A stretch of DNA of 64,000 bases from NCBI GenBank assembly GCA_015067885.1, contig SVLO01000010.1, positions 1 through 64,000 on the forward strand. The letters are read 5' to 3'. The stretch's first letter is position 1. The number at the start of each line of letters is the position of its first letter. The notes under the pieces are model-generated. The model did not search any database. It was not told where the DNA came from and saw only the letters and a program-made list of their open reading frames with translations. Source of the stretch: Oscillospiraceae bacterium. Lineage in GTDB: Bacteria; Bacillota; Clostridia; Oscillospirales; Oscillospiraceae. A program made the translations under genes and the position numbers. Positions 1 to 64,000 of this stretch are shown piece by piece.

Positions 1-42
1 GGATTGCGCCATTTTCCCAGAAAAAAACGTGCATTTCCCACA

Positions 43-70
43 TTGGCCCTTTCTCTTTTCGTGTTACAAT
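43..70 (+). promoter_or_regulatory. Putative sigma-A promoter of the SLH sialidase-like gene
   Basis: A -35-like TTGGCC (43-48) and a -10-like TACAAT (65-70) are separated by 16 bp. The ribosome binding site AAGGAGG lies at about 98-104, just before the ATG at 111. Seen in sequence; promoter function is inferred. Confidence 0.5.
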
Positions 71-110
71 TAAGATACCAAATTCCCCACACAGTTAAGG
101 AGGACTCCCT

Positions 111-3100
111 ATGAAACGAATGATGTCTTGGCTCTTGGCACTGGTCATGACGGCATCCATGCTGCCCGCCGCGGCGCTGCCCGTGTCCGCCGCCGAACCT
201 ACTGCTCCCCTGCAGGCCTACTACACCGACAAAAATATGTCCATAGACGGCCTGCTGCGTGAGGAGCATTGGCTCCTGCGTGACAAGGTTGGCAGCACGC
301 CCATCAGCATGCTGTGCAATCAGGATTCGCTGTACGTCGCTCTGCAGACCGGCGAAAACGAGGTGGAATTCACCATCAACGGCGTCACGCTGATGGCCAA
401 CCTTGCCGTGGGCGCCGTGCTCATCGGTGCGGAAAAGGTCGGCGTAGCCGCTAAGGACGCCGCAAACGGCACCGCCGAGATGGAAATCCCCCTGTCCGAG
501 ATCAACGTGCTGTACAGCGTGGGCCAGGAAGTTCCCTTCTCCTGCAAGGTCGGCACCGACCGCTATGACGGCACGGCTGTTTTGGCCGCCAAGGCCGTGC
601 GTTTGGCCCAGAGCTTTGATGATATTTCCCAGCAGCCCTACGCCTCCAAGCTGGGCAATCCCCAGACCGGCGAGGTGTTTGGTGAGCAGGGCGAGAACGG
701 CTCCCTGCACATCGGCACCGGCACCCTGACCGAAACCGGCAGTTCCATTGGTCAGCCCGCCTGGACGCTCGATGCAATGAATTTGGACACCACTCAGGGC
801 TATGAGCTGTCCTTCATCGCCGACTTCAATGACCTGACTGTGTCCGCCCCCGGGCAGGAGGCTTACGTTGCTCTGGCCGGCATCGCCTTTGACTTGCGTG
901 GCGAGGTTTATCTGCGCCACGGCTTCTCCGCAGATAAGAACGGCAACTTGGTGGTCACCCAATATGAAAACACCGCCGACCTGACCAAGGTCATCGACAC
1001 CGGCTACGACCTGCCGGTCAAGAACCTGTTCGTTCAGATCGTGGTGAATGACAACTTTGAAGTTGAGGTATTCCTGAACGGCAAGAGCACCGCCAAGTTC
1101 GGCACCACCACCCGCCGAACCGCCGCCGGCCGGTTCAACATCGAAACCACCACCCTGCGCCGTGACACCTCCCTGCCCAACAAGAACGACATCAATCTCT
1201 ACGATCTGCTGATTACCCAGGCTGCCCCCGACGAGCAGATTTCCGTGAACAAGGTGGCCAACACCGCCGACCTGAAGCTGGACGGCACCCTGGCCGAAAT
1301 GCTGTGGGCGCTGCCCTATTCTGTGGGCGGCACTCGGTACGGCCTGCTGTACGACGCCGAGAACCTCTATATCGCGCTGGACACCCAGCAGACTCAGGTA
1401 GAATTTTTGTTCGGTGACCAAAGTGCCACCGCCAAGCTGGGTAAGAAGCCCAACTTCGCGTTGGGTTACACCATGGGCTCCACCATCGCCGGCAATGGCA
1501 ACGGCCAGTACGAAATCAAAGTCCCCCGCTCTCTGTTGAAAGTAGCGGAACCCATCCCCTTCACCGTCCTCTCCGACGGGCAGACCCGCAAGAGCGAGCT
1601 GACCCTGAGCAACACCGCCATAACCGTAACGGAGCGCCAGCCTGCCGCCGGTGACGGCAAGGTGGGCGCCATCGCCTACCTGAACACCGACAAGGTAAAG
1701 CTGGACGGCAAGCTGAAGGAAAACCACTGGTACACCCCCTATCAGACCGCCGGCGCTTCCGGCTCCATCTCCACCGACATCGGCTTCATGTGGGATGCCA
1801 ACTACCTCTACGTGGGCGCCGAGATGTTCAGCCGCAGCCGTGCCCAGTCCCTGAACCTGACGGTGAACGGCAAGTCCTTCCAGGCCAATTTGGCCGCCGG
1901 CACCGCCTCCGCGGGTGACGTTGTGGTGGACGGCCAGACCCTAGAGTGGCGCGTCCCCCTGACCGCGATTGGCCTGCCCGTTGGCGGCAACGTGGACACC
2001 ACCTTTAAGCTGGACGTGGTCGGCGAAACCGGCACCTCCACCACCCAGGGCAACTTGAAGCTGGAAGCCACCGTGGTAGTCTTTGGCGACACCTGTAACG
2101 ATGTAAATACCAAGGACTACGTCCTGGCCAGCGGCAAGATGAAGGGCACCTACTGGGAGCAGGGCAACGACGCCTACGCCCTCACCTGTGATCCCACCTT
2201 CACCGGCAACGAGTACATCACCAAGTACACCCCTCTGCTGAATTACGAGGGCGGCGCCTACGAGTTCGTCCTCGACATGACCATCCACTCCCTGCCCAAT
2301 AACCCCCGCACCCTGGGCTGGCGCGGCCTGAACTTTGAGATTCGTCAGCCCGCCCTGCAGACCCGATTCGCCCTGCGCGGCGATGGCAACGGCAATGTTC
2401 TGTTTGACGTGCTGAACCGCCGCAACGCCGCCACGCTGGACACCGGCATCGACTTTGGTGAGCGGGCAATCATCAAGTTCAAGGTGGACGAGAATCTGAA
2501 CCCCACCCTGTACGTCAATGACAAGCAGATCGGCGGCTTCCCCGCCCTGGATCGCACCAGCTTCACCATCAACGACAGCCTGCACATGCCCCGCATGATT
2601 ATTGAACAGCTGAACTACGACCGCGACCCCGATGCTGACGGCACGCTCAGCGGCATCAACGTGGACATCCACGATATCCTGTGGACGCAGGTGTATTTCA
2701 CCGATGCCAAAACCGCCGCGGCCAGCGCCATGGAAACCATCTCTCAGGACAACCTGCTCCTGGGCGCAAGTGCCGATGACGTGACCCGACTCTACCTGAT
2801 GGACTCCATTTCCGACACCAACACCGGCGCCACCAGCACCGTCACCTGGAAGGCCATTGACAAGTCCACCGGCAAAATCGCCGCCAACGTGAACACCGAA
2901 ACCGGCGTGATCACCCGTGCGGACAAGCCCCTGTACTTCGACCTGATCGCCACCGTGACCTACGAGGGCGTGGGCGTGTCCAAGACCTTCACCCTGCAAA
3001 CCAAGGGTAAAACCCCTGCCGGCAGCGTGGCGCTGCTCGTCGAGGACACCAATCCCCTGACCGGCAAAGTTGAAACCTGGGGCGGTAACAGCTTTGAGTA

Positions 3101-6029
3101 CTTCGACACTACCCACAACAGCCTCGTGTTCGACCAGGGCAGCAGCAAGGAATTCAACACCATCAAGCTGTATGACTTCGACGACTTCTCCCGGATGAGC
3201 AAGCAGCATCTGGGCGTGTTTGTCAGCGAGGACGGCGCCAACTACACCAAAATCAACGGCTGGCACCTCCATCAGGACGGCAACGAGTACACCATCTACA
3301 ACCTGTCCGCCAAGGCTCGCTACGTAAAGGTGCACACCTACCACGACGACCTGGACAACACCGGCGTGCAGCCCAGCTTCTACAACGCCGTGTCCGACAT
3401 GATGGCGGTCAGCTATAACTCCAATCTGGCCGGTGCCAACGGTGCCTTTGCCAATAAGGCCAACTACGTGGTGAAAAACCCCACCGACAAGGCCGTCAAG
3501 GACTACCCCGCCTTTATCTCCCTGACCGACTTGGGCGCCAAGGCCGGTCAGTACAAGAACGGCTGCGCCGACTTCCGCTTCACCATGGGCGGTCAGCAAC
3601 TGGCCTATTGGTACAACGGCGTGGACGGCTTCTACGTCCGCATTCCCGACATGGCGGCGGGCGGCTCTGCCACCGTCACCGCCCATTGGGGCTGTTCCTC
3701 TGCCGCCGACTTCTCCGATGCCGAGTCCGTCTTTGAGGTGACTTACGGCAACGTGACCCTCATCGACCTGACAAAAACCACCGGTCTTGCCTCCCACGGC
3801 AGACCCTTCACCATGCCCAACGGCGATATCGTCGTGGCCGGTCGTACCTCTGACACCAACGGCAACTTGGGCTTCGTCCGTTCCACCGACGGCGGCCGCA
3901 CCTTTAACCCCGTGCCCGAGATGGTCGCCCGCGACGCAGATTATCCCGGCCGTGCCTTTGGCTTTGGCGGCTTCCTCTATGACGAGGCGCTGGGCCGTGT
4001 GTGGCTGATTGGTTACAGCGCCAGCGCATCGAACAAGCAGGATATGCGCCTGGTGCTGTCCTATACCGACAACAACGGCGAAACCTGGTCCGAGCCCCGC
4101 TTCATGACCCTGCCCGATATGCCCACTATCCGGGACAACGACATCATCCTGCAAAACGCCATCTCCACCGCTACCTACGTTATGACCTACTGTGACGGTA
4201 TCACCCTGCGGGATGCTGACGGCAAGGGGCCCAACGTGGACTATATCATTGCCGCCGACGGCTCCGACTACACCATCCACCGCAACTTCACCCAGTGCTT
4301 CTACTCTGCCGACGGCGGTGAAACTTGGAGCTGCAGCGAGCTGATCTACGTGGATATCGACAACATCGGCAACAACGCCGAGCACGGCGTCACCGAGCCT
4401 ACCATCACCCAGCTGGATGACGGCAGCCTCTATATGCTCATCCGTGCCCAGATTCCCGACAACCACTACCTGTACGAGGCGCGCTCCACCGACTCCGGCA
4501 AGACCTGGACCTCCGGCTACTCCAAGGTCATCTCCGCCAACACCTCCCCCGTGCTGACCACATACAACGACCAGCGTGTCCTGCTGTGGACCAGTATGAA
4601 CGGTCTGGGCGGCACCAGCTACCGCCGCACCCCCATGCACGTGGGCTTCACCAGCGACAACTACGCGACCTTTGACCACATCATCGACGTGGTGTTCGGC
4701 ACCTCTTACGACAGCCTGGAAGAGATGTACACCCACATGACCCAACCCGGCCTCACCTTCACCAAGGACGGCAAGGATGCCCTGGCCGCCTTCTGGGACG
4801 CCAACCAGCTGCGCCGCTACGATGAGCGCGCTACCAACGCCGTGCTCATGGAGGACTTCAGCGACCTGGTCAACTACACCAAGGGCGGTTACGAGGACTT
4901 CGAGACGGCCAACCTGAAATATGAAGGCTGGCTGACCGTTGATGGCGTGATCGTCGAGCTGTCCCGCGAGGCCGCCACCTCCGGCATGCAGTCCATGAAG
5001 ATTGCCGACGTCAACCCCGGCACCGCCATCCACGCCACCCGTCAGGTTCCTTCTATGAAGTTCGGCACCGTGGGCGCCAAGATGATGGTGCCCGCCACCA
5101 ACAGCGAATACTTCGCCCTGGAGCTGAAGGCCGGCTTCAACTTCACCCATATGCAGCATACCCTGGCTGCCGTGGCGGTCAACGGTGACGGCACCGTGGC
5201 CCTGTGCTATGACAACGAAAAGATTCCCGTAGCCAAGGTTACTCCCGGCAGTTGGAATGACTACGCCATCAGCTTTGATATCGCCACCGGCATGGGCAAG
5301 CTGAGCGTCAATGACAAGGTGGTCAGCGACATCAAGCTAGAGACCGGCGAGTATATGTTCGGCGAGATGCGCCAGAACGTGGTGCGCGAGATTTCCTGCG
5401 TGCAGTTCATGCAGACCTCTGCCACCGCCGGTGTGGGCGATTGCCTGTACGTGGACGACTTCTACGCCACCGAACTGACCTCCCCCCTGTCCCGCACCCT
5501 CTGCAACATCGCCTTTGAGGATGTGAAGCAGGGCGACTGGTACTTCGACGCGGTGAACTTCGCCGTGGAAAACGGCATCATGTCCGGCTATAACGCCGCC
5601 AAGTTCGGCCCCAACGACACCCTGAACCGGGCAATGGTGGTGCAGGTCCTTTACAACAAGGAGGGCCAGCCCGACCTGGGCGGCGCCAAGCACGGCTTCT
5701 CCGACGTGCCGGCCAGCCAGTGGTTCAACAACGCTGTCACCTGGGGCAGCAACCGTGGCGTGGTCAGCGGCTTCGGCGGCGGCGTGTTCAAGCCCGAGGA
5801 CGCCGTGACCATTGAGCAGGTTGCCGTCATCCTGTGGAACTATTCCAACACCCCCGCCGGCTACGGCGACCTGTCCGAGGTCGGCAACCACAGCGACTGG
5901 GCGGCCAACGCCCTGAAGTGGGCAGTGGACGAGGACCTGCTTGAGAAGGTTCCCTTTACCAACGCCACCGAAAAGGCCACACGCGCCCAAACCGCGCAAA
6001 TTCTGACCAACTACCTGCGCGCCATCTGA
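111..6029 (+). CDS. SLH-anchored multidomain sialidase-like (BNR/Asp-box) exoprotein
   Basis: Large secreted, cell-wall-anchored carbohydrate-active protein of 1972 residues. A signal peptide occupies residues 1-27 (charged MKRMM, hydrophobic core, VSA cleavage region). Three repeats with an LDG-L-E-W pattern (about 42, 390 and 530) look like CBM9/DOMON-type modules, each followed by beta-rich, LamG-like sequence. Then come an atrophied Ig-like domain (about 885-965), a discoidin-like domain (about 970-1085) and a DUF2341-like domain (about 1120-1215). Residues 1225-1590 form a beta-propeller with four Asp boxes (STDGGRTF, YTDNNGETW, YSADGGETW, STDSGKTW) and a start motif HGRPF resembling the first sialidase arginine. 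A further LamG-like stretch precedes SLH repeats at about 1800-1972. Likely acts on host or mucin glycans at the cell surface. Sialic acid specificity is not proven; another Asp-box glycosidase is possible. The start is fixed by AAGGAGG and the signal peptide. Confidence 0.8.
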   Translation: MKRMMSWLLALVMTASMLPAAALPVSAAEPTAPLQAYYTDKNMSIDGLLREEHWLLRDKVGSTPISMLCNQDSLYVALQTGENEVEFTINGVTLMANLAVGAVLIGAEKVGVAAKDAANGTAEMEIPLSEINVLYSVGQEVPFSCKVGTDRYDGTAVLAAKAVRLAQSFDDISQQPYASKLGNPQTGEVFGEQGENGSLHIGTGTLTETGSSIGQPAWTLDAMNLDTTQGYELSFIADFNDLTVSAPGQEAYVALAGIAFDLRGEVYLRHGFSADKNGNLVVTQYENTADLTKVIDTGYDLPVKNLFVQIVVNDNFEVEVFLNGKSTAKFGTTTRRTAAGRFNIETTTLRRDTSLPNKNDINLYDLLITQAAPDEQISVNKVANTADLKLDGTLAEMLWALPYSVGGTRYGLLYDAENLYIALDTQQTQVEFLFGDQSATAKLGKKPNFALGYTMGSTIAGNGNGQYEIKVPRSLLKVAEPIPFTVLSDGQTRKSELTLSNTAITVTERQPAAGDGKVGAIAYLNTDKVKLDGKLKENHWYTPYQTAGASGSISTDIGFMWDANYLYVGAEMFSRSRAQSLNLTVNGKSFQANLAAGTASAGDVVVDGQTLEWRVPLTAIGLPVGGNVDTTFKLDVVGETGTSTTQGNLKLEATVVVFGDTCNDVNTKDYVLASGKMKGTYWEQGNDAYALTCDPTFTGNEYITKYTPLLNYEGGAYEFVLDMTIHSLPNNPRTLGWRGLNFEIRQPALQTRFALRGDGNGNVLFDVLNRRNAATLDTGIDFGERAIIKFKVDENLNPTLYVNDKQIGGFPALDRTSFTINDSLHMPRMIIEQLNYDRDPDADGTLSGINVDIHDILWTQVYFTDAKTAAASAMETISQDNLLLGASADDVTRLYLMDSISDTNTGATSTVTWKAIDKSTGKIAANVNTETGVITRADKPLYFDLIATVTYEGVGVSKTFTLQTKGKTPAGSVALLVEDTNPLTGKVETWGGNSFEYFDTTHNSLVFDQGSSKEFNTIKLYDFDDFSRMSKQHLGVFVSEDGANYTKINGWHLHQDGNEYTIYNLSAKARYVKVHTYHDDLDNTGVQPSFYNAVSDMMAVSYNSNLAGANGAFANKANYVVKNPTDKAVKDYPAFISLTDLGAKAGQYKNGCADFRFTMGGQQLAYWYNGVDGFYVRIPDMAAGGSATVTAHWGCSSAADFSDAESVFEVTYGNVTLIDLTKTTGLASHGRPFTMPNGDIVVAGRTSDTNGNLGFVRSTDGGRTFNPVPEMVARDADYPGRAFGFGGFLYDEALGRVWLIGYSASASNKQDMRLVLSYTDNNGETWSEPRFMTLPDMPTIRDNDIILQNAISTATYVMTYCDGITLRDADGKGPNVDYIIAADGSDYTIHRNFTQCFYSADGGETWSCSELIYVDIDNIGNNAEHGVTEPTITQLDDGSLYMLIRAQIPDNHYLYEARSTDSGKTWTSGYSKVISANTSPVLTTYNDQRVLLWTSMNGLGGTSYRRTPMHVGFTSDNYATFDHIIDVVFGTSYDSLEEMYTHMTQPGLTFTKDGKDALAAFWDANQLRRYDERATNAVLMEDFSDLVNYTKGGYEDFETANLKYEGWLTVDGVIVELSREAATSGMQSMKIADVNPGTAIHATRQVPSMKFGTVGAKMMVPATNSEYFALELKAGFNFTHMQHTLAAVAVNGDGTVALCYDNEKIPVAKVTPGSWNDYAISFDIATGMGKLSVNDKVVSDIKLETGEYMFGEMRQNVVREISCVQFMQTSATAGVGDCLYVDDFYATELTSPLSRTLCNIAFEDVKQGDWYFDAVNFAVENGIMSGYNAAKFGPNDTLNRAMVVQVLYNKEGQPDLGGAKHGFSDVPASQWFNNAVTWGSNRGVVSGFGGGVFKPEDAVTIEQVAVILWNYSNTPAGYGDLSEVGNHSDWAANALKWAVDEDLLEKVPFTNATEKATRAQTAQILTNYLRAI

Positions 6030-6057
6030 TTTGCTTTCTTCATTCTCCTATTTTTCC

Positions 6058-6099
6058 AAAGCAAGAGTCCGCAGCCAAACAGGCTGCGGACTCTTGCTT
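6058..6099 (+). terminator. Intrinsic terminator after the sialidase-like gene
   Basis: Perfect inverted repeat (GCAAGAGTCCGCAGCC and its complement, loop AAACA) flanked by A- and T-runs, so it could work in both directions. Confidence 0.85.
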
Positions 6100-6107
6100 T
6101 CCACACA

Positions 6108-6138
6108 CAAAAACAGCACCCGGATGGGTGCTGTTTTC
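6108..6138 (-). terminator. Intrinsic terminator after the Asp23 gene
   Basis: Stem ACAGCACCC/GGGTGCTGT with a GGAT loop, followed on the minus strand by a T-rich run. It lies just beyond the stop codon of the Asp23-family gene. Confidence 0.75.
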
Positions 6139-6146
6139 ATTCGTAA

Positions 6147-6527
6147 TTATTCTGCTTTTTTTGCCTTTTCAAATGTAATGCCACCGATGTTGACGTTGAC
6201 ACTCTTAACGGTCAGGCTGCTCATAGACTCGACGTTGGTCGCAACCGCATCCTGCACCGCACGGGCTACCTCCTGAATGGTATAGCCGTACTTGATCATG
6301 ATGCCCAATTCGATCTGCACGCCATCCTCATCAACCTCGATATTAACACCGCGGGTCATATTCTTCTTCCCCAGCAGTTCAACGATATCGCGGTTGCCGC
6401 CGTGAAGCCCGCTTACACCCTCGACCTCGAGTGCCGCGGCAGTGGAAATCACCGCCAGGACATCTTCCGCAATGTGGATGTTGCCCAGCTCATCGTTCTG
6501 AGAGACATACTCTTTCTTCTCGCCCAT
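6147..6527 (-). CDS. Asp23/Gls24 family envelope stress protein
   Basis: Small cytoplasmic protein of the Asp23/Gls24 family (COG1302), generally tied to cell-envelope homeostasis. About 126 residues, typical for the family. Family features seen: the N-terminal GNIHIAEDVLAVISTAAALE stretch, a VEGVSGL segment, the V-I-V-V-E-DGVQIELGIMIKYGY core and the C-terminal VNVNIGGI strand. A GTG nine bases upstream is in frame, but the Shine-Dalgarno GGAG sits 10 nt before the ATG at 6527, so the ATG is preferred. Monocistronic: own promoter upstream, own terminator downstream. Confidence 0.9.
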   Translation of the reverse strand: MGEKKEYVSQNDELGNIHIAEDVLAVISTAAALEVEGVSGLHGGNRDIVELLGKKNMTRGVNIEVDEDGVQIELGIMIKYGYTIQEVARAVQDAVATNVESMSSLTVKSVNVNIGGITFEKAKKAE

Positions 6528-6572
6528 GGGGGTCACGCTCCTTTTTCCGGGTACTGATCCCTAGTTTTCTCT

Positions 6573-6600
6573 ATTGTACCACAAAATCAAAAAATTACAA
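6573..6600 (-). promoter_or_regulatory. Putative sigma-A promoter of the Asp23 gene
   Basis: TTGTAA (6600-6595), 16-bp spacer, TACAAT (6578-6573) on the minus strand, between spoIIIAH and the Asp23 gene. Confidence 0.55.
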
Positions 6601-6617
6601 CTGTTTTTTCACCATCT

Positions 6618-7205
6618 TCAATTGACCTGGATGATTTTGATCTGTTCTGCGGAGAAGGAGGTCGCCTGTGCCACGATGTCCGTGATCCGCGCGGTATCCA
6701 CCGCCGTCAACTCATCTCCAACGGTCTGCACCACCACGCTGACACTCTCTTCACCAATGAACGCAACGCAATCCTTGTACCCCTTGGCAACGATCAAATT
6801 CTCGATTTGCGCCTCTGTTACTGTACTGTTCGCCATGGTCTGAATGGTGAGGGTCGCCTGTTCCTGGTCAATGCCGGCCCCCGTCACACTGTCCTGCAGC
6901 ATGGTCAGCGCACTGTCCCGAGCCTGTTGACGGTTCAGCCGGGCGTTGGCAAAGTAGTCCTGGGCAGAGCTGTTCCCGACCTCTTCCTGTTGTTCTCCGT
7001 CCCCGCCCAAAAGCGGGTCCTTCGTTTCCCCTGCCACCAAGGCCGCCTCGCCCAGGGTCTTGCCTGCGTCGGTTGCCTGCTCGGTGCGTTGGTAGTCCCA
7101 ATTCAGATAGACTGCCACACACACAAACAAAACCACCGCCGCTACCACCGCGTTGCGTCTTACCACTTGCATCCAAGCAATCTGCTTACCCTTTCCGTTT
7201 GCCAT
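6618..7205 (-). CDS. spoIIIAH: Stage III sporulation protein AH
   Basis: Mother-cell membrane protein whose extracytoplasmic domain meets forespore SpoIIQ to build the channel between the two cells. 195 residues: basic N-terminus, one membrane helix (about residues 17-33), an acidic linker, then the conserved region starting ARLNRQQARDSALTMLQDSV and ending with the YscJ/FliF-like domain (EAQIENLIVAKGYKDC). Last gene of the spoIIIA operon, 14 bp after spoIIIAG, with an AAGGAGGAG-type ribosome site. No clear terminator was seen behind it. Confidence 0.93.
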   Translation of the reverse strand: MANGKGKQIAWMQVVRRNAVVAAVVLFVCVAVYLNWDYQRTEQATDAGKTLGEAALVAGETKDPLLGGDGEQQEEVGNSSAQDYFANARLNRQQARDSALTMLQDSVTGAGIDQEQATLTIQTMANSTVTEAQIENLIVAKGYKDCVAFIGEESVSVVVQTVGDELTAVDTARITDIVAQATSFSAEQIKIIQVN

Positions 7206-7219
7206 TTCTCCGCTCCTCC

Positions 7220-7711
7220 TTATGATTCACTTTGACAGATCGTAATTCGCTCCGTACTTAGCCCGGTCAGCGCGCAAATCGCGCTTGTAAGCTGTAACCT
7301 GACCCCGGGATCACCTCCTCCCGGGCATACCGCCAGCGCCCCTTGAAAGGCCGGGCTGAACTGCTGCACAGGGATCGGCTGCTCACCGCCTCCCCCCTGC
7401 CCAATTACTACCGTTTTTCGTGATTGTTCCCGTTGGTCGGTGTCCACGTCCTGAGCATATACAAACCTCCCGCTGTCCTTCAGGGTCAGCACAACAGTCA
7501 CCTTGCCCGCACCGCTGATTTTGGAAAGCACTGTTTCCAGCCTGCGTTCCAGTTCAGGCAAATCAAATGCTTCCCGGGATTGATCCGTTGTATCCGTTTG
7601 CTCCCTTTTTCCAAATGGCAGCAACAGCAGAACTCCGACCAACGCAACCGCAATCAGGTATTTATACGCCCCCAGCCTCTTGCCCCATCCGGCAGGCAAC
7701 TTCCATTGCAC
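7220..7711 (-). CDS. spoIIIAG: Stage III sporulation protein AG
   Basis: Channel-forming component of the SpoIIIA-SpoIIQ complex in the mother cell membrane. An open frame extends further upstream, but the first well-placed start is the GTG at 7711, one base after the spoIIIAF stop and 8 nt after GGAGG, giving 163 residues (MQWKLP...). A membrane helix lies at about residues 17-35 (YLIAVALVGVLLLLPFG), followed by the ring-forming domain with the pattern LERRLETVLSKISGAGKVTVVLTL. Translationally coupled to spoIIIAF. Confidence 0.92.
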   Translation of the reverse strand: MQWKLPAGWGKRLGAYKYLIAVALVGVLLLLPFGKREQTDTTDQSREAFDLPELERRLETVLSKISGAGKVTVVLTLKDSGRFVYAQDVDTDQREQSRKTVVIGQGGGGEQPIPVQQFSPAFQGALAVCPGGGDPGVRLQLTSAICALTGLSTERITICQSES

Positions 7712-7712
7712 C

Positions 7713-8180
7713 TTATCCACCTCCCATATACTCCTGCCATTCCGGCGCAATGCCAAGATCCGTGGAGATGATTTGTTCCAGCTCTCCGCGCTGTTGTGTC
7801 GTAAGTTGCCCGGAAATCCGACAACTTCCGGGCAGCCACGCCCCTGTTTCATCTGCCACGCATATAACCACGGCACTGCAATCTGCACCCAAGCTTGCCG
7901 CCTTGTCCACAATATATGTCCCACATTCCTGCTCTATGAGCGCTTTTAGCAGCCGCGTTTCTTTTTCCTCCAGTTCCTCCTCAATTTTCCACGCCTGTGT
8001 GTCCAGTTGAACCGTTCCAAAGAGATGAAAGGGCGCCGTAATGGGCTTTAGCGTTGCCCACAGCAACATCATGGCGCAGATCAGGCTGCCGACCTGCCGC
8101 ACCGGCCCCGGCGGCATGATGCTTTGCGCCACAGCAGCCAGTATCGCCGCACAGGCCATTCCGATAAACCAGCCGCTCAT
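7713..8180 (-). CDS. spoIIIAF: Stage III sporulation protein AF
   Basis: 155-residue membrane protein of the SpoIIIA complex. Two N-terminal hydrophobic segments (about residues 3-25 and 32-50, with LKPI after the second) are followed by an acidic coiled region (EEELEEKETRLL) and a soluble C-terminal domain, as in the family. Its start overlaps the end of spoIIIAE by 4 bp (ATGA-type), and its stop is one base before the spoIIIAG start. Confidence 0.92.
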   Translation of the reverse strand: MSGWFIGMACAAILAAVAQSIMPPGPVRQVGSLICAMMLLWATLKPITAPFHLFGTVQLDTQAWKIEEELEEKETRLLKALIEQECGTYIVDKAASLGADCSAVVICVADETGAWLPGSCRISGQLTTQQRGELEQIISTDLGIAPEWQEYMGGG

Positions 8181-9256
8181 ACGCTCCCCCCCGAAATGCC
8201 GCAGGCAATGCTGACCAGCAGCAGCAAGGCGCAGCAGCCCGCCATGCTGAAAATCAGCCCAAAGGCCGTCCCAATTCCGCCAATCAGCTCCGAAAGCCGT
8301 CCCTCAGCCAGCGTGGCTGCGACAGCGGAGCTGAGTTTGTAGGTGATATAGTGAACACCCAACTGCAAAAACGGGGACAGGCAGAGTCCCAGCACCGCCA
8401 ACAGGCCGAAGACACCAACCGCACCGCGCAGCGCCCCCGCCCCCACCAAAATCGTTTCTGCCGCGTTTGAGATAATACCACCAACTACGGGTATGACAGT
8501 TGAAATTGCGGTTTTTGTCACCTTTACCGCCGCCGCATCTGCGCTTCCCGCCACAGCTCCACTGACAGTAAGATATGCCACAAATACTGATGTAAGGGCA
8601 GTCAACACCGTTTTGACAGCCCATTTCAGGAACTCTGCCACCCGTTTCAGGCCGGGATTTCCCACGGCAGCATAGGCCGTAAGCGTTGCAATAAAAACGT
8701 ATACCATCGGCACAAGCAGCCGGTCGATCACCGTCATAAGCAGATTGGAAAACAGCACTGTCGCCACCTGTCGTGCCGCCGCCGCACCCACATTCCCGCC
8801 TGCGGCCGTACAGGCCGCCATCACCGGCACCAGTATGTTGCCAAAGCCGTGCATCTCTTCAATAGCCTTACGCCCCAGCCCCAACATCATAGACACATCC
8901 CCTGCGGAAAGCGCCGTTATGGCCAGCGCGCCCGCCATCACCGGGACCGGAAGCTGACTTTGTCCCCCGGCTGTATGCATGGCCTGTGCCATACCGCACA
9001 GCAGCACCACCACCAGCAGCAACAGCCCGCCCCGAACCGCGTCCCGAATAAGCTCCGGCAGCAACTGCGCAGCTCGCTCCAGTAAGCGATTGGCACCTGC
9101 TTCCAGTTCCAGATCCTGCGAGAACTCCACACCCGTATCATAGGCTTGTCCGGCCTTTATCAGTTCGTCTGTGCCAAGCTGCTCCGACAACTGATCTGCG
9201 CGGCAAGGTTGCAGCATTACCAGCAGGATCGCCAAAACCATCAAACATCGCTTCAT
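8177..9256 (-). CDS. spoIIIAE: Stage III sporulation protein AE
   Basis: Polytopic membrane protein, 359 residues, required for the mother-cell-to-forespore channel. It carries a signal-like N-terminus (MKRCLMVLAILLVMLQPCRA) and several membrane helices (for example around 80-105, 165-190 and 320-345), plus the family-typical segment VKVTKTAISTVIPVVGGIISNAAETILVGA. Overlaps spoIIIAD by 4 bp and spoIIIAF by 4 bp, so the operon is tightly coupled. Confidence 0.94.
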   Translation of the reverse strand: MKRCLMVLAILLVMLQPCRADQLSEQLGTDELIKAGQAYDTGVEFSQDLELEAGANRLLERAAQLLPELIRDAVRGGLLLLVVVLLCGMAQAMHTAGGQSQLPVPVMAGALAITALSAGDVSMMLGLGRKAIEEMHGFGNILVPVMAACTAAGGNVGAAAARQVATVLFSNLLMTVIDRLLVPMVYVFIATLTAYAAVGNPGLKRVAEFLKWAVKTVLTALTSVFVAYLTVSGAVAGSADAAAVKVTKTAISTVIPVVGGIISNAAETILVGAGALRGAVGVFGLLAVLGLCLSPFLQLGVHYITYKLSSAVAATLAEGRLSELIGGIGTAFGLIFSMAGCCALLLLVSIACGISGGSV

Positions 9257-9645
9257 GGCATTAACCCCGTAAGCAACTCCACCACTTCATTTACCAACGG
9301 CAGCGCAGCCGCCAGCGACAGCAGAGTCCCCGCCATCTCAACAAAGGCAGCTATGCCGCCCTCCCCCGCGCTGCGACAAATTTCGGTGCCGATCCGTGTA
9401 ACAACGGATATTCCAACCACCTTTACAACCGGCTCCACCACATCCGGGTCCAGTTTTGCCAACCGCGTCAGCCGAGCCAGGGTTTGCACCACCTGCCCGA
9501 CATCCAGCGCCAGCACCATGAAAATCCATGCGCCGCACGCCAGCACGATCGGCACCGCAAACTCCGGCGCGCTCCGCCGCACGATCACCGCGCACACCGC
9601 CGCCGACAGTCCGCCGGCCACAATCTTCAAAAGCAACTCCATCAC
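9253..9645 (-). CDS. spoIIIAD: Stage III sporulation protein AD
   Basis: 130-residue membrane protein with about four hydrophobic helices. It has the family pattern VVKVVGISVVTRIGTEICRSAGE near the middle. Overlaps spoIIIAC and spoIIIAE by 4 bp each. Part of the SpoIIIA channel made in the mother cell. Confidence 0.92.
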   Translation of the reverse strand: MMELLLKIVAGGLSAAVCAVIVRRSAPEFAVPIVLACGAWIFMVLALDVGQVVQTLARLTRLAKLDPDVVEPVVKVVGISVVTRIGTEICRSAGEGGIAAFVEMAGTLLSLAAALPLVNEVVELLTGLMP

Positions 9646-9836
9646 AGACCGAACAGGCCCTTGACCGTGGTAAACAGGTTAGCGATCTCCTTCACCACCA
9701 TCATCAGCACCACAACAAGAGCCGTCAACGTAACCATTGTGGCCTGCTCATCCCGCCCCGCACGAACAAGCACCTGGTTGAGTACCGTTACCAAAATACC
9801 CACTGCCGCTATTTTGAATATCAAATCCACATTCAT
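9642..9836 (-). CDS. spoIIIAC: Stage III sporulation protein AC
   Basis: 64-residue, two-helix membrane protein (MNVDLIFKIAAVGILVTVL and a second helix at about residues 30-50). A GTG at 9854 is in frame, but GGAGAGG lies about 9 nt before the ATG at 9836 and the family is normally about 65 residues, so 9836 is chosen. Overlaps spoIIIAD by 4 bp. Confidence 0.92.
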   Translation of the reverse strand: MNVDLIFKIAAVGILVTVLNQVLVRAGRDEQATMVTLTALVVVLMMVVKEIANLFTTVKGLFGL

Positions 9837-9859
9837 CACACATGCCCTCTCCACCCTTA

Positions 9860-10360
9860 CTATAGTAAGGTAAGTACAAGAAATCCGCCAAACGTCGCCC
9901 CCAAAGCACGATAGGTACGCCCCTTTGTCCGGCTGTCCTGTCGCCGCCGCACCGCACAGCTCTCCAGCTCCTCCCGAATTCTCGCGGCAACCTGAACTTG
10001 TCCCCGGTCATCATAGCGCCCCATCACATGACCAAGGCTGCACAAAAGGCTCTTTTCCTGCGGCGTCAGCAACAGCTCCCCTATCTGCTCCTCCCATATA
10101 TCCGTAAAGGTGATCCCCTTTTCAATCTCTGAACAGCAAAGGTCCAGTATAGATTTGATCGACTTACTTCGTCCATGCGCCATACGCTCCAGCAGTACAG
10201 GGAGTGCCGGACGAAACAAAGACAGCTCCCGTTCCAGCACCTGGACCGCCAAAGCAAATTCCTCCAACAGCCGCGCGCGCGCAGAAAGCTCCTGTGCGGC
10301 CCGTATACCGCATAATGTGCAGGCACAGACCACTAAAACAGCTCCTGTTAATCTCAGCAT
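9860..10360 (-). CDS. spoIIIAB: Stage III sporulation protein AB
   Basis: 166-residue membrane protein with N- and C-terminal hydrophobic segments. The centre matches the GspF/PilC-like SpoIIIAB family (ELSARARLLEEFALAVQVLERE; LCSLGHVMGRYDDRGQ). It is thought to work with the SpoIIIAA ATPase. Its start overlaps the 3' end of spoIIIAA by 7 bp. Confidence 0.92.
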   Translation of the reverse strand: MLRLTGAVLVVCACTLCGIRAAQELSARARLLEEFALAVQVLERELSLFRPALPVLLERMAHGRSKSIKSILDLCCSEIEKGITFTDIWEEQIGELLLTPQEKSLLCSLGHVMGRYDDRGQVQVAARIREELESCAVRRRQDSRTKGRTYRALGATFGGFLVLTLL

Positions 10361-11250
10361 ATCAGCTCCCGCACATTCTTTACCTGTGCGGTTCGCGCTG
10401 TCCCCTCTCTTCCCAGAACAACGAACCGCTCTATCACGCCGGCCTCCAAAAGCGCGCGGTACAGCGGTCTTTTACACAGGTCCGCTGTAGTTTCCGCGTG
10501 TGCTGTCGCCAGTATGGCTGCGCCACAACCAACCGCAAGCTCCATGGCGCGCACATCCTCCGGCGCAGTGATTTCGTCCACCGCAATCACTTGGGGATTC
10601 ATTCCACGCAGCAGAATTTGGATCGCCTGCGCTTTTGGACAGCCCGTCAGTACGTCCGTGGCCGGACCCAGATCCATTTGAACGGTTCCCCGCCACATCG
10701 CGGCCAACTCCCCACGCTCATCTGCCACCGACACCCGTATCCCCCGCTGGGAAAAGATGCGGATCAGATCCCGAAGAATGGTGGTTTTTCCCCCTCCCGG
10801 CGGAGCAACGATCAAAGTATTCACCGGCCGGTCTTCCTTGGTTATCTGTAAAGCAATATCACTTGCACACCCCGTGATTTGACGGGCTATACGTATGTTT
10901 ATGGAGGAAATATCACAGATGGTCCGCACCCGTTCGCCCTCCATCACCGCTGTGCCGACCACCCCGATACGATGACCACCCTCCACCGTCATGTAACCGT
11001 TACACAACTGGTCCAGCACCGTGTGCATGGACCACTTGCAGGCCGCCTGCAGCAAAAGTTCAAGTTCCTGTTGCTCCACAGGGTTCCCGTGGGTGCAGCG
11101 GACCTCGTTGGAGATGGTCAGTGCCGGCGGCTGCCCGGTGCGCAGCCGAATTTCCTCCACGCGGCCCTGCTCCTCGTCGCTTAAACTCAGCATCCCCTGC
11201 CGCAGCCTGTCCGGCATCAGCGCAAACACTTGGCGAAAACGCTCTGACAT
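10354..11250 (-). CDS. spoIIIAA: Stage III sporulation protein AA, secretion-type ATPase
   Basis: 298-residue ATPase of the type II/IV secretion superfamily that powers the SpoIIIA-SpoIIQ channel. Walker A is APPGGGKTT (about 149-157) and Walker B is VIAVDE (about 221-226), with a further ADERGE acidic motif. First gene of the eight-gene spoIIIA operon. The ribosome site AAGGGGG lies 7 nt before the ATG, and a sigma-E-like promoter lies about 25 bp upstream. Confidence 0.95.
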   Translation of the reverse strand: MSERFRQVFALMPDRLRQGMLSLSDEEQGRVEEIRLRTGQPPALTISNEVRCTHGNPVEQQELELLLQAACKWSMHTVLDQLCNGYMTVEGGHRIGVVGTAVMEGERVRTICDISSINIRIARQITGCASDIALQITKEDRPVNTLIVAPPGGGKTTILRDLIRIFSQRGIRVSVADERGELAAMWRGTVQMDLGPATDVLTGCPKAQAIQILLRGMNPQVIAVDEITAPEDVRAMELAVGCGAAILATAHAETTADLCKRPLYRALLEAGVIERFVVLGREGTARTAQVKNVRELIC

Positions 11251-11274
11251 GGTACAACCCCCTTTGCATGCTTC

Positions 11275-11303
11275 ATCCTATGCCTGTCCGATTACCGATA
11301 TGA
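11275..11303 (-). promoter_or_regulatory. Sigma-E-like promoter of the spoIIIA operon
   Basis: Minus strand: -35-like TCATATC (11303-11297), 14-bp spacer, -10-like CATAGGAT (11282-11275). This resembles the known sigma-E pattern (KMATATW, 14-15 bp, CATACAMT) and matches the known mother-cell control of spoIIIA. Inference from motif and context. Confidence 0.65.
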
Positions 11304-11307
11304 CAGC

Positions 11308-11343
11308 AAAAACCGCCCTCGGCATACACCGAGGGCGGTTTCA
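11308..11343 (-). terminator. Intrinsic terminator after folD
   Basis: Stem AAACCGCCCTCGG and its complement, followed on the minus strand by TTTTTGC. Separates folD from the spoIIIA promoter. Confidence 0.85.
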
Positions 11344-11355
11344 TCAATTGTCGTT

Positions 11356-12195
11356 TTATTTTCCGTGTTCCATGGCTGCATACAGCGTGTTTTCCATCAG
11401 CATGGCACGGGTCATGGGTCCCACGCCACCGGGGACCGGGGTGATATACGCGGCTTTTTTCGCCACCTCGTCGTAGCACACGTCACCGCAGAGTTTCCCC
11501 TGTTCGTTGCGGTTCATTGCCACGTCAATGACCACCGCACCTTCCTTAACCATATCCGCCGTGATCAGACCCACGCGCCCCACGGCAGCGATCAGGATGT
11601 CCGCCCGGCGACATTCCGCCGCCAGATCGGGGGTGCGGGAGTGGCAGATGGTAACGGTGGCATCCTCCCGCAGCATCAAAATAGCCTGAGGCTTACCCAC
11701 GATGTTGGACCGGCCCACCACCACACAGTGCTTACCACGAATATCAATGTTATATTCCTTCAGCATACGCACGACACCGTAGGGCGTACAGGGTACAAAA
11801 CCGGCCTCACCGATCATCAGCTTGCCCACATTGTAGGGGTGGAAGCAATCCACATCCTTGTCCGGTCGGATGGCGCGCAGCACCTCACGCTCATCAAAAT
11901 GATCGGGCAGGGGCAGCTGGACCAGAATTCCATCCATATCCTCCCGCCGGTTCAGCTCGTCAATCAAGTCCAGAAGCTGTTTTTGTGTGGTTTCTGCGGG
12001 CAGCGCGTACTCCTCGCTGTAAAAGCCGCACTCGCCGCAGTCTTTTTTCTTGCCGTTTACGTACACCCGGGAAGCGGGGTTGTCACCAACAATAATCACA
12101 GCCAAAGCGGGTTTCGCTGTCAGGGCCGCCGCCTTTTGTGCCACTTCCTCTTTCACCTTTGCGGCAAGGGCCTTGCCGTCAATAATCGTTGCCAT
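11356..12195 (-). CDS. folD: Methylenetetrahydrofolate dehydrogenase/cyclohydrolase
   Basis: Bifunctional cytosolic enzyme interconverting 5,10-methylene-THF, methenyl-THF and 10-formyl-THF. 279 residues, the usual length. Catalytic Tyr and Lys lie in YVNGKKKDC (about residues 49-57), and [10 protein letters not shown] and the C-terminal [11 protein letters not shown] signature are present. The cofactor segment GRSNIVGKP is intact. It starts 2 bp after lgt and is the last gene of yfmF-yfmH-lgt-folD, closed by a terminator. Confidence 0.96.
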
Positions 12196-12197
12196 AA

Positions 12198-13169
12198 TTA
12201 TGCCTCCTCGTTTTCTTCTTTTTGCGCGATACGCTGGGCGTAGAGCTGTTCCGGCTTATTTTTCAAGCGAATAAACCGCCAAGCCATCACTCCAACGGCC
12301 ACCAGGGCAGACACCAAAGCCAGCACCTGCGACGTGCGGATCGGATAGCCGAACAGCTCCAACCCAAAGAAATACAAGCTGTCAGTCCGCAATCCTTCCA
12401 CCCAAAATCTGCCCAAACCGTACCAGGATACATAGGTCAAAAACAACTGTCCGTCAAATCGATAGAATTTTTTGGACAGGTAGATCACCAACACAAGTCC
12501 CACAAGGTTCCACAGGGACTCATACAGGAACGTGGGATGCACACCCAACTCCCCGGTCAGGATGGATTGATAGGTTACTTCATCGATCTGTCCGCCGCCA
12601 TACAGCCAGCGGGCGATGGTCGGGGAACACATCCGCCAGGGTGCGTCTGTCACGCTGCCGTAGGCTTCCACATTGAAAAAGTTGCCCCAGCGACCAATCA
12701 ACTGCCCAATAAAAAGGCCCTGTACGCCCAAGTCGGCAAAAGCCAGGAAGGACAGCTTGCGCCACCGGCAAAATACCAGCAGGGTCAAGGCCGCCGCAAT
12801 GACCGCGCCGTAGATTGCGATACCACCATCGCTGATGCGAATTACCTGTCCCCAATCCATGCTGCCATCGTCCTTTTGGAACTCCTTCAGGTTAAACAGC
12901 ACATAGTATCCCCGGCACCCCACAAAGCTCAGCGGCACCGCGGCAAGCAGCATATCGTAGATGTCATCTCGACGTATCCCGAAGGTTTTTGCCCGGCGGC
13001 AGCAAAATGTCATCGCCAGCAGAAAACCGACTGCAATGATAATACCATACCAATACACGCTGCGCCCAAACAGGACGAACGCCACGCGGTTGAGGTCAAG
13101 CTCCAGTCCCAGGCCGGGAAAGGAAATATGGTTCATGGTGCTTGTCCCGGGCGCGGTAATAACGCTCAT
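12198..13169 (-). CDS. lgt: Prolipoprotein diacylglyceryl transferase
   Basis: Membrane enzyme that moves diacylglycerol from phosphatidylglycerol to the lipobox cysteine of prolipoproteins. 323 residues, about seven membrane helices, the Lgt signature [13 protein letters not shown], and [11 protein letters not shown] near the C-terminus. The open frame extends upstream, but the ATG at 13169 overlaps the yfmH stop (ATGA) and has GGAGGG at good distance. A likely substrate in the window is the lipoprotein encoded at 27290-27742. Confidence 0.95.
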
Positions 13170-14446
13170 GTCGTTCCCTCCTTCGGCCAAACCACGGACA
13201 GGGTCGTCCCCCGTTCCTGCATCCATTGTGCCAGTAATTGCTGCGCGTCGGCCATTTCGATCGTGTCATACATCTCCGGGAAGTTGAGTACCCCGGCACC
13301 GTCAAAAAAGCTCTTTGCCTGTCCCACGCAGAGATTCTCAAAGGAATTCAGGCTCCGTACCCGACCGCCGTAAGCCGCCTTTTTCAATCGCTGCCACAGG
13401 GATGGGTCGATCCCCTCCCGCGCAAGGCGTTCCGCCTCGGCACCGATTTGTCGGGCAACCTCCTCCGGATTGCGGCTCTCGCCCCCGGCGTAAAGAAACG
13501 CACAGCCGGAATACATCTCATAGCCGCACTCAAACGCACTGTTGATCAGTCCCTGGCGGTACAGGGCGGCATACAGCGGGCTGGACGGGCCGGCAAGGAC
13601 CTGGGCCACCAAATCACCAAGAAGCTGCATCCGGAGGGTTTCCGGTCCGCTTGGCACGGCTTTGCACTTGCAGGCATACTGGAAAATAGGCGTTGCCACC
13701 TCCATCTTCACCTCGACCCGTGGGGCAGCCACCTGCTCGGGTTCTGTCGCGCCGTAGTCCCGTTCCACCTTACCCAGGCTTTGGTGCGGCAACACCTGGG
13801 CCGCAATGGCGCACACCTGCTCCGGAGCTACGGGGCCAGCCACACACAGCACCATATTTTCCGGCGTGTAGAAGGCCCTGTGGCAATCGTACAAAGTCTT
13901 ATCCGTAATGTGGGAAATGGACTCCACCGTGCCGGCCACGCTGACCCGTGCCGGGTGATTTTGATACAGGCCCGCCATCAAATTCATAAAAACCTGCCAG
14001 TGAGGGTTGTCCTCCACCATGCGAATTTCCTGGGCGATGATCCCCTGCTCCTTATCCACACTCTCCGGCGTAAACCAGGGTACGGAAACAAAACTGAGCA
14101 GGATACGCAAATTTTCTTCAAACTGTTCCGTACACTCAAAATAATAACCGGTGATGTCGTTGCCGGTAAATGCGTTGGGCGACGCGCCGTTGGCGGCCAG
14201 ATCCTGCAGCGCGTTGCCATCCTCCGTGTCAAACATTTTATGCTCCAAAAAGTGCGCCACACCGGCAGGGGTATCGCACCACTGTCCATCCAGGCAAAAA
14301 CGCATATCCATACCGCCGTAATTGGTGGCAAAAAAGGCGTAGCTTTTGGTATGCTCCGGCTTGGGGCAGACGAAGATGTTCAGCCCATTTTCCAGCACCG
14401 TGTGGTACATCTGCTCCCCGATGCGGGGATAGTTCAAAACATTCAC
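13166..14446 (-). CDS. yfmH: M16 peptidase family, YfmH (EF-P modification-associated)
   Basis: 426-residue M16-family protein. The inverted zinc motif HFLEHKMFD (HxxEH) lies near residue 85, so this is the catalytic-type partner. NCBI names the family EF-P 5-aminopentanol modification-associated protein YfmH (B. subtilis ymfH). It overlaps yfmF by 4 bp upstream and lgt by 4 bp downstream. The exact biochemical role of the pair is not settled. Confidence 0.88.
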   Translation of the reverse strand: MNVLNYPRIGEQMYHTVLENGLNIFVCPKPEHTKSYAFFATNYGGMDMRFCLDGQWCDTPAGVAHFLEHKMFDTEDGNALQDLAANGASPNAFTGNDITGYYFECTEQFEENLRILLSFVSVPWFTPESVDKEQGIIAQEIRMVEDNPHWQVFMNLMAGLYQNHPARVSVAGTVESISHITDKTLYDCHRAFYTPENMVLCVAGPVAPEQVCAIAAQVLPHQSLGKVERDYGATEPEQVAAPRVEVKMEVATPIFQYACKCKAVPSGPETLRMQLLGDLVAQVLAGPSSPLYAALYRQGLINSAFECGYEMYSGCAFLYAGGESRNPEEVARQIGAEAERLAREGIDPSLWQRLKKAAYGGRVRSLNSFENLCVGQAKSFFDGAGVLNFPEMYDTIEMADAQQLLAQWMQERGTTLSVVWPKEGTT

Positions 14447-15732
14447 CGGGCCGCCCCCTTCCCTTTCAGAAAATAGATGGTATCAAGGTGCATCCGACCG
14501 GCCACGGCGATGACCTGTTCTTTTGTAACCTGCTCCAGCCGGGCGGCAAGCTGCTCCGGCGTTTCGTGCATACCCGCCGCCGCCATGCCCAGCCAGTAGT
14601 CCGCCATGCGATGCTGGCTGTCCAGCATGGTCTGCAGGGCGGCAGACATGATGCGCCGCGCTCCCTCCAGCTCGTCGTCGGTAATATCGCCCTGTTGGCA
14701 GGCCGACAACTGGGCCAAAATCTCGTCCCTCGCCTGCTCAAACTTTTCAAATTCGATGCCGGAGCTGATCAACATCAGGCCCTTAAGTTTCTCGAGGGAG
14801 GAGCTTGCAAAATAGCACAGGGACAGCTTCTCCCGCACGTTCATAAACAGTTTGGACATACTGGTTCCGCCAAACACCGCATTGAACAGCATCAAAGCGG
14901 GGTATTCCTCGTCCCAAACGCCAATTCCGTCAGTCCGGAATCCCATGGCCAATTTTCCCTGTGTGACATCCAGCGCTTCTTCCACGACATTCGGCTCCGG
15001 ATGGGCTGTGATACGCAGCTCACACGCAGGGCGTTCCCGATCCGGGTTGACCGGCAGCAGGGCAAACGCAGAGCGAAACGCCTGCTGCACCCGTTCCGGA
15101 GCGGCCGAGCCGCAGTAAAACATCTCCACCTGCGCCGTGGTCAGCAGCGTTTGATAGCGAGTCCAAAGACTGTGCGGGGTAATAGCGGAAACCTCACCCT
15201 CGTCACCATATTTGCTGATGCCGAAGGCCTCGTACCGGCACATCTCCTGCCCCAATCTTGTCATGGAGTACTGTCGCTTGTCATTCAACTGCGCACGAAT
15301 ACGGTCCACCAAATTGGCCCGTTCCCCCTCCACATACTCCCGGCAAAATACACCATCCTCCGTAAGGGGACGCAGCAGCAATTCGCTGAGCAGCTCCAGC
15401 GCCGGCTCCAGCAATTGCTCCCCATTCAGGGCGTACGCGTCGTCAAGAAAACTGGCAGAAAAGCTCATGCACTGAATTTCGCCTTTCTTGTGAATGGTCG
15501 GCTCGATCGCACCACCGTACAATTCGTCCAGCCGGGCGCTGATCGCCTGCATATCCGGATGGCTTTCGCAGCCCCGGCGCAACACAAAGGGTAACAGCGC
15601 GTTTTCCGCGGCACAGGACCTATCAAGACCTGTCAACAGCGACACGCCAAAGTAATTGCTTTTGAACTTTTCCGTATGCACCGCCGTCAGATTGACGCCG
15701 GGGAACAGTTGTGTACGAACCACTTGACTCAT
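14443..15732 (-). CDS. yfmF: M16 peptidase family, YfmF (non-catalytic partner)
   Basis: About 429 residues from the ATG at 15732, which has GGGAGGAAGG upstream (an in-frame extension to 15843 lacks a good site). M16-like fold, but the HxxEH zinc motif is missing: the equivalent region reads LPFVLRRGCESHPD. It is therefore probably the inactive half of a YfmF-YfmH heterodimer, as in other paired M16 proteins. First gene of yfmF-yfmH-lgt-folD. Confidence 0.86.
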   Translation of the reverse strand: MSQVVRTQLFPGVNLTAVHTEKFKSNYFGVSLLTGLDRSCAAENALLPFVLRRGCESHPDMQAISARLDELYGGAIEPTIHKKGEIQCMSFSASFLDDAYALNGEQLLEPALELLSELLLRPLTEDGVFCREYVEGERANLVDRIRAQLNDKRQYSMTRLGQEMCRYEAFGISKYGDEGEVSAITPHSLWTRYQTLLTTAQVEMFYCGSAAPERVQQAFRSAFALLPVNPDRERPACELRITAHPEPNVVEEALDVTQGKLAMGFRTDGIGVWDEEYPALMLFNAVFGGTSMSKLFMNVREKLSLCYFASSSLEKLKGLMLISSGIEFEKFEQARDEILAQLSACQQGDITDDELEGARRIMSAALQTMLDSQHRMADYWLGMAAAGMHETPEQLAARLEQVTKEQVIAVAGRMHLDTIYFLKGKGAAR

Positions 15733-15769
15733 AGACCTTCCTCCCGGAACGGATAAATATATTTGTTTC

Positions 15770-15798
15770 ATTATACATCCTGCGGCGTAAGAAAGCAA
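15770..15798 (-). promoter_or_regulatory. Putative sigma-A promoter of yfmF-yfmH-lgt-folD
   Basis: TTGCTT (15798-15793), 17 bp, TATAAT (15775-15770) on the minus strand. Confidence 0.5.
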
Positions 15799-15877
15799 AA
15801 TATTCTTGCCTGTTTCCTGTATTTCTTTTTCGCACCAGATCATCGGGCCATTTTTTCAGAAAATAGCGGGTTTCCTC

Positions 15878-15906
15878 TTGACAAATGGCACAAAATATTG
15901 TATAGT
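15878..15906 (+). promoter_or_regulatory. Sigma-A promoter of ylxM-ffh
   Basis: Near-consensus TTGACA (15878-15883), 17 bp, TATAGT (15901-15906), about 55 bp before the ylxM start. Confidence 0.85.
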
Positions 15907-15960
15907 ATTCGTCGGTAAAGCACTTTCCCTTTACATCTTTCCCGTTTCGGAGGTGGAACT

Positions 15961-16326
15961 GTGAAAAACCAGGCTTTTCGTATGACCATGCTGTTCGATT
16001 TTTACGGCGATGTGCTGACCGATCGGCAGAAAGAATTCTATGACCTGTACTACAACGAGGACCTCTCCCTTGCCGAGATTGCCGAGAACTACGGCATCAC
16101 CCGTCAGGGCGTGCGCGACGTCATCGTCCGTGCCGAGGCTGTGCTGACCGAGCTGGAGGATAAAACCGGCCTGATTCGCCGCTTCCATGCCATGCGCAGC
16201 CAATTGGAGGACATCGTTGTGGCCGCCGACGGTATTTTGGAGCGCAACGCCGGCTATGAGGATGCTCAGATCGACACCCTCGCCCGTCAGATCCGTGCCG
16301 CTGCCGAGGCTATGAGCCAGGAGTAA
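15961..16326 (+). CDS. ylxM: YlxM/p13-family helix-turn-helix protein
   Basis: 121-residue protein of the UPF0122/YlxM family, regularly paired with ffh and thought to assist the signal recognition particle. A sigma-70 region 4-like helix-turn-helix is visible (LSLAEIAENYGITRQGVRDVI, about 39-59). Starts with GTG after GGAGGTGG. Three bases separate it from ffh. Confidence 0.92.
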   Translation: MKNQAFRMTMLFDFYGDVLTDRQKEFYDLYYNEDLSLAEIAENYGITRQGVRDVIVRAEAVLTELEDKTGLIRRFHAMRSQLEDIVVAADGILERNAGYEDAQIDTLARQIRAAAEAMSQE

Positions 16327-16329
16327 TGC

Positions 16330-17718
16330 ATGGCCTTTGAAGGACTGACCGAAAAACTCTCTGCCGCGTTCAAAAAGCTGCGCAGCAAGGGCCGCTTGAC
16401 CGAGGCTGATGTCAAATCCGCCATGCGTGAAATTCGCCTTGCCCTGCTGGAGGCTGACGTCAGCTACAAAGTTGTAAAGGACTTCGTTGCCAAGGTCAGC
16501 GAGCGGGCTGTCGGCTCCAATGTGCTGGAGGCACTCTCCCCCGCACAGATGATCGTCAAAATCGTCAACGAAGAGCTGACCACCCTCATGGGCGGCGAGA
16601 ACACAAAGCTGACCATCGCCTCCGCGCCCCCCACCGTTGTCATGCTGGTGGGTCTGCAGGGCGCAGGTAAAACCACCAACGGCGCCAAGCTGGCCGGACT
16701 CATGAAACGCCAGCACGCAAAGCGGCCTCTGCTGGCCGCCTGCGACGTCTACCGTCCCGCCGCTATCCAGCAGTTGGAAGTGGTTGGCAAGCAACTGGAC
16801 ATCCCCGTGTTCCAAATGGGTCAAAGCGACCCTGTGGATATTGCAAAGGCCGCTGTGGCCCACGCAAAGGCCCATGGCAACGACATGGTCTTCTTGGATA
16901 CCGCTGGCCGCCTGCATGTGGACGAGGCGCTCATGGCCGAGCTGTGCAACATCAAGGCTGCCGTCAACCCCACCGAGATCATCCTGGTGGTGGACGCCAT
17001 GATCGGTCAGGACGCCGTCAATGCCGCCACCGCCTTTGACCAGGCGCTGGACATCACCGGCGTCATGCTGACCAAGCTGGATGGTGATGCTCGCGGCGGC
17101 GCCGCCCTGTCCATCCGTGCCGTTACCGGTAAGCCCATTAAGTTCGCCGGCATTGGTGAGAAGTTGGATCAAATCGAGGTATTCCACCCCGACCGCATGG
17201 CCAGTCGCATTTTGGGCATGGGTGACGTACTCTCCCTCATCGAAAAGGCCGAGCAGAGTTTCGATGCGGAAAAGGCCGCCAAGCTGGAGGCCCGCCTGCG
17301 TCAAAACAAGTTTACTCTGACTGACTACTACGACCAGCTCACCCAGCTCAAGGGCATGGGTTCCCTGGCCGACATCGCAGGTATGCTGCCCGGCGTCAAC
17401 GCCAAGGATCTGGAGGGTGCCTCCATGGACGAGGGTATGCTCGCCCGGACCGAGGCCATCATCCTTTCTATGACTCCCGCCGAGCGCGAAGACCCCAAGC
17501 TGCTCAACTCCAGCCGGAAAAAGCGCATTGCCGCCGGCTCCGGCACCCAAGTGGTGGATGTCAACCGTCTGCTCAAGCAATTTGAGATGATGCAGGCCAT
17601 GACCAAGCAATTTACCGGCGGTAAGCTGCCGAAAAACCTGCGCCGCATGATGGGCAAGGGTGGCAAGGGTATGCCCGGCCTTGGCGGTTTGGGCGGTCGC
17701 GGCGGCTTCCCCTTCTAA
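16330..17718 (+). CDS. ffh: Signal recognition particle GTPase
   Basis: SRP54 homologue that binds signal peptides and 4.5S/6S-like RNA and docks with FtsY. 462 residues. N-domain, then GTPase motifs G1 (GLQGAGKTTN, about 107), DTAGRLHVDE and TKLDGDARGG, then a Met-rich M domain after about 300 ending in a Gly-rich tail (GLGGRGGFPF). Co-transcribed with ylxM. Confidence 0.97.
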   Translation: MAFEGLTEKLSAAFKKLRSKGRLTEADVKSAMREIRLALLEADVSYKVVKDFVAKVSERAVGSNVLEALSPAQMIVKIVNEELTTLMGGENTKLTIASAPPTVVMLVGLQGAGKTTNGAKLAGLMKRQHAKRPLLAACDVYRPAAIQQLEVVGKQLDIPVFQMGQSDPVDIAKAAVAHAKAHGNDMVFLDTAGRLHVDEALMAELCNIKAAVNPTEIILVVDAMIGQDAVNAATAFDQALDITGVMLTKLDGDARGGAALSIRAVTGKPIKFAGIGEKLDQIEVFHPDRMASRILGMGDVLSLIEKAEQSFDAEKAAKLEARLRQNKFTLTDYYDQLTQLKGMGSLADIAGMLPGVNAKDLEGASMDEGMLARTEAIILSMTPAEREDPKLLNSSRKKRIAAGSGTQVVDVNRLLKQFEMMQAMTKQFTGGKLPKNLRRMMGKGGKGMPGLGGLGGRGGFPF

Positions 17719-17724
17719 CGTTGG

Positions 17725-17753
17725 TTGACACGAAGGTTCGTGTTTCCCATATT
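17725..17753 (+). promoter_or_regulatory. Possible promoter before rpsP
   Basis: TTGACA (17725-17730), 17 bp, CATATT (17748-17753). The spacer holds a small ACACGAA/TTCGTGT hairpin. The -10 element is weak; read-through from ffh is the alternative. Confidence 0.35.
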
Positions 17754-17785
17754 ACTTTATAAATTCATTTGGAGGTGAATATAAA

Positions 17786-18025
17786 ATGGTTAAAATCAGA
17801 CTACGTCGCATGGGCGCCAAGAAGGCTCCCTTCTACCGCATCGTGGTGGCTGACTCCCGTTACCCCCGTGACGGCCGTTTCATCGAGGAGATCGGTTACT
17901 ACAACCCCCTGACCAACCCCGCTGAAATCAAGGTTGACGCTGACCGCGCTCAGGCCTGGATCAAGACCGGCGCTCAGCCCACCGAGACTGTCAAGGCTCT
18001 GCTGAAGAAGGCCGGCGCCATCTAA
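17786..18025 (+). CDS. rpsP: Ribosomal protein bS16
   Basis: 79-residue 30S protein with the S16 start [20 protein letters not shown] and the [11 protein letters not shown] segment. GGAGGTGAA ribosome site. Followed 22 bp later by khpA, as in most Firmicutes. Confidence 0.97.
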
Positions 18026-18047
18026 TGGATGGAGGAACGACTTACCA

Positions 18048-18278
18048 ATGAAAGAGCTTTTGACCTACGTCGCGCGCAATTTGGTGGACAACCCCGATCA
18101 GGTGTCCGTCACCCAGCACGACGCCGACGGTGAGATCGTTCTGGAGCTGCGTGTCGCCCCCGAGGATATGGGTAAGGTCATCGGCCGTCAGGGCCGCATT
18201 GCCAAAGAGATCCGTACCCTTGTCCGCTCCGTGGCACAGCGCTCCGGCAAGCGTGTCTCCGTTGACATCATCGATTGA
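18048..18278 (+). CDS. khpA: KH-domain RNA-binding protein KhpA
   Basis: 76-residue KH-domain protein with the GxxG loop in VIGRQGRIAKEIR (about 44-56). KhpA pairs with KhpB/Jag in other Firmicutes and binds many RNAs. Sits between rpsP and rimM as usual, with its own terminator. Confidence 0.93.
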   Translation: MKELLTYVARNLVDNPDQVSVTQHDADGEIVLELRVAPEDMGKVIGRQGRIAKEIRTLVRSVAQRSGKRVSVDIID

Positions 18279-18300
18279 GTAAACAGTACATTTGTTTACC

Positions 18301-18336
18301 AAAAAGCGGCGCAGCAACACTCTGCGCCGCTTTTTT
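18301..18336 (+). terminator. Intrinsic terminator after khpA
   Basis: Stem AAGCGGCGCAG/CTGCGCCGCTT followed by TTTTTT. Confidence 0.9.
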
Positions 18337-18362
18337 CCACCCTTTTTGAGGAGGCTGTCCCT

Positions 18363-18860
18363 ATGAAACAGGAATATTTAGAGGTCGGTAAGATCACCAA
18401 CACCCACGGCATTATGGGCGAGGTGCGTGTGGAACCCTGGGCCGACTCCCCCGACTTTTTGTGCGGTTTTTCCACTCTGTACGTTGGCCCCACACACTGG
18501 CCCATTCAGGTGGAGCGCGCCCGCGTCCACAAAAACATGGCCATTTTGAAATTCAACGGTATCACCGACATGAACGGCGCCCTGGCCATGAAAAACGCCA
18601 TCCTCTACATCGCCCGCAAGGATGTTCAATTGCCCGAAGGCCACTTCTTCCTGGCCGACCTGACCGGCCTGGAGGTGCGGGATGCAGACTCCGGCGCCGT
18701 GCTGGGCAAGATCGCCGAGGTACTGACGCCCCCTGCAAACAACGTCTACGTGGTCAAGGGCGGCCCCCGGGATCTGATGATCCCCGCCGTGGACGAATTT
18801 GTCCTGGAAACCAACGTGGACGGCGGCTACATCACAGTCCGGCTCATCGAGGGGCTGTAA
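18363..18860 (+). CDS. rimM: 16S rRNA processing protein
   Basis: 165-residue 30S maturation factor that binds bS16-area/uS19. N-terminal RimM domain (EVGKITNTHGIMGEVRVEPW) and a C-terminal PRC-barrel domain (LTGLEVRDADSGAVLGKIAEV; PAVDEFV). Good GAGGAGG site. The usual downstream partner trmD is not here; it lies at 21982-22731 on the other strand. Confidence 0.95.
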   Translation: MKQEYLEVGKITNTHGIMGEVRVEPWADSPDFLCGFSTLYVGPTHWPIQVERARVHKNMAILKFNGITDMNGALAMKNAILYIARKDVQLPEGHFFLADLTGLEVRDADSGAVLGKIAEVLTPPANNVYVVKGGPRDLMIPAVDEFVLETNVDGGYITVRLIEGL

Positions 18861-18868
18861 CGATCAGC

Positions 18869-18904
18869 AAAACGGACGTTCCAAAATCGGAACGTCCGTT
18901 TTTC
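18869..18904 (+). terminator. Intrinsic terminator after rimM
   Basis: Stem AACGGACGTTCC/GGAACGTCCGTT followed by TTT. Confidence 0.88.
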
Positions 18905-19097
18905 ATCCCGCATCAAAAACATTTCGCCTTTGCCCCTCAGGTTACGACGCGGTGCGACCGACTTGTGTTGCTTCCTGTGTTTTTTCTTGCGCGAACAGGT
19001 CTTTTTCCGTCACATCCTGCGATATTTTCCTCTTTCCCTGCGCACCAAAACACTATATAATGTGTCTGTAACTAAGAATTCGGAGGAAATGCACAAT

Positions 19098-19367
19098 ATG
19101 CAGGAATTGTACATCAGCGCACATACCTGCCGGGACGAGGCCGGAAGATCCCATACATTCCAGTATTTTCTGCTGCAGAGCGAATCGGTATACGAAAACC
19201 GCCTCTGCAAGGATTATGGTGTAATGGTTCGCGCCTCGGAAGCGGAGCAGGTCCGTATCCCCCACATCACCACCGACCACGACCGTATCGTAAATCTGCT
19301 GTCCCTGCTGAAAACGCACGGAGTTTCCCCTGCCCATCTGTCGGATGTCATAGAGGATTGGCTATAA
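19098..19367 (+). CDS. Small conserved protein (DUF6514-like)
   Basis: 89-residue cytoplasmic protein with no signal or membrane segment. It resembles the clostridial DUF6514 family (beta-rich N-terminus, AEQVRIPHITTDHDRIVNLL, then LSDVIEDWL at the end); function unknown. GGAGG at 19082-19086 favours the ATG at 19098 over that at 19089. A TATAAT lies at 19056-19061 but the -35 is poor. Single gene closed by a strong terminator. Confidence 0.7.
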   Translation: MQELYISAHTCRDEAGRSHTFQYFLLQSESVYENRLCKDYGVMVRASEAEQVRIPHITTDHDRIVNLLSLLKTHGVSPAHLSDVIEDWL

Positions 19368-19404
19368 CAAAACCGCCTGCCGCATTATGCGGCAGGCGGT
19401 TTTT
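19368..19404. terminator. Bidirectional terminator between the DUF6514-like gene and oadG
   Basis: Long perfect stem (AACCGCCTGCCGCA and complement, 3-nt loop) with A/T runs on both sides; serves two convergent genes. Confidence 0.9.
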
Positions 19405-19407
19405 ACT

Positions 19408-19680
19408 TTACTTATTCTTTTTCTTGGGGTTATCAATCTTCTTGAACCCCTGCACAACCAGAGCGATCACGATCAGCACCACAAAGATACTGGCCATACC
19501 CTGACTCAAGATCTCCACAGAGGATGCCAGATTTTGGACCATTCCTACCGTTTCAACCGTTTCCTGCTGTTCGGCGCCAACCTCGCTCACCGCACCGGTC
19601 GTCTCAACAGCAGAGGTATCCGCTTCCTGCTCGCCTTCGGCGGGCGCGCTGGTCACAACCTTTTCATTCTCGTTATACAT
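19408..19680 (-). CDS. OadG-like gamma subunit of a Na+-pump decarboxylase
   Basis: 90-residue protein with an acidic Ala/Glu-rich N-terminal part and one membrane helix (about 60-80, ASIFVVLIVIALVVQGF), then a basic tail. Short gamma subunits of oxaloacetate/glutaconyl-CoA/methylmalonyl-CoA decarboxylase pumps have such a single helix, although here the soluble part is N-terminal. The call rests mainly on the neighbouring beta subunit, 15 bp upstream. Confidence 0.65.
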   Translation of the reverse strand: MYNENEKVVTSAPAEGEQEADTSAVETTGAVSEVGAEQQETVETVGMVQNLASSVEILSQGMASIFVVLIVIALVVQGFKKIDNPKKKNK

Positions 19681-19695
19681 ATTGATGTCCTCCTA

Positions 19696-20835
19696 TCAGC
19701 CCAGGTTGGCAAAGTACTGCAGCACCACACCGCCGGCTACCACGGAGGCGATCTGGCCGGACACGTTGGCCGCGGCAGCGTGCATCAGCAGGTGGTTTTG
19801 GGAATCGGCCTCCTGCCCCATTTTCTCAATCACGCGGGAAGACATGGGGAAGGCGGAAATGCCGGCCGCACCCACCATGGGATTGATCTTATTCTTCGGG
19901 GTGAAGATGTTCAGCACCTTAACAAACAGCACACCCACCACGCTGTCCATAACGAAAGCCACCAGGCCCAGGCCCATGATCAGCAGGGTGTCCAGCTTGA
20001 CAAAGTCCTCTGCCCTCATGGAGGCGGCGATGGTGATGCCCAGCAACAGGGTGATGAGGTTGGCCAGCTCGTTCTGAGCCGCCTTGGACAGGCTCTCCAG
20101 CACGCCACACTCGCGAATCAGGTTGCCGAACATCAGGAAGCCGACCAGCGCCACGGAGGAGGGCGCCACCAAACCGGCAATCACGGTCACGATGATGGGG
20201 AACAGGATTCGAGTCCGGCGAGAGACCATTCCGGAGCTGTAGGGCATACGCATGGCACGCTCTTTCTTGGTGGTGACCATCTTGATGGCAAAGGGCTGAA
20301 CCACAGGCACCAGCGCCATATAGGAGTACGCCGCCACAGCAATGGCGCCGATATAGTTGGAACCCAACACCTGAGAAACCAAAATGGAGGTGGGGCCGTC
20401 CGCAGCACCGATAATACCGATGGACGCGGCATCCTTCAGGTCGAAGCCAAGCAGAGAGGCCACAATAATGGTCAGGAAAATACCGGCCTGGGCAGCGGCG
20501 CCACACAAAAACAGCTTGGGGTTGGAGAGCAGAGGGCCAAAATCGATCATGGCACCGATGCCGATAAACAGCAGAATGGGCATCGCCTCCGACGCCTCAA
20601 TACCGATGTTGAACAGCCATTCGATGATGCCGTGCGTCTCACCGATTCCCTCCGTCACCTGATTCATTACGCCGGACAGAGGCAGGTTGACCAAGATAGC
20701 GCCAAAGCCCATAGGCATCAGCAGCGCCGGCTCGAACCCCTTTTTGATCGCCAGCCAAATCAGCAGACCGCCAACCACATACATGACCAGCTGCTTCCAC
20801 GTAATGGCCAGCAGGCCTTCCCACAGAAATTCCAT
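19696..20835 (-). CDS. Na+-translocating decarboxylase beta subunit
   Basis: 379-residue integral membrane protein of the OadB/GcdB/MmdB family, the Na+ channel that couples decarboxylation of a biotin-bound carboxylate to Na+ export. About ten membrane helices and the family motif IGAADGPTSI around residue 145. The substrate (oxaloacetate, glutaconyl-CoA or methylmalonyl-CoA) cannot be told: no carboxyltransferase or biotin-carrier gene is adjacent. Expressed with the gamma-like gene downstream, behind a riboswitch-type leader. Confidence 0.9.
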   Translation of the reverse strand: MEFLWEGLLAITWKQLVMYVVGGLLIWLAIKKGFEPALLMPMGFGAILVNLPLSGVMNQVTEGIGETHGIIEWLFNIGIEASEAMPILLFIGIGAMIDFGPLLSNPKLFLCGAAAQAGIFLTIIVASLLGFDLKDAASIGIIGAADGPTSILVSQVLGSNYIGAIAVAAYSYMALVPVVQPFAIKMVTTKKERAMRMPYSSGMVSRRTRILFPIIVTVIAGLVAPSSVALVGFLMFGNLIRECGVLESLSKAAQNELANLITLLLGITIAASMRAEDFVKLDTLLIMGLGLVAFVMDSVVGVLFVKVLNIFTPKNKINPMVGAAGISAFPMSSRVIEKMGQEADSQNHLLMHAAAANVSGQIASVVAGGVVLQYFANLG

Positions 20836-20883
20836 ACAGTTCGCATCCTTTCCAGTTTCGTTCGTGTTCGGGTAGCGCGTGAT

Positions 20884-20917
20884 AAAAAAGACCTGCGTCC
20901 CTTTCGGAACGCAGGTC
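20884..20917 (-). terminator. Riboswitch terminator (expression platform) before the oadB-like gene
   Basis: Minus strand: GACCTGCGTTCC, GAAA-type loop, GGGACGCAGGTC, then TTTTTT. The 5' arm of this stem is also the 3' arm of the predicted aptamer P1, so the two structures exclude each other. Confidence 0.85.
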
Positions 20918-21007
20918 TGGTCATTTCAGGCAAAACCAGAGTGGATACCCACCCATGATTGTTGGCTTCACCGCACGGAACCCGTGCCGACTACTCCCCT
21001 TCGTGTG
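20910..21007 (-). promoter_or_regulatory. yybP-ykoY-like riboswitch aptamer
   Basis: Minus-strand leader begins ACGAAGG then GGGGAGTAG, the hallmark of the yybP-ykoY (Mn2+) class. A GCACGG/CCGTGC hairpin follows, then AAGCCAACAATCA, a GTGG/CCAC hairpin, TGGTTTT, and at the 3' side CCAGACC in the place of the usual CAAGACC. P1 forms between ACGAAGG and CCTGCGT (one mismatch), and the latter is part of the terminator stem. Ligand-stabilised P1 would thus allow read-through (ON switch). The match is from memory of the class consensus; the variant 3' loop leaves ligand identity open. Confidence 0.7.
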
Positions 21008-21011
21008 AAGG

Positions 21012-21040
21012 ATAATATCATCTTTTTGCTCAAATGTCAA
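21012..21040 (-). promoter_or_regulatory. Sigma-A promoter of the riboswitch-oadB-oadG transcript
   Basis: Perfect TTGACA (21040-21035), 17 bp, TATTAT (21017-21012), placing the start of transcription just before the aptamer. Confidence 0.88.
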
Positions 21041-21060
21041 GTTTTATACGAAATCCATCT

Positions 21061-21897
21061 TCAATAGGCAATCACGATGCCGCCGTTATTGGCGTAGACC
21101 GTGGTAATACCACCGGCGCCGGTCATAAGAATGTCGGCAAAACGGCACCTGGACTCCAGCTTTGCCTTCAGCTTCCAAGCCCGTTCCTCGCAGTTGCAGT
21201 GGCTGATGATCAGGGTACGGCCCACATGGTCCAAATCCTCACAGACACGCTCCACCAGCTTGCCCAGGGCCTGCTTGACCGTCAGCGCCTGGCTCAGCTT
21301 GCCGATCTCCCCCTCCGGGGTAGCGTGGCAAAGCAGCTTGATGCGCAGCGCGCCGGTCACCACCGCCTGTATCTTGGTCAGGCGGCCATTCTTGCGCAGA
21401 TTTTCCAGATCCTCCAGTACAAACAGAGTCTTCATACGTCCAATGAACCGCTCCACCCCACTCACGACCTGTTCAAACGGCAGACCAGCCTGTGCAAGTT
21501 CCTTGATTTTCAAAGCAATCAGCGTTTCCCCGCACACAGCGGAGCAGGAGTTGAACACGTGGACATTGGCGTTTGGCTTCTCTTCCCCCAACAGGCTTTT
21601 TCCCTGCTGCGCGCTGTTGTGAGAGCCGCTGAGCACCGCGGACAGCGTAACAACATAAATATCCTCCGCCCCTTCACCATAGGCATCCAAATAAGCCTGA
21701 GGCGACGGGCAGGAAGTCGTGGGAGGCTGCCGTTCCTGCCGCATGGCACAGAGCAGCTCCCCCTGATCAAAGCCTGCGTCGTCCACAAACGTTTTCCCAC
21801 CACAGGCAATGGACAGGGGTACTCGCACAAAAACAGAGTCCCCTTTCATCTGTTCGGTCATTTCGCAACAACTGTCAACAACAATTTTATAGCTCAT
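21061..21897 (-). CDS. DegV family fatty-acid-binding protein
   Basis: 278-residue DegV-domain protein; members bind a fatty acid, some as FakB subunits that present it to the kinase FakA. Seen: start MSYKIVVDSCCE, the lipid-binding TSCPSPQAY segment (about 60-68), SGSHNSAQ, and the RKNGRLTKIQA segment. No fakA in the window. Operator-like ATACCATAT repeats lie just upstream. Confidence 0.9.
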   Translation of the reverse strand: MSYKIVVDSCCEMTEQMKGDSVFVRVPLSIACGGKTFVDDAGFDQGELLCAMRQERQPPTTSCPSPQAYLDAYGEGAEDIYVVTLSAVLSGSHNSAQQGKSLLGEEKPNANVHVFNSCSAVCGETLIALKIKELAQAGLPFEQVVSGVERFIGRMKTLFVLEDLENLRKNGRLTKIQAVVTGALRIKLLCHATPEGEIGKLSQALTVKQALGKLVERVCEDLDHVGRTLIISHCNCEERAWKLKAKLESRCRFADILMTGAGGITTVYANNGGIVIAY

Positions 21898-21912
21898 ATC
21901 ATATACCTCGTA

Positions 21913-21967
21913 ATATGGTTTTTAATACCATATATCATGCTATACCATATTCGAAGCAATTTGTAAA
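21913..21967 (-). promoter_or_regulatory. Possible promoter and operator of degV
   Basis: Two exact copies of ATACCATAT (21925-21933 and 21942-21950, 17-bp offset) and an inverted ATATGGT (21913-21919) overlap a weak minus-strand promoter TTTACA (21967-21962), 17 bp, TATAGC (21944-21939). Looks like a repressor target; inferred. Confidence 0.4.
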
Positions 21968-21981
21968 GCGAATTTTGCTGT

Positions 21982-22731
21982 TTACCAGAGTCCCTCTTCT
22001 TCCATCTCCCGAACAAGTTTTTTGTCCTGCTTAGAGGACAGGTCCAGCTTTTCAAACATATCGGGGCGGCGCTGGCGGGTACGCAGGATAGCCTGCTTGC
22101 GCCGCCACTTCTCCACGTTGGCGTGGTGGCCGGACAGCAGGATCGGAGGAACGGCACGGCCATGCCATACCTCGGGCCGGGAATACTGGGGCGCCTCCAG
22201 CAGGCCGTTCCAATGGCTCTCGTTCTCGTAGCATTCCGGGTCGGACAACACGCCGGGGACCAGGCGGCACACCGCGTCGGAGATGGCCATGGCCGGAATC
22301 TCGCCACCGGTGAGGACGAAGTCACCGATGGAGATCTCCTCGTCCACGCACTCCTCGATAAACCGCTCGTCGATCCCCTCGTAGTGGCCGCAGACCAAAA
22401 TCAGCCGGTCGTAGTCATCCTTCAGCCGCCGGGCGTCCGCCTGACAGAACCGCTTGCCCGCCGGGGACATAAAGATGGTATGCACCCTCTCCCCCGCCTG
22501 CTGACAGATATGCTCCCAGCAACGGTACAGGGGGTCCGCCTGCATCACCGCACCGCGGCCACCACCGTAGGGATAGTCGTCCACCTGTTTCTGTTTGTTC
22601 ACGGTGTAGTCCCGAATTTGATGGCACTCGATGCGGATAAAGCCGCGCTCCTGGGCGCGACCCAAAATGGACTCACACAGCATATCCCCCACCACATCGG
22701 GAAACAGTGTCATAATATCAATTTGATACAT
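21982..22731 (-). CDS. trmD: tRNA (guanine-37-N1) methyltransferase
   Basis: SPOUT-class enzyme that makes m1G37, preventing +1 frameshifts. 249 residues from the ATG at 22731 (MYQIDIMTLFPD), preceded by GAGGG; an in-frame upstream ATG lacks a site. SAM-binding knot motifs LVCGHYEGIDERF and SIGDFVLTGGEIPAM are present. Separated from rimM, its usual partner, by four genes and on the opposite strand. Confidence 0.95.
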   Translation of the reverse strand: MYQIDIMTLFPDVVGDMLCESILGRAQERGFIRIECHQIRDYTVNKQKQVDDYPYGGGRGAVMQADPLYRCWEHICQQAGERVHTIFMSPAGKRFCQADARRLKDDYDRLILVCGHYEGIDERFIEECVDEEISIGDFVLTGGEIPAMAISDAVCRLVPGVLSDPECYENESHWNGLLEAPQYSRPEVWHGRAVPPILLSGHHANVEKWRRKQAILRTRQRRPDMFEKLDLSSKQDKKLVREMEEEGLW

Positions 22732-22908
22732 AGATTCGCCCTCTTTCTTTGTTCCATTATACCCCATGGATCACGGACTTTGCAATCCTTTCCTGTGTCT
22801 GCACGCAGGCAGAAGGATTTTCCGTCTGTCGTGCCTCTTGTCTTTTTGTCGAAAATGCGGTATTCTAGACTTAGTATACGGTATTTCCCCTTTGTATGGA
22901 GGTCACTT

Positions 22909-24198
22909 ATGAAACGATTGATCGCGTGGATACTCTCCGCCGCACTGGCAGCGTCCCTGTGCGTCACAGGGACGTGGGCCCATCCCGTTCCCGGCGGATT
23001 GGACGAAATCTGTACCGACGAGGAATGGCAGATGCTGTGTCTTGTAAATAAGCAGCGCCTGGCGCAGGACCTTGACCCCTACTCCATCTTCCCCGCGCTG
23101 CAGAGTGCCGCTCACGTGCGCACGCAGGAGCTGGTCACCCTCTACTCCCACACCCGCCCCAATGAGCAGGCCTGGCACACCGCCATTACCGAGGCCGGAG
23201 TCGGTTACCGGACCGCCGCGGAAAATATCGCCGCCGGACAGGTCACCGCCACAGACGCAGTGACCTCCTGGCTGAACAGTGAGGGACACCGGAATAACAT
23301 TTTGGACGCGACGTACCTTCATGCCGGCATGGGCTATGCCGACGACGGATTTCTTGGCACCAGCTGGGTCAATCTGTTTATGACGGACAACTGTGCCATC
23401 TCCGCCATGGAACTTTCGCAGACCAGTGTCACTTATACCGGCGGTGCCATCGAGGATTTTGGCATCTATATCACGGCCACCTGCACCAAGCACGGCGATT
23501 GCTATCTGCCCCTGTTGGACGATATGTGTTCCGGTTACGACCCCGCCAGTGACGTGACGCAGACCGTCACAGTGGCTTATGCCGGACGATCTGCCACCCT
23601 GCAGATACAGGGTTCCAGCGCAGCGCTGGACACCTCCGGCGCAGACAGTTGGGCTGTCAACTGGCTGAACCGGGCTGACGAACTGGGTCTTCTCTCCCCG
23701 CGCAACCGCACCAACTTCACTTCAAACGTGACCCGCCTGCAGTTTGCCGATTTGGCGGTCCGTTTGGCGCAGCAACTGACCGGAACGGAAATCGCCCCCG
23801 CCGCCGGGGACGCCTTTACCGACACCGATGAAGCGGTTATTCTCAAGGCCAAGGCCGCCGGCATCGCCAGCGGCTACGCCGTGGATGGCGGCTTTGAATT
23901 CCGCCCGGAGAACCCCATCACCCGACAGGAGATCTGCGTGATGCTGGCCAACGTGTTGGCCTACGTGGAACAGACGGTCGGCAAAGCGGATCTGGACCGC
24001 AGCGAGACCCTTAGCAACGCGTTCCCCGACACTGCCGACGTGGCCGATTGGGCTGCCAAGGCAGTAGCGCTCATGTGCAACAACGGCGTGATGAGCGGTC
24101 GGGCGCAGAACAACGACACCCTGCTCACTCCCCTGGCTTACACCAGCCTGCAGGAGAGCATCACGCTGGCGGTCAAGTTGTTTGACCTTTTGAACTGA
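22909..24198 (+). CDS. Secreted CAP-domain (SCP/YkwD) protein with SLH repeats
   Basis: 429-residue exported protein. Start chosen at the ATG preceded by GGAGG and followed by a signal peptide (MKRLIAWILSAALAASLCVT, cut near AHP). Residues about 40-165 form a CAP domain with the expected SHTRPN, AENIAAG and SEGHRNNILD elements. Residues about 245-429 hold SLH repeats for wall attachment (ITRQEICVMLANVL). CAP proteins of this kind occur in spores and on clostridial surfaces; the activity is unknown. An open frame runs far upstream but lacks a signal peptide or ribosome site. Confidence 0.88.
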   Translation: MKRLIAWILSAALAASLCVTGTWAHPVPGGLDEICTDEEWQMLCLVNKQRLAQDLDPYSIFPALQSAAHVRTQELVTLYSHTRPNEQAWHTAITEAGVGYRTAAENIAAGQVTATDAVTSWLNSEGHRNNILDATYLHAGMGYADDGFLGTSWVNLFMTDNCAISAMELSQTSVTYTGGAIEDFGIYITATCTKHGDCYLPLLDDMCSGYDPASDVTQTVTVAYAGRSATLQIQGSSAALDTSGADSWAVNWLNRADELGLLSPRNRTNFTSNVTRLQFADLAVRLAQQLTGTEIAPAAGDAFTDTDEAVILKAKAAGIASGYAVDGGFEFRPENPITRQEICVMLANVLAYVEQTVGKADLDRSETLSNAFPDTADVADWAAKAVALMCNNGVMSGRAQNNDTLLTPLAYTSLQESITLAVKLFDLLN

Positions 24199-24207
24199 CC
24201 CCCGCAC

Positions 24208-24245
24208 CAAAAACGGCTGTCCGATCACTCGGACAGCCGTTTTAT
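24208..24245. terminator. Bidirectional terminator between the CAP-SLH gene and hit
   Basis: Stem AAACGGCTGTCCGA and complement with a TCAC loop, T-runs on both strands; convergent genes on each side. Confidence 0.9.
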
Positions 24246-24251
24246 TTTACG

Positions 24252-24590
24252 TTAACCCGGAGGCCAGGTCATATCCCGACCACCCAGCACGTGGAAGTGC
24301 AGGTGGTGGACGCTCTGACCGGCCTGGGTGCCGATGTTGGACACCACGCGGTAGCTCTCCACGCCCAGCTGCTTGGTCACCTTGGAGATGACGGCAAAGA
24401 TGTGGGCCACCACAGCGTTGTTGTCCTGGTCGATCTCGGCCACGGAGGCAATGTGCATCTTGGGAATGACCAGGAAATGGGTGGGCGCCTGGGGGTCGAT
24501 GTCGTAGAAAGCAAGGCACACCTCGTCCTCGTACACCTTATTGGAGGGGATGTCCCCTTTCACGATTTTACAAAACAGACAGTCGGACAT
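24252..24590 (-). CDS. HIT-family nucleotide-binding protein
   Basis: 112-residue histidine-triad protein (Hint/HinT branch): CLFCKIVKGDIPSNKVYED start and catalytic HHLHFHVLGGRD near the C-terminus (HxHxH). Hydrolyses phosphoramidates such as AMP-lysine or adenylate intermediates in other species, which fits its place 12 bp after alaS. Last gene of the T-box-controlled lipoprotein-alaS-hit operon. Confidence 0.93.
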   Translation of the reverse strand: MSDCLFCKIVKGDIPSNKVYEDEVCLAFYDIDPQAPTHFLVIPKMHIASVAEIDQDNNAVVAHIFAVISKVTKQLGVESYRVVSNIGTQAGQSVHHLHFHVLGGRDMTWPPG

Positions 24591-24602
24591 ATTTATTCCT
24601 CC

Positions 24603-27269
24603 TTACAGGCCTAAAACCTGGGCCACAATGTTGTCCACCGCGGCCAGGGCGTCGTCCAGCTTCATCACGTCGGAGCCGCCGCCCATGGCGCCGTCGGGCT
24701 TGCCGCCGCCCTTACCGCCGCAGATGGGGGTAATGGTGCGGATAATGTCGCCGGCCTTGACACCGGCAGCCACAGCCTCCTTGCCGCAGACGGCCTGGAA
24801 GGTGATCTTGTCGCCGTTGACCGCGGCCAGCACGGCCACGATGTTGGCCATCTTGTCCCGGAGCATATCGCCCATTTGGCGCAGACGATTGGCATCGGCA
24901 TCGGCCACAGTGGCGGTCAGCACCTTCAGCGCGCCCACGTCGTGGGTGCCGAATAGCAGCCGCTCGGTCTCGCCGGCGGCCTCACGGGCCTTGTACTTCT
25001 CCACAAGCTGCTGCAGCTTCTTGACCTCACCCATGACGGACTCGGCCTTCTCACGCAGCTCGGCAGGCTTTGCCTTCAGGGCGGCGGCGGCCTGGAACAG
25101 CAGGTCCTGGGTGTGGTTCATGGTTTCCAAAGAGACCTTGCCGCAGGTGGCCTCGATACGGCGCACACCGGAGGCCACGGAGAACTCGCTGGAGATGTGG
25201 AACACGCCCACCTTGGCGGTGTTGTTCAGGTGAGTACCGCCGCAGAACTCCACGGAGTAGCCCTCGCCCATATCCACCACGCGAACGGTATCGCCGTACT
25301 TCTCGCCGAACAGAGCGATAGCGCCGCGCTGCTTGGCCTGCTCAATAGGCAGTTCCTCGGTGACGATGTCGTAACCGGCCAGCACCGCCTCGTTGACCAT
25401 GGCGCTGACCTGAGTCAGCTCCTCAGCGGTCATGGCGGAGAAGTGGGTAAAGTCAAAGCGCAGGCGGTCCGGCTCCACCAGGGAGCCGGCCTGATGGACG
25501 TGGTCGCCCAGCACGGTACGCAGCGCCTTGTCCAGCAGATGGGTGGCGGAGTGGGCGCGCATGATGGCCGCCCGGCGGTCCAGGTCGATGGCGGCGGTGA
25601 CGGTGTCGCCCAGCTTTAGGGCGCCCTCGGTCAGCTTACCGGTGTGCATATACTTGCCGCCCTTGTTCTTCTGCACGTCGGTGACCTCAAAGCGCATACC
25701 GGCGGCGGTGATGACGCCGTGGTCGGCGGTCTGACCGCCCATTTCGGCGTAGAAGGGGGTCTTGTCCAGCACCACGATGGCCTCCACGCCGGGCATCAGC
25801 TCCTCGGCCTGCTCGTTCTCCACCACGATGGCAACCACCTTGGCGCCGTCGATAATGGTGCTGTCGTAGCCCACAAACTCGGTCTCCGGCACGTCCTTGC
25901 CAAACTCCACGCCGGCCCAGCCCAGGTCGCCCAGGGCCTCACGAGCCTTGCGGGCGCGGGTGCGCTGCTCGTCCATCTGCTTGCGGAACTCGGCCTCGTC
26001 CAGGGTCATGCCCTGCTCGGCCACCATCTCAATGGTCAGGTCCACGGGGAAGCCGTAGGTGTCGTACAGCTTGAAGGCGTCGGCGCCGGAGAAGGTATTC
26101 TCCCCCTTCTGCTTATGCTCGGCAAGCATATCGTTGAAGATGCGCAGACCGCCGTCGATGGTCTTGGCGAAATTCTCCTCCTCGGTACGGATGACCTTGG
26201 TGATGTAGTCCTGACGCTCCCGCAGTTCGGGGTAGTGGCCTTCGTTCTCATGGATCACGGTGTCGCACACCTTGTAGAGGAAGGGTTCGTTGACGCCCAG
26301 CAGCTTTCCGTGGCGGGCGGCCCGGCGCAGCAGACGGCGCAGCACGTAGCCGCGACCCTCGTTGGAGGGCAGCACGCCGTCGCAAATCATAAAGGAACCG
26401 GAACGGATGTGGTCGGTAATGACGCGCAGAGACACGTCCTTGGCGGCGGTCTCGCCGTAGTGGGCGCCGGTGATCTCAGACACCTTGTTGGTGATGTTCA
26501 TTACGGTGTCCACGTCGAACAGGGAGTACACGTCCTGGCACACGCAGGCCAAACGCTCCAGGCCCATGCCGGTGTCGATGTTCTTCTGCTTGAGTTCCTC
26601 GTAGTGGCCCTCGCCGTCGCTGTTGAACTGGGAGAAGACGTTGTTCCAAACCTCGATATACCGGTCGCACTCACAGCCCACGGTACAGTCGGGGCTGCCG
26701 CAGCCGTACTTCTCGCCGCGGTCGTAGTAGATCTCGGAGCAGGGGCCGCAGGGGCCGGAGCCATGCTCCCAGAAGTTGTCCGCCTTGCCGAAACGGAAAA
26801 TCCGGTCCTCGGGCAGACCGATCTCCTTGTGCCAAATCTCAAAGGCCTCGTCATCGGCGGGGGTGGTCTCGTTGCCCTCAAACACGGAGGGGTACAGACG
26901 ATCGGGGTCCAGACCAACCCACTCAGGGCTGGTCAGGAACTCCCAGGACCAGTGAATGGCCTCCCGCTTGAAGTAGTCACCGAAGGAGAAATTGCCCAGC
27001 ATCTCGAAATAGGTGCCGTGGCGGGCCGTCTTGCCGATATTCTCGATGTCGCCGGTGCGGATACACTTCTGACAGGTACAGACACGGCGGCGGGGCGGCT
27101 CCTGCTCGCCGGTGAAGTAGGGCTTCATGGGGGCCATACCGCTGTTGATCAGCAGCAGGGACGCATCGTTTTGGGGAATCAGGGAAAAGCTGGGCAGGCG
27201 CAGATGACCCTTGCTCTCAAAGAACTTCAGGAACATCTCGCGCAGTTCGTTCAAACCGTATTTCTTCAT
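24603..27269 (-). CDS. alaS: Alanyl-tRNA synthetase
   Basis: 888-residue class IIc synthetase. N-terminal catalytic domain with LINSGMAPMKPYF, editing domain with HSATHLL (about 560-570) and the zinc motif CGGTHLNN (about 672), then the DHHA1 C-terminal domain ending in GGKGGGKPDGAMGGG. AGGAGG site before the ATG. Controlled by the T-box leader at about 27774-27997 together with the upstream lipoprotein gene. Confidence 0.97.
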   Translation of the reverse strand: MKKYGLNELREMFLKFFESKGHLRLPSFSLIPQNDASLLLINSGMAPMKPYFTGEQEPPRRRVCTCQKCIRTGDIENIGKTARHGTYFEMLGNFSFGDYFKREAIHWSWEFLTSPEWVGLDPDRLYPSVFEGNETTPADDEAFEIWHKEIGLPEDRIFRFGKADNFWEHGSGPCGPCSEIYYDRGEKYGCGSPDCTVGCECDRYIEVWNNVFSQFNSDGEGHYEELKQKNIDTGMGLERLACVCQDVYSLFDVDTVMNITNKVSEITGAHYGETAAKDVSLRVITDHIRSGSFMICDGVLPSNEGRGYVLRRLLRRAARHGKLLGVNEPFLYKVCDTVIHENEGHYPELRERQDYITKVIRTEEENFAKTIDGGLRIFNDMLAEHKQKGENTFSGADAFKLYDTYGFPVDLTIEMVAEQGMTLDEAEFRKQMDEQRTRARKAREALGDLGWAGVEFGKDVPETEFVGYDSTIIDGAKVVAIVVENEQAEELMPGVEAIVVLDKTPFYAEMGGQTADHGVITAAGMRFEVTDVQKNKGGKYMHTGKLTEGALKLGDTVTAAIDLDRRAAIMRAHSATHLLDKALRTVLGDHVHQAGSLVEPDRLRFDFTHFSAMTAEELTQVSAMVNEAVLAGYDIVTEELPIEQAKQRGAIALFGEKYGDTVRVVDMGEGYSVEFCGGTHLNNTAKVGVFHISSEFSVASGVRRIEATCGKVSLETMNHTQDLLFQAAAALKAKPAELREKAESVMGEVKKLQQLVEKYKAREAAGETERLLFGTHDVGALKVLTATVADADANRLRQMGDMLRDKMANIVAVLAAVNGDKITFQAVCGKEAVAAGVKAGDIIRTITPICGGKGGGKPDGAMGGGSDVMKLDDALAAVDNIVAQVLGL

Positions 27270-27289
27270 CTTCTTTTTCCTCCTGTCGG

Positions 27290-27742
27290 TCAGCTGTGGG
27301 CAATGCTGATGCCGGTCAAATTCATTTCAAGGTCGTAGGCGATGCCGATTGCGACCTCTTTTTTGGTATACTCACACTTAAACACCGCAATTCCAATGGG
27401 TTCGGGGTCGGTCTCTCCCATGGTGGTGCTGTCGTCGATTTTCACGAAGGTCCCGACCTCCTCCGGGTCTGTATGGTACTGCAGCAATTCCTCGATATGC
27501 TCGGGTTTGATTTCTCTGTTCGGCTGTCCATCGGGAGTACGGATATCCTCCCGCAGCATACCTACCACAGTCTCATACTCGCCGGCCAGCAGCAGATTGA
27601 CCACCTCTTCCCCGGCGGTCAGCAGTGCCTCCTTGTCCATACCCTTCGGAATGGGCTTCGTCCCAGTCAGGCTGCAGCCGGACAGCACGCCGAGCAGCAG
27701 TACGCCGGCGAAAACCACGCCAAGCGCTCGTTTGCGTTTCAT
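27290..27742 (-). CDS. DUF3887-like lipoprotein
   Basis: 150-residue lipoprotein: signal peptide and lipobox VLSGC (Cys at about 23). The rest looks like a compact alpha/beta domain of the DUF3887 type (EEVVNLLLAGEYETVVGML ... VFKCEYTKKEVAIGIAYDLEMNLTGI). Function unknown; such domains occur with hydrolases and sensors. Oddly placed between the alanine T-box and alaS, 20 bp before alaS, so its synthesis should follow alanine-tRNA charging. Confidence 0.75.
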   Translation of the reverse strand: MKRKRALGVVFAGVLLLGVLSGCSLTGTKPIPKGMDKEALLTAGEEVVNLLLAGEYETVVGMLREDIRTPDGQPNREIKPEHIEELLQYHTDPEEVGTFVKIDDSTTMGETDPEPIGIAVFKCEYTKKEVAIGIAYDLEMNLTGISIAHS

Positions 27743-27773
27743 TTATGATTCCTCCTTCGGTGATTTACAAATC

Positions 27774-27804
27774 AAAAACGCCCCTGACCTTGCGGTCAGG
27801 GGCG
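27774..27804 (-). terminator. T-box attenuator terminator
   Basis: Stem CGCCCCTGACC/GGTCAGGGGCG with short GCAA loop and TTTTTG on the minus strand. Confidence 0.9.
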
Positions 27805-27997
27805 ACGTTTACACGCGCGGTACCACCCTGCTTGGCGGACAAGTCCGCCATCTCGTGTCATCCGGTAACGGGGATATGCCGTCCCGCTCGTCGCGGGCCG
27901 TTCGGGAGTGGCTGGCATAAGTCGGTCGCCGAGGGCTTTCACCGTCCCCTCTCGCTCTGTGCGCCGAACAAATGCTTGGCTCCGTCAAAACGTTTCC
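27774..27997 (-). promoter_or_regulatory. T-box leader (alanine) controlling lipoprotein-alaS-hit
   Basis: Minus-strand leader with the conserved T-box sequence AGGGTGGTACCGCG (around 27817-27830), stem I elements AGAGCGAGAGGGG and GGTGAAAGCC, and a GC-rich terminator. A GCC triplet (27898-27896) follows the GAA of stem I at the spacing expected for a specifier, consistent with tRNA-Ala. Uncharged tRNA-Ala binding should favour read-through. Confidence 0.9.
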
Positions 27998-28003
27998 TCA
28001 AGT

Positions 28004-28031
28004 ATTTTACCACAAATCAAGTCCTTGTCAA
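28004..28031 (-). promoter_or_regulatory. Sigma-A promoter of the T-box operon
   Basis: TTGACA (28031-28026), 16 bp, TAAAAT (28009-28004). It lies just downstream of the AEC transporter stop codon. Confidence 0.75.
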
Positions 28032-28037
28032 CAGTTT

Positions 28038-29003
28038 TTAGCCAACCGGCGGCACCCACCCGGTCACCTCAATGGTCAGCGCATACAGCAGCGGTATGGT
28101 CACCGTGGCCAGCGGCATGGACACCAACAGCAGACCCGCCACTTTTTTGTTGTCCACGCCATGCTCAGTGGCGAAAATAACGGGATTCATGCCGCAGGGC
28201 CCGGCATAGACCAGCACCGCGAGAACGGTAACGATCGTGGGGGCCTTTATCAGCCAGCACAGACCCAAAAGCGCCAGGGGGATCAGCAGCAACCGCACGA
28301 CCGCGAACAGATAGATCTTCACGTCCTTCAGCGTTTCACGCAGATCAAAGCCGGCAATGGTATAACCCGTCAACAACACCGCCGCAAGCACGTAGCAATT
28401 GCCCATGCTGTCCGCCAGGTTCTGAATGGGTGCGGGGATCCACTGCTCCCCCCCAAAAAGGCCCAGCACCATACCCAGGGCAAGGCCGCCCAGCACTGGG
28501 TTCACCAGCCGCCGCAGACTTGCTTTGAAGCCACCCTTTCCGCCGGGGATCAGTTGCATAATACCCCAGGAGTATGTTATGACGCTCAGCATCAGATTAA
28601 ACAGATTCATTTGGAACAGCATGGCCGAGCCGCCCAGCGCAATGGCCAGGGGCAGGCCCGCCGCACCGCTGTTGGGCACCGCGGTCGAATAGCGGTACTG
28701 GTGCTTAAGTACCTGATTTTTGCGTTCAAACAGCACTGCCACGGGATAGGACAGCAAGAAACACAGCACCGCGATGCCGCCGCCGTACAGGACCAGCGGC
28801 GCATTCTCCGTCAAGTTCGCCGGGGTGCAGTTGCGGAGCATGGCCATAAACACAAGACTCGGCATAAACAGCTTGGCCGTCAGGCCGGACAGCACCTTGG
28901 GCGTCTGCTCGGGCAGCATATTCCACTTGCGAAGCATGAAGCCAATCAGCAGCATACCCAAAATTTCGATCATTTTACCAAAGGTGATCAAAAATGCTTG
29001 CAT
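28038..29003 (-). CDS. AEC family transporter
   Basis: About 321-residue auxin-efflux-carrier family membrane protein with about ten helices in two halves; relatives carry malate or other organic acids. Typical features: a first helix KMIEILGMLLIGFMLRKWNMLP, the STAVPNSGAAGLPLA loop (about 110), and a Gly-rich LVYAGPCGMNPVIFA segment. The start is uncertain: ATG at 29003 or GTG at 29012, both with a weak ribosome site. Substrate unknown. Confidence 0.85.
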   Translation of the reverse strand: MQAFLITFGKMIEILGMLLIGFMLRKWNMLPEQTPKVLSGLTAKLFMPSLVFMAMLRNCTPANLTENAPLVLYGGGIAVLCFLLSYPVAVLFERKNQVLKHQYRYSTAVPNSGAAGLPLAIALGGSAMLFQMNLFNLMLSVITYSWGIMQLIPGGKGGFKASLRRLVNPVLGGLALGMVLGLFGGEQWIPAPIQNLADSMGNCYVLAAVLLTGYTIAGFDLRETLKDVKIYLFAVVRLLLIPLALLGLCWLIKAPTIVTVLAVLVYAGPCGMNPVIFATEHGVDNKKVAGLLLVSMPLATVTIPLLYALTIEVTGWVPPVG

Positions 29004-29036
29004 ACAACACACTTTCTTTCTGTTTCATCGTGGCGT

Positions 29037-29072
29037 AAAAAAGCCGTCGCAAACAGCCCCGTCCGCGACGAC
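29037..29072 (-). terminator. Terminator after tRNA-Gly
   Basis: Stem GTCGTCGC/GCGACGGC (one G-U) followed by TTTTTT on the minus strand. Confidence 0.75.
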
Positions 29073-29074
29073 TT

Positions 29075-29148
29075 TGGAGCAGGATACGGGAATCGAACCC
29101 GCCTCTTCGGCTTGGGAAGCCGACATACTACCGATGTACTAATCCTGC
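29075..29148 (-). tRNA. tRNA-Gly (anticodon CCC)
   Basis: 74-nt cloverleaf: acceptor GCAGGAT/ATCCTGC, T-arm GGGTTCGATTCCC-type, anticodon stem TCGGC/GCCGA with loop TTCCCAA (anticodon CCC). 3' CCA is encoded (TCCA). Reads GGG codons. Confidence 0.95.
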
Positions 29149-29228
29149 ACAATGATTGGTACATGGGTAATCATAGCACACCCTCTCCCCTTTTGCAAGC
29201 AGAATTTACCGACTTTTCCCAACAGAAA

Positions 29229-29257
29229 ACCCGGTTCCGCGCACGCGGAACCGGGTC
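29229..29257 (-). terminator. Terminator after the CBS-pyrophosphatase gene
   Basis: Perfect stem ACCCGGTTCCGCG and complement with minimal loop, then TTTTC on the minus strand. Confidence 0.75.
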
Positions 29258-29266
29258 GAAAGAGAT

Positions 29267-30883
29267 TTAACCCCAAAGTGCGGTAAGGGTGGGGACCACT
29301 TGCTTTTTGCGGGAAAGAATTTTGGGCAGGAACGCGCTGTTTCCGTCACTGTTGCGCAGGTTAAATGCCTGACAGATGTTGTTCTCATCGCCCAAAAACA
29401 GCATGTGCGTACCGTCCAGCAACACATCAGTGATCATCAACAGCACGGTATCCAGGCGCTTTTTCTGCCGGATCTGCTCCATGGCGGCCAGGAATTCATC
29501 CTTACGCTTGAGTACCCGCTCAGAGTCCATGCAGGTGATCTGGCTAATGGCCAAATTATGACCCGCGATGTGGAATTCCTTGTAATCGGTCTCCAGCATC
29601 GCCTGAACCGTCTTGTCGTCGCCGCTGGCAGCCGAGAAAATGGCCTGACCCAGCTCCTCCAAAGACACATTGGCGATGCGGGCCATGCGGTTGGCCACGT
29701 CAATATCCCGCTGGGTACAGGTGGGAGATTTAAACATGACCGTGTCGGACACAATGGCAGCCGCCATCAGGCCGGCCATGGTCTCCGTAGGCATCAGGCC
29801 CTTTTCCTGATACATACCGGCCACAATGGTGGCGGTACTGCCCACCGGCTCGTTGCGGACGTAGATGGGGTTGGTGGTTTCAATGTCGGCAAGACGGTGG
29901 TGATCCACAATTTCCAAAATCTCGGCCTGGTCCAAACCGGCCACCGATTGAGCCTGCTCATTGTGGTCCACCAAAATCACCCGCTTGCGGCGGGGCCGCA
30001 GCAGATGGAAGCGGGAAAGGGTACCCACGACCCGCTCATGCTCATCTAGAATGGGATAGGCGCGGAAGCGGCTTTGCAGCACGGTATTCCGCACGTCGTC
30101 TATGTAATCCTCCAAATGGAAGCTCACAATATCATCTTTCTGACAAATGCTGCCCACGGGCATGGCATTGCAGATCAAATGCACCACGCGGTAGGCATCC
30201 AAAGGTGTGGAAATCAAGCAGGTATCGCAGGGCAGCTCCAACAGCTCCGGCTGCACCTCCGCCTGACAGACGATCACGCAGTTTACATTCAGCTCAATGG
30301 CGCGGCGTATCATGTCAGGCTGGTCACCGCAGACTACGATGCTGTCCTGAGCCGAAAAAATCAAATTCTCACGTCCGGTAGGCAATGCGATGGTCACCTC
30401 ACCGGAAATGTTGTCTTTCGTTTCACCGCTCTTGTTAAGAATACGACCTTCCAGCACGCTGAGCAGATTATACACCGGCACGCCGGAAATGTAGGAGTCA
30501 CGGATAGCCGCCACATCGTTGGTGGTCATGTCGCCGGAGGATACCATGCCGTACAACGTGCCGTCGTCATTGGCAATGGGCAGCACCTTGATGTGGTCAT
30601 CGCTCATCATCTGCCAGGCACGGCTGATGGTAGCCGCCGGAGAGAGAATGGGCGGCGTGTCGTAGTCCAGGTCCTGTACCTGCGTGCGCAGGTTGTGCAG
30701 CATGATAGGCGGTTTGACCTTAAATCGATCCAGCACCGCCTGGGTCTCGTCGCTGATGTGGCCAAGACGAGCCGCCTGATAGCAGCGGTCGCCCAAGGCG
30801 TTTTTCAGCGCGGCATAGGCCATTGCTGACACAATGGAGTCGGTATCCGGGTTGCGGTGTCCGGTAATGTAAATGGTATCCAT
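29267..30883 (-). CDS. Manganese-dependent inorganic pyrophosphatase with CBS-DRTGG insert
   Basis: 538-residue family II PPase hydrolysing PPi. Start at the ATG at 30883 (MDTIYITGHRNPDTDS), preceded by AGGAGG. The DHH catalytic domain is split: GHRNPDTDS at the N-terminus, and VILVDHNE and DHHRL after about 320. The insert holds two CBS motifs around a DRTGG domain, which bind adenine nucleotides and regulate activity in related clostridial enzymes. The DHHA2 domain closes the protein. Confidence 0.93.
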   Translation of the reverse strand: MDTIYITGHRNPDTDSIVSAMAYAALKNALGDRCYQAARLGHISDETQAVLDRFKVKPPIMLHNLRTQVQDLDYDTPPILSPAATISRAWQMMSDDHIKVLPIANDDGTLYGMVSSGDMTTNDVAAIRDSYISGVPVYNLLSVLEGRILNKSGETKDNISGEVTIALPTGRENLIFSAQDSIVVCGDQPDMIRRAIELNVNCVIVCQAEVQPELLELPCDTCLISTPLDAYRVVHLICNAMPVGSICQKDDIVSFHLEDYIDDVRNTVLQSRFRAYPILDEHERVVGTLSRFHLLRPRRKRVILVDHNEQAQSVAGLDQAEILEIVDHHRLADIETTNPIYVRNEPVGSTATIVAGMYQEKGLMPTETMAGLMAAAIVSDTVMFKSPTCTQRDIDVANRMARIANVSLEELGQAIFSAASGDDKTVQAMLETDYKEFHIAGHNLAISQITCMDSERVLKRKDEFLAAMEQIRQKKRLDTVLLMITDVLLDGTHMLFLGDENNICQAFNLRNSDGNSAFLPKILSRKKQVVPTLTALWG

Positions 30884-30965
30884 GCTAGACCTCCTAACAG
30901 ACACGGGATTTCTTGGTCCTATTTTAACCGCAAACACGCACAATTGCAACAATTAAATCCAACAA

Positions 30966-30997
30966 GCAAACGCCGCAGGCTCACCTGCGGCGTTTGC
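30966..30997 (-). terminator. Hairpin after the capD-like gene
   Basis: Perfect stem GCAAACGCCGCAGG and complement with a 4-nt loop. Only a weak T-run follows, so termination is likely but not certain. Confidence 0.65.
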
Positions 30998-31002
30998 GTC
31001 GA

Positions 31003-32901
31003 TTATTTTTCTGCTGCAACCATGTCGTTTATCTCGTTCGGGTCGCGGTATGTCGGCACCAGGGATTTCATCAGTTCAATGATGCTCTCCTTGGAATTCT
31101 CCTCCGTAACCGCGCGATCCAAGACCAGCAAATGCTCCATCAACTCTTCGGGACTGATGGGAAGCTGCTCCTCCACAAAGATTTTACTGTTGGCGGTCTT
31201 CCTGAGGTTGTCATTGTCGATCAACAATTCCTCGTACAGCTTTTCACCGGGGCGAAGGCCAATTTCCTCGATTTGGATGTCCACGTAGGGCACCAACCCG
31301 GACAGCCGGATCAGGTTTTCTGCCAAATCGAGAATTTTAACCGGCTCACCCATATCCAGCACAAAAACCTGGTTGTGTTCCGCCATGGCACCCGCCTCCA
31401 GCACCAGCTGGGCCGCCTCGGGAATGGTCATGAAGTATCGGATGATCCGCTTATCGGTCAGGGTAATCGGCCCACCGTTCTCAATCTGCTTCTTAAACAG
31501 CGGTACCACGGAACCGTTGCTGCCCAGCACGTTGCCGAACCGTACGGCGCAGAACTCGGTTCCGATTTTTTGTCTGCTTTGCAAAATCATTTCGCAGAAA
31601 CGCTTGGTAGCGCCCATGAAATTGGTGGGGTTGACCGCCTTATCGGTGGAGATCATAACGAACTTTTTGACACCGAATTTTTCGGCCGCGCGGACCACGT
31701 GATAGGTACCAAACACGTTGTTCTTGATCGCCTCGGAAGGACACGCCTCCATCAAGGGGACGTGCTTGTGGGCCGCGGCGTGGAAAATAACGTCGGGACG
31801 GTAATGGCTGACCACCTCGTAGGTGCGCTGCTTGTCACGAATGGAAGCGATCTCAACGCTGAGATCCAACCGTTCGCCGTAAGTGCGTATCAACTCCTGC
31901 TGGATCTCATAGGCGTTATTCTCATAGCTTTCAATAATGACCAGCTTGGCCGGATTGAACTTGGCAATCTGTCGACACAACTCACTGCCGATGGAACCGC
32001 CGCCGCCGGTAACCATAACCACGCGGTCTTTCAGAAAGCTGGCCACCAGCTCCATGTTCAGGCAGATCGGCTCGCGCCCCAACAGGTCTTCCAACTGGAT
32101 CTCTTTAATGTCCGCAACCTGTACAGCGCCGGTAACAATATCATAGATACCGGGAACGGTTCGTATTTCGCAGCGAGTGTTTTTGCAAATATCCAAAATT
32201 TCCCGCCTGTCTTTGCCGGTGCAGGTGGGAATGGCAAAAATGATCTGCGTAATGCGGAATCGCTCAACCGCTTCGCCAATCTGCTCCCGTCCGCCGTAGA
32301 TCAAAACGCCGTCCAAATACTTGCCCCATTTTTCCGCGTTGTCATCGATAATGCAGCAAATGTGTCCCGGGATGCGACCGCTGGTGGCCTTCTCATTCAG
32401 GATGGCACGGCCACCCTCACCGGCGCCGATCAGCAAAATCCGTTCCTCGTCGTTTTCCCCTTTGGTGCGGGAAACCATGGTCCACACGCGCAGCAGGCTG
32501 CGCATCGCGACCTGGCCGGCAAGCACCAAAATCGGCTGGAAGAAATAAAAGCTGAACGGAAGACGCCTTGTAAAGCCAAAGGCAAAGAATGCGATTATGT
32601 AGCACACCACGCTTGCGGCATAGGCAATAACGGAAGACAATGCCATGCTGGCCATATCAAACGCCGTGATGGCGCGCCAGACATAGTGGTACATCCTCCG
32701 TATCCAAAACACAACCAGCGTTACAGGAATTTGGATGGCAAGAAACAGCAGTAAGTCCGAAAAATATTCGGAACAGTCCGATATGCTGAAATCAAATCTC
32801 AGCAAAAGGGCCAGGCCGCCCATACAGAATAGTCCAAGACAATCCAGCAGCATGACAAACATCTGCTTTAACCGTCCGACAGCAAACATTCTGCCCTTCA
32901 T
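31003..32901 (-). CDS. Membrane-bound UDP-sugar 4,6-dehydratase (CapD/FlaA1-like)
   Basis: 632-residue polysaccharide biosynthesis protein. Four N-terminal membrane helices, a CoA-binding-like Rossmann domain (about 150-260), then a short-chain dehydrogenase domain with VTGGGGSIGSELCRQI (about 288) and STDKAVNPTNFMGATKR, where Met replaces the usual catalytic Tyr as in FlaA1/CapE enzymes. Probably makes a 4-keto-6-deoxy sugar nucleotide for surface glycans. Strong promoter and AGGAGGGG site upstream; single gene. Confidence 0.92.
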   Translation of the reverse strand: MKGRMFAVGRLKQMFVMLLDCLGLFCMGGLALLLRFDFSISDCSEYFSDLLLFLAIQIPVTLVVFWIRRMYHYVWRAITAFDMASMALSSVIAYAASVVCYIIAFFAFGFTRRLPFSFYFFQPILVLAGQVAMRSLLRVWTMVSRTKGENDEERILLIGAGEGGRAILNEKATSGRIPGHICCIIDDNAEKWGKYLDGVLIYGGREQIGEAVERFRITQIIFAIPTCTGKDRREILDICKNTRCEIRTVPGIYDIVTGAVQVADIKEIQLEDLLGREPICLNMELVASFLKDRVVMVTGGGGSIGSELCRQIAKFNPAKLVIIESYENNAYEIQQELIRTYGERLDLSVEIASIRDKQRTYEVVSHYRPDVIFHAAAHKHVPLMEACPSEAIKNNVFGTYHVVRAAEKFGVKKFVMISTDKAVNPTNFMGATKRFCEMILQSRQKIGTEFCAVRFGNVLGSNGSVVPLFKKQIENGGPITLTDKRIIRYFMTIPEAAQLVLEAGAMAEHNQVFVLDMGEPVKILDLAENLIRLSGLVPYVDIQIEEIGLRPGEKLYEELLIDNDNLRKTANSKIFVEEQLPISPEELMEHLLVLDRAVTEENSKESIIELMKSLVPTYRDPNEINDMVAAEK

Positions 32902-32960
32902 AGCATCCCCTCCTTTTGCACATTTTTTTGCGTTTTCGGGTCCAATCAGCTCATAACAAC

Positions 32961-32989
32961 ACTATAACATCACATTTTACGCGTGTCAA
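32961..32989 (-). promoter_or_regulatory. Sigma-A promoter of the capD-like gene
   Basis: Consensus TTGACA (32989-32984), 17 bp, TATAGT (32966-32961). Confidence 0.85.
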
Positions 32990-33033
32990 GCAAAAAGCCT
33001 TAACAGTTGCAAACGCGCTCGGTTTTCACTTCA

Positions 33034-34710
33034 TCAGCGACACCGACGATCATAGACCTGATGGTCACGAACCTCCAAATGCTGATCTGCCGTGTCCAGC
33101 GCAGCCAGGCGGTGGGTAACTGCAATACAGGTGCAACCGGGCAGCTCAGCCAAACGCGCAAGCACGGTCCGCTCGGTCTGCCCATCCATGGCCGAGGTTG
33201 CCTCGTCCAAAAGCAGCACCGGGGCACCGCTGATAATCGCCCGTGCAATGGCAAGCCGCTGGGCCTGCCCCTCGGAAAGGCCCTCCCCATTCTCGCCCAG
33301 CGCGGTGTCCAGCCCCTGGGGCAGCTGATTCAAAAAGGCATCCATTGCACTGATGTAAATTGCCCGTTCCAAATCCTCGTCACTTGCATCGGGATTGGCC
33401 AACAGGATATTTTCACGCACCGTTCCGCTGAACAGAAGGTTTCCCTGTGGCACGTAGGCAAACAGGCCGCGTTTGAATTGACTCAAAGGAATCTGTTCTC
33501 CGTTTTCCTCAATGAACAGGCGGCCGGAGGATGGCCGATATACCTCCAGCAGGAGTTTCAGAATGGTGCTTTTTCCGATGCCGGAGGCACCTGTGATAAC
33601 GGTAAACTTCCCAAGCGGAATGTTGAATGACGCACCGTCCAGTACCAGCTCGTCCTCGTCATAGGCAAAGCTCAGGTTTTCGCCGACGATCATACCGGTC
33701 AGCCCGGCAAACTCTTTCTTTCGGTCGGCCGCTGCATTCGCATCCTCAAGCTGCTCCAGTTCCATCAGGCGTTCCGCGGCCGCACACATAGCCGTATACT
33801 TCGGCAGCACGCCCGACAGCCCGACCATGGGGGTCTGCAGTTGAGAAATGAGCTGCAAAACAGCCGTAAGGGTGCCGAAGGTCATGCTTCCGTTCATCAG
33901 ACCCAAGCCACACCAAAACATCGCTGCAAATTTAGAAAAGTGGAACACTGTGCTGATCGCTGTGTGGGCAGGCACGGACAACCTTCTGCGCCGATTGTGT
34001 GCCTGAGAGCGCTCCTCCAGCAGGCGGACAGCCCGCTTTTCAACCTCTTTGCCCAGGTTCATGGACTGAACGACCAGCAGTCGCTCCAGCGTTTCCTGCA
34101 AAATGGAAAGCACCTTTCCCTCCGCCTTGCTGATTGCAAGGTGTCGTTCCTTCAGCAGCCGACGCAGAAATCCTGTCCCCGCCAGCACGATCACGCCAAT
34201 GATGGAAATAAGCAGCACCAGCTTGGGTGCAATGGTTACCATGACCCAACCGGCCGCGCCCAAACGCACGATCATGGATACCAAATTGGGAAGAATACCT
34301 ACGACGCCGGTGTTGAGCTGACGCACATCGTTGTTCAGGCGATTGATCAACTCTCCGCTGTGGAAGCGGGCCGTTTTTTCATAGTCCGCCCGCAGCAAAC
34401 TGCCAAAAATCTGCTGCTTACGATCCCGGTCCAGATCCACGTTCAGGCGGTCCGAAAAATAGCGAGCCGCCGCACCGGAAAGCAGAATGATACTGATAAT
34501 CGCAAATTGCTTGATGCACGCCAAAAAAAACGCCGCTTTCTCCCCGGTACCTGCCGCCGCGATCGCGGTGTCGATGACGGTGCGGCTGCTTAGCGCGAAC
34601 CAAACTGCACCCAAAGCCTTTGCCACATCGGCAATAATCATGCCCAACAACATGGGCAGCCGCTTCACCGATCGTTTTGCGATCCAAAGCAGCACGGTTC
34701 TATCTTTCAT
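33034..34710 (-). CDS. ABC exporter (fused membrane and ATPase domains) of the RiPP-like cassette
   Basis: 558-residue half-transporter from the ATG at 34710 (AGGAGGATAT upstream). Six membrane helices (about 1-310), then an ATPase with Walker A GASGIGKST, signature LSEGQAQRLAIARA, Walker B VLLLDEATSAMD and H-loop VTHRL. No N-terminal C39 peptidase, so leader removal would need another protease; the S26-type gene overlapping it by 11 bp is the candidate. Last gene of the peptide cassette; likely exports the mature peptide. Substrate is inferred from context only. Confidence 0.88.
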   Translation of the reverse strand: MKDRTVLLWIAKRSVKRLPMLLGMIIADVAKALGAVWFALSSRTVIDTAIAAAGTGEKAAFFLACIKQFAIISIILLSGAAARYFSDRLNVDLDRDRKQQIFGSLLRADYEKTARFHSGELINRLNNDVRQLNTGVVGILPNLVSMIVRLGAAGWVMVTIAPKLVLLISIIGVIVLAGTGFLRRLLKERHLAISKAEGKVLSILQETLERLLVVQSMNLGKEVEKRAVRLLEERSQAHNRRRRLSVPAHTAISTVFHFSKFAAMFWCGLGLMNGSMTFGTLTAVLQLISQLQTPMVGLSGVLPKYTAMCAAAERLMELEQLEDANAAADRKKEFAGLTGMIVGENLSFAYDEDELVLDGASFNIPLGKFTVITGASGIGKSTILKLLLEVYRPSSGRLFIEENGEQIPLSQFKRGLFAYVPQGNLLFSGTVRENILLANPDASDEDLERAIYISAMDAFLNQLPQGLDTALGENGEGLSEGQAQRLAIARAIISGAPVLLLDEATSAMDGQTERTVLARLAELPGCTCIAVTHRLAALDTADQHLEVRDHQVYDRRCR

Positions 34711-35155
34711 ATATCCTCCTGATACGCCAGCGTACAGAACGCCACACACGGCGAAGCGGACGGCTCCAGTGCCACACACGACAATAAATCCGATAGGACA
34801 ACGCCGTCACCGGGATTTCTTTTTCTCCACGTCTGAACGCGGTGACCAAAGCCAGCATCTGATCATGGCGCAAGCCGCGCTCCACACCCAGCTGGTTGTC
34901 CCCGATGCAGGTATAGGTCTGCCCCACCTTCACGATGCGATGAAGCACAAACTGGCCACCCTTTCTTCGGTACAGCGGCAAGTCATACTTACGCAGCTTC
35001 TCCGGCACCGGTGACAGGGTCACGCTGTCAATCCCCGGACGAACCATGGGCAGCATACTGGTTCCCTGAGGGATAATGCGTATGCTCTCCCCCTGTGCGA
35101 AAGCCGCTTCCATCTGCGGAAGCAACTCTTTCAGATGCACGGCTGAGTTACACAA
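34700..35155 (-). CDS. S24/S26-family (SipW-like) peptidase of the RiPP-like cassette
   Basis: About 151 residues. The catalytic Ser motif GTSMLPMV (Ser about 33) and LHRIV (His about 72) follow the SipW/ER-type signal peptidase pattern in which His replaces Lys. There is no clear N-terminal membrane anchor. The C-terminus is strongly basic and Trp-rich (RVWHWSRPLRRVWRSVRWRIRR), possibly membrane-binding. The start is probably TTG at 35155, 10 nt after GGAG, overlapping the pqqD-like gene by 8 bp; GTG at 35140 is the alternative. Likely processes the cassette peptide; inferred. Confidence 0.78.
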   Translation of the reverse strand: MCNSAVHLKELLPQMEAAFAQGESIRIIPQGTSMLPMVRPGIDSVTLSPVPEKLRKYDLPLYRRKGGQFVLHRIVKVGQTYTCIGDNQLGVERGLRHDQMLALVTAFRRGEKEIPVTALSYRIYCRVWHWSRPLRRVWRSVRWRIRRIYER

Positions 35156-35408
35156 GCAGATCGCGCTCCTTCAGCATATCCACGAAGCTGGCCGCCGCCT
35201 GAGCCGCAGTAGCCTCGTCCACCTCGAACTCCGCCAGCAGGGTCTGGGTCAGATCCTCCATGGTGGCAGGCTCCTCCAGTCGCTTCCACATGGCGGCGGC
35301 GGTGGCGTTCAGGTTGATAACACCGTTCAAATCGACATCGGCGCCGGCGTTAACCACCACGTACTCACCGGCCACCTGCCGCATAACAAAACCTTTTTTC
35401 AGTTCCAT
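35148..35408 (-). CDS. PqqD-like (RiPP recognition element) protein
   Basis: 86-residue PqqD-family protein: GFVMRQVAGEYVVVNAGADVD, then LNATAAAMWKRLEEPATMEDL and a C-terminal helical wing (FVDMLKERDLLV). PqqD domains bind leader peptides in PQQ, lasso, sactipeptide and other RiPP pathways. Starts 5 bp after the HPr-kinase-like stop; AAAGGA site inside that stop region. Its presence is the main reason to read the cassette as RiPP-like. Confidence 0.9.
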   Translation of the reverse strand: MELKKGFVMRQVAGEYVVVNAGADVDLNGVINLNATAAAMWKRLEEPATMEDLTQTLLAEFEVDEATAAQAAASFVDMLKERDLLV

Positions 35409-35413
35409 TTTGT

Positions 35414-36124
35414 TCAATCCTTTCCCTTTACAGACATTGCCTCGTAAGCGACGTGGGCCGCCTCCGGGTCCATATTGCACTCCAAATGCCACACGGGCAC
35501 TTTGGCAAGCAGCTTGTCCAGCAGCGCGAGCATCATTTCGTTTCCCTTCTCGCCGAACGGACGCCCCGTCTGCGCCAGCAGGGTAAATACGGCCTCTCGG
35601 TGCGCGCATGGACGTATACGGTTTTCTGTGCCGCGGTGCAGCACGCAGACGCCGCCAAGGGGTACTCTCACGTTGCGGCTGCTGTCATCCTTTCCGCTCC
35701 AAGGCGTGCCGTAGGCGTAAAACTCACCGTCCTCCAGCAGACGAACAGCGGGCTTATCATCGTTTAGAATGAATGCGCCCTTATCCGCAAACTCCCGGCA
35801 CCACAGCTTGGTATGGGTGGATTTTCCCGTCCCACTGGGCGCGGAGAACAAGTAGGCGTAGCCGTCCACAACCACAGCGGAGGAGTGTATAAACATACCA
35901 TCATACTTCAACAACTGCCGATAAAACCTGCTTCCGGTTATTAAATATTCGCAGTCGTCCTCGCTCAAATGCGGTTGTTCCTGCCTCAATGTATTTCCTT
36001 TACTACTCACTACAAGATCTGCCGATCCCAGTTCCTCACAGCGATAGGGCTGCGCCTGTTTCTCTGTCCTGCCAAAGGTATCCATATCCACCAGCAGGTC
36101 GGCAATTTTATAACGTTGCACCAT
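35414..36124 (-). CDS. HPr-kinase-like P-loop protein of the RiPP-like cassette
   Basis: 236 residues from the ATG at 36124 (GAGGTG upstream; a GTG at 36133 is less well placed). HPr-kinase C-terminal fold: HSSAV (about 80-84), P-loop SAPSGTGKST (about 94-103), LNDDKPAV and a conserved TPWSGK segment. Related stand-alone kinases modify lasso precursor peptides in Paenibacillus and proteobacteria. Here it sits between the peptide gene and the pqqD-like gene, so peptide phosphorylation or a related nucleotide-dependent modification is plausible. It lacks the N-terminal domain of true HprK. Confidence 0.85.
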   Translation of the reverse strand: MVQRYKIADLLVDMDTFGRTEKQAQPYRCEELGSADLVVSSKGNTLRQEQPHLSEDDCEYLITGSRFYRQLLKYDGMFIHSSAVVVDGYAYLFSAPSGTGKSTHTKLWCREFADKGAFILNDDKPAVRLLEDGEFYAYGTPWSGKDDSSRNVRVPLGGVCVLHRGTENRIRPCAHREAVFTLLAQTGRPFGEKGNEMMLALLDKLLAKVPVWHLECNMDPEAAHVAYEAMSVKGKD

Positions 36125-36245
36125 ACGCTTCACCTCAAAAGAACAAAAATAGCACTCAAATCAAAACTTCGGTCTCGGACACAGGTCCGCACATTCGGGC
36201 CTTTGTCACAAACCGAAGTCGGCAAACCAACATATTAGGGTGGTA

Positions 36246-36273
36246 TCCCCCAGCGGCATACGCCGCTGGGGGA
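36246..36273 (-). terminator. Hairpin between the peptide gene and the kinase-like gene
   Basis: Perfect stem CCCCCAGCGGC and complement, loop of about 4-6 nt, with no T-run on the minus strand. More likely a partial attenuator or mRNA-stabilising element that raises peptide expression over the downstream genes. Nothing else with a good ribosome site is seen in the 160 bp between the two genes. Confidence 0.6.
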
Positions 36274-36284
36274 TGGACTGATGA

Positions 36285-36413
36285 TTACCAGTCAATGGCG
36301 GTCTGGTTTTCGCAGTTCAGATCATCGTCACAGGTATCCACAAGGCTAGCCATAACGACATCAACGATCTCGAACTCCTCGACGCTCATCTTGGGCATCT
36401 CAAACTTCTGCAT
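36285..36413 (-). CDS. Candidate RiPP precursor peptide, 42 residues
   Basis: Small gene with a strong ribosome site (GGAGGTGAG, about 9 nt before ATG). The N-terminal half, MQKFEMPKMSVEEFEIVDVV, is leader-like: acidic, with a conserved-looking K-F-E-x-P-x-M pattern and a DVV-x-A-S boundary. The C-terminal half (about residues 24-42) is acidic, has two Cys (28 and 34, C-x5-C), Thr27, Thr38 and ends in Asp-Trp. From memory, similar short K-[YF]-E-x-P peptides are common beside PqqD/HPr-kinase-like genes in gut Clostridia. No homology search was possible. It directly precedes the kinase-like, PqqD-like, peptidase and exporter genes. Confidence 0.72.
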   Translation of the reverse strand: MQKFEMPKMSVEEFEIVDVVMASLVDTCDDDLNCENQTAIDW

Positions 36414-36449
36414 TTCAACTCACCTCCATATGTAAAATAGGGATCGCAT

Positions 36450-36472
36450 ATTATAATTGTTTCCAATTATAA
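36450..36472 (-). promoter_or_regulatory. Palindrome and likely promoter region of the peptide gene
   Basis: Perfect inverted repeat with 9-bp arms TTATAATTG and CAATTATAA and a 4-nt loop. Each arm includes a TATAAT-like -10 on the minus strand (36455-36450 or 36471-36466). No good -35 is seen (best TTTGGT at 16 bp), suggesting an activator-dependent or repressed promoter. Inference. Confidence 0.5.
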
Positions 36473-36482
36473 CCAAAGCAAG

Positions 36483-38045
36483 TTAGTGCTTTATGATCTT
36501 CTCCATGAAGTTCATAAACAGCTGTGCGCCCTCGGCGCGGGTGGCGGTGTGGGTAGCGCCCAGAATATTGCCGCCCTTGCCACTCATCAGGCCGGTGCCG
36601 ACCGCCCACTGCATGGCGGCGGTGGCCCACCAGGAGACCTCGTCACCGTCGGCGAAGGTAGACAGGTCAGCGGACACGTTCACGTCGTAGCCCAAAGCCT
36701 TGGCATAGTTGTAGAGGATCTGGGCAAACTCCTCGCGGCTGAGGATCTTGTTGGGCTTGTAGGAGCCGTCGCCGTAGCCGGCAACCACGTCTTCGCGGGC
36801 AGCCCAGTTAACGGCAGCGGTGTACCACTGACCGGCAGGAATGTCGGTAAAGCCGTGGACGTAGGTATGCTTCTCGGCACCCTCCAGGTTGTAGATGACC
36901 TGAGCCAGCATACCGCGGGTCATAGGCACCTCGGGGCTGAAGGTAGTGCCGTCGCCGGTACCGGCGAACAGGCCGCGGGCGGCAACATAGTCAACGGCAT
37001 TGTTGGCCCAGTGGCCGTCCATGTCCACAAACTCCTTGGACTTGTCAACCACCTTCACAGTGGCATCCTTATCCAGGGTAACGACCACACCACCATCGGT
37101 CATGGTCGTACCCTTGACCACTTCCTCGGTGCCGTCGGAATGCACGATGACGACCACGTTGCCGGTGCTGTCCTCTTTCACGGGGATCACAACTTTGGTC
37201 TCGCCGTCGGGAACATCAATGTTCAGCTCGTCCTTGTCCTTGATGGGCAGGGGCAGCGTGACAGGCTCGGTAGCGCCGGCAGGAACGACCACTTCGGTGG
37301 CGCTGGAGTTGCCGTTCTTATCGGTCACAGTGGTGGCGGTAACGCCATTGGTGCCCGTGGTGATCTCGGTCACAGTGCCGGTTTTCTTATCAGTAATGAT
37401 GGTGGTAACGGAGCCATCCTCGTTCTTAACGGTCTCAGTGGTGGTGTTGGACACACTGCCACCGCCGCCACCGGTTGGCTTGGTGCGGGTAACGCTGAAC
37501 ACGTACCTGCTATTGGCAGAAGTCATGGTATACTCTTTTTTGAGGGTCAGCTTGCTGATGGGAGTGGTCGAGTCCTCCAAGTACTCCTTCAGGTCGCCGT
37601 TGCTGCTGCCGCTAAACAGGCCATCGTCTACATCGGAGGAAATCCAGCTGCTCCAGGTCCCGCCCAAATACGCGGCCTTGGCGTCGTCAAACCAATCGTC
37701 CAGCTCGACGGTCCAGATGGAGTACAGACCGCACTTCTCCGGTGTACAAACTGGATCGCTGCTGCTCTTGCCCTGTGCGATGTGATTTCTGTGGGCGGTC
37801 TTGTATGCGTTGGAAAGGCCATCGCCCATGGTTTCAGCACCGATAATGTCAAAAATAGACTCGATCAGTTTTGCCGTATCACCCAATCCGGTGTCGTTCT
37901 TCATGGTGACGATCTTGTTAAGGACCCGGTCCGTCACCTTAACGGTAAGGGTATTTTCACTCGCCGCCGAAGCGTAGGGCACCATGGTCAGCACCATGCA
38001 CGCCATCAGGGCAATTGCAGCGATTCGTTTCATCATTTTTTTCAT
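36483..38045 (-). CDS. SLH-domain secreted protein
   Basis: About 520 residues from the ATG at 38045 (GAGAGGG upstream). Signal peptide with cleavage near YASA-ASE. Residues about 30-190 form an uncharacterised domain (LTVKVTDRVLNKIVTM; PEKCGLYSIWTVELDDWFDDAKAAYLGG) containing two Cys. A GGGGGS linker and a long Thr/Val/Asp-rich beta-repeat region (about 200-340) follow, then three SLH repeats (about 340-520). It starts 2 bp after the gene for the proline-rich membrane protein and ends 70 bp before the peptide gene, so co-expression with the peptide cassette is possible. Confidence 0.85.
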   Translation of the reverse strand: MKKMMKRIAAIALMACMVLTMVPYASAASENTLTVKVTDRVLNKIVTMKNDTGLGDTAKLIESIFDIIGAETMGDGLSNAYKTAHRNHIAQGKSSSDPVCTPEKCGLYSIWTVELDDWFDDAKAAYLGGTWSSWISSDVDDGLFSGSSNGDLKEYLEDSTTPISKLTLKKEYTMTSANSRYVFSVTRTKPTGGGGGSVSNTTTETVKNEDGSVTTIITDKKTGTVTEITTGTNGVTATTVTDKNGNSSATEVVVPAGATEPVTLPLPIKDKDELNIDVPDGETKVVIPVKEDSTGNVVVIVHSDGTEEVVKGTTMTDGGVVVTLDKDATVKVVDKSKEFVDMDGHWANNAVDYVAARGLFAGTGDGTTFSPEVPMTRGMLAQVIYNLEGAEKHTYVHGFTDIPAGQWYTAAVNWAAREDVVAGYGDGSYKPNKILSREEFAQILYNYAKALGYDVNVSADLSTFADGDEVSWWATAAMQWAVGTGLMSGKGGNILGATHTATRAEGAQLFMNFMEKIIKH

Positions 38046-38047
38046 AA

Positions 38048-38818
38048 TCAAATCCCTCTCTTCTTTAATTCGGCTAAATACCAGGATTTTTTCAAACTTT
38101 TTTCTTCGAGATACGTGTCATACACCGCTTGCGCGATGGACAGGTCGCCGCCATTCGCCGCCAGCAGCGTTTCCATTCGACCGATAATCTCTCTCATGCG
38201 GGCATCGCATTCCAATTCAAGGCTGTGCGCCGTCGAATAGTACTTACTTGCAAGGCCGGCGATCTTGGTGGTGGTCCTCTCCTCTTTCGGAAGGGCCAAG
38301 TACTCCGCCTTGGCCTGCTCCATCAGGTTGTCCAGTTTGATCAGGAACTCTTCCCGCAGAACGTAGACTTCCGCAATGATAGCGGCCAGCTGCTTTTGAT
38401 AGTCACTCACCTGTGGCTGCTCCGGCTCCGGGCCGGGTTCAGGCGGAGGTTGCGGCGAGGTCTCCCCCTCCTGCTCGGGCGGCTGTGGCGCGTCCGCGGC
38501 AGGCGGTTCCGGCTTTTGCGCCGGTTCGATCATGCTTTGGACCAGTTCCTCACTGGTGATGGTTCCGTCTTTCAGCGCCTGTCTGTCCGCTTCGGTCAGT
38601 TCCCGAATGGTAATGTCGGGGACAAGCTGGGCAGCGTCTTTGATGGTTTGGTCATTCTCCTCCATTTTTTGCTGTAACTCCTCGGAAGAATACCGCAGAC
38701 CCGAAACCATTGCGCCAAGGTCGTCGCGGAAGCAAAACACAACGACACCTATGCCAACAACAAGGGCGGCCACAATGCCGAGAATAATCTTTTTTCGTAA
38801 CGACACCGGAGCAACCAT
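38048..38818 (-). CDS. Hypothetical single-pass membrane protein with Pro/Glu linker
   Basis: 256 residues, not recognised. One membrane helix (about 9-29, IILGIVAALVVGIGVVVFCF), a helical region (about 42-95), a Pro/Glu/Gln-rich linker (about 98-137), then a C-terminal helical domain rich in charged residues (about 138-256). Probably an extracytoplasmic protein anchored by its N-terminus. The ATG at 38818 abuts GGGGG, too close for a good site; the GTG at 38806 is better spaced and may be the real start. Own promoter upstream. Co-transcribed with the SLH gene. Confidence 0.65.
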   Translation of the reverse strand: MVAPVSLRKKIILGIVAALVVGIGVVVFCFRDDLGAMVSGLRYSSEELQQKMEENDQTIKDAAQLVPDITIRELTEADRQALKDGTITSEELVQSMIEPAQKPEPPAADAPQPPEQEGETSPQPPPEPGPEPEQPQVSDYQKQLAAIIAEVYVLREEFLIKLDNLMEQAKAEYLALPKEERTTTKIAGLASKYYSTAHSLELECDARMREIIGRMETLLAANGGDLSIAQAVYDTYLEEKSLKKSWYLAELKKRGI

Positions 38819-39087
38819 CCCCCTTCTGCAAAACGCATCATTCGCTAAATAGATGTATCAAATCAGGATGTATGCTCTTTGCAATACGAAACCATTCTAC
38901 CATCCTAATTTTTTATTGTAATTCAATTCAACCATAAAAGCAATAGTTTTTTTCTGTTTTCTCTCCGTTTTTAATAATTTTTTATCGCAAATTGTGACAA
39001 CATCTTCCATCCGACCTTTTCCATTCTCCCCCAACGGTTTCACGCACACAGGCCATCTCCGGTACGTCCTCTCTCCTGCCGGTTGAC
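38819..39087. other. AT-rich intergenic region
   Basis: About 270 bp with no supportable gene. It holds a minus-strand promoter for the membrane-SLH gene pair; the remainder is AT-rich with no repeat or RNA fold I can support. Confidence 0.6.
38915..38943 (-). promoter_or_regulatory. Putative sigma-A promoter of the membrane protein-SLH operon
   Basis: TTGCTT (38943-38938), 17 bp, TACAAT (38920-38915). Confidence 0.55.
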
Positions 39088-39123
39088 AAAAAAACGACCC
39101 CCGGCTTTCACCGAAGGTCGTTT
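39088..39123 (-). terminator. Terminator after tRNA-Gln
   Basis: Imperfect stem AAACGACC-TCGG/CCGG-GGTCGTTT followed by a T7 run on the minus strand. Confidence 0.8.
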
Positions 39124-39196
39124 GGCAGCGGGAGAAGGATTCGAACCCTCACAAACAGAGTCAGAGTCTGTCGTGCTACCCTTACACAATCCCGCT
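39123..39196 (-). tRNA. tRNA-Gln (anticodon CTG)
   Basis: 74-nt cloverleaf: acceptor AGCGGGA pairs TCCCGCT, anticodon stem ACAGA/TCTGT with loop CTCTGAC (anticodon CTG), T-loop GGTTCGAATCC. 3' GCCA encoded. Reads CAG. Confidence 0.94.
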
Positions 39197-39266
39197 AAAC
39201 TGCACCCGCTCTCGCAAGCGCAGGGTTTATTATAACAGATGCGCGCGGAAAGTCAATAGGTTTTTG

Positions 39267-39316
39267 AAAAAAAATCAACTTCCGCCGCGCTCCACAAAGA
39301 ACACGGCGGAAGTTGC
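39267..39316 (-). terminator. Terminator after upp
   Basis: Stem AACTTCCGCCG/CGGCGGAAGTT followed by TGATTTTTTTT on the minus strand. Confidence 0.85.
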
Positions 39317-39325
39317 TGTTTTTCT

Positions 39326-39958
39326 TTACTTTGTGCCGAAAATACGGTCGCCGGCATCACCCAGGCCGGGTACGATGTAGGCGTGGTCGTTGAGCTTTTC
39401 GTCCACGGCCGCCACATAGATGTCCACGTCGGGGTGATCCTTACGGATGCAGTCAATGCCCTCGGGCGCGGCCAAAATGTTCATCAGCTTGATATGCTTG
39501 CAGCCATAGCCCTTCAGGAACGTAATAGCGGCAGAGGCGGAGCCACCGGTGGCCAGCATGGGGTCCAGCACGATGACGTCACGCTCGGCAATGTCGCTGG
39601 GCATCTTGCAGTAATACTCCACAGGGGCGTGGGTCTCGGGGTCGCGGTACAGGCCGATGTGGCCCACCTTGGCGGAGGGGATCAAGTTCAGAATGCCATC
39701 CACCATACCCAGGCCGGCGCGCAGGATGGGGACGATGGCCAGCTTCTTACCGGCCAACTGCTTGAACGTGCCGGTGGTGATGGGAGTCTTGATTTCTACG
39801 TCCTCCAGCGGCAGATCGCGGGTGGCCTCATAGCACTCCAGGGCGGCAATTTCGGATACGATTTCGCGGAATTCCTTTACGCCGGTGCGCTCGTCACGCA
39901 AAATGCTGAGCTTGTGCTGAAGCAGAGGATGATCCAGAATATGAACCTTGTTATCCAT
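39326..39958 (-). CDS. upp: Uracil phosphoribosyltransferase
   Basis: Pyrimidine-salvage enzyme making UMP from uracil and PRPP. 210 residues with the PRPP loop [15 protein letters not shown] (about 128-142), the uracil-binding [13 protein letters not shown]-terminus and [12 protein letters not shown]. 20 bp downstream of tsaB, likely in the tsaE-tsaB-upp transcript. Confidence 0.97.
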
Positions 39959-39978
39959 TTCAAATTACCCCTTTGTAT

Positions 39979-40689
39979 TTATTCTTTTGTGTCCGCTTGC
40001 CTGGCAAGCCGTTCCCGCTCCGCCTGTGACAGTCGGTGATACACGGGGGCCAACTGCTCCGCGCTCACCAAGCCGCCCTGCCGGGCCAGGTCCAGCGCCG
40101 CACGGGCAACGCCCCAGGCCGACTGCCAGCGCAGATGCTCCGGTGCCATAACCAGGTCGGACACGTGTTCCCGCCACTCATTATAGCACAGTTGTGCGCC
40201 ATCGCCAACCAATATTTTTTTGCCGGGTAGATTTTTCAACTCCGCCTCCACCTGGTCAAGGGCCACCGCCCGGTCGGGACACAGTCGCTCCGGGGCGCCG
40301 CCGCAGGTGCGGAACAGGGCATTATAAACCTGGCTGCGGCGGGCGTCCATGACGGCCACCACGATCGCATCGGTGTGGGCAAGCTGCCAGGCCATGGACT
40401 CCAGCGTGGAACAGGGTGCGCAGGGTTTTTGCCACGCCCAGCCCAGGCCCTTGGCCGTAGCAACGCCGATACGCAGGCCGGTAAAGGAGCCGGGACCGGC
40501 GGCAACCGCCACCACGTCCACCTCCTCCGGCCTCTGCCCACAGGCAGCCAGTAAATCTTCCGCCATGGGCATCAGCGTGCGGCTATGAGTCAGCCCGCTG
40601 TTTTGAAAGGTCTGAGCAATCAGCCGTTCATCCTCACACAGGGCCACCGAACAGGCGGTGGCGGAGGACTCCAGCGCAAGTATTTTCAT
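39979..40689 (-). CDS. tsaB: tRNA t6A biosynthesis protein TsaB
   Basis: 236-residue ASKHA-fold partner of TsaD in making N6-threonylcarbamoyl-A37. Start MKILALESSATACSVAL, and GPGSFTGLRIGVATAKGLG (about 65-83), the TsaB hallmark. Lies 27 bp after tsaE. The third t6A gene in the window, tsaC, is at 53754-54773; tsaD is not in the window. Confidence 0.95.
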   Translation of the reverse strand: MKILALESSATACSVALCEDERLIAQTFQNSGLTHSRTLMPMAEDLLAACGQRPEEVDVVAVAAGPGSFTGLRIGVATAKGLGWAWQKPCAPCSTLESMAWQLAHTDAIVVAVMDARRSQVYNALFRTCGGAPERLCPDRAVALDQVEAELKNLPGKKILVGDGAQLCYNEWREHVSDLVMAPEHLRWQSAWGVARAALDLARQGGLVSAEQLAPVYHRLSQAERERLARQADTKE

Positions 40690-40716
40690 CTTCTCCCCTC
40701 CCGGATCAGCAGAATA

Positions 40717-41142
40717 TTACAGTTCAACGCCGGAGATGGTGATGTGGCGGCCGCTGTCCCCCTCACCCCGGCGAATATCCACCCGGACGCAGTCGTCGTC
40801 CAGCGCGTCGTCTACGATTTCACTCCACTCCACTGCGCAGACACCGCCACGGGCAAGATAATCCTCCCACCCGATGTCAAACAGCTCCTCCGAGCAGGAC
40901 AGACGGTACATATCGAAGTGAAACAGCGGCAATCTGCCATCCTCATATTCGTTTACGATCGTAAAGGTAGGACTGGTCACCTGTCCCGGTATTCCAAGCC
41001 CCCGGGCAAGTCCACGGGTGAAGGCGGTCTTCCCCGCACCAAGGTCACCGGTAAACGCAACGACCGCACCGGCCCACAGCACGGCGCCAAGCCGCTGCCC
41101 CAACTGTTCCGTCTGCTCGGGACTGTTTGTGACGAATTCCAT
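40717..41142 (-). CDS. tsaE: tRNA t6A biosynthesis ATPase TsaE
   Basis: 141-residue P-loop protein that works with TsaB-TsaD. Walker A is GDLGAGKTAFTRG (about 35-47), with TSPTFTIVNEYEDG and LFHFDMYRL downstream. GGTGGTGAG ribosome site. Divergent from the SEDS gene. Confidence 0.95.
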   Translation of the reverse strand: MEFVTNSPEQTEQLGQRLGAVLWAGAVVAFTGDLGAGKTAFTRGLARGLGIPGQVTSPTFTIVNEYEDGRLPLFHFDMYRLSCSEELFDIGWEDYLARGGVCAVEWSEIVDDALDDDCVRVDIRRGEGDSGRHITISGVEL

Positions 41143-41189
41143 TTGCTCACCACCAGCGTTTTGTTTTTTACATCATATCACAAAACCTG

Positions 41190-41218
41190 TTTACCTTTCC
41201 ACAGGAAAGTGGTAAAAT
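41190..41218 (+). promoter_or_regulatory. Putative sigma-A promoter of the SEDS gene
   Basis: TTTACC (41190-41195), 17 bp, TAAAAT (41213-41218). Confidence 0.6.
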
Positions 41219-41246
41219 AGGAAAAATCTTTTATGGAGGTGAGGGC

Positions 41247-42431
41247 GTGTCGCGTTTGGGTAACATCCTGCGGGAATTCTTCCGCAAGGGTGACGTGTTC
41301 CTGCTTTGTCTTTGCACCGGCGCAAGCCTTTACGGCATTGCCCTGATCTTCAGTGCCACCCGCTGGTCGGGGGGCTACCGCTCCGTCATCGTGCAGTTTG
41401 TGGCTATGCTGGTTGGCATTTGCCTGTACATCGCCCTGACCTTCGTGGATTTTCAGATGCTGCTGGAAAAAGGCTGGAAAGGCTTTTTCGCCTTCAACGT
41501 CCTGTTTTTACTCCTTCTGCTCACCCCATTGGGAACGGACAACAACTCCGGCAACCTGAACTGGCTGGCCATTGACAAGATCATCCCCGGTTTCCCCCTG
41601 GACCTGCAGCCCAATGAAATTATTAAAATTCCCTTTATTCTGCTGCTGGCTCATCAAATCAACCGTATCCAGGAACGCGGGCGCCGCATCAGCAGCCTGC
41701 CAAACCTGCTGCAAATCACCGCCCACGCCATGTTTATGGTGGGTTTGATCGCCGTGATCTGCGGCGACATGGGTATGTGCATGGTCTACATCTTCCTGTT
41801 CGTCACCATGGCCTGGACCGCAGGCGTTAAGCTGTACTGGTTTTTGATCGGCGCCGTCACCGCCGTCGGCGGATTCGTTCTGGCGTGGAAAACGGTGCTG
41901 CAATCCAGTCGTTTTGAGTATATCCGTATGCGGTTTCTTGTGGTACTGGACCATAACCTCGACCCTCTCGACCGCGGTTTCCAGCAAAACCGGTCGCTGC
42001 TTGCCCTGGGTTCCGGCGGATTTTCCGGTCAGGGCTTCCTCAACGGCACCCAAACGCAGGCCCCCTACTCCAGCGCCCTGCCCGCCCGCCATACCGACTT
42101 TATTTTCTCCGCCTGCGGCGAGGAATTGGGTATGCTGGGCTGCCTGCTGATTTTAATCCTGCTGGCCGCCATCATCCTGCGCTGCTTCCACATTGGACGC
42201 ACCTCCGCCTCCCCTTTCTGCGCATACACGGCCATCACTTTCGGGGGTATGCTGCTGATCCAAACCGTATTCAACGTGGGCATGTGCCTGTACGTCCTCC
42301 CCGTCATGGGGCTGACCCTCCCCTTCTTCAGCTATGGCGGCTCCTCCCTGATCACCCTCTATGCCGCCATGGGCGTTGTGTCCGGTCTGAAGGCCAACTC
42401 CCTGCCAAGCTGGCTGCGCAATCGAACTTAA
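41247..42431 (+). CDS. SEDS family peptidoglycan polymerase (FtsW/RodA/SpoVE)
   Basis: 394-residue, ten-helix SEDS glycosyltransferase that polymerises lipid II with a class B PBP. Conserved ARHTDFIFSACGEELG (about 280-295) and the C-terminal GLTLPFFSYGGSSLITLYAAMGV signature. Starts with GTG after GGAGGTGAGG. No mur or pbp neighbour tells division from elongation use; the YGGSS end suits either. Single gene with its own promoter and terminator. Confidence 0.92.
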   Translation: MSRLGNILREFFRKGDVFLLCLCTGASLYGIALIFSATRWSGGYRSVIVQFVAMLVGICLYIALTFVDFQMLLEKGWKGFFAFNVLFLLLLLTPLGTDNNSGNLNWLAIDKIIPGFPLDLQPNEIIKIPFILLLAHQINRIQERGRRISSLPNLLQITAHAMFMVGLIAVICGDMGMCMVYIFLFVTMAWTAGVKLYWFLIGAVTAVGGFVLAWKTVLQSSRFEYIRMRFLVVLDHNLDPLDRGFQQNRSLLALGSGGFSGQGFLNGTQTQAPYSSALPARHTDFIFSACGEELGMLGCLLILILLAAIILRCFHIGRTSASPFCAYTAITFGGMLLIQTVFNVGMCLYVLPVMGLTLPFFSYGGSSLITLYAAMGVVSGLKANSLPSWLRNRT

Positions 42432-42435
42432 ACCT

Positions 42436-42474
42436 CGCGTGAGAGCGGACCGTACCGCTCTCACGCTCTTTTTT
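42436..42474 (+). terminator. Terminator after the SEDS gene
   Basis: Stem GCGTGAGAGCGG/CCGCTCTCACGC then TCTTTTTT. Confidence 0.9.
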
Positions 42475-42529
42475 GGAATAATTCCGCGTTGAAAGCAAAA
42501 CATAGGGACAAACCCAAAAGGAGGTCCTT

Positions 42530-43843
42530 ATGTTGCAACGAACCACTTTCCGCAAAGTCTTCCCGATCACTCTTTGCGCGGCACTGTTATGTGCCATGAT
42601 CGTCCCCGTCTGCGCCCTTTGGGGCAGAAAGGAGGCCGCCCCAGCCCCATCCACTCTGACCCGAAACGTGGTCTTTGGCGACACGCTTTCCTTCCGTGCC
42701 GAGGATTTTTCCCTATCCGGCGGTGACTCCTTGGCCCACCTGACCGTAACGGCTCTTCCCGACCCAAACAGCGGCATACTCACCGTGGGCGATCAGGCGG
42801 TGGCCACAGGTGCGGTCATACACGCCCAAGCCCTGCACGGCCTGCGCTTTCAGCCCATTCCCGCAACAACAGCCACCACCGCAAGTTTTACCGTAGTCCC
42901 CACATTTTCCTCCGGCGCGCAGGGCGACGGTGTGTCCGTAAACATCCACCTGCTTTCCGCTCCGAACCAATCCCCTATTGCCGAAAATCTCTCGCTGAAA
43001 ACCTACAAAAATGTGTCCATCACCGGCCGTCTGCAGGCCTCTGACGCCGACAGTGACACAGTGACCTACCAGTTGACCTCCTCCCCCGCCCGGGGCAGTG
43101 TAACGCTTAAGGAGGACGGCTCGGGCAGCTTTGTCTACACGCCCTACGAAAACAAAACCGGCAAGGATTCCTTCACCTATGTGGCCGTGGACAGCACCGG
43201 AAACATCTCCAACACCGCCAAGGTAAGTCTGCGCATCGAGAAAGCAGCCACCTCCGTCACTTACGCAGATATGGCAGGACACCCGGCACACCACGCGGCC
43301 ATTCGCCTGGCAGAAGAAAACCTGCTGGTGGGGGCGCAGGTGAACGGCCTGTATTTTTTCGCCCCGGACACCCCGGTCAGCCGCAGCCAGTTTTTGTCGC
43401 TGGCCATGTCCGTGGCCGGTCTTGACCCGCTCAAGCAGGTCAGCCTGACCGGTTTTGCAGACGACAGCGCTATCCCCACCTGGTCCAAGGGTTACGTGTC
43501 CTCCGCCCTGATGGCAGGCGTGGTCTCCGGCACCCACGACGAGCTTGGCCAGGCTGTTTTCTGCCCTCAGCGTCCCATCACTTACGCAGAGGCCGCCGCC
43601 ATACTGGACAAGCTGCTGAACGTATCCGATGTCGCCGTAGAGTCCTGGTCTGCAGCGGGCATCCCGCAAGCCACACAGAGCCACTGGGCCGCCCAGTCCG
43701 CCAGCGACCTGGCCTGCGCCGGGATCTTGACCCTTTCGGACCGCGCGGAATATTTGGACTCTCCCTTGTCCCGGGCCGACGCGGCACAACTGCTTTCCAA
43801 CAGTCTTGATTTGCTCGGCAGCAGAGAACACAAGTGGTTTTAA
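42530..43843 (+). CDS. Secreted Ig/cadherin-like SLH protein
   Basis: 437 residues. Signal peptide ending near VCA (about 26). Two beta-rich regions: about 40-140 with a neocarzinostatin-like/tandem repeat look, and about 150-240, a cadherin/Big_9-type domain (LQASDADSDTVTYQLTSSPARG ending in DSFTYVAVD). SLH repeats from about 243 to the end (ITYAEAAAILDKLL, SRADAAQLLSN). AAAGGAGG site. Surface protein of unknown binding target. Confidence 0.85.
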   Translation: MLQRTTFRKVFPITLCAALLCAMIVPVCALWGRKEAAPAPSTLTRNVVFGDTLSFRAEDFSLSGGDSLAHLTVTALPDPNSGILTVGDQAVATGAVIHAQALHGLRFQPIPATTATTASFTVVPTFSSGAQGDGVSVNIHLLSAPNQSPIAENLSLKTYKNVSITGRLQASDADSDTVTYQLTSSPARGSVTLKEDGSGSFVYTPYENKTGKDSFTYVAVDSTGNISNTAKVSLRIEKAATSVTYADMAGHPAHHAAIRLAEENLLVGAQVNGLYFFAPDTPVSRSQFLSLAMSVAGLDPLKQVSLTGFADDSAIPTWSKGYVSSALMAGVVSGTHDELGQAVFCPQRPITYAEAAAILDKLLNVSDVAVESWSAAGIPQATQSHWAAQSASDLACAGILTLSDRAEYLDSPLSRADAAQLLSNSLDLLGSREHKWF

Positions 43844-43847
43844 GCAA

Positions 43848-43884
43848 AAACGTCCCGGCTGCTTGTCGCAGCCGGGACGTTCAT
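43848..43884. terminator. Terminator between the Ig-SLH and PAP2 genes
   Basis: Stem AACGTCCCGGCTGC and complement with a 5-nt loop, between convergent genes. The plus side is followed by TTCATTATT, the minus side by TTTTTGC. Confidence 0.8.
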
Positions 43885-43886
43885 TA

Positions 43887-44567
43887 TTATGCCTTTTTCT
43901 TCGGGAAAAACACAAAAAACACCAGTACTTCCGCCACCAGGCACAGCACGATCGCCCCAAAGAAATCCAAGATAGAGTGCTGCTTGATGAAGGCAGTGGA
44001 CAGACAAATCAACAACGCCGTGATAGCCAAAACCCACTTCCACACCGGTTTCACCGCCTTGGAACGGGCGCTGATCGACGCGATCGCAATGGAGAACGCA
44101 CAGTGCAAGGAGGGGAACACACCGGTATTGGTGTCAACGGAATACAATTTTCGGATCCCATCGATCAGGATATTATCCCGTTCGATCCCCCCCGGTCCGA
44201 ACTCCGGCCGCAGAAGCTGGCAGTTGGGATGCAGGATATAGACCAAAGTCGCGCCCACCTGGGTGATGATAATGTAGGTCTGCAGCTTTTTGAAACCATC
44301 CACATCGCGCAGCGCGAAGAAACCCAGCGCACCCACAACCAAAAAGTACCAAACGACATAGGGAATCAGAAACCACTCGCAAAAGGGAATGATGTGATCC
44401 AACCCACATTCAACCACGTGGCACTGGTCCTCGGGGATCAGATTTTCCGTTAGGATGTGGGATGTGTAATAAATAGGCCAGGCGATCAGCAGTTTCAAGT
44501 GGGAAAAGCGCGATTTGCTCGTTCCCGCAAGGCTGGGCTGCCGATAATTAACTTCTTGGGTTCTCAT
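43887..44567 (-). CDS. PAP2-family membrane phosphatase
   Basis: 226-residue protein with about six membrane helices. The PAP2 motifs are of the sphingolipid-synthase/IPC-synthase-like type: FPSLHCAFS (about 152) and KQHSILDFFGA (about 197), carrying the catalytic histidines. Probable lipid phosphatase or phosphotransferase; substrate unknown. Follows the beta-lactamase-fold gene by 23 bp, same strand, probably one operon. Confidence 0.85.
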   Translation of the reverse strand: MRTQEVNYRQPSLAGTSKSRFSHLKLLIAWPIYYTSHILTENLIPEDQCHVVECGLDHIIPFCEWFLIPYVVWYFLVVGALGFFALRDVDGFKKLQTYIIITQVGATLVYILHPNCQLLRPEFGPGGIERDNILIDGIRKLYSVDTNTGVFPSLHCAFSIAIASISARSKAVKPVWKWVLAITALLICLSTAFIKQHSILDFFGAIVLCLVAEVLVFFVFFPKKKA

Positions 44568-44590
44568 GCTCTTTCCTCCGGTCTTGCTCG

Positions 44591-45745
44591 TTATACGCTG
44601 TCGTTCCCCGCCGGAAACTCCTCATAAATCTGTTTGACAAGCTCCAAATGCTTATCCATAAACATGGCGGTCCAGCCCGCCAAATGCATACCAATGACCA
44701 CACTGATGTTCCTGACAGGGTCCACCATCAGGTAAGAACCCGCCGCGCCGTCCCAGCCGAACTCACCCACACTCAGCCCCCATTCGGTGGGGCGGGTACG
44801 GGTACGCACGCCCAGGCCGTAGCTGTAGTCCTTACCCTGTACGCAGGTAAATTCGCACTTCAGGTCGTTCACGCTGATCTCAACCTGATGCATCCGGTCA
44901 ATACTCTCCCGGCTGATGATGCGGTTGCCATTGGCGCCCACACCACCGTTGGCAAGGGCCACGGCAAACATGGCGTAGTCCGCCGCTGTACTTATCATAC
45001 CGGCACCGCCGCTGTCATACTCCGTGGTGGGAACAAGGTACGTATTGTTACATTCTTTGGGTTCAACAAAGCCCTTCTCCCCGGTAAACAGGGGCAGCAT
45101 ACGGTCCGGGTCATCCATTCGGAACCCACTGTCGCGCATACCAAGGGGAACAAAAACATTCTCTTTAACATATTCGGAAAACTTTGTTCCGGACACAACT
45201 TCGATCACCCGGGCCAGCACGTCATGGCACAGGCTGTACAAAAACCGCTCACCGGGTCGAAATTTCAGCGGGGATTTGGCGATGGCGTCCACCATCTGCT
45301 CGGTGTTGGCGTCAGGGCAGCGCTGCAGCAGTTCTAAAACCTCCGGCTTGCGCATCAGGTTATAGTCCAACCCCGCCGACATGGTCAGCAAGTGGCGCAG
45401 GGTGATATCGCCGCCCACCACCTGCTTTTGGCCGTTTTCGTCCACGAAGTAGCTCTCGGCAAAGGCGGGAACGTAGTCCACCAGCTTGTCCTCTAGGGAA
45501 ATCACGCCTCGCTCCACCAACTGCATGGCGCACACGGCGGTCACAGGCTTGGTGCAGGAGAACATCAGCAGCTTGTCCCGCCCGTCGCAGTCGGCGGGCT
45601 TGATGGTCTTATGAAACACCTGCCGGGTCCCCTGAAAGGCCAGCACCTCAAGGTACGGCAAGTCCATTTGGTCCACAAGGGACTCCATCAGTTGTGCGGT
45701 TTTTTTGAAACGGTCAGTTTGCGTATCCCCATCAAAAAACGACAC
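44591..45745 (-). CDS. Beta-lactamase-fold serine hydrolase
   Basis: 384-residue class C beta-lactamase-related protein (COG1680). The SxxK motif is SCTK (about 84-87) and YSLCHDVLA (about 170) supplies the YxN-like Tyr; HLAG near the C-terminus resembles the KTG-like third motif. No signal peptide, so cytoplasmic esterase or peptidase activity is more likely than antibiotic resistance. Own promoter TTGCAA-16-TATAAT. Confidence 0.87.
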   Translation of the reverse strand: MSFFDGDTQTDRFKKTAQLMESLVDQMDLPYLEVLAFQGTRQVFHKTIKPADCDGRDKLLMFSCTKPVTAVCAMQLVERGVISLEDKLVDYVPAFAESYFVDENGQKQVVGGDITLRHLLTMSAGLDYNLMRKPEVLELLQRCPDANTEQMVDAIAKSPLKFRPGERFLYSLCHDVLARVIEVVSGTKFSEYVKENVFVPLGMRDSGFRMDDPDRMLPLFTGEKGFVEPKECNNTYLVPTTEYDSGGAGMISTAADYAMFAVALANGGVGANGNRIISRESIDRMHQVEISVNDLKCEFTCVQGKDYSYGLGVRTRTRPTEWGLSVGEFGWDGAAGSYLMVDPVRNISVVIGMHLAGWTAMFMDKHLELVKQIYEEFPAGNDSV

Positions 45746-45782
45746 TTAGTCTCCCTCCAATCGACAAAGCTCCGACTTGCCC

Positions 45783-45810
45783 ATTATACCATTTAGAACA
45801 ATATTTGCAA
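45783..45810 (-). promoter_or_regulatory. Putative sigma-A promoter of the serine hydrolase gene
   Basis: TTGCAA (45810-45805), 16 bp, TATAAT (45788-45783). Confidence 0.6.
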
Positions 45811-45861
45811 GTGTTTACTGCGTAAATATTCTGCCAAAGGCATACGACTCCAAGGGGTACG

Positions 45862-45904
45862 TAAAATCAAAAAAGGACACCCCCGACGGGGATGTCCTTT
45901 TTTG
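45862..45904. repeat. Palindromic intergenic repeat, copy 1
   Basis: AAATCAAAAAAGGACA then CCCCC-GAC-GGGG and TGTCCTTTTTTG: a terminator-like palindrome with A/T flanks. Differs from copy 2 at only a few positions. On the minus strand both copies would encode KRTSPSGV-x-FFDF, a peptide pattern I remember from spurious ORFs in many gut clostridial genomes. Confidence 0.8.
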
Positions 45905-45949
45905 CCAGACAATGACCAAATGTACGAGCCCGCTCCTGCTGGAAGCAAA

Positions 45950-45991
45950 GAAATCAAAAAAGTACACCCCCGATGGGGATGTCCTTTTTTG
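45950..45991. repeat. Palindromic intergenic repeat, copy 2
   Basis: Second copy, 88 bp downstream of the first and in the same orientation. One arm has GTACA in place of GGACA, and the loop GAT in place of GAC. Not required as terminators by any adjacent gene order except perhaps the orphan gene at 46089-46622. Confidence 0.8.
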
Positions 45992-46016
45992 AAATATAAC
46001 GTAATTTTTAATACGG

Positions 46017-46070
46017 GTTGCAAGCGGTTGCAAAGTTGCACCCAAATGCAACCGAAAAATAAGATGCAAC
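46017..46070. repeat. Cluster of GTTGCA/TGCAAC hexamers
   Basis: Five copies within 54 bp: GTTGCA at 46017, 46027 and 46035, and the inverse TGCAAC at 46047 and 46065. Two can pair as CGGTTGCA/TGCAACCG. Just downstream of the orphan gene; may be its terminator or a protein-binding site. Confidence 0.6.
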
Positions 46071-46088
46071 CATCCTCAAAATCTGCAT

Positions 46089-46622
46089 TTACTTCTTATC
46101 CGAACAAGTTTTCGCCGAGTTAATAAAACATTCTACTAAAAAGTTGCTATGATCTGAAACAATGCTTAAAACATGACTCTTGTTAGATTGCATAGTTTCA
46201 CAAATAATATGGTAATCGGACTCGTCAGTGCTAATCATTTTGCGGTATTTCATTCCAAGCAACAAATCAGCGCATAAAATCAAAAACGAAGCCGACATAT
46301 CAGTACAATCCAAGCGTTTTTCCAAATTGTACCCGCCCATAGCAACTTCTCTATACAAGTAAATACCATCTTTCTTTATAATGCGATATTCCGAGAACCA
46401 TGATGTATCGTATGCCATCTTAATTTCTGCATCATGCGCGACAATATCGCAACCGTGTTGACGAAATATCTGTACGATATTAATAAGCTCTTTTTTAAGT
46501 AATAACGAGAAAGAATTATTTGCCGAAACATCATCTGAAATCGTTTCCGGTACTTTCTCTATGCTTTTGTGCAAAATAATCTCTGTATTGTTATTCTTAT
46601 TTCTAAAATTAAAAATGCCCAT
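46089..46622 (-). CDS. Orphan AT-rich gene, function unknown
   Basis: About 177 residues, not recognised. No signal peptide. Mixed alpha/beta composition, Asn/Asp/Ser/Lys-rich (FNFRNKNNNTEIIL; DSEYRI-like SWFSEYRIIKKDGIYLY; SFLILCADLLLG). Codon use is AT-rich, in contrast with the GC-rich genes around it, which suggests recent transfer. AGGAG lies 4 nt before ATG 46625 and 7 nt before ATG 46622; the latter is chosen. Promoter TTGTAA-17-TATAAT upstream, with four 21-bp-spaced repeats adjoining its -35. It could be a small accessory or immunity-type protein; no evidence decides. Confidence 0.65.
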   Translation of the reverse strand: MGIFNFRNKNNNTEIILHKSIEKVPETISDDVSANNSFSLLLKKELINIVQIFRQHGCDIVAHDAEIKMAYDTSWFSEYRIIKKDGIYLYREVAMGGYNLEKRLDCTDMSASFLILCADLLLGMKYRKMISTDESDYHIICETMQSNKSHVLSIVSDHSNFLVECFINSAKTCSDKK

Positions 46623-46650
46623 CATTTATCTCCTAAAAGTTGATGTTTTT

Positions 46651-46679
46651 ATTATATCATTTAATAAATTGCATTACAA
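46651..46679 (-). promoter_or_regulatory. Sigma-A promoter of the orphan gene
   Basis: TTGTAA (46679-46674), 17 bp, TATAAT (46656-46651), about 30 bp before the start codon. Confidence 0.7.
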
Positions 46680-46687
46680 CATTATAG

Positions 46688-46771
46688 TCGAAACTTCACG
46701 ACTCTCAGTGAAACTATTCTTTGGCACAGTGAAACTAATCTCGCTCATAATGAAATTATTCTTTTGAGAAA
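46688..46771. repeat. Four direct repeats with exact 21-bp period
   Basis: Starts at 46688 (TCGAAACTT), 46709 (TGAAACTATT), 46730 (TGAAACTAAT) and 46751 (TGAAATTATT). A fifth TGAAACTAAT at 46856 keeps the phase (105 bp, five periods). The array begins 9 bp upstream of the orphan gene's -35. Two helical turns per unit suggests cooperative regulator binding on one DNA face. Confidence 0.8.
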
Positions 46772-46918
46772 AGTTTCATTGTGATTTCGAGGTAGTAAAA
46801 ATGGGGCTGTTTAAGTCCTCTCGCTTCGACTTTCATAGAATGAATTTTGATACAATGAAACTAATTTTTTATGCCATCGCGTTAGAAACCCTTATACTGC
46901 AAGGTTTTTAGGTATAGA
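46772..46918. other. AT-rich intergenic stretch
   Basis: No supportable gene. Contains an inverted TTTCATT (46774) and the fifth repeat copy at 46856. Otherwise nothing recognisable. Confidence 0.6.
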
Positions 46919-46967
46919 AAAAGAACGAAAGTTGCAATACCAATGGTATCATAACTTTCGTTCTTAT
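46919..46967 (-). terminator. Terminator after tRNA-Pro
   Basis: Long stem AAGAACGAAAGTT/AACTTTCGTTCTT with an inner GATACC/GGTAT helix, then TTTTTC on the minus strand. Confidence 0.85.
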
Positions 46968-46968
46968 G

Positions 46969-47044
46969 TGGTCCGAGTGGCGGGAGTCGAACCCACGGCC
47001 TCATGGACCCGAACCATGCGCGCTACCAACTGCGCTACACCCGG
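46969..47044 (-). tRNA. tRNA-Pro (anticodon CGG)
   Basis: 76-nt cloverleaf: acceptor CCGGGTG with CACTCGG, anticodon stem CATGG/CCATG with loop TTCGGGT (anticodon CGG), T-loop GGGTTCGACTCCC. 3' ACCA encoded. Reads CCG. Confidence 0.95.
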
Positions 47045-47152
47045 ATATGAAATTTGCGGATTTGTTCTTCGCTGGGGTGCCTTGCGCGCTACAGCCGAAC
47101 AAGTTCGGCATTAAGTCGCTGTATGCCGTCTTCGACGGCGACACCGACTAAA
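47045..47152 (-). repeat. tRNA-adjacent spacer element
   Basis: GC-rich spacer between the tRNA and its duplicated 5' fragment. The minus strand could encode VSPSKTAYSDLMPNLFGCSA, a string I remember as a spurious ORF beside tRNAs in many gut Firmicutes, so it is probably a dispersed sequence. Contains small hairpins (GCCGAAC TTG TTCGGC; GCCGTC/GACGGC). Confidence 0.55.
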
Positions 47153-47170
47153 CAACTGCGCTACACCCGG
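47153..47170 (-). pseudogene. tRNA-Pro 5' fragment
   Basis: Exact 18-nt copy of the tRNA-Pro 5' end (CCGGGTGTAGCGCAGTTG), 126 bp upstream of the intact tRNA and in the same orientation. The rest of the tRNA is missing. Suggests loss of a tandem tRNA copy or insertion/excision at the tRNA gene. Confidence 0.75.
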
Positions 47171-47193
47171 AAATACGAAATTCTTCCAACGAA

Positions 47194-47232
47194 GAACCCG
47201 ACCTGTAACATTATAAGTTGCAGGTCGGGTTC
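47194..47232 (-). terminator. Terminator after spoIIIE/ftsK
   Basis: Perfect stem GAACCCGACCTG/CAGGTCGGGTTC with a 15-nt loop; short T-rich tail on the minus strand. Confidence 0.65.
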
Positions 47233-47278
47233 TGTCAAGTCAAATCCTGCCGACAGGCGGCATTTTCTTTATGTCCGC

Positions 47279-49954
47279 TTAAAAGTCGGATTCTCCGTCC
47301 ACATACTCGGGATAGCTCTCCTCCGTGGCAGTTGACTCCTCCGCGGGAGCTTGTGCGGTCCAATCCTTATCCACTTCCCCGCTCTCCTGGCGCATCTTCT
47401 GCTCCATCCACTGCTCCTTGGTAATGAGCAACTGGCGGGGTTTGGACCCCTCAAAGGGACCCACGACGCCCTTCTCCTCCATTTGATCCACCAGACGGGC
47501 GGCCCGGGCATAGCCCAGCTTCAGACGCCGCTGCAGCATAGACACGGAGGCCTGACCGGTCTCCAGCACCACCTCGATGGCGGCGGGCAGCAGCTCGTCG
47601 TAATCGTCGGCTGCCTCGGCGGGGGCGCTGCCGCCCACGCCCTTGGCCGCCTTGTCCTTATCGGCGGCGTGCTGCTCGATCTCCTGCATGATCTCGTCGG
47701 AGTAATTGGCGGTACCGCTCTTCTTGACGAAGTCCACCACCCGGGCCACTTCCTCGTCGGAGATAAAGCAGCCCTGCACGCGGGTGGGCTTGCCGCTGCC
47801 CAGGGGGGCAAACAGCATATCGCCGCGACCCACCAGCTTTTCCGCACCCATGGTATCCAAAATGATGCGGGACTCCATGGCGGAGGCCACCGCAAAGGCG
47901 ATGCGGCTGGGAATATTGGCCTTCATCAAACCGGTGATAACGTCCGCGGAGGGGCGCTGGGTTGCGATGACCAGATGCATACCGGCGGCACGGCCCATTT
48001 GGGCCACGCGGCAGATGGACTCTTCCACTTCCTTGGCCGCCACCAGCATCAAATCGGCCAGCTCGTCGATGATGACCACCACCGAGGGCATCTTTTCCAC
48101 ACCCTCATTCTTGGCGGCGTAGGCGTTGTACTCATCCAGCTTGCGCACGCCCACCTCGGAGAAGGTGCGGTAACGCTTCATCATCTCGGTCACCGCCCAC
48201 TGCAGGGCGCCGGCGGCCTTCTTGGGGTCGGTAACAACGGGAATAAGCAGATGGGGTATCCCGTTGTAGATGCCAAGCTCCACCATCTTGGGGTCCACCA
48301 TGATCAGGCGAACCTCCTCGGGGGTGGCCTTGTAGAGCAGGGAGGTAATAATGGTGTTGGTACACACGGACTTACCGGAACCGGTGGTACCGGCAATCAG
48401 CAGGTGGGGCAGCTTTGCGATGTCCCCCACCACACAGCGGCCGCTGATGTCCTTACCCACAGCGAAAGACACCTTGGACTTGCTGCCGGTGAAATCGGTG
48501 GACCCGATTACCGTGTGGGCGCTGACGGGAGAAACCACCTTGTTGGGTACCTCGATACCCACCACGGAGATCTTGTCGGGAATGGGGGCAATACGCACAC
48601 CGGTGGCGCCCAGGGCCAGGGCGATGTCGTCGGCCAGATTGGTCAGCTTATTCAGTCGCACGCCCTGGTCCAGCTCCAGCTCGTACCGGGTGACGGAGGG
48701 GCCGCGGACGGTGTTGATGATGTTGGCATCGATGCCAAAGGAGTGAATGGTGTCGTTCAGCCGCTGGCGGTTGGCACTCAGTTCGCTTTCCGCATCACCG
48801 CCGACGCCGCTCCCCCCCTCGTTCAGCAGGGACAGGGGCGGATACTGATAGGGCTTATGCTCAACCTCCATGGTCTGGGCAATGTCCCGGGTCACTTCTG
48901 CGGCGGCACGGGCAGCCTCATCCGCGGTCACCTTTTCCATGACAGGTTCGGCCGGCGGCTCGTCAGAGAAATTCTCGAAATCATTATTCTCTTCCTCATC
49001 CAGCTCAATGGGTACAGGGGCGGGCTTTCCCCGCTTGGTGGCGACAGGCGTTTCCTGCTTGGGTTCCTCCCCCTCCATCAGCACCTGGTCCGGCGCCTTA
49101 ACACCGGGTTTACGGTTGAAGAAGCCCGCCTTTCGCGGCTGAGCTGGCTTGTCCTCCCGCTCAAAGGACTGGTCATCCAAGGGAACATCAATGGCCTGGC
49201 GCCGGTTGGCGGCCCGCTCACTGACTACCGTCGGTGTATGGGCAGGCTCGGCAGGGGCAGGCTCGGAAACCACCGTTTCCTTTTCCTTCGGCGCGGGGTA
49301 TTTGGCGCGAGGATGGTTGCGAATATACCCCACAATATCCGCAATACTGCGGTTGAACGCCACAAGACACAGCACCACCGCCAGCAACACGACCACCACT
49401 ACGGTACCCACTACGCTGAACAGGCTTCTGCCGCCCTCGGCCAAAAAGCCGCAAATAACTCCGCCGCAATCGGCGTCGCGACCATCCTTCCACAATTGCC
49501 CAATCATCTGCCAGGACCAGTTGTATGTATCCTTGCCCACAGTGAACAGGTGCAGCAGTATGGCCGGCACCGCAGGCAGAGCCAGCGCACAGCCAAGGCG
49601 CAAACGCACGGGACGCCCCCGGTGGAAGGCCAGGATATAGAACGCCAGGCACAGCACGGGGGGAATGGCATAATAGCCATAGCCGAGAAGTCCCTTCAGC
49701 AATCCGCAGAACGCATTGATAAACAGCGCCTCGATCCGGAAGTAGCCCAGGGCGGAAAACACCGCCAAAACAAGACACACCGCCGCACCCACCTCACGAC
49801 GGATGGGGCGCTTTTGCGTCTGGGCCGTGGCGGTCTTTCTCCCCCGCTCGGCCGAAGCGGCAGATGCACGTGCGCGTTGCGTGCTGCGTGCTTTATTGGA
49901 GTTGGACGCGGTACTCTTTCTCTTGCCCGCAGGTTTCTTTTGTGTTGCAGCCAT
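47279..49954 (-). CDS. spoIIIE: DNA translocase FtsK/SpoIIIE
   Basis: 891-residue motor that moves DNA through the division or sporulation septum. Four N-terminal membrane helices (about 50-190), a charged linker (to about 400), then the RecA-like motor with Walker A GTTGSGKSVCTNTI and VDPKMVEL, and a C-terminal winged-helix gamma domain (SMLQRRLKLGYARAARLVDQME) that reads KOPS/SRS sequences. Neighbouring tepA and the sporulating genome favour the SpoIIIE name; a division role is also possible. Confidence 0.93.
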   Translation of the reverse strand: MAATQKKPAGKRKSTASNSNKARSTQRARASAASAERGRKTATAQTQKRPIRREVGAAVCLVLAVFSALGYFRIEALFINAFCGLLKGLLGYGYYAIPPVLCLAFYILAFHRGRPVRLRLGCALALPAVPAILLHLFTVGKDTYNWSWQMIGQLWKDGRDADCGGVICGFLAEGGRSLFSVVGTVVVVVLLAVVLCLVAFNRSIADIVGYIRNHPRAKYPAPKEKETVVSEPAPAEPAHTPTVVSERAANRRQAIDVPLDDQSFEREDKPAQPRKAGFFNRKPGVKAPDQVLMEGEEPKQETPVATKRGKPAPVPIELDEEENNDFENFSDEPPAEPVMEKVTADEAARAAAEVTRDIAQTMEVEHKPYQYPPLSLLNEGGSGVGGDAESELSANRQRLNDTIHSFGIDANIINTVRGPSVTRYELELDQGVRLNKLTNLADDIALALGATGVRIAPIPDKISVVGIEVPNKVVSPVSAHTVIGSTDFTGSKSKVSFAVGKDISGRCVVGDIAKLPHLLIAGTTGSGKSVCTNTIITSLLYKATPEEVRLIMVDPKMVELGIYNGIPHLLIPVVTDPKKAAGALQWAVTEMMKRYRTFSEVGVRKLDEYNAYAAKNEGVEKMPSVVVIIDELADLMLVAAKEVEESICRVAQMGRAAGMHLVIATQRPSADVITGLMKANIPSRIAFAVASAMESRIILDTMGAEKLVGRGDMLFAPLGSGKPTRVQGCFISDEEVARVVDFVKKSGTANYSDEIMQEIEQHAADKDKAAKGVGGSAPAEAADDYDELLPAAIEVVLETGQASVSMLQRRLKLGYARAARLVDQMEEKGVVGPFEGSKPRQLLITKEQWMEQKMRQESGEVDKDWTAQAPAEESTATEESYPEYVDGESDF

Positions 49955-49987
49955 TGATATCTTCCTTTCTCTCTTGAAGGGTCAGGG

Positions 49988-50818
49988 TCAAAGCACCAGG
50001 CTGAGGATCAGGAACAGAGCGCCCGCGCCCCAGCAGTAATAGGCAAAGGCACCAAACTTGCCCTTGGCAGCCAGCAGGTTGACAAGCCGGATGGAGAAAT
50101 ACCCCACAATACCGGCCACCGCCATACCAAGCAGATATTTCGGCATCAGGCCGGCATCAACACCGCCCATCTCCACTACGTCCTTGACTTCCAGCACGGT
50201 AGCGCCCAAAACGGCAGGCAGGGACATCAGGAAAGAGTAGCGCACCGCAAAGCTGCGCTCAAACCCCAGCGCCATACCGGCGGCGATGGTGGTGCCGGAG
50301 CGGGACAAACCCGGGACGGTGGCAATTCCCTGGGCCACGCCCACCAGCAGCACATCTCGTTTCCGGGCGGTGGCAGCGGTTTTTTTCCCCTTTGCCATGC
50401 GGTCGGAGATAAACAGGATACAGCCGGTAACCAGCAGGACACAACTGACCACAGCGGGACTGCCGCCGATCCTTTCCACATGATCCTTTATCGGCAAAAC
50501 GAGAAACAACGGCAGCGTACCAAGCACGACCAGCCATACAAGACGCCGCGCTTCCGGCACAGGTTGGGTGCGGTACTTTCTGCAAAACAGCGCGCGCAGA
50601 CTCAAAAAGAACTCGTACACCATGCCGGTAACATCCCGCCAGTAGTACACACAAACCGCAACCAGGGTCGCAAAATGCAGCAGCACGTTCAGCAGATTAT
50701 CCGGCTCTTCCATGCCGAAAAAGTACTGAAACATCGTCAGATGACCGGAACTGGAGATGGGTAAAAACTCCGCCACACCCTGCACAAGTCCCAGAATCAT
50801 GGTTTCTAAATAACTCAC
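49988..50818 (-). CDS. uppP: Undecaprenyl-diphosphatase
   Basis: Membrane phosphatase that recycles undecaprenyl-PP carrier lipid; confers bacitracin tolerance when abundant. 276 residues from the GTG at 50818 (GGGAGGG about 10 nt upstream; a longer start at 50851 has a weaker site). Motifs GVAEFLPISSSGHL (about 13-26) and VPGLSRSGTT are intact. About eight helices. 33 bp upstream of spoIIIE. Confidence 0.95.
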   Translation of the reverse strand: MSYLETMILGLVQGVAEFLPISSSGHLTMFQYFFGMEEPDNLLNVLLHFATLVAVCVYYWRDVTGMVYEFFLSLRALFCRKYRTQPVPEARRLVWLVVLGTLPLFLVLPIKDHVERIGGSPAVVSCVLLVTGCILFISDRMAKGKKTAATARKRDVLLVGVAQGIATVPGLSRSGTTIAAGMALGFERSFAVRYSFLMSLPAVLGATVLEVKDVVEMGGVDAGLMPKYLLGMAVAGIVGYFSIRLVNLLAAKGKFGAFAYYCWGAGALFLILSLVL

Positions 50819-50910
50819 GTGATATGTACCCTCCCGGATTTCATTTTTCACACCTAATATATTACCACACTTTTTACAACATTTCCAGTTCTTTTGAAAA
50901 AGAATTATGT

Positions 50911-50940
50911 AAACAGGCTCTCACTGGTTTGGAGCCTGTT
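50911..50940 (-). terminator. Terminator overlapping the tepA stop
   Basis: Stem AAACAGGCTC/GAGCCTGTTT; the 5' arm lies within the last codons of tepA. The following sequence is only mildly T-rich (TTTACATAATTC). Confidence 0.5.
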
Positions 50941-51634
50941 TTTCGCGCTTCTGTTTGGCTATCAATTCGTGCAGGCAGTCCAGGGCATCGGCCAGGCCGC
51001 CCATCTGATCGATCAGGCCAAGCTGCACCGCCTCTTCGCCATAAATCACACTTCCCACATCTGACGCAAGCTGATCCGTCTGCAGCATAAGATGTGTAAA
51101 GTCTTCGCGCTTCACGCCGCTGTTGGCGGTAACAAACTGGACTATGCGTTCCTGAATACGCTCAAAATAGTAAAACGTCTGGGGTACGCCGATGATCAGG
51201 CCGTTCATGCGCACCGGATGGATGGTCATGGCGGCGGAGGGGGCGATGAAGGACCGCTTTGTCGACACGGCCAACGGTACACCGATGGAGTGTCCGCCGC
51301 CCAGCACCAGGGATACCGTGGGCTTGGACATACCGGAGATAAGCTCCGCAATGGCAAGTCCCGCCTCAATGTCGCCCCCCATGGTGTTCAGCAGCACCAG
51401 CAGGCCGTCCACCTCATCACTTTCCTCCACCATGGCAAGCAGGGGCATTACGTGTTCATACTTTGTACTTTTGCTGTCGCTGGGCAGTACCTGGTGTCCC
51501 TCGATCTGTCCGACAATGGTCAGTACATGGACCCTTCCCTTCCCGCTTTCAATCAGCGCAGAACCCAGTTCCGTAATAGGGTCCAACGTTCTCTCCTTAG
51601 AAAGCAATCCTTGTTCCTTCTTCTCTTCGCCCAT
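50921..51634 (-). CDS. tepA: ClpP-fold translocation-enhancing protease TepA
   Basis: 237-residue ClpP/crotonase-fold serine protease of the TepA type, which in B. subtilis cuts signal peptide remnants and lies next to spoIIIE, as here. Start at the ATG at 51634 (GGAGGTGCGGT upstream). GGDIEAGLAIAELI, catalytic Ser in GGGHSIGVPLA and His in MTIHPVRMNG follow the ClpP order. Confidence 0.9.
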   Translation of the reverse strand: MGEEKKEQGLLSKERTLDPITELGSALIESGKGRVHVLTIVGQIEGHQVLPSDSKSTKYEHVMPLLAMVEESDEVDGLLVLLNTMGGDIEAGLAIAELISGMSKPTVSLVLGGGHSIGVPLAVSTKRSFIAPSAAMTIHPVRMNGLIIGVPQTFYYFERIQERIVQFVTANSGVKREDFTHLMLQTDQLASDVGSVIYGEEAVQLGLIDQMGGLADALDCLHELIAKQKREKQAPNQ

Positions 51635-51686
51635 ACCGCACCTCCGCATATTTTCTTTAGTATGCGCGGTCGAAGCGTATTTATGC

Positions 51687-51724
51687 AAAAACCTGCGGCC
51701 GAACCCATCGACCGCAGGTTTTAT
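51687..51724 (-). terminator. Terminator of the ddl-to-apeB gene run
   Basis: Stem AAAACCTGCGG/CCGCAGGTTTT with a 14-nt loop, T-run on the minus strand. Confidence 0.8.
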
Positions 51725-51733
51725 CTTATTTAT

Positions 51734-53140
51734 TTATGCGTTAAAAATGGCGCTCATACCCCGGTAGGTCATGTAGCAGTCCAGCTTACCAACCGTTTCA
51801 AAGGGCGCGTGCATGGACAGCACCGGCACACCGGCATCGATGGTATCGATGTTGCGGTTGGCCATGTAGCAGGCCACCGTACCGCCGCCGCCGGCATCCA
51901 CCCGGCCCAGCTCCGCCATCTGCCAGGCCACGCCGGCCTCGTCCAGCACCCGGCGGACGTAGGCCACCACCTCGGCCGAGGCGTCGGAGGCGCCGGACTT
52001 GCCCCGGGCGCCGGTGTACTTGCACAGGCCCATGCCATAGTTGACAAAGGCGCTGTTGCGCTTTTCGTACACCTCGGCGTAGTTGGGGTCGTAGGCCGCC
52101 GTCACATCGGCAGACAGGCAGAAAGACTTTTCATAGCAGGCGCTCAGGGACACATTCTGACCGGCGCACAGGTCCTCCATAAAGGTATCGAAGGCGGAAG
52201 ACTGCATACCGCTGACACCCTCGGAACCGATCTCCTCCTTGTCCGCCAGCATACAGATGGCGGTGCGTTCGGGAGTACCCAGCTCCAGCAGGGCGGCAAG
52301 GCTTGCGTAGGCGCACACCCGGTCATCGTGGCCGTAGGCACCGATGAGCGAACGGTCAAAGCCGATATCAGAGGCGTTGAAGGCGGGTACGGCACACAGC
52401 TCGGCGGAGATAAAGTCCTCCTCCACGATGCCGTACTTCTCGTGCAGCAGCTCCAGCACCGTCAGCTTGACCCGGTCGGCACCGTCGTCATCAGCCAGGG
52501 GTCGGCTGCCCACCAGAATATTCAGATTTTCACCGGGAACGGCGTCCGCCATCAGCTTTTTGGCCTGCTCAGCGCCCAAATGGGGCAGCAGGTCGTTGAT
52601 GACAAAGCGGGGTTCGCCCTCCCCACTGCCGATGCACACCCGGACCACGCTGCCGTCCCGCAGGGCCACGGCGCCCCGCAGCTCCAAAGGTACCGCCAGC
52701 CACTGGTACTTGCGCACGCCGCCGTAGTAGTGGGTCTTGAAGTAACCCAGCTCCTCCGCCTCGTACAGCGGATTCTGCTTCAGGTCCAAACGTGGGGAAT
52801 CAATGTGGGCGGCGGCGATGTTCACACCACAGTCCAACCCCTTTTTGCCCATGACCGCCAGCATGACCGCCTTGCCCCGGTTGACCCGGTACACACGGTC
52901 GCCGGGTTTCAGGTCCATGCCCCGCTCATAGGGCTTGAACCCCGCCGCCTGGGCCAGGGCCACGGTGCGGTCCACGCACTCGCGCTCGGTCTTGCCGGCA
53001 TCCAAAAACTGCTTGTAGCCGGTGCAGTAGTCCTCCATGGCCTGCAGCTCGCTCTCGCTCACCCGGTCATAGGCATTCTTGCGTTTGTAGATCAGAGTTT
53101 CCCGCAGCTGCGCGCCCCGGGTAAGTTCCTTGTCCGCCAT
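51734..53140 (-). CDS. apeB: M18 family aminopeptidase
   Basis: 468-residue zinc aminopeptidase of the M18 (aspartyl aminopeptidase) family. Metal and catalytic residues lie in AAHIDSPRLDLK (about 110), DKEEIGSEGVSGMQS (about 290), YGHDDRVCAY and the C-terminal HAPFETVGKLDCYMTYR. Cytosolic peptide turnover. Its ATG shares a base with the coaE stop (TAATG). Last gene of the run. Confidence 0.93.
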   Translation of the reverse strand: MADKELTRGAQLRETLIYKRKNAYDRVSESELQAMEDYCTGYKQFLDAGKTERECVDRTVALAQAAGFKPYERGMDLKPGDRVYRVNRGKAVMLAVMGKKGLDCGVNIAAAHIDSPRLDLKQNPLYEAEELGYFKTHYYGGVRKYQWLAVPLELRGAVALRDGSVVRVCIGSGEGEPRFVINDLLPHLGAEQAKKLMADAVPGENLNILVGSRPLADDDGADRVKLTVLELLHEKYGIVEEDFISAELCAVPAFNASDIGFDRSLIGAYGHDDRVCAYASLAALLELGTPERTAICMLADKEEIGSEGVSGMQSSAFDTFMEDLCAGQNVSLSACYEKSFCLSADVTAAYDPNYAEVYEKRNSAFVNYGMGLCKYTGARGKSGASDASAEVVAYVRRVLDEAGVAWQMAELGRVDAGGGGTVACYMANRNIDTIDAGVPVLSMHAPFETVGKLDCYMTYRGMSAIFNA

Positions 53141-53757
53141 TATCGTATCCCTCCTGCTTCATATTGCGTTAAAAGTTGTTCGAATAATTCCCTCGCCACC
53201 CGGGCAAATTGCGTCGGGTCGATAAAATCGTTATACAGAATGTGGTCACAGTTTGCCCGATAAAAGGCATCCTCTTTCTGGGCCGCTATCCGGGCACGGG
53301 CGTAATCCTCACCGATCCCCTCCCGGGCGCAAATGCGGCGCACCCGATCTTCCACCGGGGCAAGGACGGCAACCATGGTGTCATACCGCTCAGCAAAGCC
53401 GCCTTCGATCAACGTGATGCCATCCACAGCGGCAAGCCGTTTCCCCTGTTCCCGGGCCTGCGCAAGGGCCCGGTCCACCGCGGCGGAAACAAAAGGTTTG
53501 ACGATAGCGTCCAGGTCCGCAAGGGCCCCGGCATCACCAAAGACCACCCGACCAAGCGCCTTGCGGTCTATACCACCCTCCGTGTTTTTAATGTCACCGA
53601 ACCGATTGCACAGCGCCACTTGTAAACCAATGTCACTTGCCAGCAATTCGTGGTAAACCGCATCGCAATCCACCACGGCTCCACCCAGTTTTTCAATTTC
53701 TCGAAGGGCCGTTGTCTTGCCTGCCCCCGTGGGGCCGGTAATTCCTATCACCATCAT
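53140..53757 (-). CDS. coaE: Dephospho-CoA kinase
   Basis: Last step of CoA synthesis. 205 residues from the ATG at 53757 (or the adjacent ATG at 53754), overlapping the tsaC stop by 4 bp (ATGA). P-loop GPTGAGKTTAL (about 8-18), DCDAVYHELL and an LID-like RRICAREGIGEDYARARIAAQ. An upstream in-frame extension belongs to tsaC. Confidence 0.94.
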   Translation of the reverse strand: MMVIGITGPTGAGKTTALREIEKLGGAVVDCDAVYHELLASDIGLQVALCNRFGDIKNTEGGIDRKALGRVVFGDAGALADLDAIVKPFVSAAVDRALAQAREQGKRLAAVDGITLIEGGFAERYDTMVAVLAPVEDRVRRICAREGIGEDYARARIAAQKEDAFYRANCDHILYNDFIDPTQFARVARELFEQLLTQYEAGGIR

Positions 53758-54773
53758 GGCTCCACCTCGATCACATGGAAACCGGCAGCCTTGCTTAATC
53801 GGTTGACCACCGCCAAACCGATGCCGGAGCTGTCGGGACACTGGGCCCAAATGGCGGAAACTTCCGTATGGTCAAAGGCACGCAGGGCATCAAAGATGTG
53901 CCGCGCCTGCTCCTGCTTGTCCGCGAACTTGCCCACGGCGATGACGTGACAGCCCAAAAAGCGGTCAGAATACTCGTCAAAGCAGATCACACCGTTTCCG
54001 GGAGCTGCATGGCGCAGGATGTAGTCCGCCGAAGCAGCCGCGTCACCGGCCACCACCGTCACCGGCGCCTTGGGGGCGTAATGCCGGTAGGCCATGCCGG
54101 GGGCCTTGGGTTTCTCCCCCGCCCGCATCTGTCGGCGGACGGCCGGATCTACCTCTACCTCACCCAACACCTCGGTCAGTTGTTCCAGGGTGATGCCGCC
54201 GGGCCGCAGCAGCCGGGGCGGCGTACAGGTCAGGTCGATAATGGTGGACTCCACACCCACGCCGCAGGGGCCGCCATCCACAATGGCGTCGATTTTGCCG
54301 TCCATATCCTCCATCATGTGGGCCGCCGTGGTGGGGCTGGGCCGACCGGAGGTGTTGCCCGAGGGGGCCGCCACCGGCACACCGGCCAGGCGGATAAGCT
54401 CCCGGCACAGCTCATGGCCCGGACAACGGATGCCCACCGTGTCAAGGCCCGCTGTCACCCGGTCGGAGACTCGCTCACTGCGTGGCAGCACCATGGTCAG
54501 GGGGCCGGGCCAAAAGCGATCCGCCAGCAGCCACGCCGCCTCCGGGATGTTACTGCAATACTGCTCCAGCCACGCCGCCTCCGGGATGTGAATGATGAGG
54601 GGATTGTCCTGGGGTCGGCCCTTGGCAATGAAAATGTTGGCCACCGCCCTGTCATCCAGCGCGTTAGCCCCCAGGCCGTACACCGTTTCCGTGGGGATGC
54701 CCACCAAGCCGCCCTCCCGCAGGATGCGGGCCGCCTCTTCCCTATTCGATTGTGTCAAAACTTTAGTATTCAC
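53754..54773 (-). CDS. tsaC: L-threonylcarbamoyladenylate synthase (Sua5 type)
   Basis: Makes threonylcarbamoyl-AMP from Thr, bicarbonate and ATP, the first step of t6A. 339 residues: YrdC domain (about 1-205, GGLVGIPTETVYGLGANA) and the Sua5 C-terminal domain (PGMAYRHYAPKAPV). GTG at 54773 is 8 nt after GGAG and preferred over TTG at 54779. A 23-bp perfect direct repeat (54528-54550 and 54567-54589) encodes IPEAAWL twice, yet the total length matches the family. Confidence 0.93.
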   Translation of the reverse strand: MNTKVLTQSNREEAARILREGGLVGIPTETVYGLGANALDDRAVANIFIAKGRPQDNPLIIHIPEAAWLEQYCSNIPEAAWLLADRFWPGPLTMVLPRSERVSDRVTAGLDTVGIRCPGHELCRELIRLAGVPVAAPSGNTSGRPSPTTAAHMMEDMDGKIDAIVDGGPCGVGVESTIIDLTCTPPRLLRPGGITLEQLTEVLGEVEVDPAVRRQMRAGEKPKAPGMAYRHYAPKAPVTVVAGDAAASADYILRHAAPGNGVICFDEYSDRFLGCHVIAVGKFADKQEQARHIFDALRAFDHTEVSAIWAQCPDSSGIGLAVVNRLSKAAGFHVIEVEP

Positions 54774-54787
54774 AATCAAAACTCCAC

Positions 54788-55462
54788 TTATTTACCTAAA
54801 ATAATGCTCCGCAGGTCTTGGGGCGTGGCAGCGATGTAGTCGGCACCCTCCCCCTCCAGCTCCGGTCTGCTGCGGAAGCCCCACAGCACACCACAGCTTG
54901 CAAGGCTGCTGTTTTTCGCCGTTTGAATATCCACGTTGCTGTCCCCCACGAAGAGGGTGTGTTCCTTGTGGGCGCCCATGCGCTCCAGCAGCTTATGTAC
55001 CGGCGCAGGGTCAGGCTTCAGCGGCACACCGGGCAGGCCGCCCTGTACCAACCCGAACACACCGGGATAGTACTGTTCCATGACAGGTCCGGCGGCAGCA
55101 TCAGGCTTGTTGGTCAGTACCGCGATTTTCACCCCCGCCGCTTTCAGCTCGTCCACCAGCTCCGGCATACCGGCGTAAGGGCAGGTCTTGTCCGCCTTGT
55201 GCTGCTCGTAGTAGGCAATAAACTCCTCCAGCGCCTGTCGGCCCAGGTCCGTCCCCCGGACAGACTCCGGAATGGCTCGCTCCACCAGTTTGGCCGCTCC
55301 GTTACCGATGAAATAGCAGTAGGCAGAGTAGTCATGAGTAGGCCAGCCGTGACCGGCGCAGACGTGGTTGCAGGAGTCGGCAAGGTCGGCAAGGGTATCC
55401 AGCAGGGTGCCGTCCAGGTCAAAAATGACGTTGGAAAAACGAGGCTTATCAATAGTAAGCAT
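54788..55462 (-). CDS. HAD-family phosphatase, phosphoglycolate phosphatase-like
   Basis: 224-residue haloacid dehalogenase phosphatase with cap domain. Motif I FDLDGTLLDT (about 14-23), motif II VLTNKPD and motif III VGDSNVDIQTAKN. Probably a Gph-type repair phosphatase; substrate unproven. The start overlaps the preceding 89-residue gene by 14 bp. Confidence 0.9.
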   Translation of the reverse strand: MLTIDKPRFSNVIFDLDGTLLDTLADLADSCNHVCAGHGWPTHDYSAYCYFIGNGAAKLVERAIPESVRGTDLGRQALEEFIAYYEQHKADKTCPYAGMPELVDELKAAGVKIAVLTNKPDAAAGPVMEQYYPGVFGLVQGGLPGVPLKPDPAPVHKLLERMGAHKEHTLFVGDSNVDIQTAKNSSLASCGVLWGFRSRPELEGEGADYIAATPQDLRSIILGK

Positions 55463-55718
55463 TGATTTTCATGCCTCCCAGCTCGATGACAGTGTCCCGT
55501 GGGAACCCCACCCGCATGACATAGCTCTTGACCGAACCCTGAGCCAGCTTGGGGTTGTGAGTTTCCTCCTCCAGGTCCATGTCGATGCGGCCGCCCTCGC
55601 CGCAGGTCACCACATCGTTGACCACGCCGCCGTCGTCCATGACCTCATTCAGGCCCTCTACGACCTCCTCAAGGGTCATGCCCTCAGGCAGGGCGGTGTA
55701 ATGAATAAACAGATCCAT
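55449..55718 (-). CDS. Small conserved acidic protein, function unknown
   Basis: 89 residues, not recognised. Acidic, no signal or membrane segment, with a predicted alpha/beta mix (TLEEVVEGLNEVMDDGG; VTCGEGGRIDMDLEEE; GFPRDTVIELGGMKI). 15 bp after prfA and overlapping gph by 14 bp, so clearly within the operon and translated. The family seems confined to Clostridia, as far as I can recall. Confidence 0.75.
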   Translation of the reverse strand: MDLFIHYTALPEGMTLEEVVEGLNEVMDDGGVVNDVVTCGEGGRIDMDLEEETHNPKLAQGSVKSYVMRVGFPRDTVIELGGMKINAYY

Positions 55719-55733
55719 TTCAATTCACTCCAA

Positions 55734-56795
55734 TTAACTGTTATTTGCTTTCAATCGTTCAGCCTGGTCGGCGGTCACAAGGGCGTTGATGACCACATGT
55801 AAATCGCCGTCCATCACGTTGTCCAACTGATACAGGGTCAGGCCGATACGATGGTCGGTCAGCCGCCCTTGTGGGAAGTTATAGGTCCGGATGCGCTCGT
55901 TGCGCATACCGCTGCCGATCTGACTGCGCCGCTGGGCGCTGAAGGCACTGTCCACACGCTCCTGTTCCTGCTCGTAGAGCCGGGAGGCCAAAATCTGCAT
56001 AGCCTTGTCCCGGTTTTGGAACTGACTGCGCTCCTGCTGGCACTCCACCACCATACCGGTGGGCTTGTGGATCAGGCGCACGGCGGAGGAGGTCTTATTG
56101 ACGTGCTGCCCCCCCGCACCGGAGGAACGAAACACCTGCATCTCCACATCGGCGGGATTGAGTTTTACGTCCGCCATTTCCCGCTGGGGCAGCACCGCCA
56201 CCGTCACCGTGGAGGTGTGGACGCGGCCACCGGACTCGGTCTCCGGCACCCGCTGGACCCGGTGGACGCCGCTTTCAAACTTCAGACGGGAGAATACGTC
56301 TACCCCTTCAATTGTAAAGGATATTTCCTTTACGCCGCCCAGTTCCGTTTCGTTCAGGCTGGCAACGTCTGTGCGCCAGCCCTGCCGTTCGGCATACATG
56401 GAGTACATACGGTACAGAGAATGGGCAAACAGGGCCGCCTCTTCCCCGCCCACACCGGCACGAATTTCCACCACCACGTTGCGGTGGTCGTCCGGGTCAC
56501 GGGGCAGCAACAAAAGCTGCAGCTCCTGCTCCAGACGTTCCTGCTCCAAGCGGGCCTGACGGAATTCTTCCTGGGCCAGATCCTTCATCTCCGGGTCGCT
56601 CATAAGCTCCTGGGCCTGCCGCGCATCCTCCCTGGCCCGGCCCAGAGCGCGATAGGTCTCGATAATGGGCTGCAGCTCCGCCTGCTCCCGGTTCAGCCGG
56701 GCCACAAGATTCGGGTCTGCGTAAGTTTCTGTGGCGGCCAGCCGCGCTTCGATTTGGCTGTATTTTGCTTCCACTTCCTGCAGCTTATCCAGCAT
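55734..56795 (-). CDS. prfA: Peptide chain release factor 1
   Basis: Terminates at UAA and UAG. 353 residues. Stop-codon recognition motif PET (RF1 PxT class) in HRVQRVPETESGGRVHTST (about 180-198) and catalytic GGQ in SGAGGQHVNKTSSAVRL (about 225-241). No prmC follows. Start at ATG 56795, 17 bp after ydcF. Confidence 0.96.
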   Translation of the reverse strand: MLDKLQEVEAKYSQIEARLAATETYADPNLVARLNREQAELQPIIETYRALGRAREDARQAQELMSDPEMKDLAQEEFRQARLEQERLEQELQLLLLPRDPDDHRNVVVEIRAGVGGEEAALFAHSLYRMYSMYAERQGWRTDVASLNETELGGVKEISFTIEGVDVFSRLKFESGVHRVQRVPETESGGRVHTSTVTVAVLPQREMADVKLNPADVEMQVFRSSGAGGQHVNKTSSAVRLIHKPTGMVVECQQERSQFQNRDKAMQILASRLYEQEQERVDSAFSAQRRSQIGSGMRNERIRTYNFPQGRLTDHRIGLTLYQLDNVMDGDLHVVINALVTADQAERLKANNS

Positions 56796-56812
56796 GGCGG
56801 GCCTCCTTTCTT

Positions 56813-57421
56813 TTATCGGTCAATTACAAAGGATTTCACAAGGGCCAGCGGTTCCCGAATATACATCCAAATTCGGGATGAAGTGTGCGAACTGGGGGCA
56901 GCCAAAGTGTGCAGATACTCCTCCTGCCCGGTAACTCGTTCCCACAACATTCTGGCCCGGGTCAGGTGGAACCCGTTGGACACCACCAGCACCCCGTCCG
57001 CAGGGTCAAGCCCCTGCTCCTGCATCATCTGCGCGCTGTAAATCATGTTTTGATAGGTGTTGTGAGAGTCCTCCTCCACCAACACCCGCTCCTCTGCAAT
57101 TCCGGCCGCAACCAGGTAGTTTCGCATGACACTGGCCTCACTGGCGTGTTCGTCACTGCCCTGACCACCGGACACGATAACCGTCACCTCCGGATGGTCC
57201 ACAAGGTAGTCGATGGCGGTATCCAGCCGATCCTGCAGCAGGACAGACGGTCCCCAGGGATGGACCTGGCATCCAAGCACGATCATGGTTTTAGGCTCCC
57301 CCTCCACCTGATCATACTCACCACGCAGCACGACACACAGCAGCGCGGAATAGCACAGAACACCGGCCAACATAAGCGTGAACAAGGCCCGTAGCCAGCG
57401 ATTTTTCCAAAGTTTTTTCAT
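56813..57421 (-). CDS. YdcF/SanA-like DUF218 membrane protein
   Basis: 202 residues: one N-terminal helix (about 10-30), then a DUF218 Rossmann-like domain (MIVLGCQVHPWGPSVLLQDRL; VIVSGGQGSDE; EDSHNTYQN; VSNGFHLTRA). Family members affect envelope integrity or bind SAM; the role here is unknown. Overlaps the ABC-F stop by 4 bp (ATGA). Confidence 0.88.
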   Translation of the reverse strand: MKKLWKNRWLRALFTLMLAGVLCYSALLCVVLRGEYDQVEGEPKTMIVLGCQVHPWGPSVLLQDRLDTAIDYLVDHPEVTVIVSGGQGSDEHASEASVMRNYLVAAGIAEERVLVEEDSHNTYQNMIYSAQMMQEQGLDPADGVLVVSNGFHLTRARMLWERVTGQEEYLHTLAAPSSHTSSRIWMYIREPLALVKSFVIDR

Positions 57422-59316
57422 CTCTTGGCCTCCTCCAGTTCGGCGCTGAGCCGTTCCCAGTTGCCGTAGAGCTTCAAAATCTCCTCCTCCAGCTGCTCGC
57501 GCTGCTCATACAGCTCCTGCAGCTTCAGGTAGTCGCTGGCAGCCTGTTCGATTTGCTCGGTCAGCTCAAACATCTGCTCCTCGGCCTTGGCCACTGCCCG
57601 CTCGGCGGCGGTCACCTCTTTTTCCAAATTCTTGGTGCCGCCGGGACGTTTGGGTTTTTCCTCTTTCTTCTCTTTGGACTGGGGCGCAACAGGCTCCGCC
57701 GCCTGCGCTCGCTTGTCCTTGGCGGCCAAATACTGGCGGTAGTCCCCACGGAAGTCGGTGATGACACCGTCCTGCAGTTCCCAAATGCGGGTGGCAAAAC
57801 GGTCGATGAAGTAGCGGTCGTGTGACACAAACAGCAGCACGCCGTCGTAGTCCTCCACCGCCCCCTCGATCCACTCGCGACTGGCAATATCAAGGTGGTT
57901 GGTAGGCTCGTCCAAAATAAGGAAGTTGATTTTCTCATCCATCAGCATACACAGCCGCAGGCGGCTGCGCTCACCGCCGGACAGGACGGACACCTGCTTG
58001 AACACGTCCTCTCCCCGGAAGTTGAACGCGGCCAAGCGATTGCGGGCGGTCTGCGCCGTGCAGTCCTGGTCGTAGATCATGGTATCCACAAGGGTGCGCT
58101 CCGGCCGGTCAAAGGACACCACCTGGGGCAGATAGCCGATCTTTACCGTGGGACCCAGGCGCAGCTTGCCGCTGTCGGGTTGTTCCTCGCCGGTAATGAG
58201 CTTGATGAGGGTGGATTTGCCTGTGCCGTTGTCGCCGATCAGGCCAATACGCTCCCCCCCAACGATGTCAAGGTCAAGGTCGCGGAACAGGCTCTTGTCG
58301 CCGTACCCCTTGGAAAGGCCTTTGGCGGTCAGCACCTCGTCCCCATGGAACTCCCGCTGGCCAAAGCCCATCTCCAGCTTGCGGTCACGGGTGGGCTTGT
58401 CCACGGTGCGCATACGTTCAATACGCTTTTCCATGGATTTGGCCCGGCGAAAGGTCTTGTCCATGCCGGAGTAGGCCCATACCCGCAGCTGTTCGGCAGA
58501 CTTCTCCAACTGCTGGATCTTGGCCTGCTCCTTTTCGTACTGGCGCAGTTTTTCCTCGTACCTCCGCTCCTTCTCCACGGCGTAAAAGGTATAGTTGCCC
58601 TCGTAAAATTCCGCCTTGCCGTCCTGAATTTCGATGACCCGGTTGACCACCCGGTCCAGGAAATAGCGGTCGTGGGAGATGGCCAGCACCGTACCCTTGA
58701 ACCGGGACAGGTACTCCTCCAACCACTCCACCGCGTGCAGGTCCAGGTGATTGGTGGGTTCGTCCAACAACAGCACGTCGGTGTCCTCCAAAATAAGGCG
58801 GGCCAAATTCACCCGGGTCTTTTCCCCGCCGGACAGGTCGTCAAACAGCTGCGCTCGCATGGTTTGGGGAATGGTCAGGCCGTTGCACACTTTATTTTTT
58901 TGTGTTTGGGCATCGTAGCCGCCGCCGGCCTCGAAGGCGGCGGTCAGGCTGTCGTACCGACGCAGCAGGGCCGGGTCGGTATCCTCGCTCATTTGGATGG
59001 CCAGCTGCTCCAGCTCCCGCTCCATTTTATGCAGACGGGCAAAGGCCGTGTCCAGCACGTCCTCCACCGTATAGCCTGCGGGGTACACGGGAATTTGGGA
59101 GATCAGGCCCAGCCGGTGGCCGGGAGCCAACACGACCTCTCCTTCGTCCCAATCCACCTCTCCGGTCAGGATGCGGAACAGGGTGGTCTTGCCGCTGCCG
59201 TTTTTGCCCAGCAGACCCACCCGCTCTCCGGTGTCCACCTGAAAGGTCAGCCCATCCAGTATTCGACTGCCGACCTCGTACTCTTTTACAAGGCCGGAAA
59301 CGGAAATTTCAATCAT
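57418..59316 (-). CDS. ABC-F family ATPase
   Basis: 632-residue soluble protein with two ABC domains and no membrane part: Walker A GLLGKNGSGKTTL and GLIGDNGTGKSTL, signatures LSGGEKTRV and LSGGERSRL, Walker B VLLLDEPTNHLD and FLILDEPTNHLD. A charged interdomain linker and a C-terminal coiled coil (about 560-632) suggest a ribosome-acting (Uup/YfmR-type) factor. Resistance function cannot be excluded but operon context (prfA, murF) favours housekeeping. Confidence 0.92.
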   Translation of the reverse strand: MIEISVSGLVKEYEVGSRILDGLTFQVDTGERVGLLGKNGSGKTTLFRILTGEVDWDEGEVVLAPGHRLGLISQIPVYPAGYTVEDVLDTAFARLHKMERELEQLAIQMSEDTDPALLRRYDSLTAAFEAGGGYDAQTQKNKVCNGLTIPQTMRAQLFDDLSGGEKTRVNLARLILEDTDVLLLDEPTNHLDLHAVEWLEEYLSRFKGTVLAISHDRYFLDRVVNRVIEIQDGKAEFYEGNYTFYAVEKERRYEEKLRQYEKEQAKIQQLEKSAEQLRVWAYSGMDKTFRRAKSMEKRIERMRTVDKPTRDRKLEMGFGQREFHGDEVLTAKGLSKGYGDKSLFRDLDLDIVGGERIGLIGDNGTGKSTLIKLITGEEQPDSGKLRLGPTVKIGYLPQVVSFDRPERTLVDTMIYDQDCTAQTARNRLAAFNFRGEDVFKQVSVLSGGERSRLRLCMLMDEKINFLILDEPTNHLDIASREWIEGAVEDYDGVLLFVSHDRYFIDRFATRIWELQDGVITDFRGDYRQYLAAKDKRAQAAEPVAPQSKEKKEEKPKRPGGTKNLEKEVTAAERAVAKAEEQMFELTEQIEQAASDYLKLQELYEQREQLEEEILKLYGNWERLSAELEEAKR

Positions 59317-59346
59317 AGTTTTCTCCGACCACCCGAAGGTGGCGTG

Positions 59347-60732
59347 TTATTCTTCGGTGGTGATCTCCTTCAGATAGTCCACCAGCTGTTCCATAGCCAT
59401 CCCCCGGGAGGCTTTGACCAGCACAATGGTATCAGGCCGCAGTTTTTCGGCCAGCACGGGTTTCGCCGCTTCCTTATCCGGGCAATGGACCACATTGGCT
59501 ACACCGGCGGCCCGGGCCCCATCGGCAATGTGGACGGACAATTCCCCCACCGCCACAAGGCAGTCGATGCCCGCCCGGCCCAGACACTCACCCACCTCCC
59601 GGTGGAGAATAGGCGCCAGGCTGCCCAACTCAAACATATCGCCCAAAACTGCCAGCTTGAAATTGCGCTTGCTGTCGGCCAAAATGCCGATGGCCGCACG
59701 CATGGACTGGGGGTTGGCGTTGTAGGTGTCGTTCAGAATGGTAATATCCTGACCCCGGCGGATAACATCCATGCGCATTTTGGTCGGTTTGAAGCGCTGG
59801 ATACCATCCAAAATCTCCACCGGCGTCAGGCCGAAGCGCGCCCCCACCGCCGCCGCCATCAGCGCGGGGTAGATCATGTGGGCGCCCATGGCGGGAATGT
59901 CCAGCTCCAGCCGCCCCAAGGGGGTCTGCGCGGTACACAGGGTACGGCCGCCGTCCGTCTGCTCCGTCTGAACGGCGCGCCATCCACACAGCTCACTCTG
60001 TCCGCAGCGGACCATCTCCTGTCCCACCGCAATGGTGTTCAGCAGCTCGTCGTCGCCGTTGAGTACGACCACGCCCTCCGGCTTCAGGCCGGTAAAGATC
60101 TCGCATTTGGCCTTGAGAATATTCTCCCGGCTGCCCAAATTTTCAATGTGGGCGTCCCCCACGTTGGAAATAACCGCCACATCGGGCTTTGCAATGTCGC
60201 TGAGGTAGGCGATCTCTCCCGCCTGGCTCATGCCCATCTCCAGTACGCAGATCTCATGGCTGCTGTCCAGCCGCAGAATGGTCAGGGGCAGGCCCACCTT
60301 GTTATTGAAGTTGCCCTCGGTCTTCAGCACCCGGTACTTCACTCCCAGCACCGCCGCCAGCATATCCTTGGTCGTGGTCTTGCCTACGCTGCCGGTGACG
60401 CCGATGACGGGGATATTGAACCGGGCCAGGTACCACGCAGCCAGGTCCCGCAGGGCCCGCTGGGTGTTGGCAACCTTGATGTAGAACTTGCCGGGCAGAT
60501 AGCTGTCCCGCTCCCGGGCGGTGAAGCAGCCGGCAGCGCCGGCCTCCAGGGCAGAATTGATATAAGCGTGGCCATCGAACCGCTCGCCGCTCAGGGGCAG
60601 AAAGACCGAGCCGGGATGGATGTTGCGGCTGTCGGTGTCCAGGCTGTCCACCGTGGTGTCCAAATCGTCAAAGCTGCCCAGCAGGGTACCGTTCACCGCC
60701 TGCAGCAGCTGGCGCAGAGTTAATGTTTCCAT
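59347..60732 (-). CDS. murF: UDP-MurNAc-tripeptide:D-Ala-D-Ala ligase
   Basis: Adds D-Ala-D-Ala to the peptidoglycan precursor. 461 residues from the ATG at 60732, one base after the ddl stop. GVTGSVGKTTTKDMLAAVL (ATP-binding, about 110-128), LEMGMSQAGEI and DTYNANPQSMRAAI are the expected Mur ligase motifs. Works directly with the product of ddl, encoded just upstream. Confidence 0.96.
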   Translation of the reverse strand: METLTLRQLLQAVNGTLLGSFDDLDTTVDSLDTDSRNIHPGSVFLPLSGERFDGHAYINSALEAGAAGCFTARERDSYLPGKFYIKVANTQRALRDLAAWYLARFNIPVIGVTGSVGKTTTKDMLAAVLGVKYRVLKTEGNFNNKVGLPLTILRLDSSHEICVLEMGMSQAGEIAYLSDIAKPDVAVISNVGDAHIENLGSRENILKAKCEIFTGLKPEGVVVLNGDDELLNTIAVGQEMVRCGQSELCGWRAVQTEQTDGGRTLCTAQTPLGRLELDIPAMGAHMIYPALMAAAVGARFGLTPVEILDGIQRFKPTKMRMDVIRRGQDITILNDTYNANPQSMRAAIGILADSKRNFKLAVLGDMFELGSLAPILHREVGECLGRAGIDCLVAVGELSVHIADGARAAGVANVVHCPDKEAAKPVLAEKLRPDTIVLVKASRGMAMEQLVDYLKEITTEE

Positions 60733-60733
60733 C

Positions 60734-61795
60734 TCAAATTCCTTTCTTCCGGGCATCCAGCGAGGCGTGGATGATCCGCTCGCACAGTTCGCCGTAGCCA
60801 ATGCCCACCGCAGCCGCCTCCTGAGGCACAAGGCTGGTGGGAGTCATACCGGGCAGGGTGTTGATTTCAAGGAAATAGGGTGTGCCGTCCGGGGTGATAA
60901 TGTAGTCCGCCCGGGAGTAGACCGCAAGGCCCAGGGTATCAAACACCGCCTTGGCCGAGGTGGCCATGCGCTGCTGCCATTCGTCGGGAATGTCGGCGGG
61001 ACAGACCTCCTCCGTGGCACCGGCCTGATACTTGTTGGCGTAGTCATAGAAGCCGGCCTTGGGGATGATCTCGATGGCGGGCAGCGCCTGCCCCTCCAGC
61101 ACGGCGATGGAGAACTCACGGCCCTTGACAAACTGCTCCAGCACCGTGCGCCCTCCCAGTTGGCGGCTGGCCTTCAGGGCGTCCAGCAGCTCCTGCCGGG
61201 TGTTGGCAATGTACACGCCGATGGAGGAGCCGCTGTCCAGCGGCTTGACCACTACGGGCAGCTCGGTCCGGTGGGCAATGGTGTCCAAATCCTCGACCGT
61301 GCAGTCCACAGTTTCCCACTTGGGTGTGACCACGTCGGGGTGACCCAGCACCAGCCGCTTGGTCATGTCCTTATCCAAAGCCAGGGCGCTGGACAGGTAG
61401 CCGGATCCGGTGTAGGGAATACCCAGCAGGTCCAGGGCCGCCTGTACCCGGCCATCCTCACCGCACACGCCGTGCAGGGCAAGGAACACCACGTCGGCCA
61501 TGGCACATATCTCCAGCACGCCGGGGCCAAACTGGCTGGCAGAGCGGTCCTGGCGGGCGGCCTTCACCGCGTCCAGATCGGGGGCCTGGGCGGACACCTT
61601 GCAAAAGGCGTCGGGAATGGGGGCGTCAAATAGCTGGGCCGGCTCGGAAACGTCCCGACCCTCCATGCCGAAAAACAGGTCCACCAGTGCCACGCTGTGA
61701 CCCCGCTCACGCAGGGCCCGGCACACCATGGAGCCGGAGGAGAGTGACACGTTACGCTCTGGACTCAGGCCGCCGGACAAAACAACAACTTTCAT
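60734..61795 (-). CDS. ddl: D-alanine-D-alanine ligase
   Basis: ATP-grasp enzyme, 353 residues. N-terminal VVLSGGLSPERNVSLSSG, the loop VVKPLDSGSSIGVYIA and C-terminal YFLEINTLPGMTPTSLVPQ. The active-site loop has Tyr-type Ala ligase features (no clear Lac/Ser switch seen). First gene of the ten-gene run, with its own promoter. Confidence 0.95.
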   Translation of the reverse strand: MKVVVLSGGLSPERNVSLSSGSMVCRALRERGHSVALVDLFFGMEGRDVSEPAQLFDAPIPDAFCKVSAQAPDLDAVKAARQDRSASQFGPGVLEICAMADVVFLALHGVCGEDGRVQAALDLLGIPYTGSGYLSSALALDKDMTKRLVLGHPDVVTPKWETVDCTVEDLDTIAHRTELPVVVKPLDSGSSIGVYIANTRQELLDALKASRQLGGRTVLEQFVKGREFSIAVLEGQALPAIEIIPKAGFYDYANKYQAGATEEVCPADIPDEWQQRMATSAKAVFDTLGLAVYSRADYIITPDGTPYFLEINTLPGMTPTSLVPQEAAAVGIGYGELCERIIHASLDARKKGI

Positions 61796-61848
61796 ATCAA
61801 AACACCTCTGTGTGAGTTATCTCGTTCAAGTGTATACTCTAACAAGTT

Positions 61849-61877
61849 ATTTTAACACATCTAAAATAAATACTCAA
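61849..61877 (-). promoter_or_regulatory. Sigma-A promoter of the ddl-murF run
   Basis: TTGAGT (61877-61872), 17 bp, TAAAAT (61854-61849). Confidence 0.65.
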
Positions 61878-61933
61878 TGGTATTTCTCTCTTTTACACGG
61901 TTTTTCACAGCAATTCCAGCCACGTATCCGCAC

Positions 61934-61960
61934 ACCAAATCCTCCACCTGTCATAGAATG
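61934..61960 (+). promoter_or_regulatory. Sigma-K-like promoter of the Cys-rich protein gene
   Basis: AC (61934-61935), 16 bp, CATAGAATG (61952-61960), resembling the late mother-cell sigma-K pattern (AC, 16-17 bp, CATANNNTA). No sigma-A promoter is apparent. Inference. Confidence 0.45.
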
Positions 61961-62034
61961 ATTTGGAAACGATACCGTCGCGCCGGTCTTGGGCAGCGGG
62001 TATCCAACCCAAACCAAAACAGGAGGTAAGTTCT

Positions 62035-62877
62035 ATGCCTGAAAAGGTCATGCCCGGCCCTGTGGCTGAAGATGCCAGCATCCGGGAAGCCGTGTGCATA
62101 CACACCAAGAAAATCTTTGACTCCTGCCGCGACAAGGACTGCATCGAGGACCTGCGGGTCTACCCCACCGCCGCCTCGCAGGAAGTCCTGTCCCAGGCCA
62201 TGTCCATCAAGCCCGGCCGTGCCGAACTGCTTTACACCTACATTGATGTGGAACCGGTAAGCTTCAACCGCGGTTTTTACACCGTAGATGCGCGCTTTTT
62301 CTATCGGGTGACCGCCTGCGCCTTTGTGGGTGCCGCCCGCCCGGTGGAGCTGAGCGGTTTGGCTGTCTTTGACAAGCGGGTCATCCTCTTCGGCAGCGAG
62401 GGCGGTGCCAAGATGTTCTCCTCCGCCGCCTGCGGCGCCCAGGATTGCACCGTGGCCTGTCCCTGCCAACTGCCCACCGCCGTGGTGGAGGCCGTGGACC
62501 CCATCCTGCTGAACATGAAGGTCACCGAAGCCTGCAGCTGTTCGCCCTGCGACTGCATCCCCTCCGATATCCCCACCTGTGTCAGTGCCGCCTTTGACAG
62601 CCCCCTGGTTCTGAGCAATGACGGTCGACGGATGTACGTGTCCCTGGGTCAGTTCTCCATTATCCGCATGGAGCGGGACACCCAACTGCTCATGCCCGCC
62701 TATGACTACTGCCTGCCCGATAAGGATTGCACCTGCGGCGACGACGGCTGCGGCTGCGATGACCCCTGCGAGGTGTTCCGACAGGTACAGTTCCCGGTGG
62801 ATGAGTTTTTCCCGCCCAACACCAGCTGCTCCGTTTCCGACAGCTATCAGACCAAATTCACCGGCTGCGGCTGCTGA
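62035..62877 (+). CDS. Conserved clostridial Cys-rich protein (possible spore-coat protein)
   Basis: 280 residues from the ATG at 62035 (AGGAGGTAAG upstream). No signal peptide or membrane helix. Conserved-looking N-terminal CIHTKKIFDSCRDKDCIEDL, a beta-rich middle, and many Cys in pairs (SSAACGAQDCTVACPC; EACSCSPCDCIP; DCTCGDDGCGCDDPC), ending FTGCGC. I recall homologues across Clostridia, usually labelled hypothetical. Cys-rich tail, absence of export signal and a sigma-K-like promoter fit a cross-linked spore coat or metal-binding protein, but this is inference. Confidence 0.75.
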   Translation: MPEKVMPGPVAEDASIREAVCIHTKKIFDSCRDKDCIEDLRVYPTAASQEVLSQAMSIKPGRAELLYTYIDVEPVSFNRGFYTVDARFFYRVTACAFVGAARPVELSGLAVFDKRVILFGSEGGAKMFSSAACGAQDCTVACPCQLPTAVVEAVDPILLNMKVTEACSCSPCDCIPSDIPTCVSAAFDSPLVLSNDGRRMYVSLGQFSIIRMERDTQLLMPAYDYCLPDKDCTCGDDGCGCDDPCEVFRQVQFPVDEFFPPNTSCSVSDSYQTKFTGCGC

Positions 62878-62890
62878 TGGTTTCTCTTTC

Positions 62891-62922
62891 TGCCCATCTC
62901 TTCCGAGATGGGCATTTTTTTG
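62891..62922 (+). terminator. Terminator after the Cys-rich protein gene
   Basis: Stem TGCCCATCTC/GAGATGGGCA then a T7 run. Confidence 0.9.
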
Positions 62923-62932
62923 CGGTCAGCTC

Positions 62933-62961
62933 TTGTTAATTTCCCCGTTTTGGCTTATAAT
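62933..62961 (+). promoter_or_regulatory. Sigma-A promoter of the DUF4364 gene
   Basis: TTGTTA (62933-62938), 17 bp, TATAAT (62956-62961), 30 bp before the start codon. Confidence 0.75.
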
Positions 62962-62991
62962 GTACAAAACTCGTTTCCAAGGAGGTTCCCC

Positions 62992-63525
62992 ATGACCAAT
63001 CCAGGCTACATTCAAACCGATTTGGACCTGAAATTCCTGGTCCTTTACATTATGAACCGCGTCGCCGCCCCCATTTCCCCCGACCAACTGCTGGAGCTGT
63101 GTCTGTGCGACGAGGGCGTCAATTACTTCAACTTCCAGCAGGCGGTCACCCATTTGGTGGAAACCGAGCATCTGACGCTGGAGCGCGAGCGCTACGCCAT
63201 CACCGAAAAGGGCCGCCACAACAGCCACATCTGCGAAAGCAGCCTGCCCTTCTCCGTCCGCCGCCGCTGCGACAGGAATCTGTCCGTCCTCAACGCCCAG
63301 CTGCGCCGGGATGCCCAGGTGAAAAGCAGCGTGACCGAGCGGGAGGCCGGCACCTACACCGTGGCCCTGCAGCTCAACGACGACGCCGGCACCCTGCTGA
63401 AGCTGGAGCTGCTCACCCCCTCCCACACCCAGGCCCACCGCCTGGCCCAGCAGTTCAACGACCACCCCGAGCAGGTCTACAACGGCGTGGTCAACGCCCT
63501 GCTGTCCGATTTGGAAGCGGAATAA
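62992..63525 (+). CDS. DUF4364 family winged-helix protein
   Basis: 177-residue cytoplasmic protein. The N-terminal part (about 10-75) is a PadR/DUF4364-like winged helix (KFLVLYIMNRV; EGVNYFNFQQAVTHLVETEHLTLERERYAITEKGR); the C-terminal part is beta-rich with VALQLNDDAGTLLKLELLTPS. Probably a transcription regulator; targets unknown. Start set by AAGGAGG before the ATG at 62992. Single gene. Confidence 0.88.
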   Translation: MTNPGYIQTDLDLKFLVLYIMNRVAAPISPDQLLELCLCDEGVNYFNFQQAVTHLVETEHLTLERERYAITEKGRHNSHICESSLPFSVRRRCDRNLSVLNAQLRRDAQVKSSVTEREAGTYTVALQLNDDAGTLLKLELLTPSHTQAHRLAQQFNDHPEQVYNGVVNALLSDLEAE

Positions 63526-63532
63526 TTTGCAC

Positions 63533-63574
63533 AAAAAACGGCTCTGTCCTCAATGGACAGAGCCGTTTTTTATC
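63533..63574. terminator. Bidirectional terminator between the DUF4364 gene and dnaE
   Basis: Stem AACGGCTCTGTCC and complement with a short loop, A- and T-runs on both sides. Confidence 0.9.
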
Positions 63575-64000
63575 ACTTTACAACCACATTTTCTTCGCCC
63601 AGCAGTTCCTGCATCTCTTTTACCAGCGAAGGATGGATCACGCAGGGCGTACCCATTCGCGTTCCGGTATCGGCAAAGTAGAGGATGGCCTGTCCCTCCC
63701 CGGGGAACATGGACAGCACCAACTTGACCTTGCGCAGGCGGGGGTCCTCCCGGTTGGGCAGTTTCAAATACAACCTGGTCCCGGTGGATTTTACCTGTCC
63801 CGGAACAGGCCTTGCCTGCTCCGCCTCCTGGTCCAGATCACCAATGGGCCGCAGGGTGTCGCACAAAATCTGCGGCTCCTTCTCGTCCCGGACGGAGATT
63901 TTTCCGCTGACAATAACAGGGCTGTTTTCCCGGATGTAGTTACCGCTTTCGCCCAGTGTGCGGGCAAACACCAGCAGCTCCATGGCCCCGGTATCATCCT
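63573..64000 (-). CDS. dnaE: DNA polymerase III alpha subunit, C-terminal fragment (cut by window edge)
   Basis: Only the last 141 or so codons are present; the frame stays open to base 64000. Visible are the end of the OB-fold domain (DDTGAMELLVFARTLGE, ENSPVIVSGKISVRDEKEPQILCDTL) and the C-terminal domain (VKLVLSMFPGEGQAILYFADTG), typical of DnaE1-type replicative polymerase. The catalytic PHP and palm domains lie outside the window. Confidence 0.88.
   Translation of the reverse strand, partial: DDTGAMELLVFARTLGESGNYIRENSPVIVSGKISVRDEKEPQILCDTLRPIGDLDQEAEQARPVPGQVKSTGTRLYLKLPNREDPRLRKVKLVLSMFPGEGQAILYFADTGTRMGTPCVIHPSLVKEMQELLGEENVVVK

Follow-up and report, generated by a model that had tools for sequence, protein, structure and literature searches.

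The 64,000-nucleotide stretch of Oscillospiraceae DNA analysed here (the window) most probably carries a clostridial variant of the clusters that make Linear Polyphosphorylated Peptides (LPPs), a reading to which, including the full pathway proposed below, we assign a probability of about 0.8. LPPs were described in 2026 with experiments on the Bacilli cluster lpp from Paenibacillus alginolyticus (PMC13381572). As given there, the LPP set consists of a discrete RRE, an HprK-like kinase, a SpI/SipW-like leader peptidase, an exporter and a short precursor with a YxxP leader, with no lasso cyclase; an NTP transferase gene co-occurs, whose deletion left the detectable products unchanged (PMC13381572). 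In the window, the layout noted earlier was confirmed, with a 42-aa peptide gene and an operon for a kinase, a PqqD protein, a SipW-type peptidase and an ABC exporter, all on the minus strand:

33034-34710, minus strand: ABC exporter gene (permease and ATPase), Pfam ABC_membrane and ABC_tran, no C39
34700-35155, minus strand: S26/SipW (SpI)-like leader peptidase gene, from conserved motifs, profile and fold matches
35148-35408, minus strand: PqqD-type discrete RRE gene, 86 aa, Pfam PqqD 8e-17
35414-36133 (GTG) or from ATG 36124, minus strand: HprK-like kinase gene, the ATG at 36124 being better spaced behind its RBS
36134-36284, minus strand: structured spacer with two stem-loops, from RNA folding
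36285-36413, minus strand: precursor peptide gene, 42 aa, ATG start, GGAGG RBS
36483-38051, minus strand: S-layer-homology (SLH) protein gene, directly upstream of the peptide gene, 69 bp apart

The gene set, its single strand, the 5-bp gap between kinase and PqqD genes (35409-35413) and the overlaps of 8 bp (PqqD/S26, 35148-35155) and 11 bp (S26/ABC, 34700-34710) were all reproduced. Neither the kinase, the S26-like protein nor the peptide has a Pfam match at E 0.01.

Known from its sequence alone, the window shares with the described LPP set an HprK-like kinase, a discrete RRE, a SipW/SpI-like peptidase whose gene adjoins the RRE gene here too, and an MsbA-like exporter, in the same order, as well as a short precursor with an aromatic-xxP leader and a variable core, the lack of a cyclase, a patchy distribution and, in some relatives, surface-polysaccharide genes close by. 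Hence the RiPP reading of the original prediction is borne out, as enzyme set and precursor match a kind of peptide now described (PMC13381572). The differences lie first of all in the peptide. The LPP consensus is YxxPxVLxHQxIxFETxxS with a Ser at core +3 (PMC13381572), whereas the window has an FxxP leader and an Ala in its RRE, an F placed 10 residues past the first aromatic instead of 13, and a consensus of the ED-V-I-T-x-S type in place of HQxIxFETxxS, without the Ser at core +3; of the LPP consensus it keeps the aromatic-xxP, a nearby F and a Ser only. Furthermore, a surface-protein gene lies directly upstream here, and NTP_transf_5 (PF14907), the nucleotidyltransferase, has no match in the window's own genome, which is 87% complete; among relatives it occurs in 27 of the 67 regions that have all three of kinase, PqqD and S26, some of which are truncated where a contig stops. 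Two NCBIfam cassettes, SynChlorMet (ScmC) and HPr-rel-A, also combine an HprK-related protein with a PqqD-family chaperone, but the matches are weak and far below the curated cut-offs, and the SynChlorMet models include radical SAM proteins, of which the window operon has none.

The window precursor displays an FxxP leader (F4-P7), F14, S23 and an acidic tail with a terminal W. An earlier motif scan matched 51/135 kinase genes against 30/305 other genes; because it separated the groups poorly, a profile of the peptide was used instead, seeded with 29 rows, among them alternative starts of the same gene and a probable non-precursor (L140). Against 13,368 small ORFs from 141 regions, called by a home-made picker, matches at E <= 1 fell on the kinase strand only, and those with E < 0.001 were all upstream of the kinase or touching its start, while a weaker match (L061, E 0.0015) lay downstream. 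Among 60 further regions, 13 of 15 precursor matches were upstream of the kinase on the same strand, the exceptions being L236 (downstream) and L239 (opposite strand). From this bias in strand and position, a chance ORF was rejected. The family, present in 37/141 regions with the window counted, is made of a conserved leader and a hypervariable core: pairwise identity is 0.37 at offsets 0-14 versus 0.10 at offsets 20-29, and L210, a homologue from the same genus, has a leader near-identical to that of the window peptide and a different core. The first leader aromatic is Y in 28/38 members and F in 10/38. A Ser is found in every core from offset 13 on (38/38, with 30.0 expected from composition), at aligned offset 19 in 20/38. 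The original prediction had suggested phosphorylation or a disulfide only; the former is likely by homology to LPPs, and the latter is not supported, given that Cys occurs in 2/38 tails and is missing from the L210 peptide. Ten other regions hold a Cys-containing sister precursor, with a radical SAM gene in nine of them.

Counting profile matches on all ORFs, the order kinase, PqqD, S26 was observed in 50/141 regions (labelled genes only), so that the gene order sought in relatives does recur. Where kinase, PqqD and S26 occur together (67 regions), a precursor was found in 35 and not in the other 32, compared to 2/34 kinase-only regions; the idea that homologous clusters never carry a precursor did not hold. 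Many Clostridia genomes with the same cassette logic are gut and rumen assemblies, judging from their titles, and occurrence is patchy. An alignment-based query gave at least 528 relatives, of which 80 were kept.

In the kinase, H82, K103, D124 and D125 are unvarying in a 13-sequence alignment and are read here as the putative His-Lys-Asp-Asp motif described for lasso kinases. Its AlphaFold model (pLDDT 93) matches PEPCK/HprK folds (E 8e-6), and an initial scan of genome contigs with a single kinase as query gave no match. The S26-like protein has Ser33 and His72 as catalytic residues, with G-x-S-M-x-P and H-R unvarying among 15 aligned sequences and a Ser-to-His spacing of 39 residues, equal to that reported for LppS S29/H68. 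Its PDB profile matches are signal peptidases (best E 0.0033), its AlphaFold model (pLDDT 92) weakly matches LexA/signal-peptidase folds (best E 1.7e-3), and no transmembrane stretch was seen in it by eye. For the exporter, predicted earlier to be without a C39 domain and found so by Pfam, the top NCBIfam match is an MsbA-related model, below its cut-off.

The PDB relatives of the PqqD protein are PbaB1, TbiB1 and TfuB1, and by profile also LppB, which is the fourth match; the RREs score better against TfuB1, TbiB1 and PbaB1. LppB hydrogen-bonds the leader Tyr through Asp70 (PMC13381572), and residue mapping places an Ala at this position in the window RRE. Across loci, leader Tyr is paired with D/E in 32/34 and leader Phe with A/S/C in 9/9. 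This covariation is top of 88 columns over 43 pairs (Fisher 9.8e-8), while a tree-aware sign test on 4 independent pairs showed no significance, with 5-6 switches in all. Exceptions are L093 (Y/A), L133 and L213 (both Y/H), and the hold-out of 60 further regions contained one F case. Kinases at least 90% identical form two pairs among the 141 regions and none among the 43 rows, and a stop-to-stop frame search, with no filter on start or RBS, at loci without a pair added 0 pairs to the 43.

Behind the precursor gene, 36134-36290 folds with an MFE of -65.5 (z -6.1), and the spacer contains a perfect 26-nt hairpin core at 36247-36272. Compared to L210 it shows one compensatory change, from A-T to G-C, and strong RNA structure 3' of the precursor was observed in 15/18 spacers (z-scores from 60 mononucleotide shuffles). 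The hairpin is neither a repeated genomic element (1 exact site in the genome, 2 more with 2-3 mismatches) nor a known RNA family (no Rfam match at E 1).

On the other side of the precursor, the SLH protein has three SLH stretches and a start that resembles a signal peptide by a simple pattern; it is a probable co-transcribed partner of the precursor. Indeed, the precursor begins 10-69 bp behind another gene in 26/37 loci, and that gene nearly always encodes a large, apparently secreted protein, signal peptides being judged by the same simple pattern and the baseline for the association taking in spurious ORFs and related regions. The C-termini of these upstream proteins fall into several unrelated groups. 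General mimicry of their tails by the peptide core was rejected: although the observed mean was reached in 22/5000 permutations, L125 and L224 alone rank first among 43. The main text of PMC13381572 names neither Clostridia, S-layer nor surface proteins, and the surface-protein association, the covariation and the structured spacer as a recurrent feature go beyond it.

This context raises the possibility, which we consider improbable, that the main substrate of kinase and exporter is the adjacent surface protein, or else polysaccharide, and that the peptide serves merely as guide or regulator. A surface-protein gene adjoins the precursor in most loci, Wzz (8), CpsB/CapC (3) and SLH (6) matches occur among 135 pooled neighbours (of 205), and the upstream proteins of L125 and L224 have tails that resemble that of the peptide. 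However, LppK phosphorylates the peptide itself (PMC13381572), and the resemblance is clear in those 2 of 43 loci alone. It is somewhat less probable still that an unmodified peptide is exported as a signalling pheromone and that the kinase is no peptide kinase; the core is indeed small, acidic and hypervariable, but the kinase motif does not vary, the kinase gene precedes PqqD and S26 in 50/141 regions, and LppS cuts unphosphorylated precursor poorly (PMC13381572).

A degenerate or split lasso cluster is likewise quite unlikely; it would have kept precursor, B1, kinase and exporter, while its cyclase and B2 protease would have been lost or would lie at another site. Leader motif and RRE are lasso-like, this kind of kinase is described as tailoring lasso peptides, and the paeninodin type (PadeK/PsmK kinases, PsmN) shares the logic of kinase, discrete RRE and exporter as well as the His-Lys-Asp-Asp motif; the lasso leader goes as [Y/W]xxP with a discrete RRE, and the window has a discrete RRE with FxxP, the family having Y in 28/38 and F in 10/38. 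On the other hand, Transglut_core3 (PF13471, the lasso B2 family) has no match in the window's own 87%-complete genome, where PF00733 gives two short matches alone (63 and 41 positions), in line with the predicted absence of an asparagine-synthetase-like cyclase. Neither family matches at least 2 of the pooled neighbours among the 25 of 113 families listed, so a single-member family could be hidden there. The S26 peptidase recurs in the cassettes instead, and a C-terminal Ser is found in 0/38 precursors. Given the completeness of the genome, a distant cyclase is still conceivable.

For the LPP-type pathway we infer phosphorylation, leader cleavage and export of the window peptide. The 42-aa peptide would be made together with the SLH protein encoded just ahead, and the hairpin behind its gene probably sets the ratio of precursor to enzymes. 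The PqqD protein would grip the FxxP leader with a pocket without the Asp used by LppB for Tyr, as the covariation suggests. The HprK-like kinase would add one or more phosphates to a core Ser, most likely S23, because of the analogy to LppK and the intact catalytic motif. By analogy to LppS, the SipW-like serine peptidase would take off the leader while the RRE presents the peptide, and the ABC protein would export an acidic core of roughly 20-25 residues, which, judging from gene context, probably acts at the cell surface. By homology, the roles first proposed for the PqqD protein, kinase and SipW-type enzyme agree with the lpp experiments, in which the RRE presents the peptide, the kinase modifies it and the SipW-type enzyme cuts the leader (PMC13381572).

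A more tentative suggestion, which we hold to be possible and rather doubtful, is that the Clostridia peptides function jointly with the large surface proteins. The genes for surface protein and precursor would be strongly expressed as a single unit that ends at the hairpin, with weaker read-through into the enzyme genes, and the phosphopeptide would bind, cap or decorate the surface layer made by the upstream protein; Phe with a small neutral residue would be a third leader code in addition to those published for Tyr and Trp. As a specificity code for RiPP recognition, the Tyr/Phe covariation can be tested, and it could help to assign a precursor to its RRE. Furthermore, LPP logic, known from a Bacilli cluster, appears here in Clostridia tied to surface-protein genes, a link that shows where LPP function could be sought.

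The five-gene cassette described in the original prediction, including its spacing, was borne out exactly on re-checking the genes, and its features, together with the neighbouring surface-protein gene, are as follows.

36483-38051, minus strand: SLH protein gene, the window's partner gene, 69 bp from the precursor
36285-36413, minus strand: precursor peptide
35414-36133, minus strand: HprK-like kinase
35148-35408, minus strand: PqqD protein (RRE)
34700-35155, minus strand: S26/SipW-like protein
33034-34710, minus strand: ABC exporter

PqqD has a clear Pfam match, and the exporter, predicted to be C39-less, indeed shows permease and ATPase domains with C39 absent. At E 0.01 Pfam gave no match for the kinase or the S26 protein. 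AlphaFold models built from alignments (pLDDT 93.2 and 92.2, respectively) display a fold resemblance to PEPCK/HprK kinases for the former and a weak likeness to LexA/signal-peptidase folds for the latter, with nothing at E <= 0.001; in the PDB, profile hits for S26 at E <= 1 are signal peptidases (best E 0.0033). The 256-aa protein encoded at 38048-38818 (minus strand) is without a Pfam match, and its gene shares 4 bp with the SLH gene when the latter is taken at its longest frame; the two may form one common transcript.

PMC13381572 describes Linear Polyphosphorylated Peptides (LPPs), in which core Ser3 is polyphosphorylated by the kinase LppK and the leader is removed by LppS (S29/H68/D93), assisted by the RRE LppB, at loci often surrounded by capsule genes. 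The window cassette carries the same machine but differs in leader consensus and gene neighbourhood. It also departs from LPPs in that no nucleotidyltransferase was matched in its own genome, which is 87% complete. In that genome and the pooled neighbour families listed, none qualified as a lasso-defining enzyme (cyclase, B2 protease). Excerpts of PMC9266682, PMC7533575 and PMC4289311 were also cited.

Kinase relatives show a patchy spread. In the genus, 5 of 61 genomes have one (own genome counted); within the family a single query at E <= 1e-5, which also picks up the sister type, finds them in 64 of 300 genomes, and across the order a profile search at E <= 1e-20 finds them in 126 of 394. 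A named-genome scan kept 80 loci among at least 528 relatives, mostly from uncultured Clostridia; with 60 regions from other searches and the window, this gives 141 regions. Precursor aside, the gene order proposed for checking elsewhere does recur: counting only labelled genes, kinase-PqqD-S26 is consecutive in 50 regions and kinase-PqqD-S26-ABC in 28, while the kinase is alone in 34. Six loci (L149, L154, L155, L157, L159 and L162) show a kinase-PqqD pairing of a different sort, without S26 and followed by a 487-499 aa gene (family f10), which in L162 matches DUF1846.

A precursor profile of 29 seed rows, searched against 13,368 small ORFs, detected peptides on the kinase's strand, some at loci outside the seed. 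Two precursor types were counted, that of the window (class B) and a Cys-containing sister type. Of the 67 regions that have kinase, PqqD and S26 together, 35 contain a precursor of either type, and none was found in the other 32; where the kinase stands alone, 2 of 34 regions contain one. In the anchored alignment of 38 class-B peptides from 37 loci (L061 and L074 dropped for lack of an anchor, sister-type rows kept separate), offset 0 is aromatic (Y28, F10), offset 3 is P and offset 10 is F (33 each), offset 14 is acidic (37), offset 17 is T (17) and offset 19 is S (20). Identity is 0.37 in the leader (offsets 0-14) versus 0.10 in the core (offsets 20-29); in the same-genus locus L210 the leader is almost identical to the window's letter by letter while the core is different. 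At least one of the final five positions is Trp in 16 of the 38 peptides, compared with 6.8 in shuffled tails.

In the LppB-leader crystal structure, according to PMC13381572, Asp70 hydrogen-bonds the leader Tyr. The equivalent column was located via LppB profile alignment and read in every RRE. Among 43 paired loci (35 class-B, 8 sister-type), Tyr leaders pair with D31, E1, H1 and A1, and Phe leaders with A5, S3 and C1 (Fisher, acid versus not, 9.8e-8; 7.8e-7 for class-B rows alone). This column ranks best of 88 (4e-7; next 9e-4). On the kinase tree the leader residue switches 6 times and the RRE residue 5 times; a tree-aware test on 4 independent pairs from supported branches was not significant, with on average 2.8 concordant, 0 opposite and 1.2 with the RRE unchanged. 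In an additional 60 regions, of which 6 are duplicates, the profile hit 15 precursors; nine pairs could be used, seven of them Y/D, one Y/H and one F/A.

In 26 of 37 class-B loci a same-strand gene ends 10-69 bp before the precursor start (<=75 bp criterion), with frames from 126 aa (cut by a contig end) to 2596 aa. By a crude baseline, the upstream gene reaches at least 500 aa at 31 of 47 precursor loci (sister type counted), and among the remaining genes of those regions this applies to 35 of 515; in the additional regions, 10 of 11 non-duplicate loci have an upstream gene of 200 aa or longer no more than 75 bp away. By a simple pattern, 16 of 17 upstream proteins whose N-terminus is complete look secreted, the exception being L078's radical SAM gene. 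A Pfam scan of 26 upstream proteins, trimmed to their last 1500 residues, found InlB-like repeats (4), beta-helix (2), SLH (1, the window), and Ig-like and other domains (1 each). Their C-termini form several groups with no BLAST match between groups. At L125 (precursor 5963-6118) and L224 (precursors 3588-3713 and 3778-3891) the upstream protein's C-terminal tail resembles the peptide tail, ranking 1 among 43 tails.

The 157-nt stretch 3' of the peptide gene folds with z -6.1 against dinucleotide shuffles, and its stem carries a compensatory A-T to G-C change relative to L210. Spacers of 40-400 nt gave z < -3 in 15 of 18 (mononucleotide shuffles). Such a hairpin would set precursor level over enzyme level.

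Ten sister cassettes with a related kinase (L078, L080, L082, L083, L084, L087, L088, L089, L090, L091) have precursors of 60-86 aa with a YxxP leader, conserved Cys and a Cys-Tyr pair close to the end; all but L082 have a radical SAM gene near the kinase, and in 7 the precursor starts 10-29 bp after the gene of a >1200 aa protein. All ten end in Ser, versus 0 of 38 in class B, a likeness to paeninodin-type kinase substrates. They possibly represent a phosphorylated radical-SAM RiPP class.

Neither the clostridial variant nor the surface-protein link was found in print in the main texts of the open-licence literature searched. The cassette's putative chemistry is assigned by homology. The window cassette is a clostridial variant of the recently described LPP kind of RiPP, and its new parts are the coupling with surface proteins and the Phe code.
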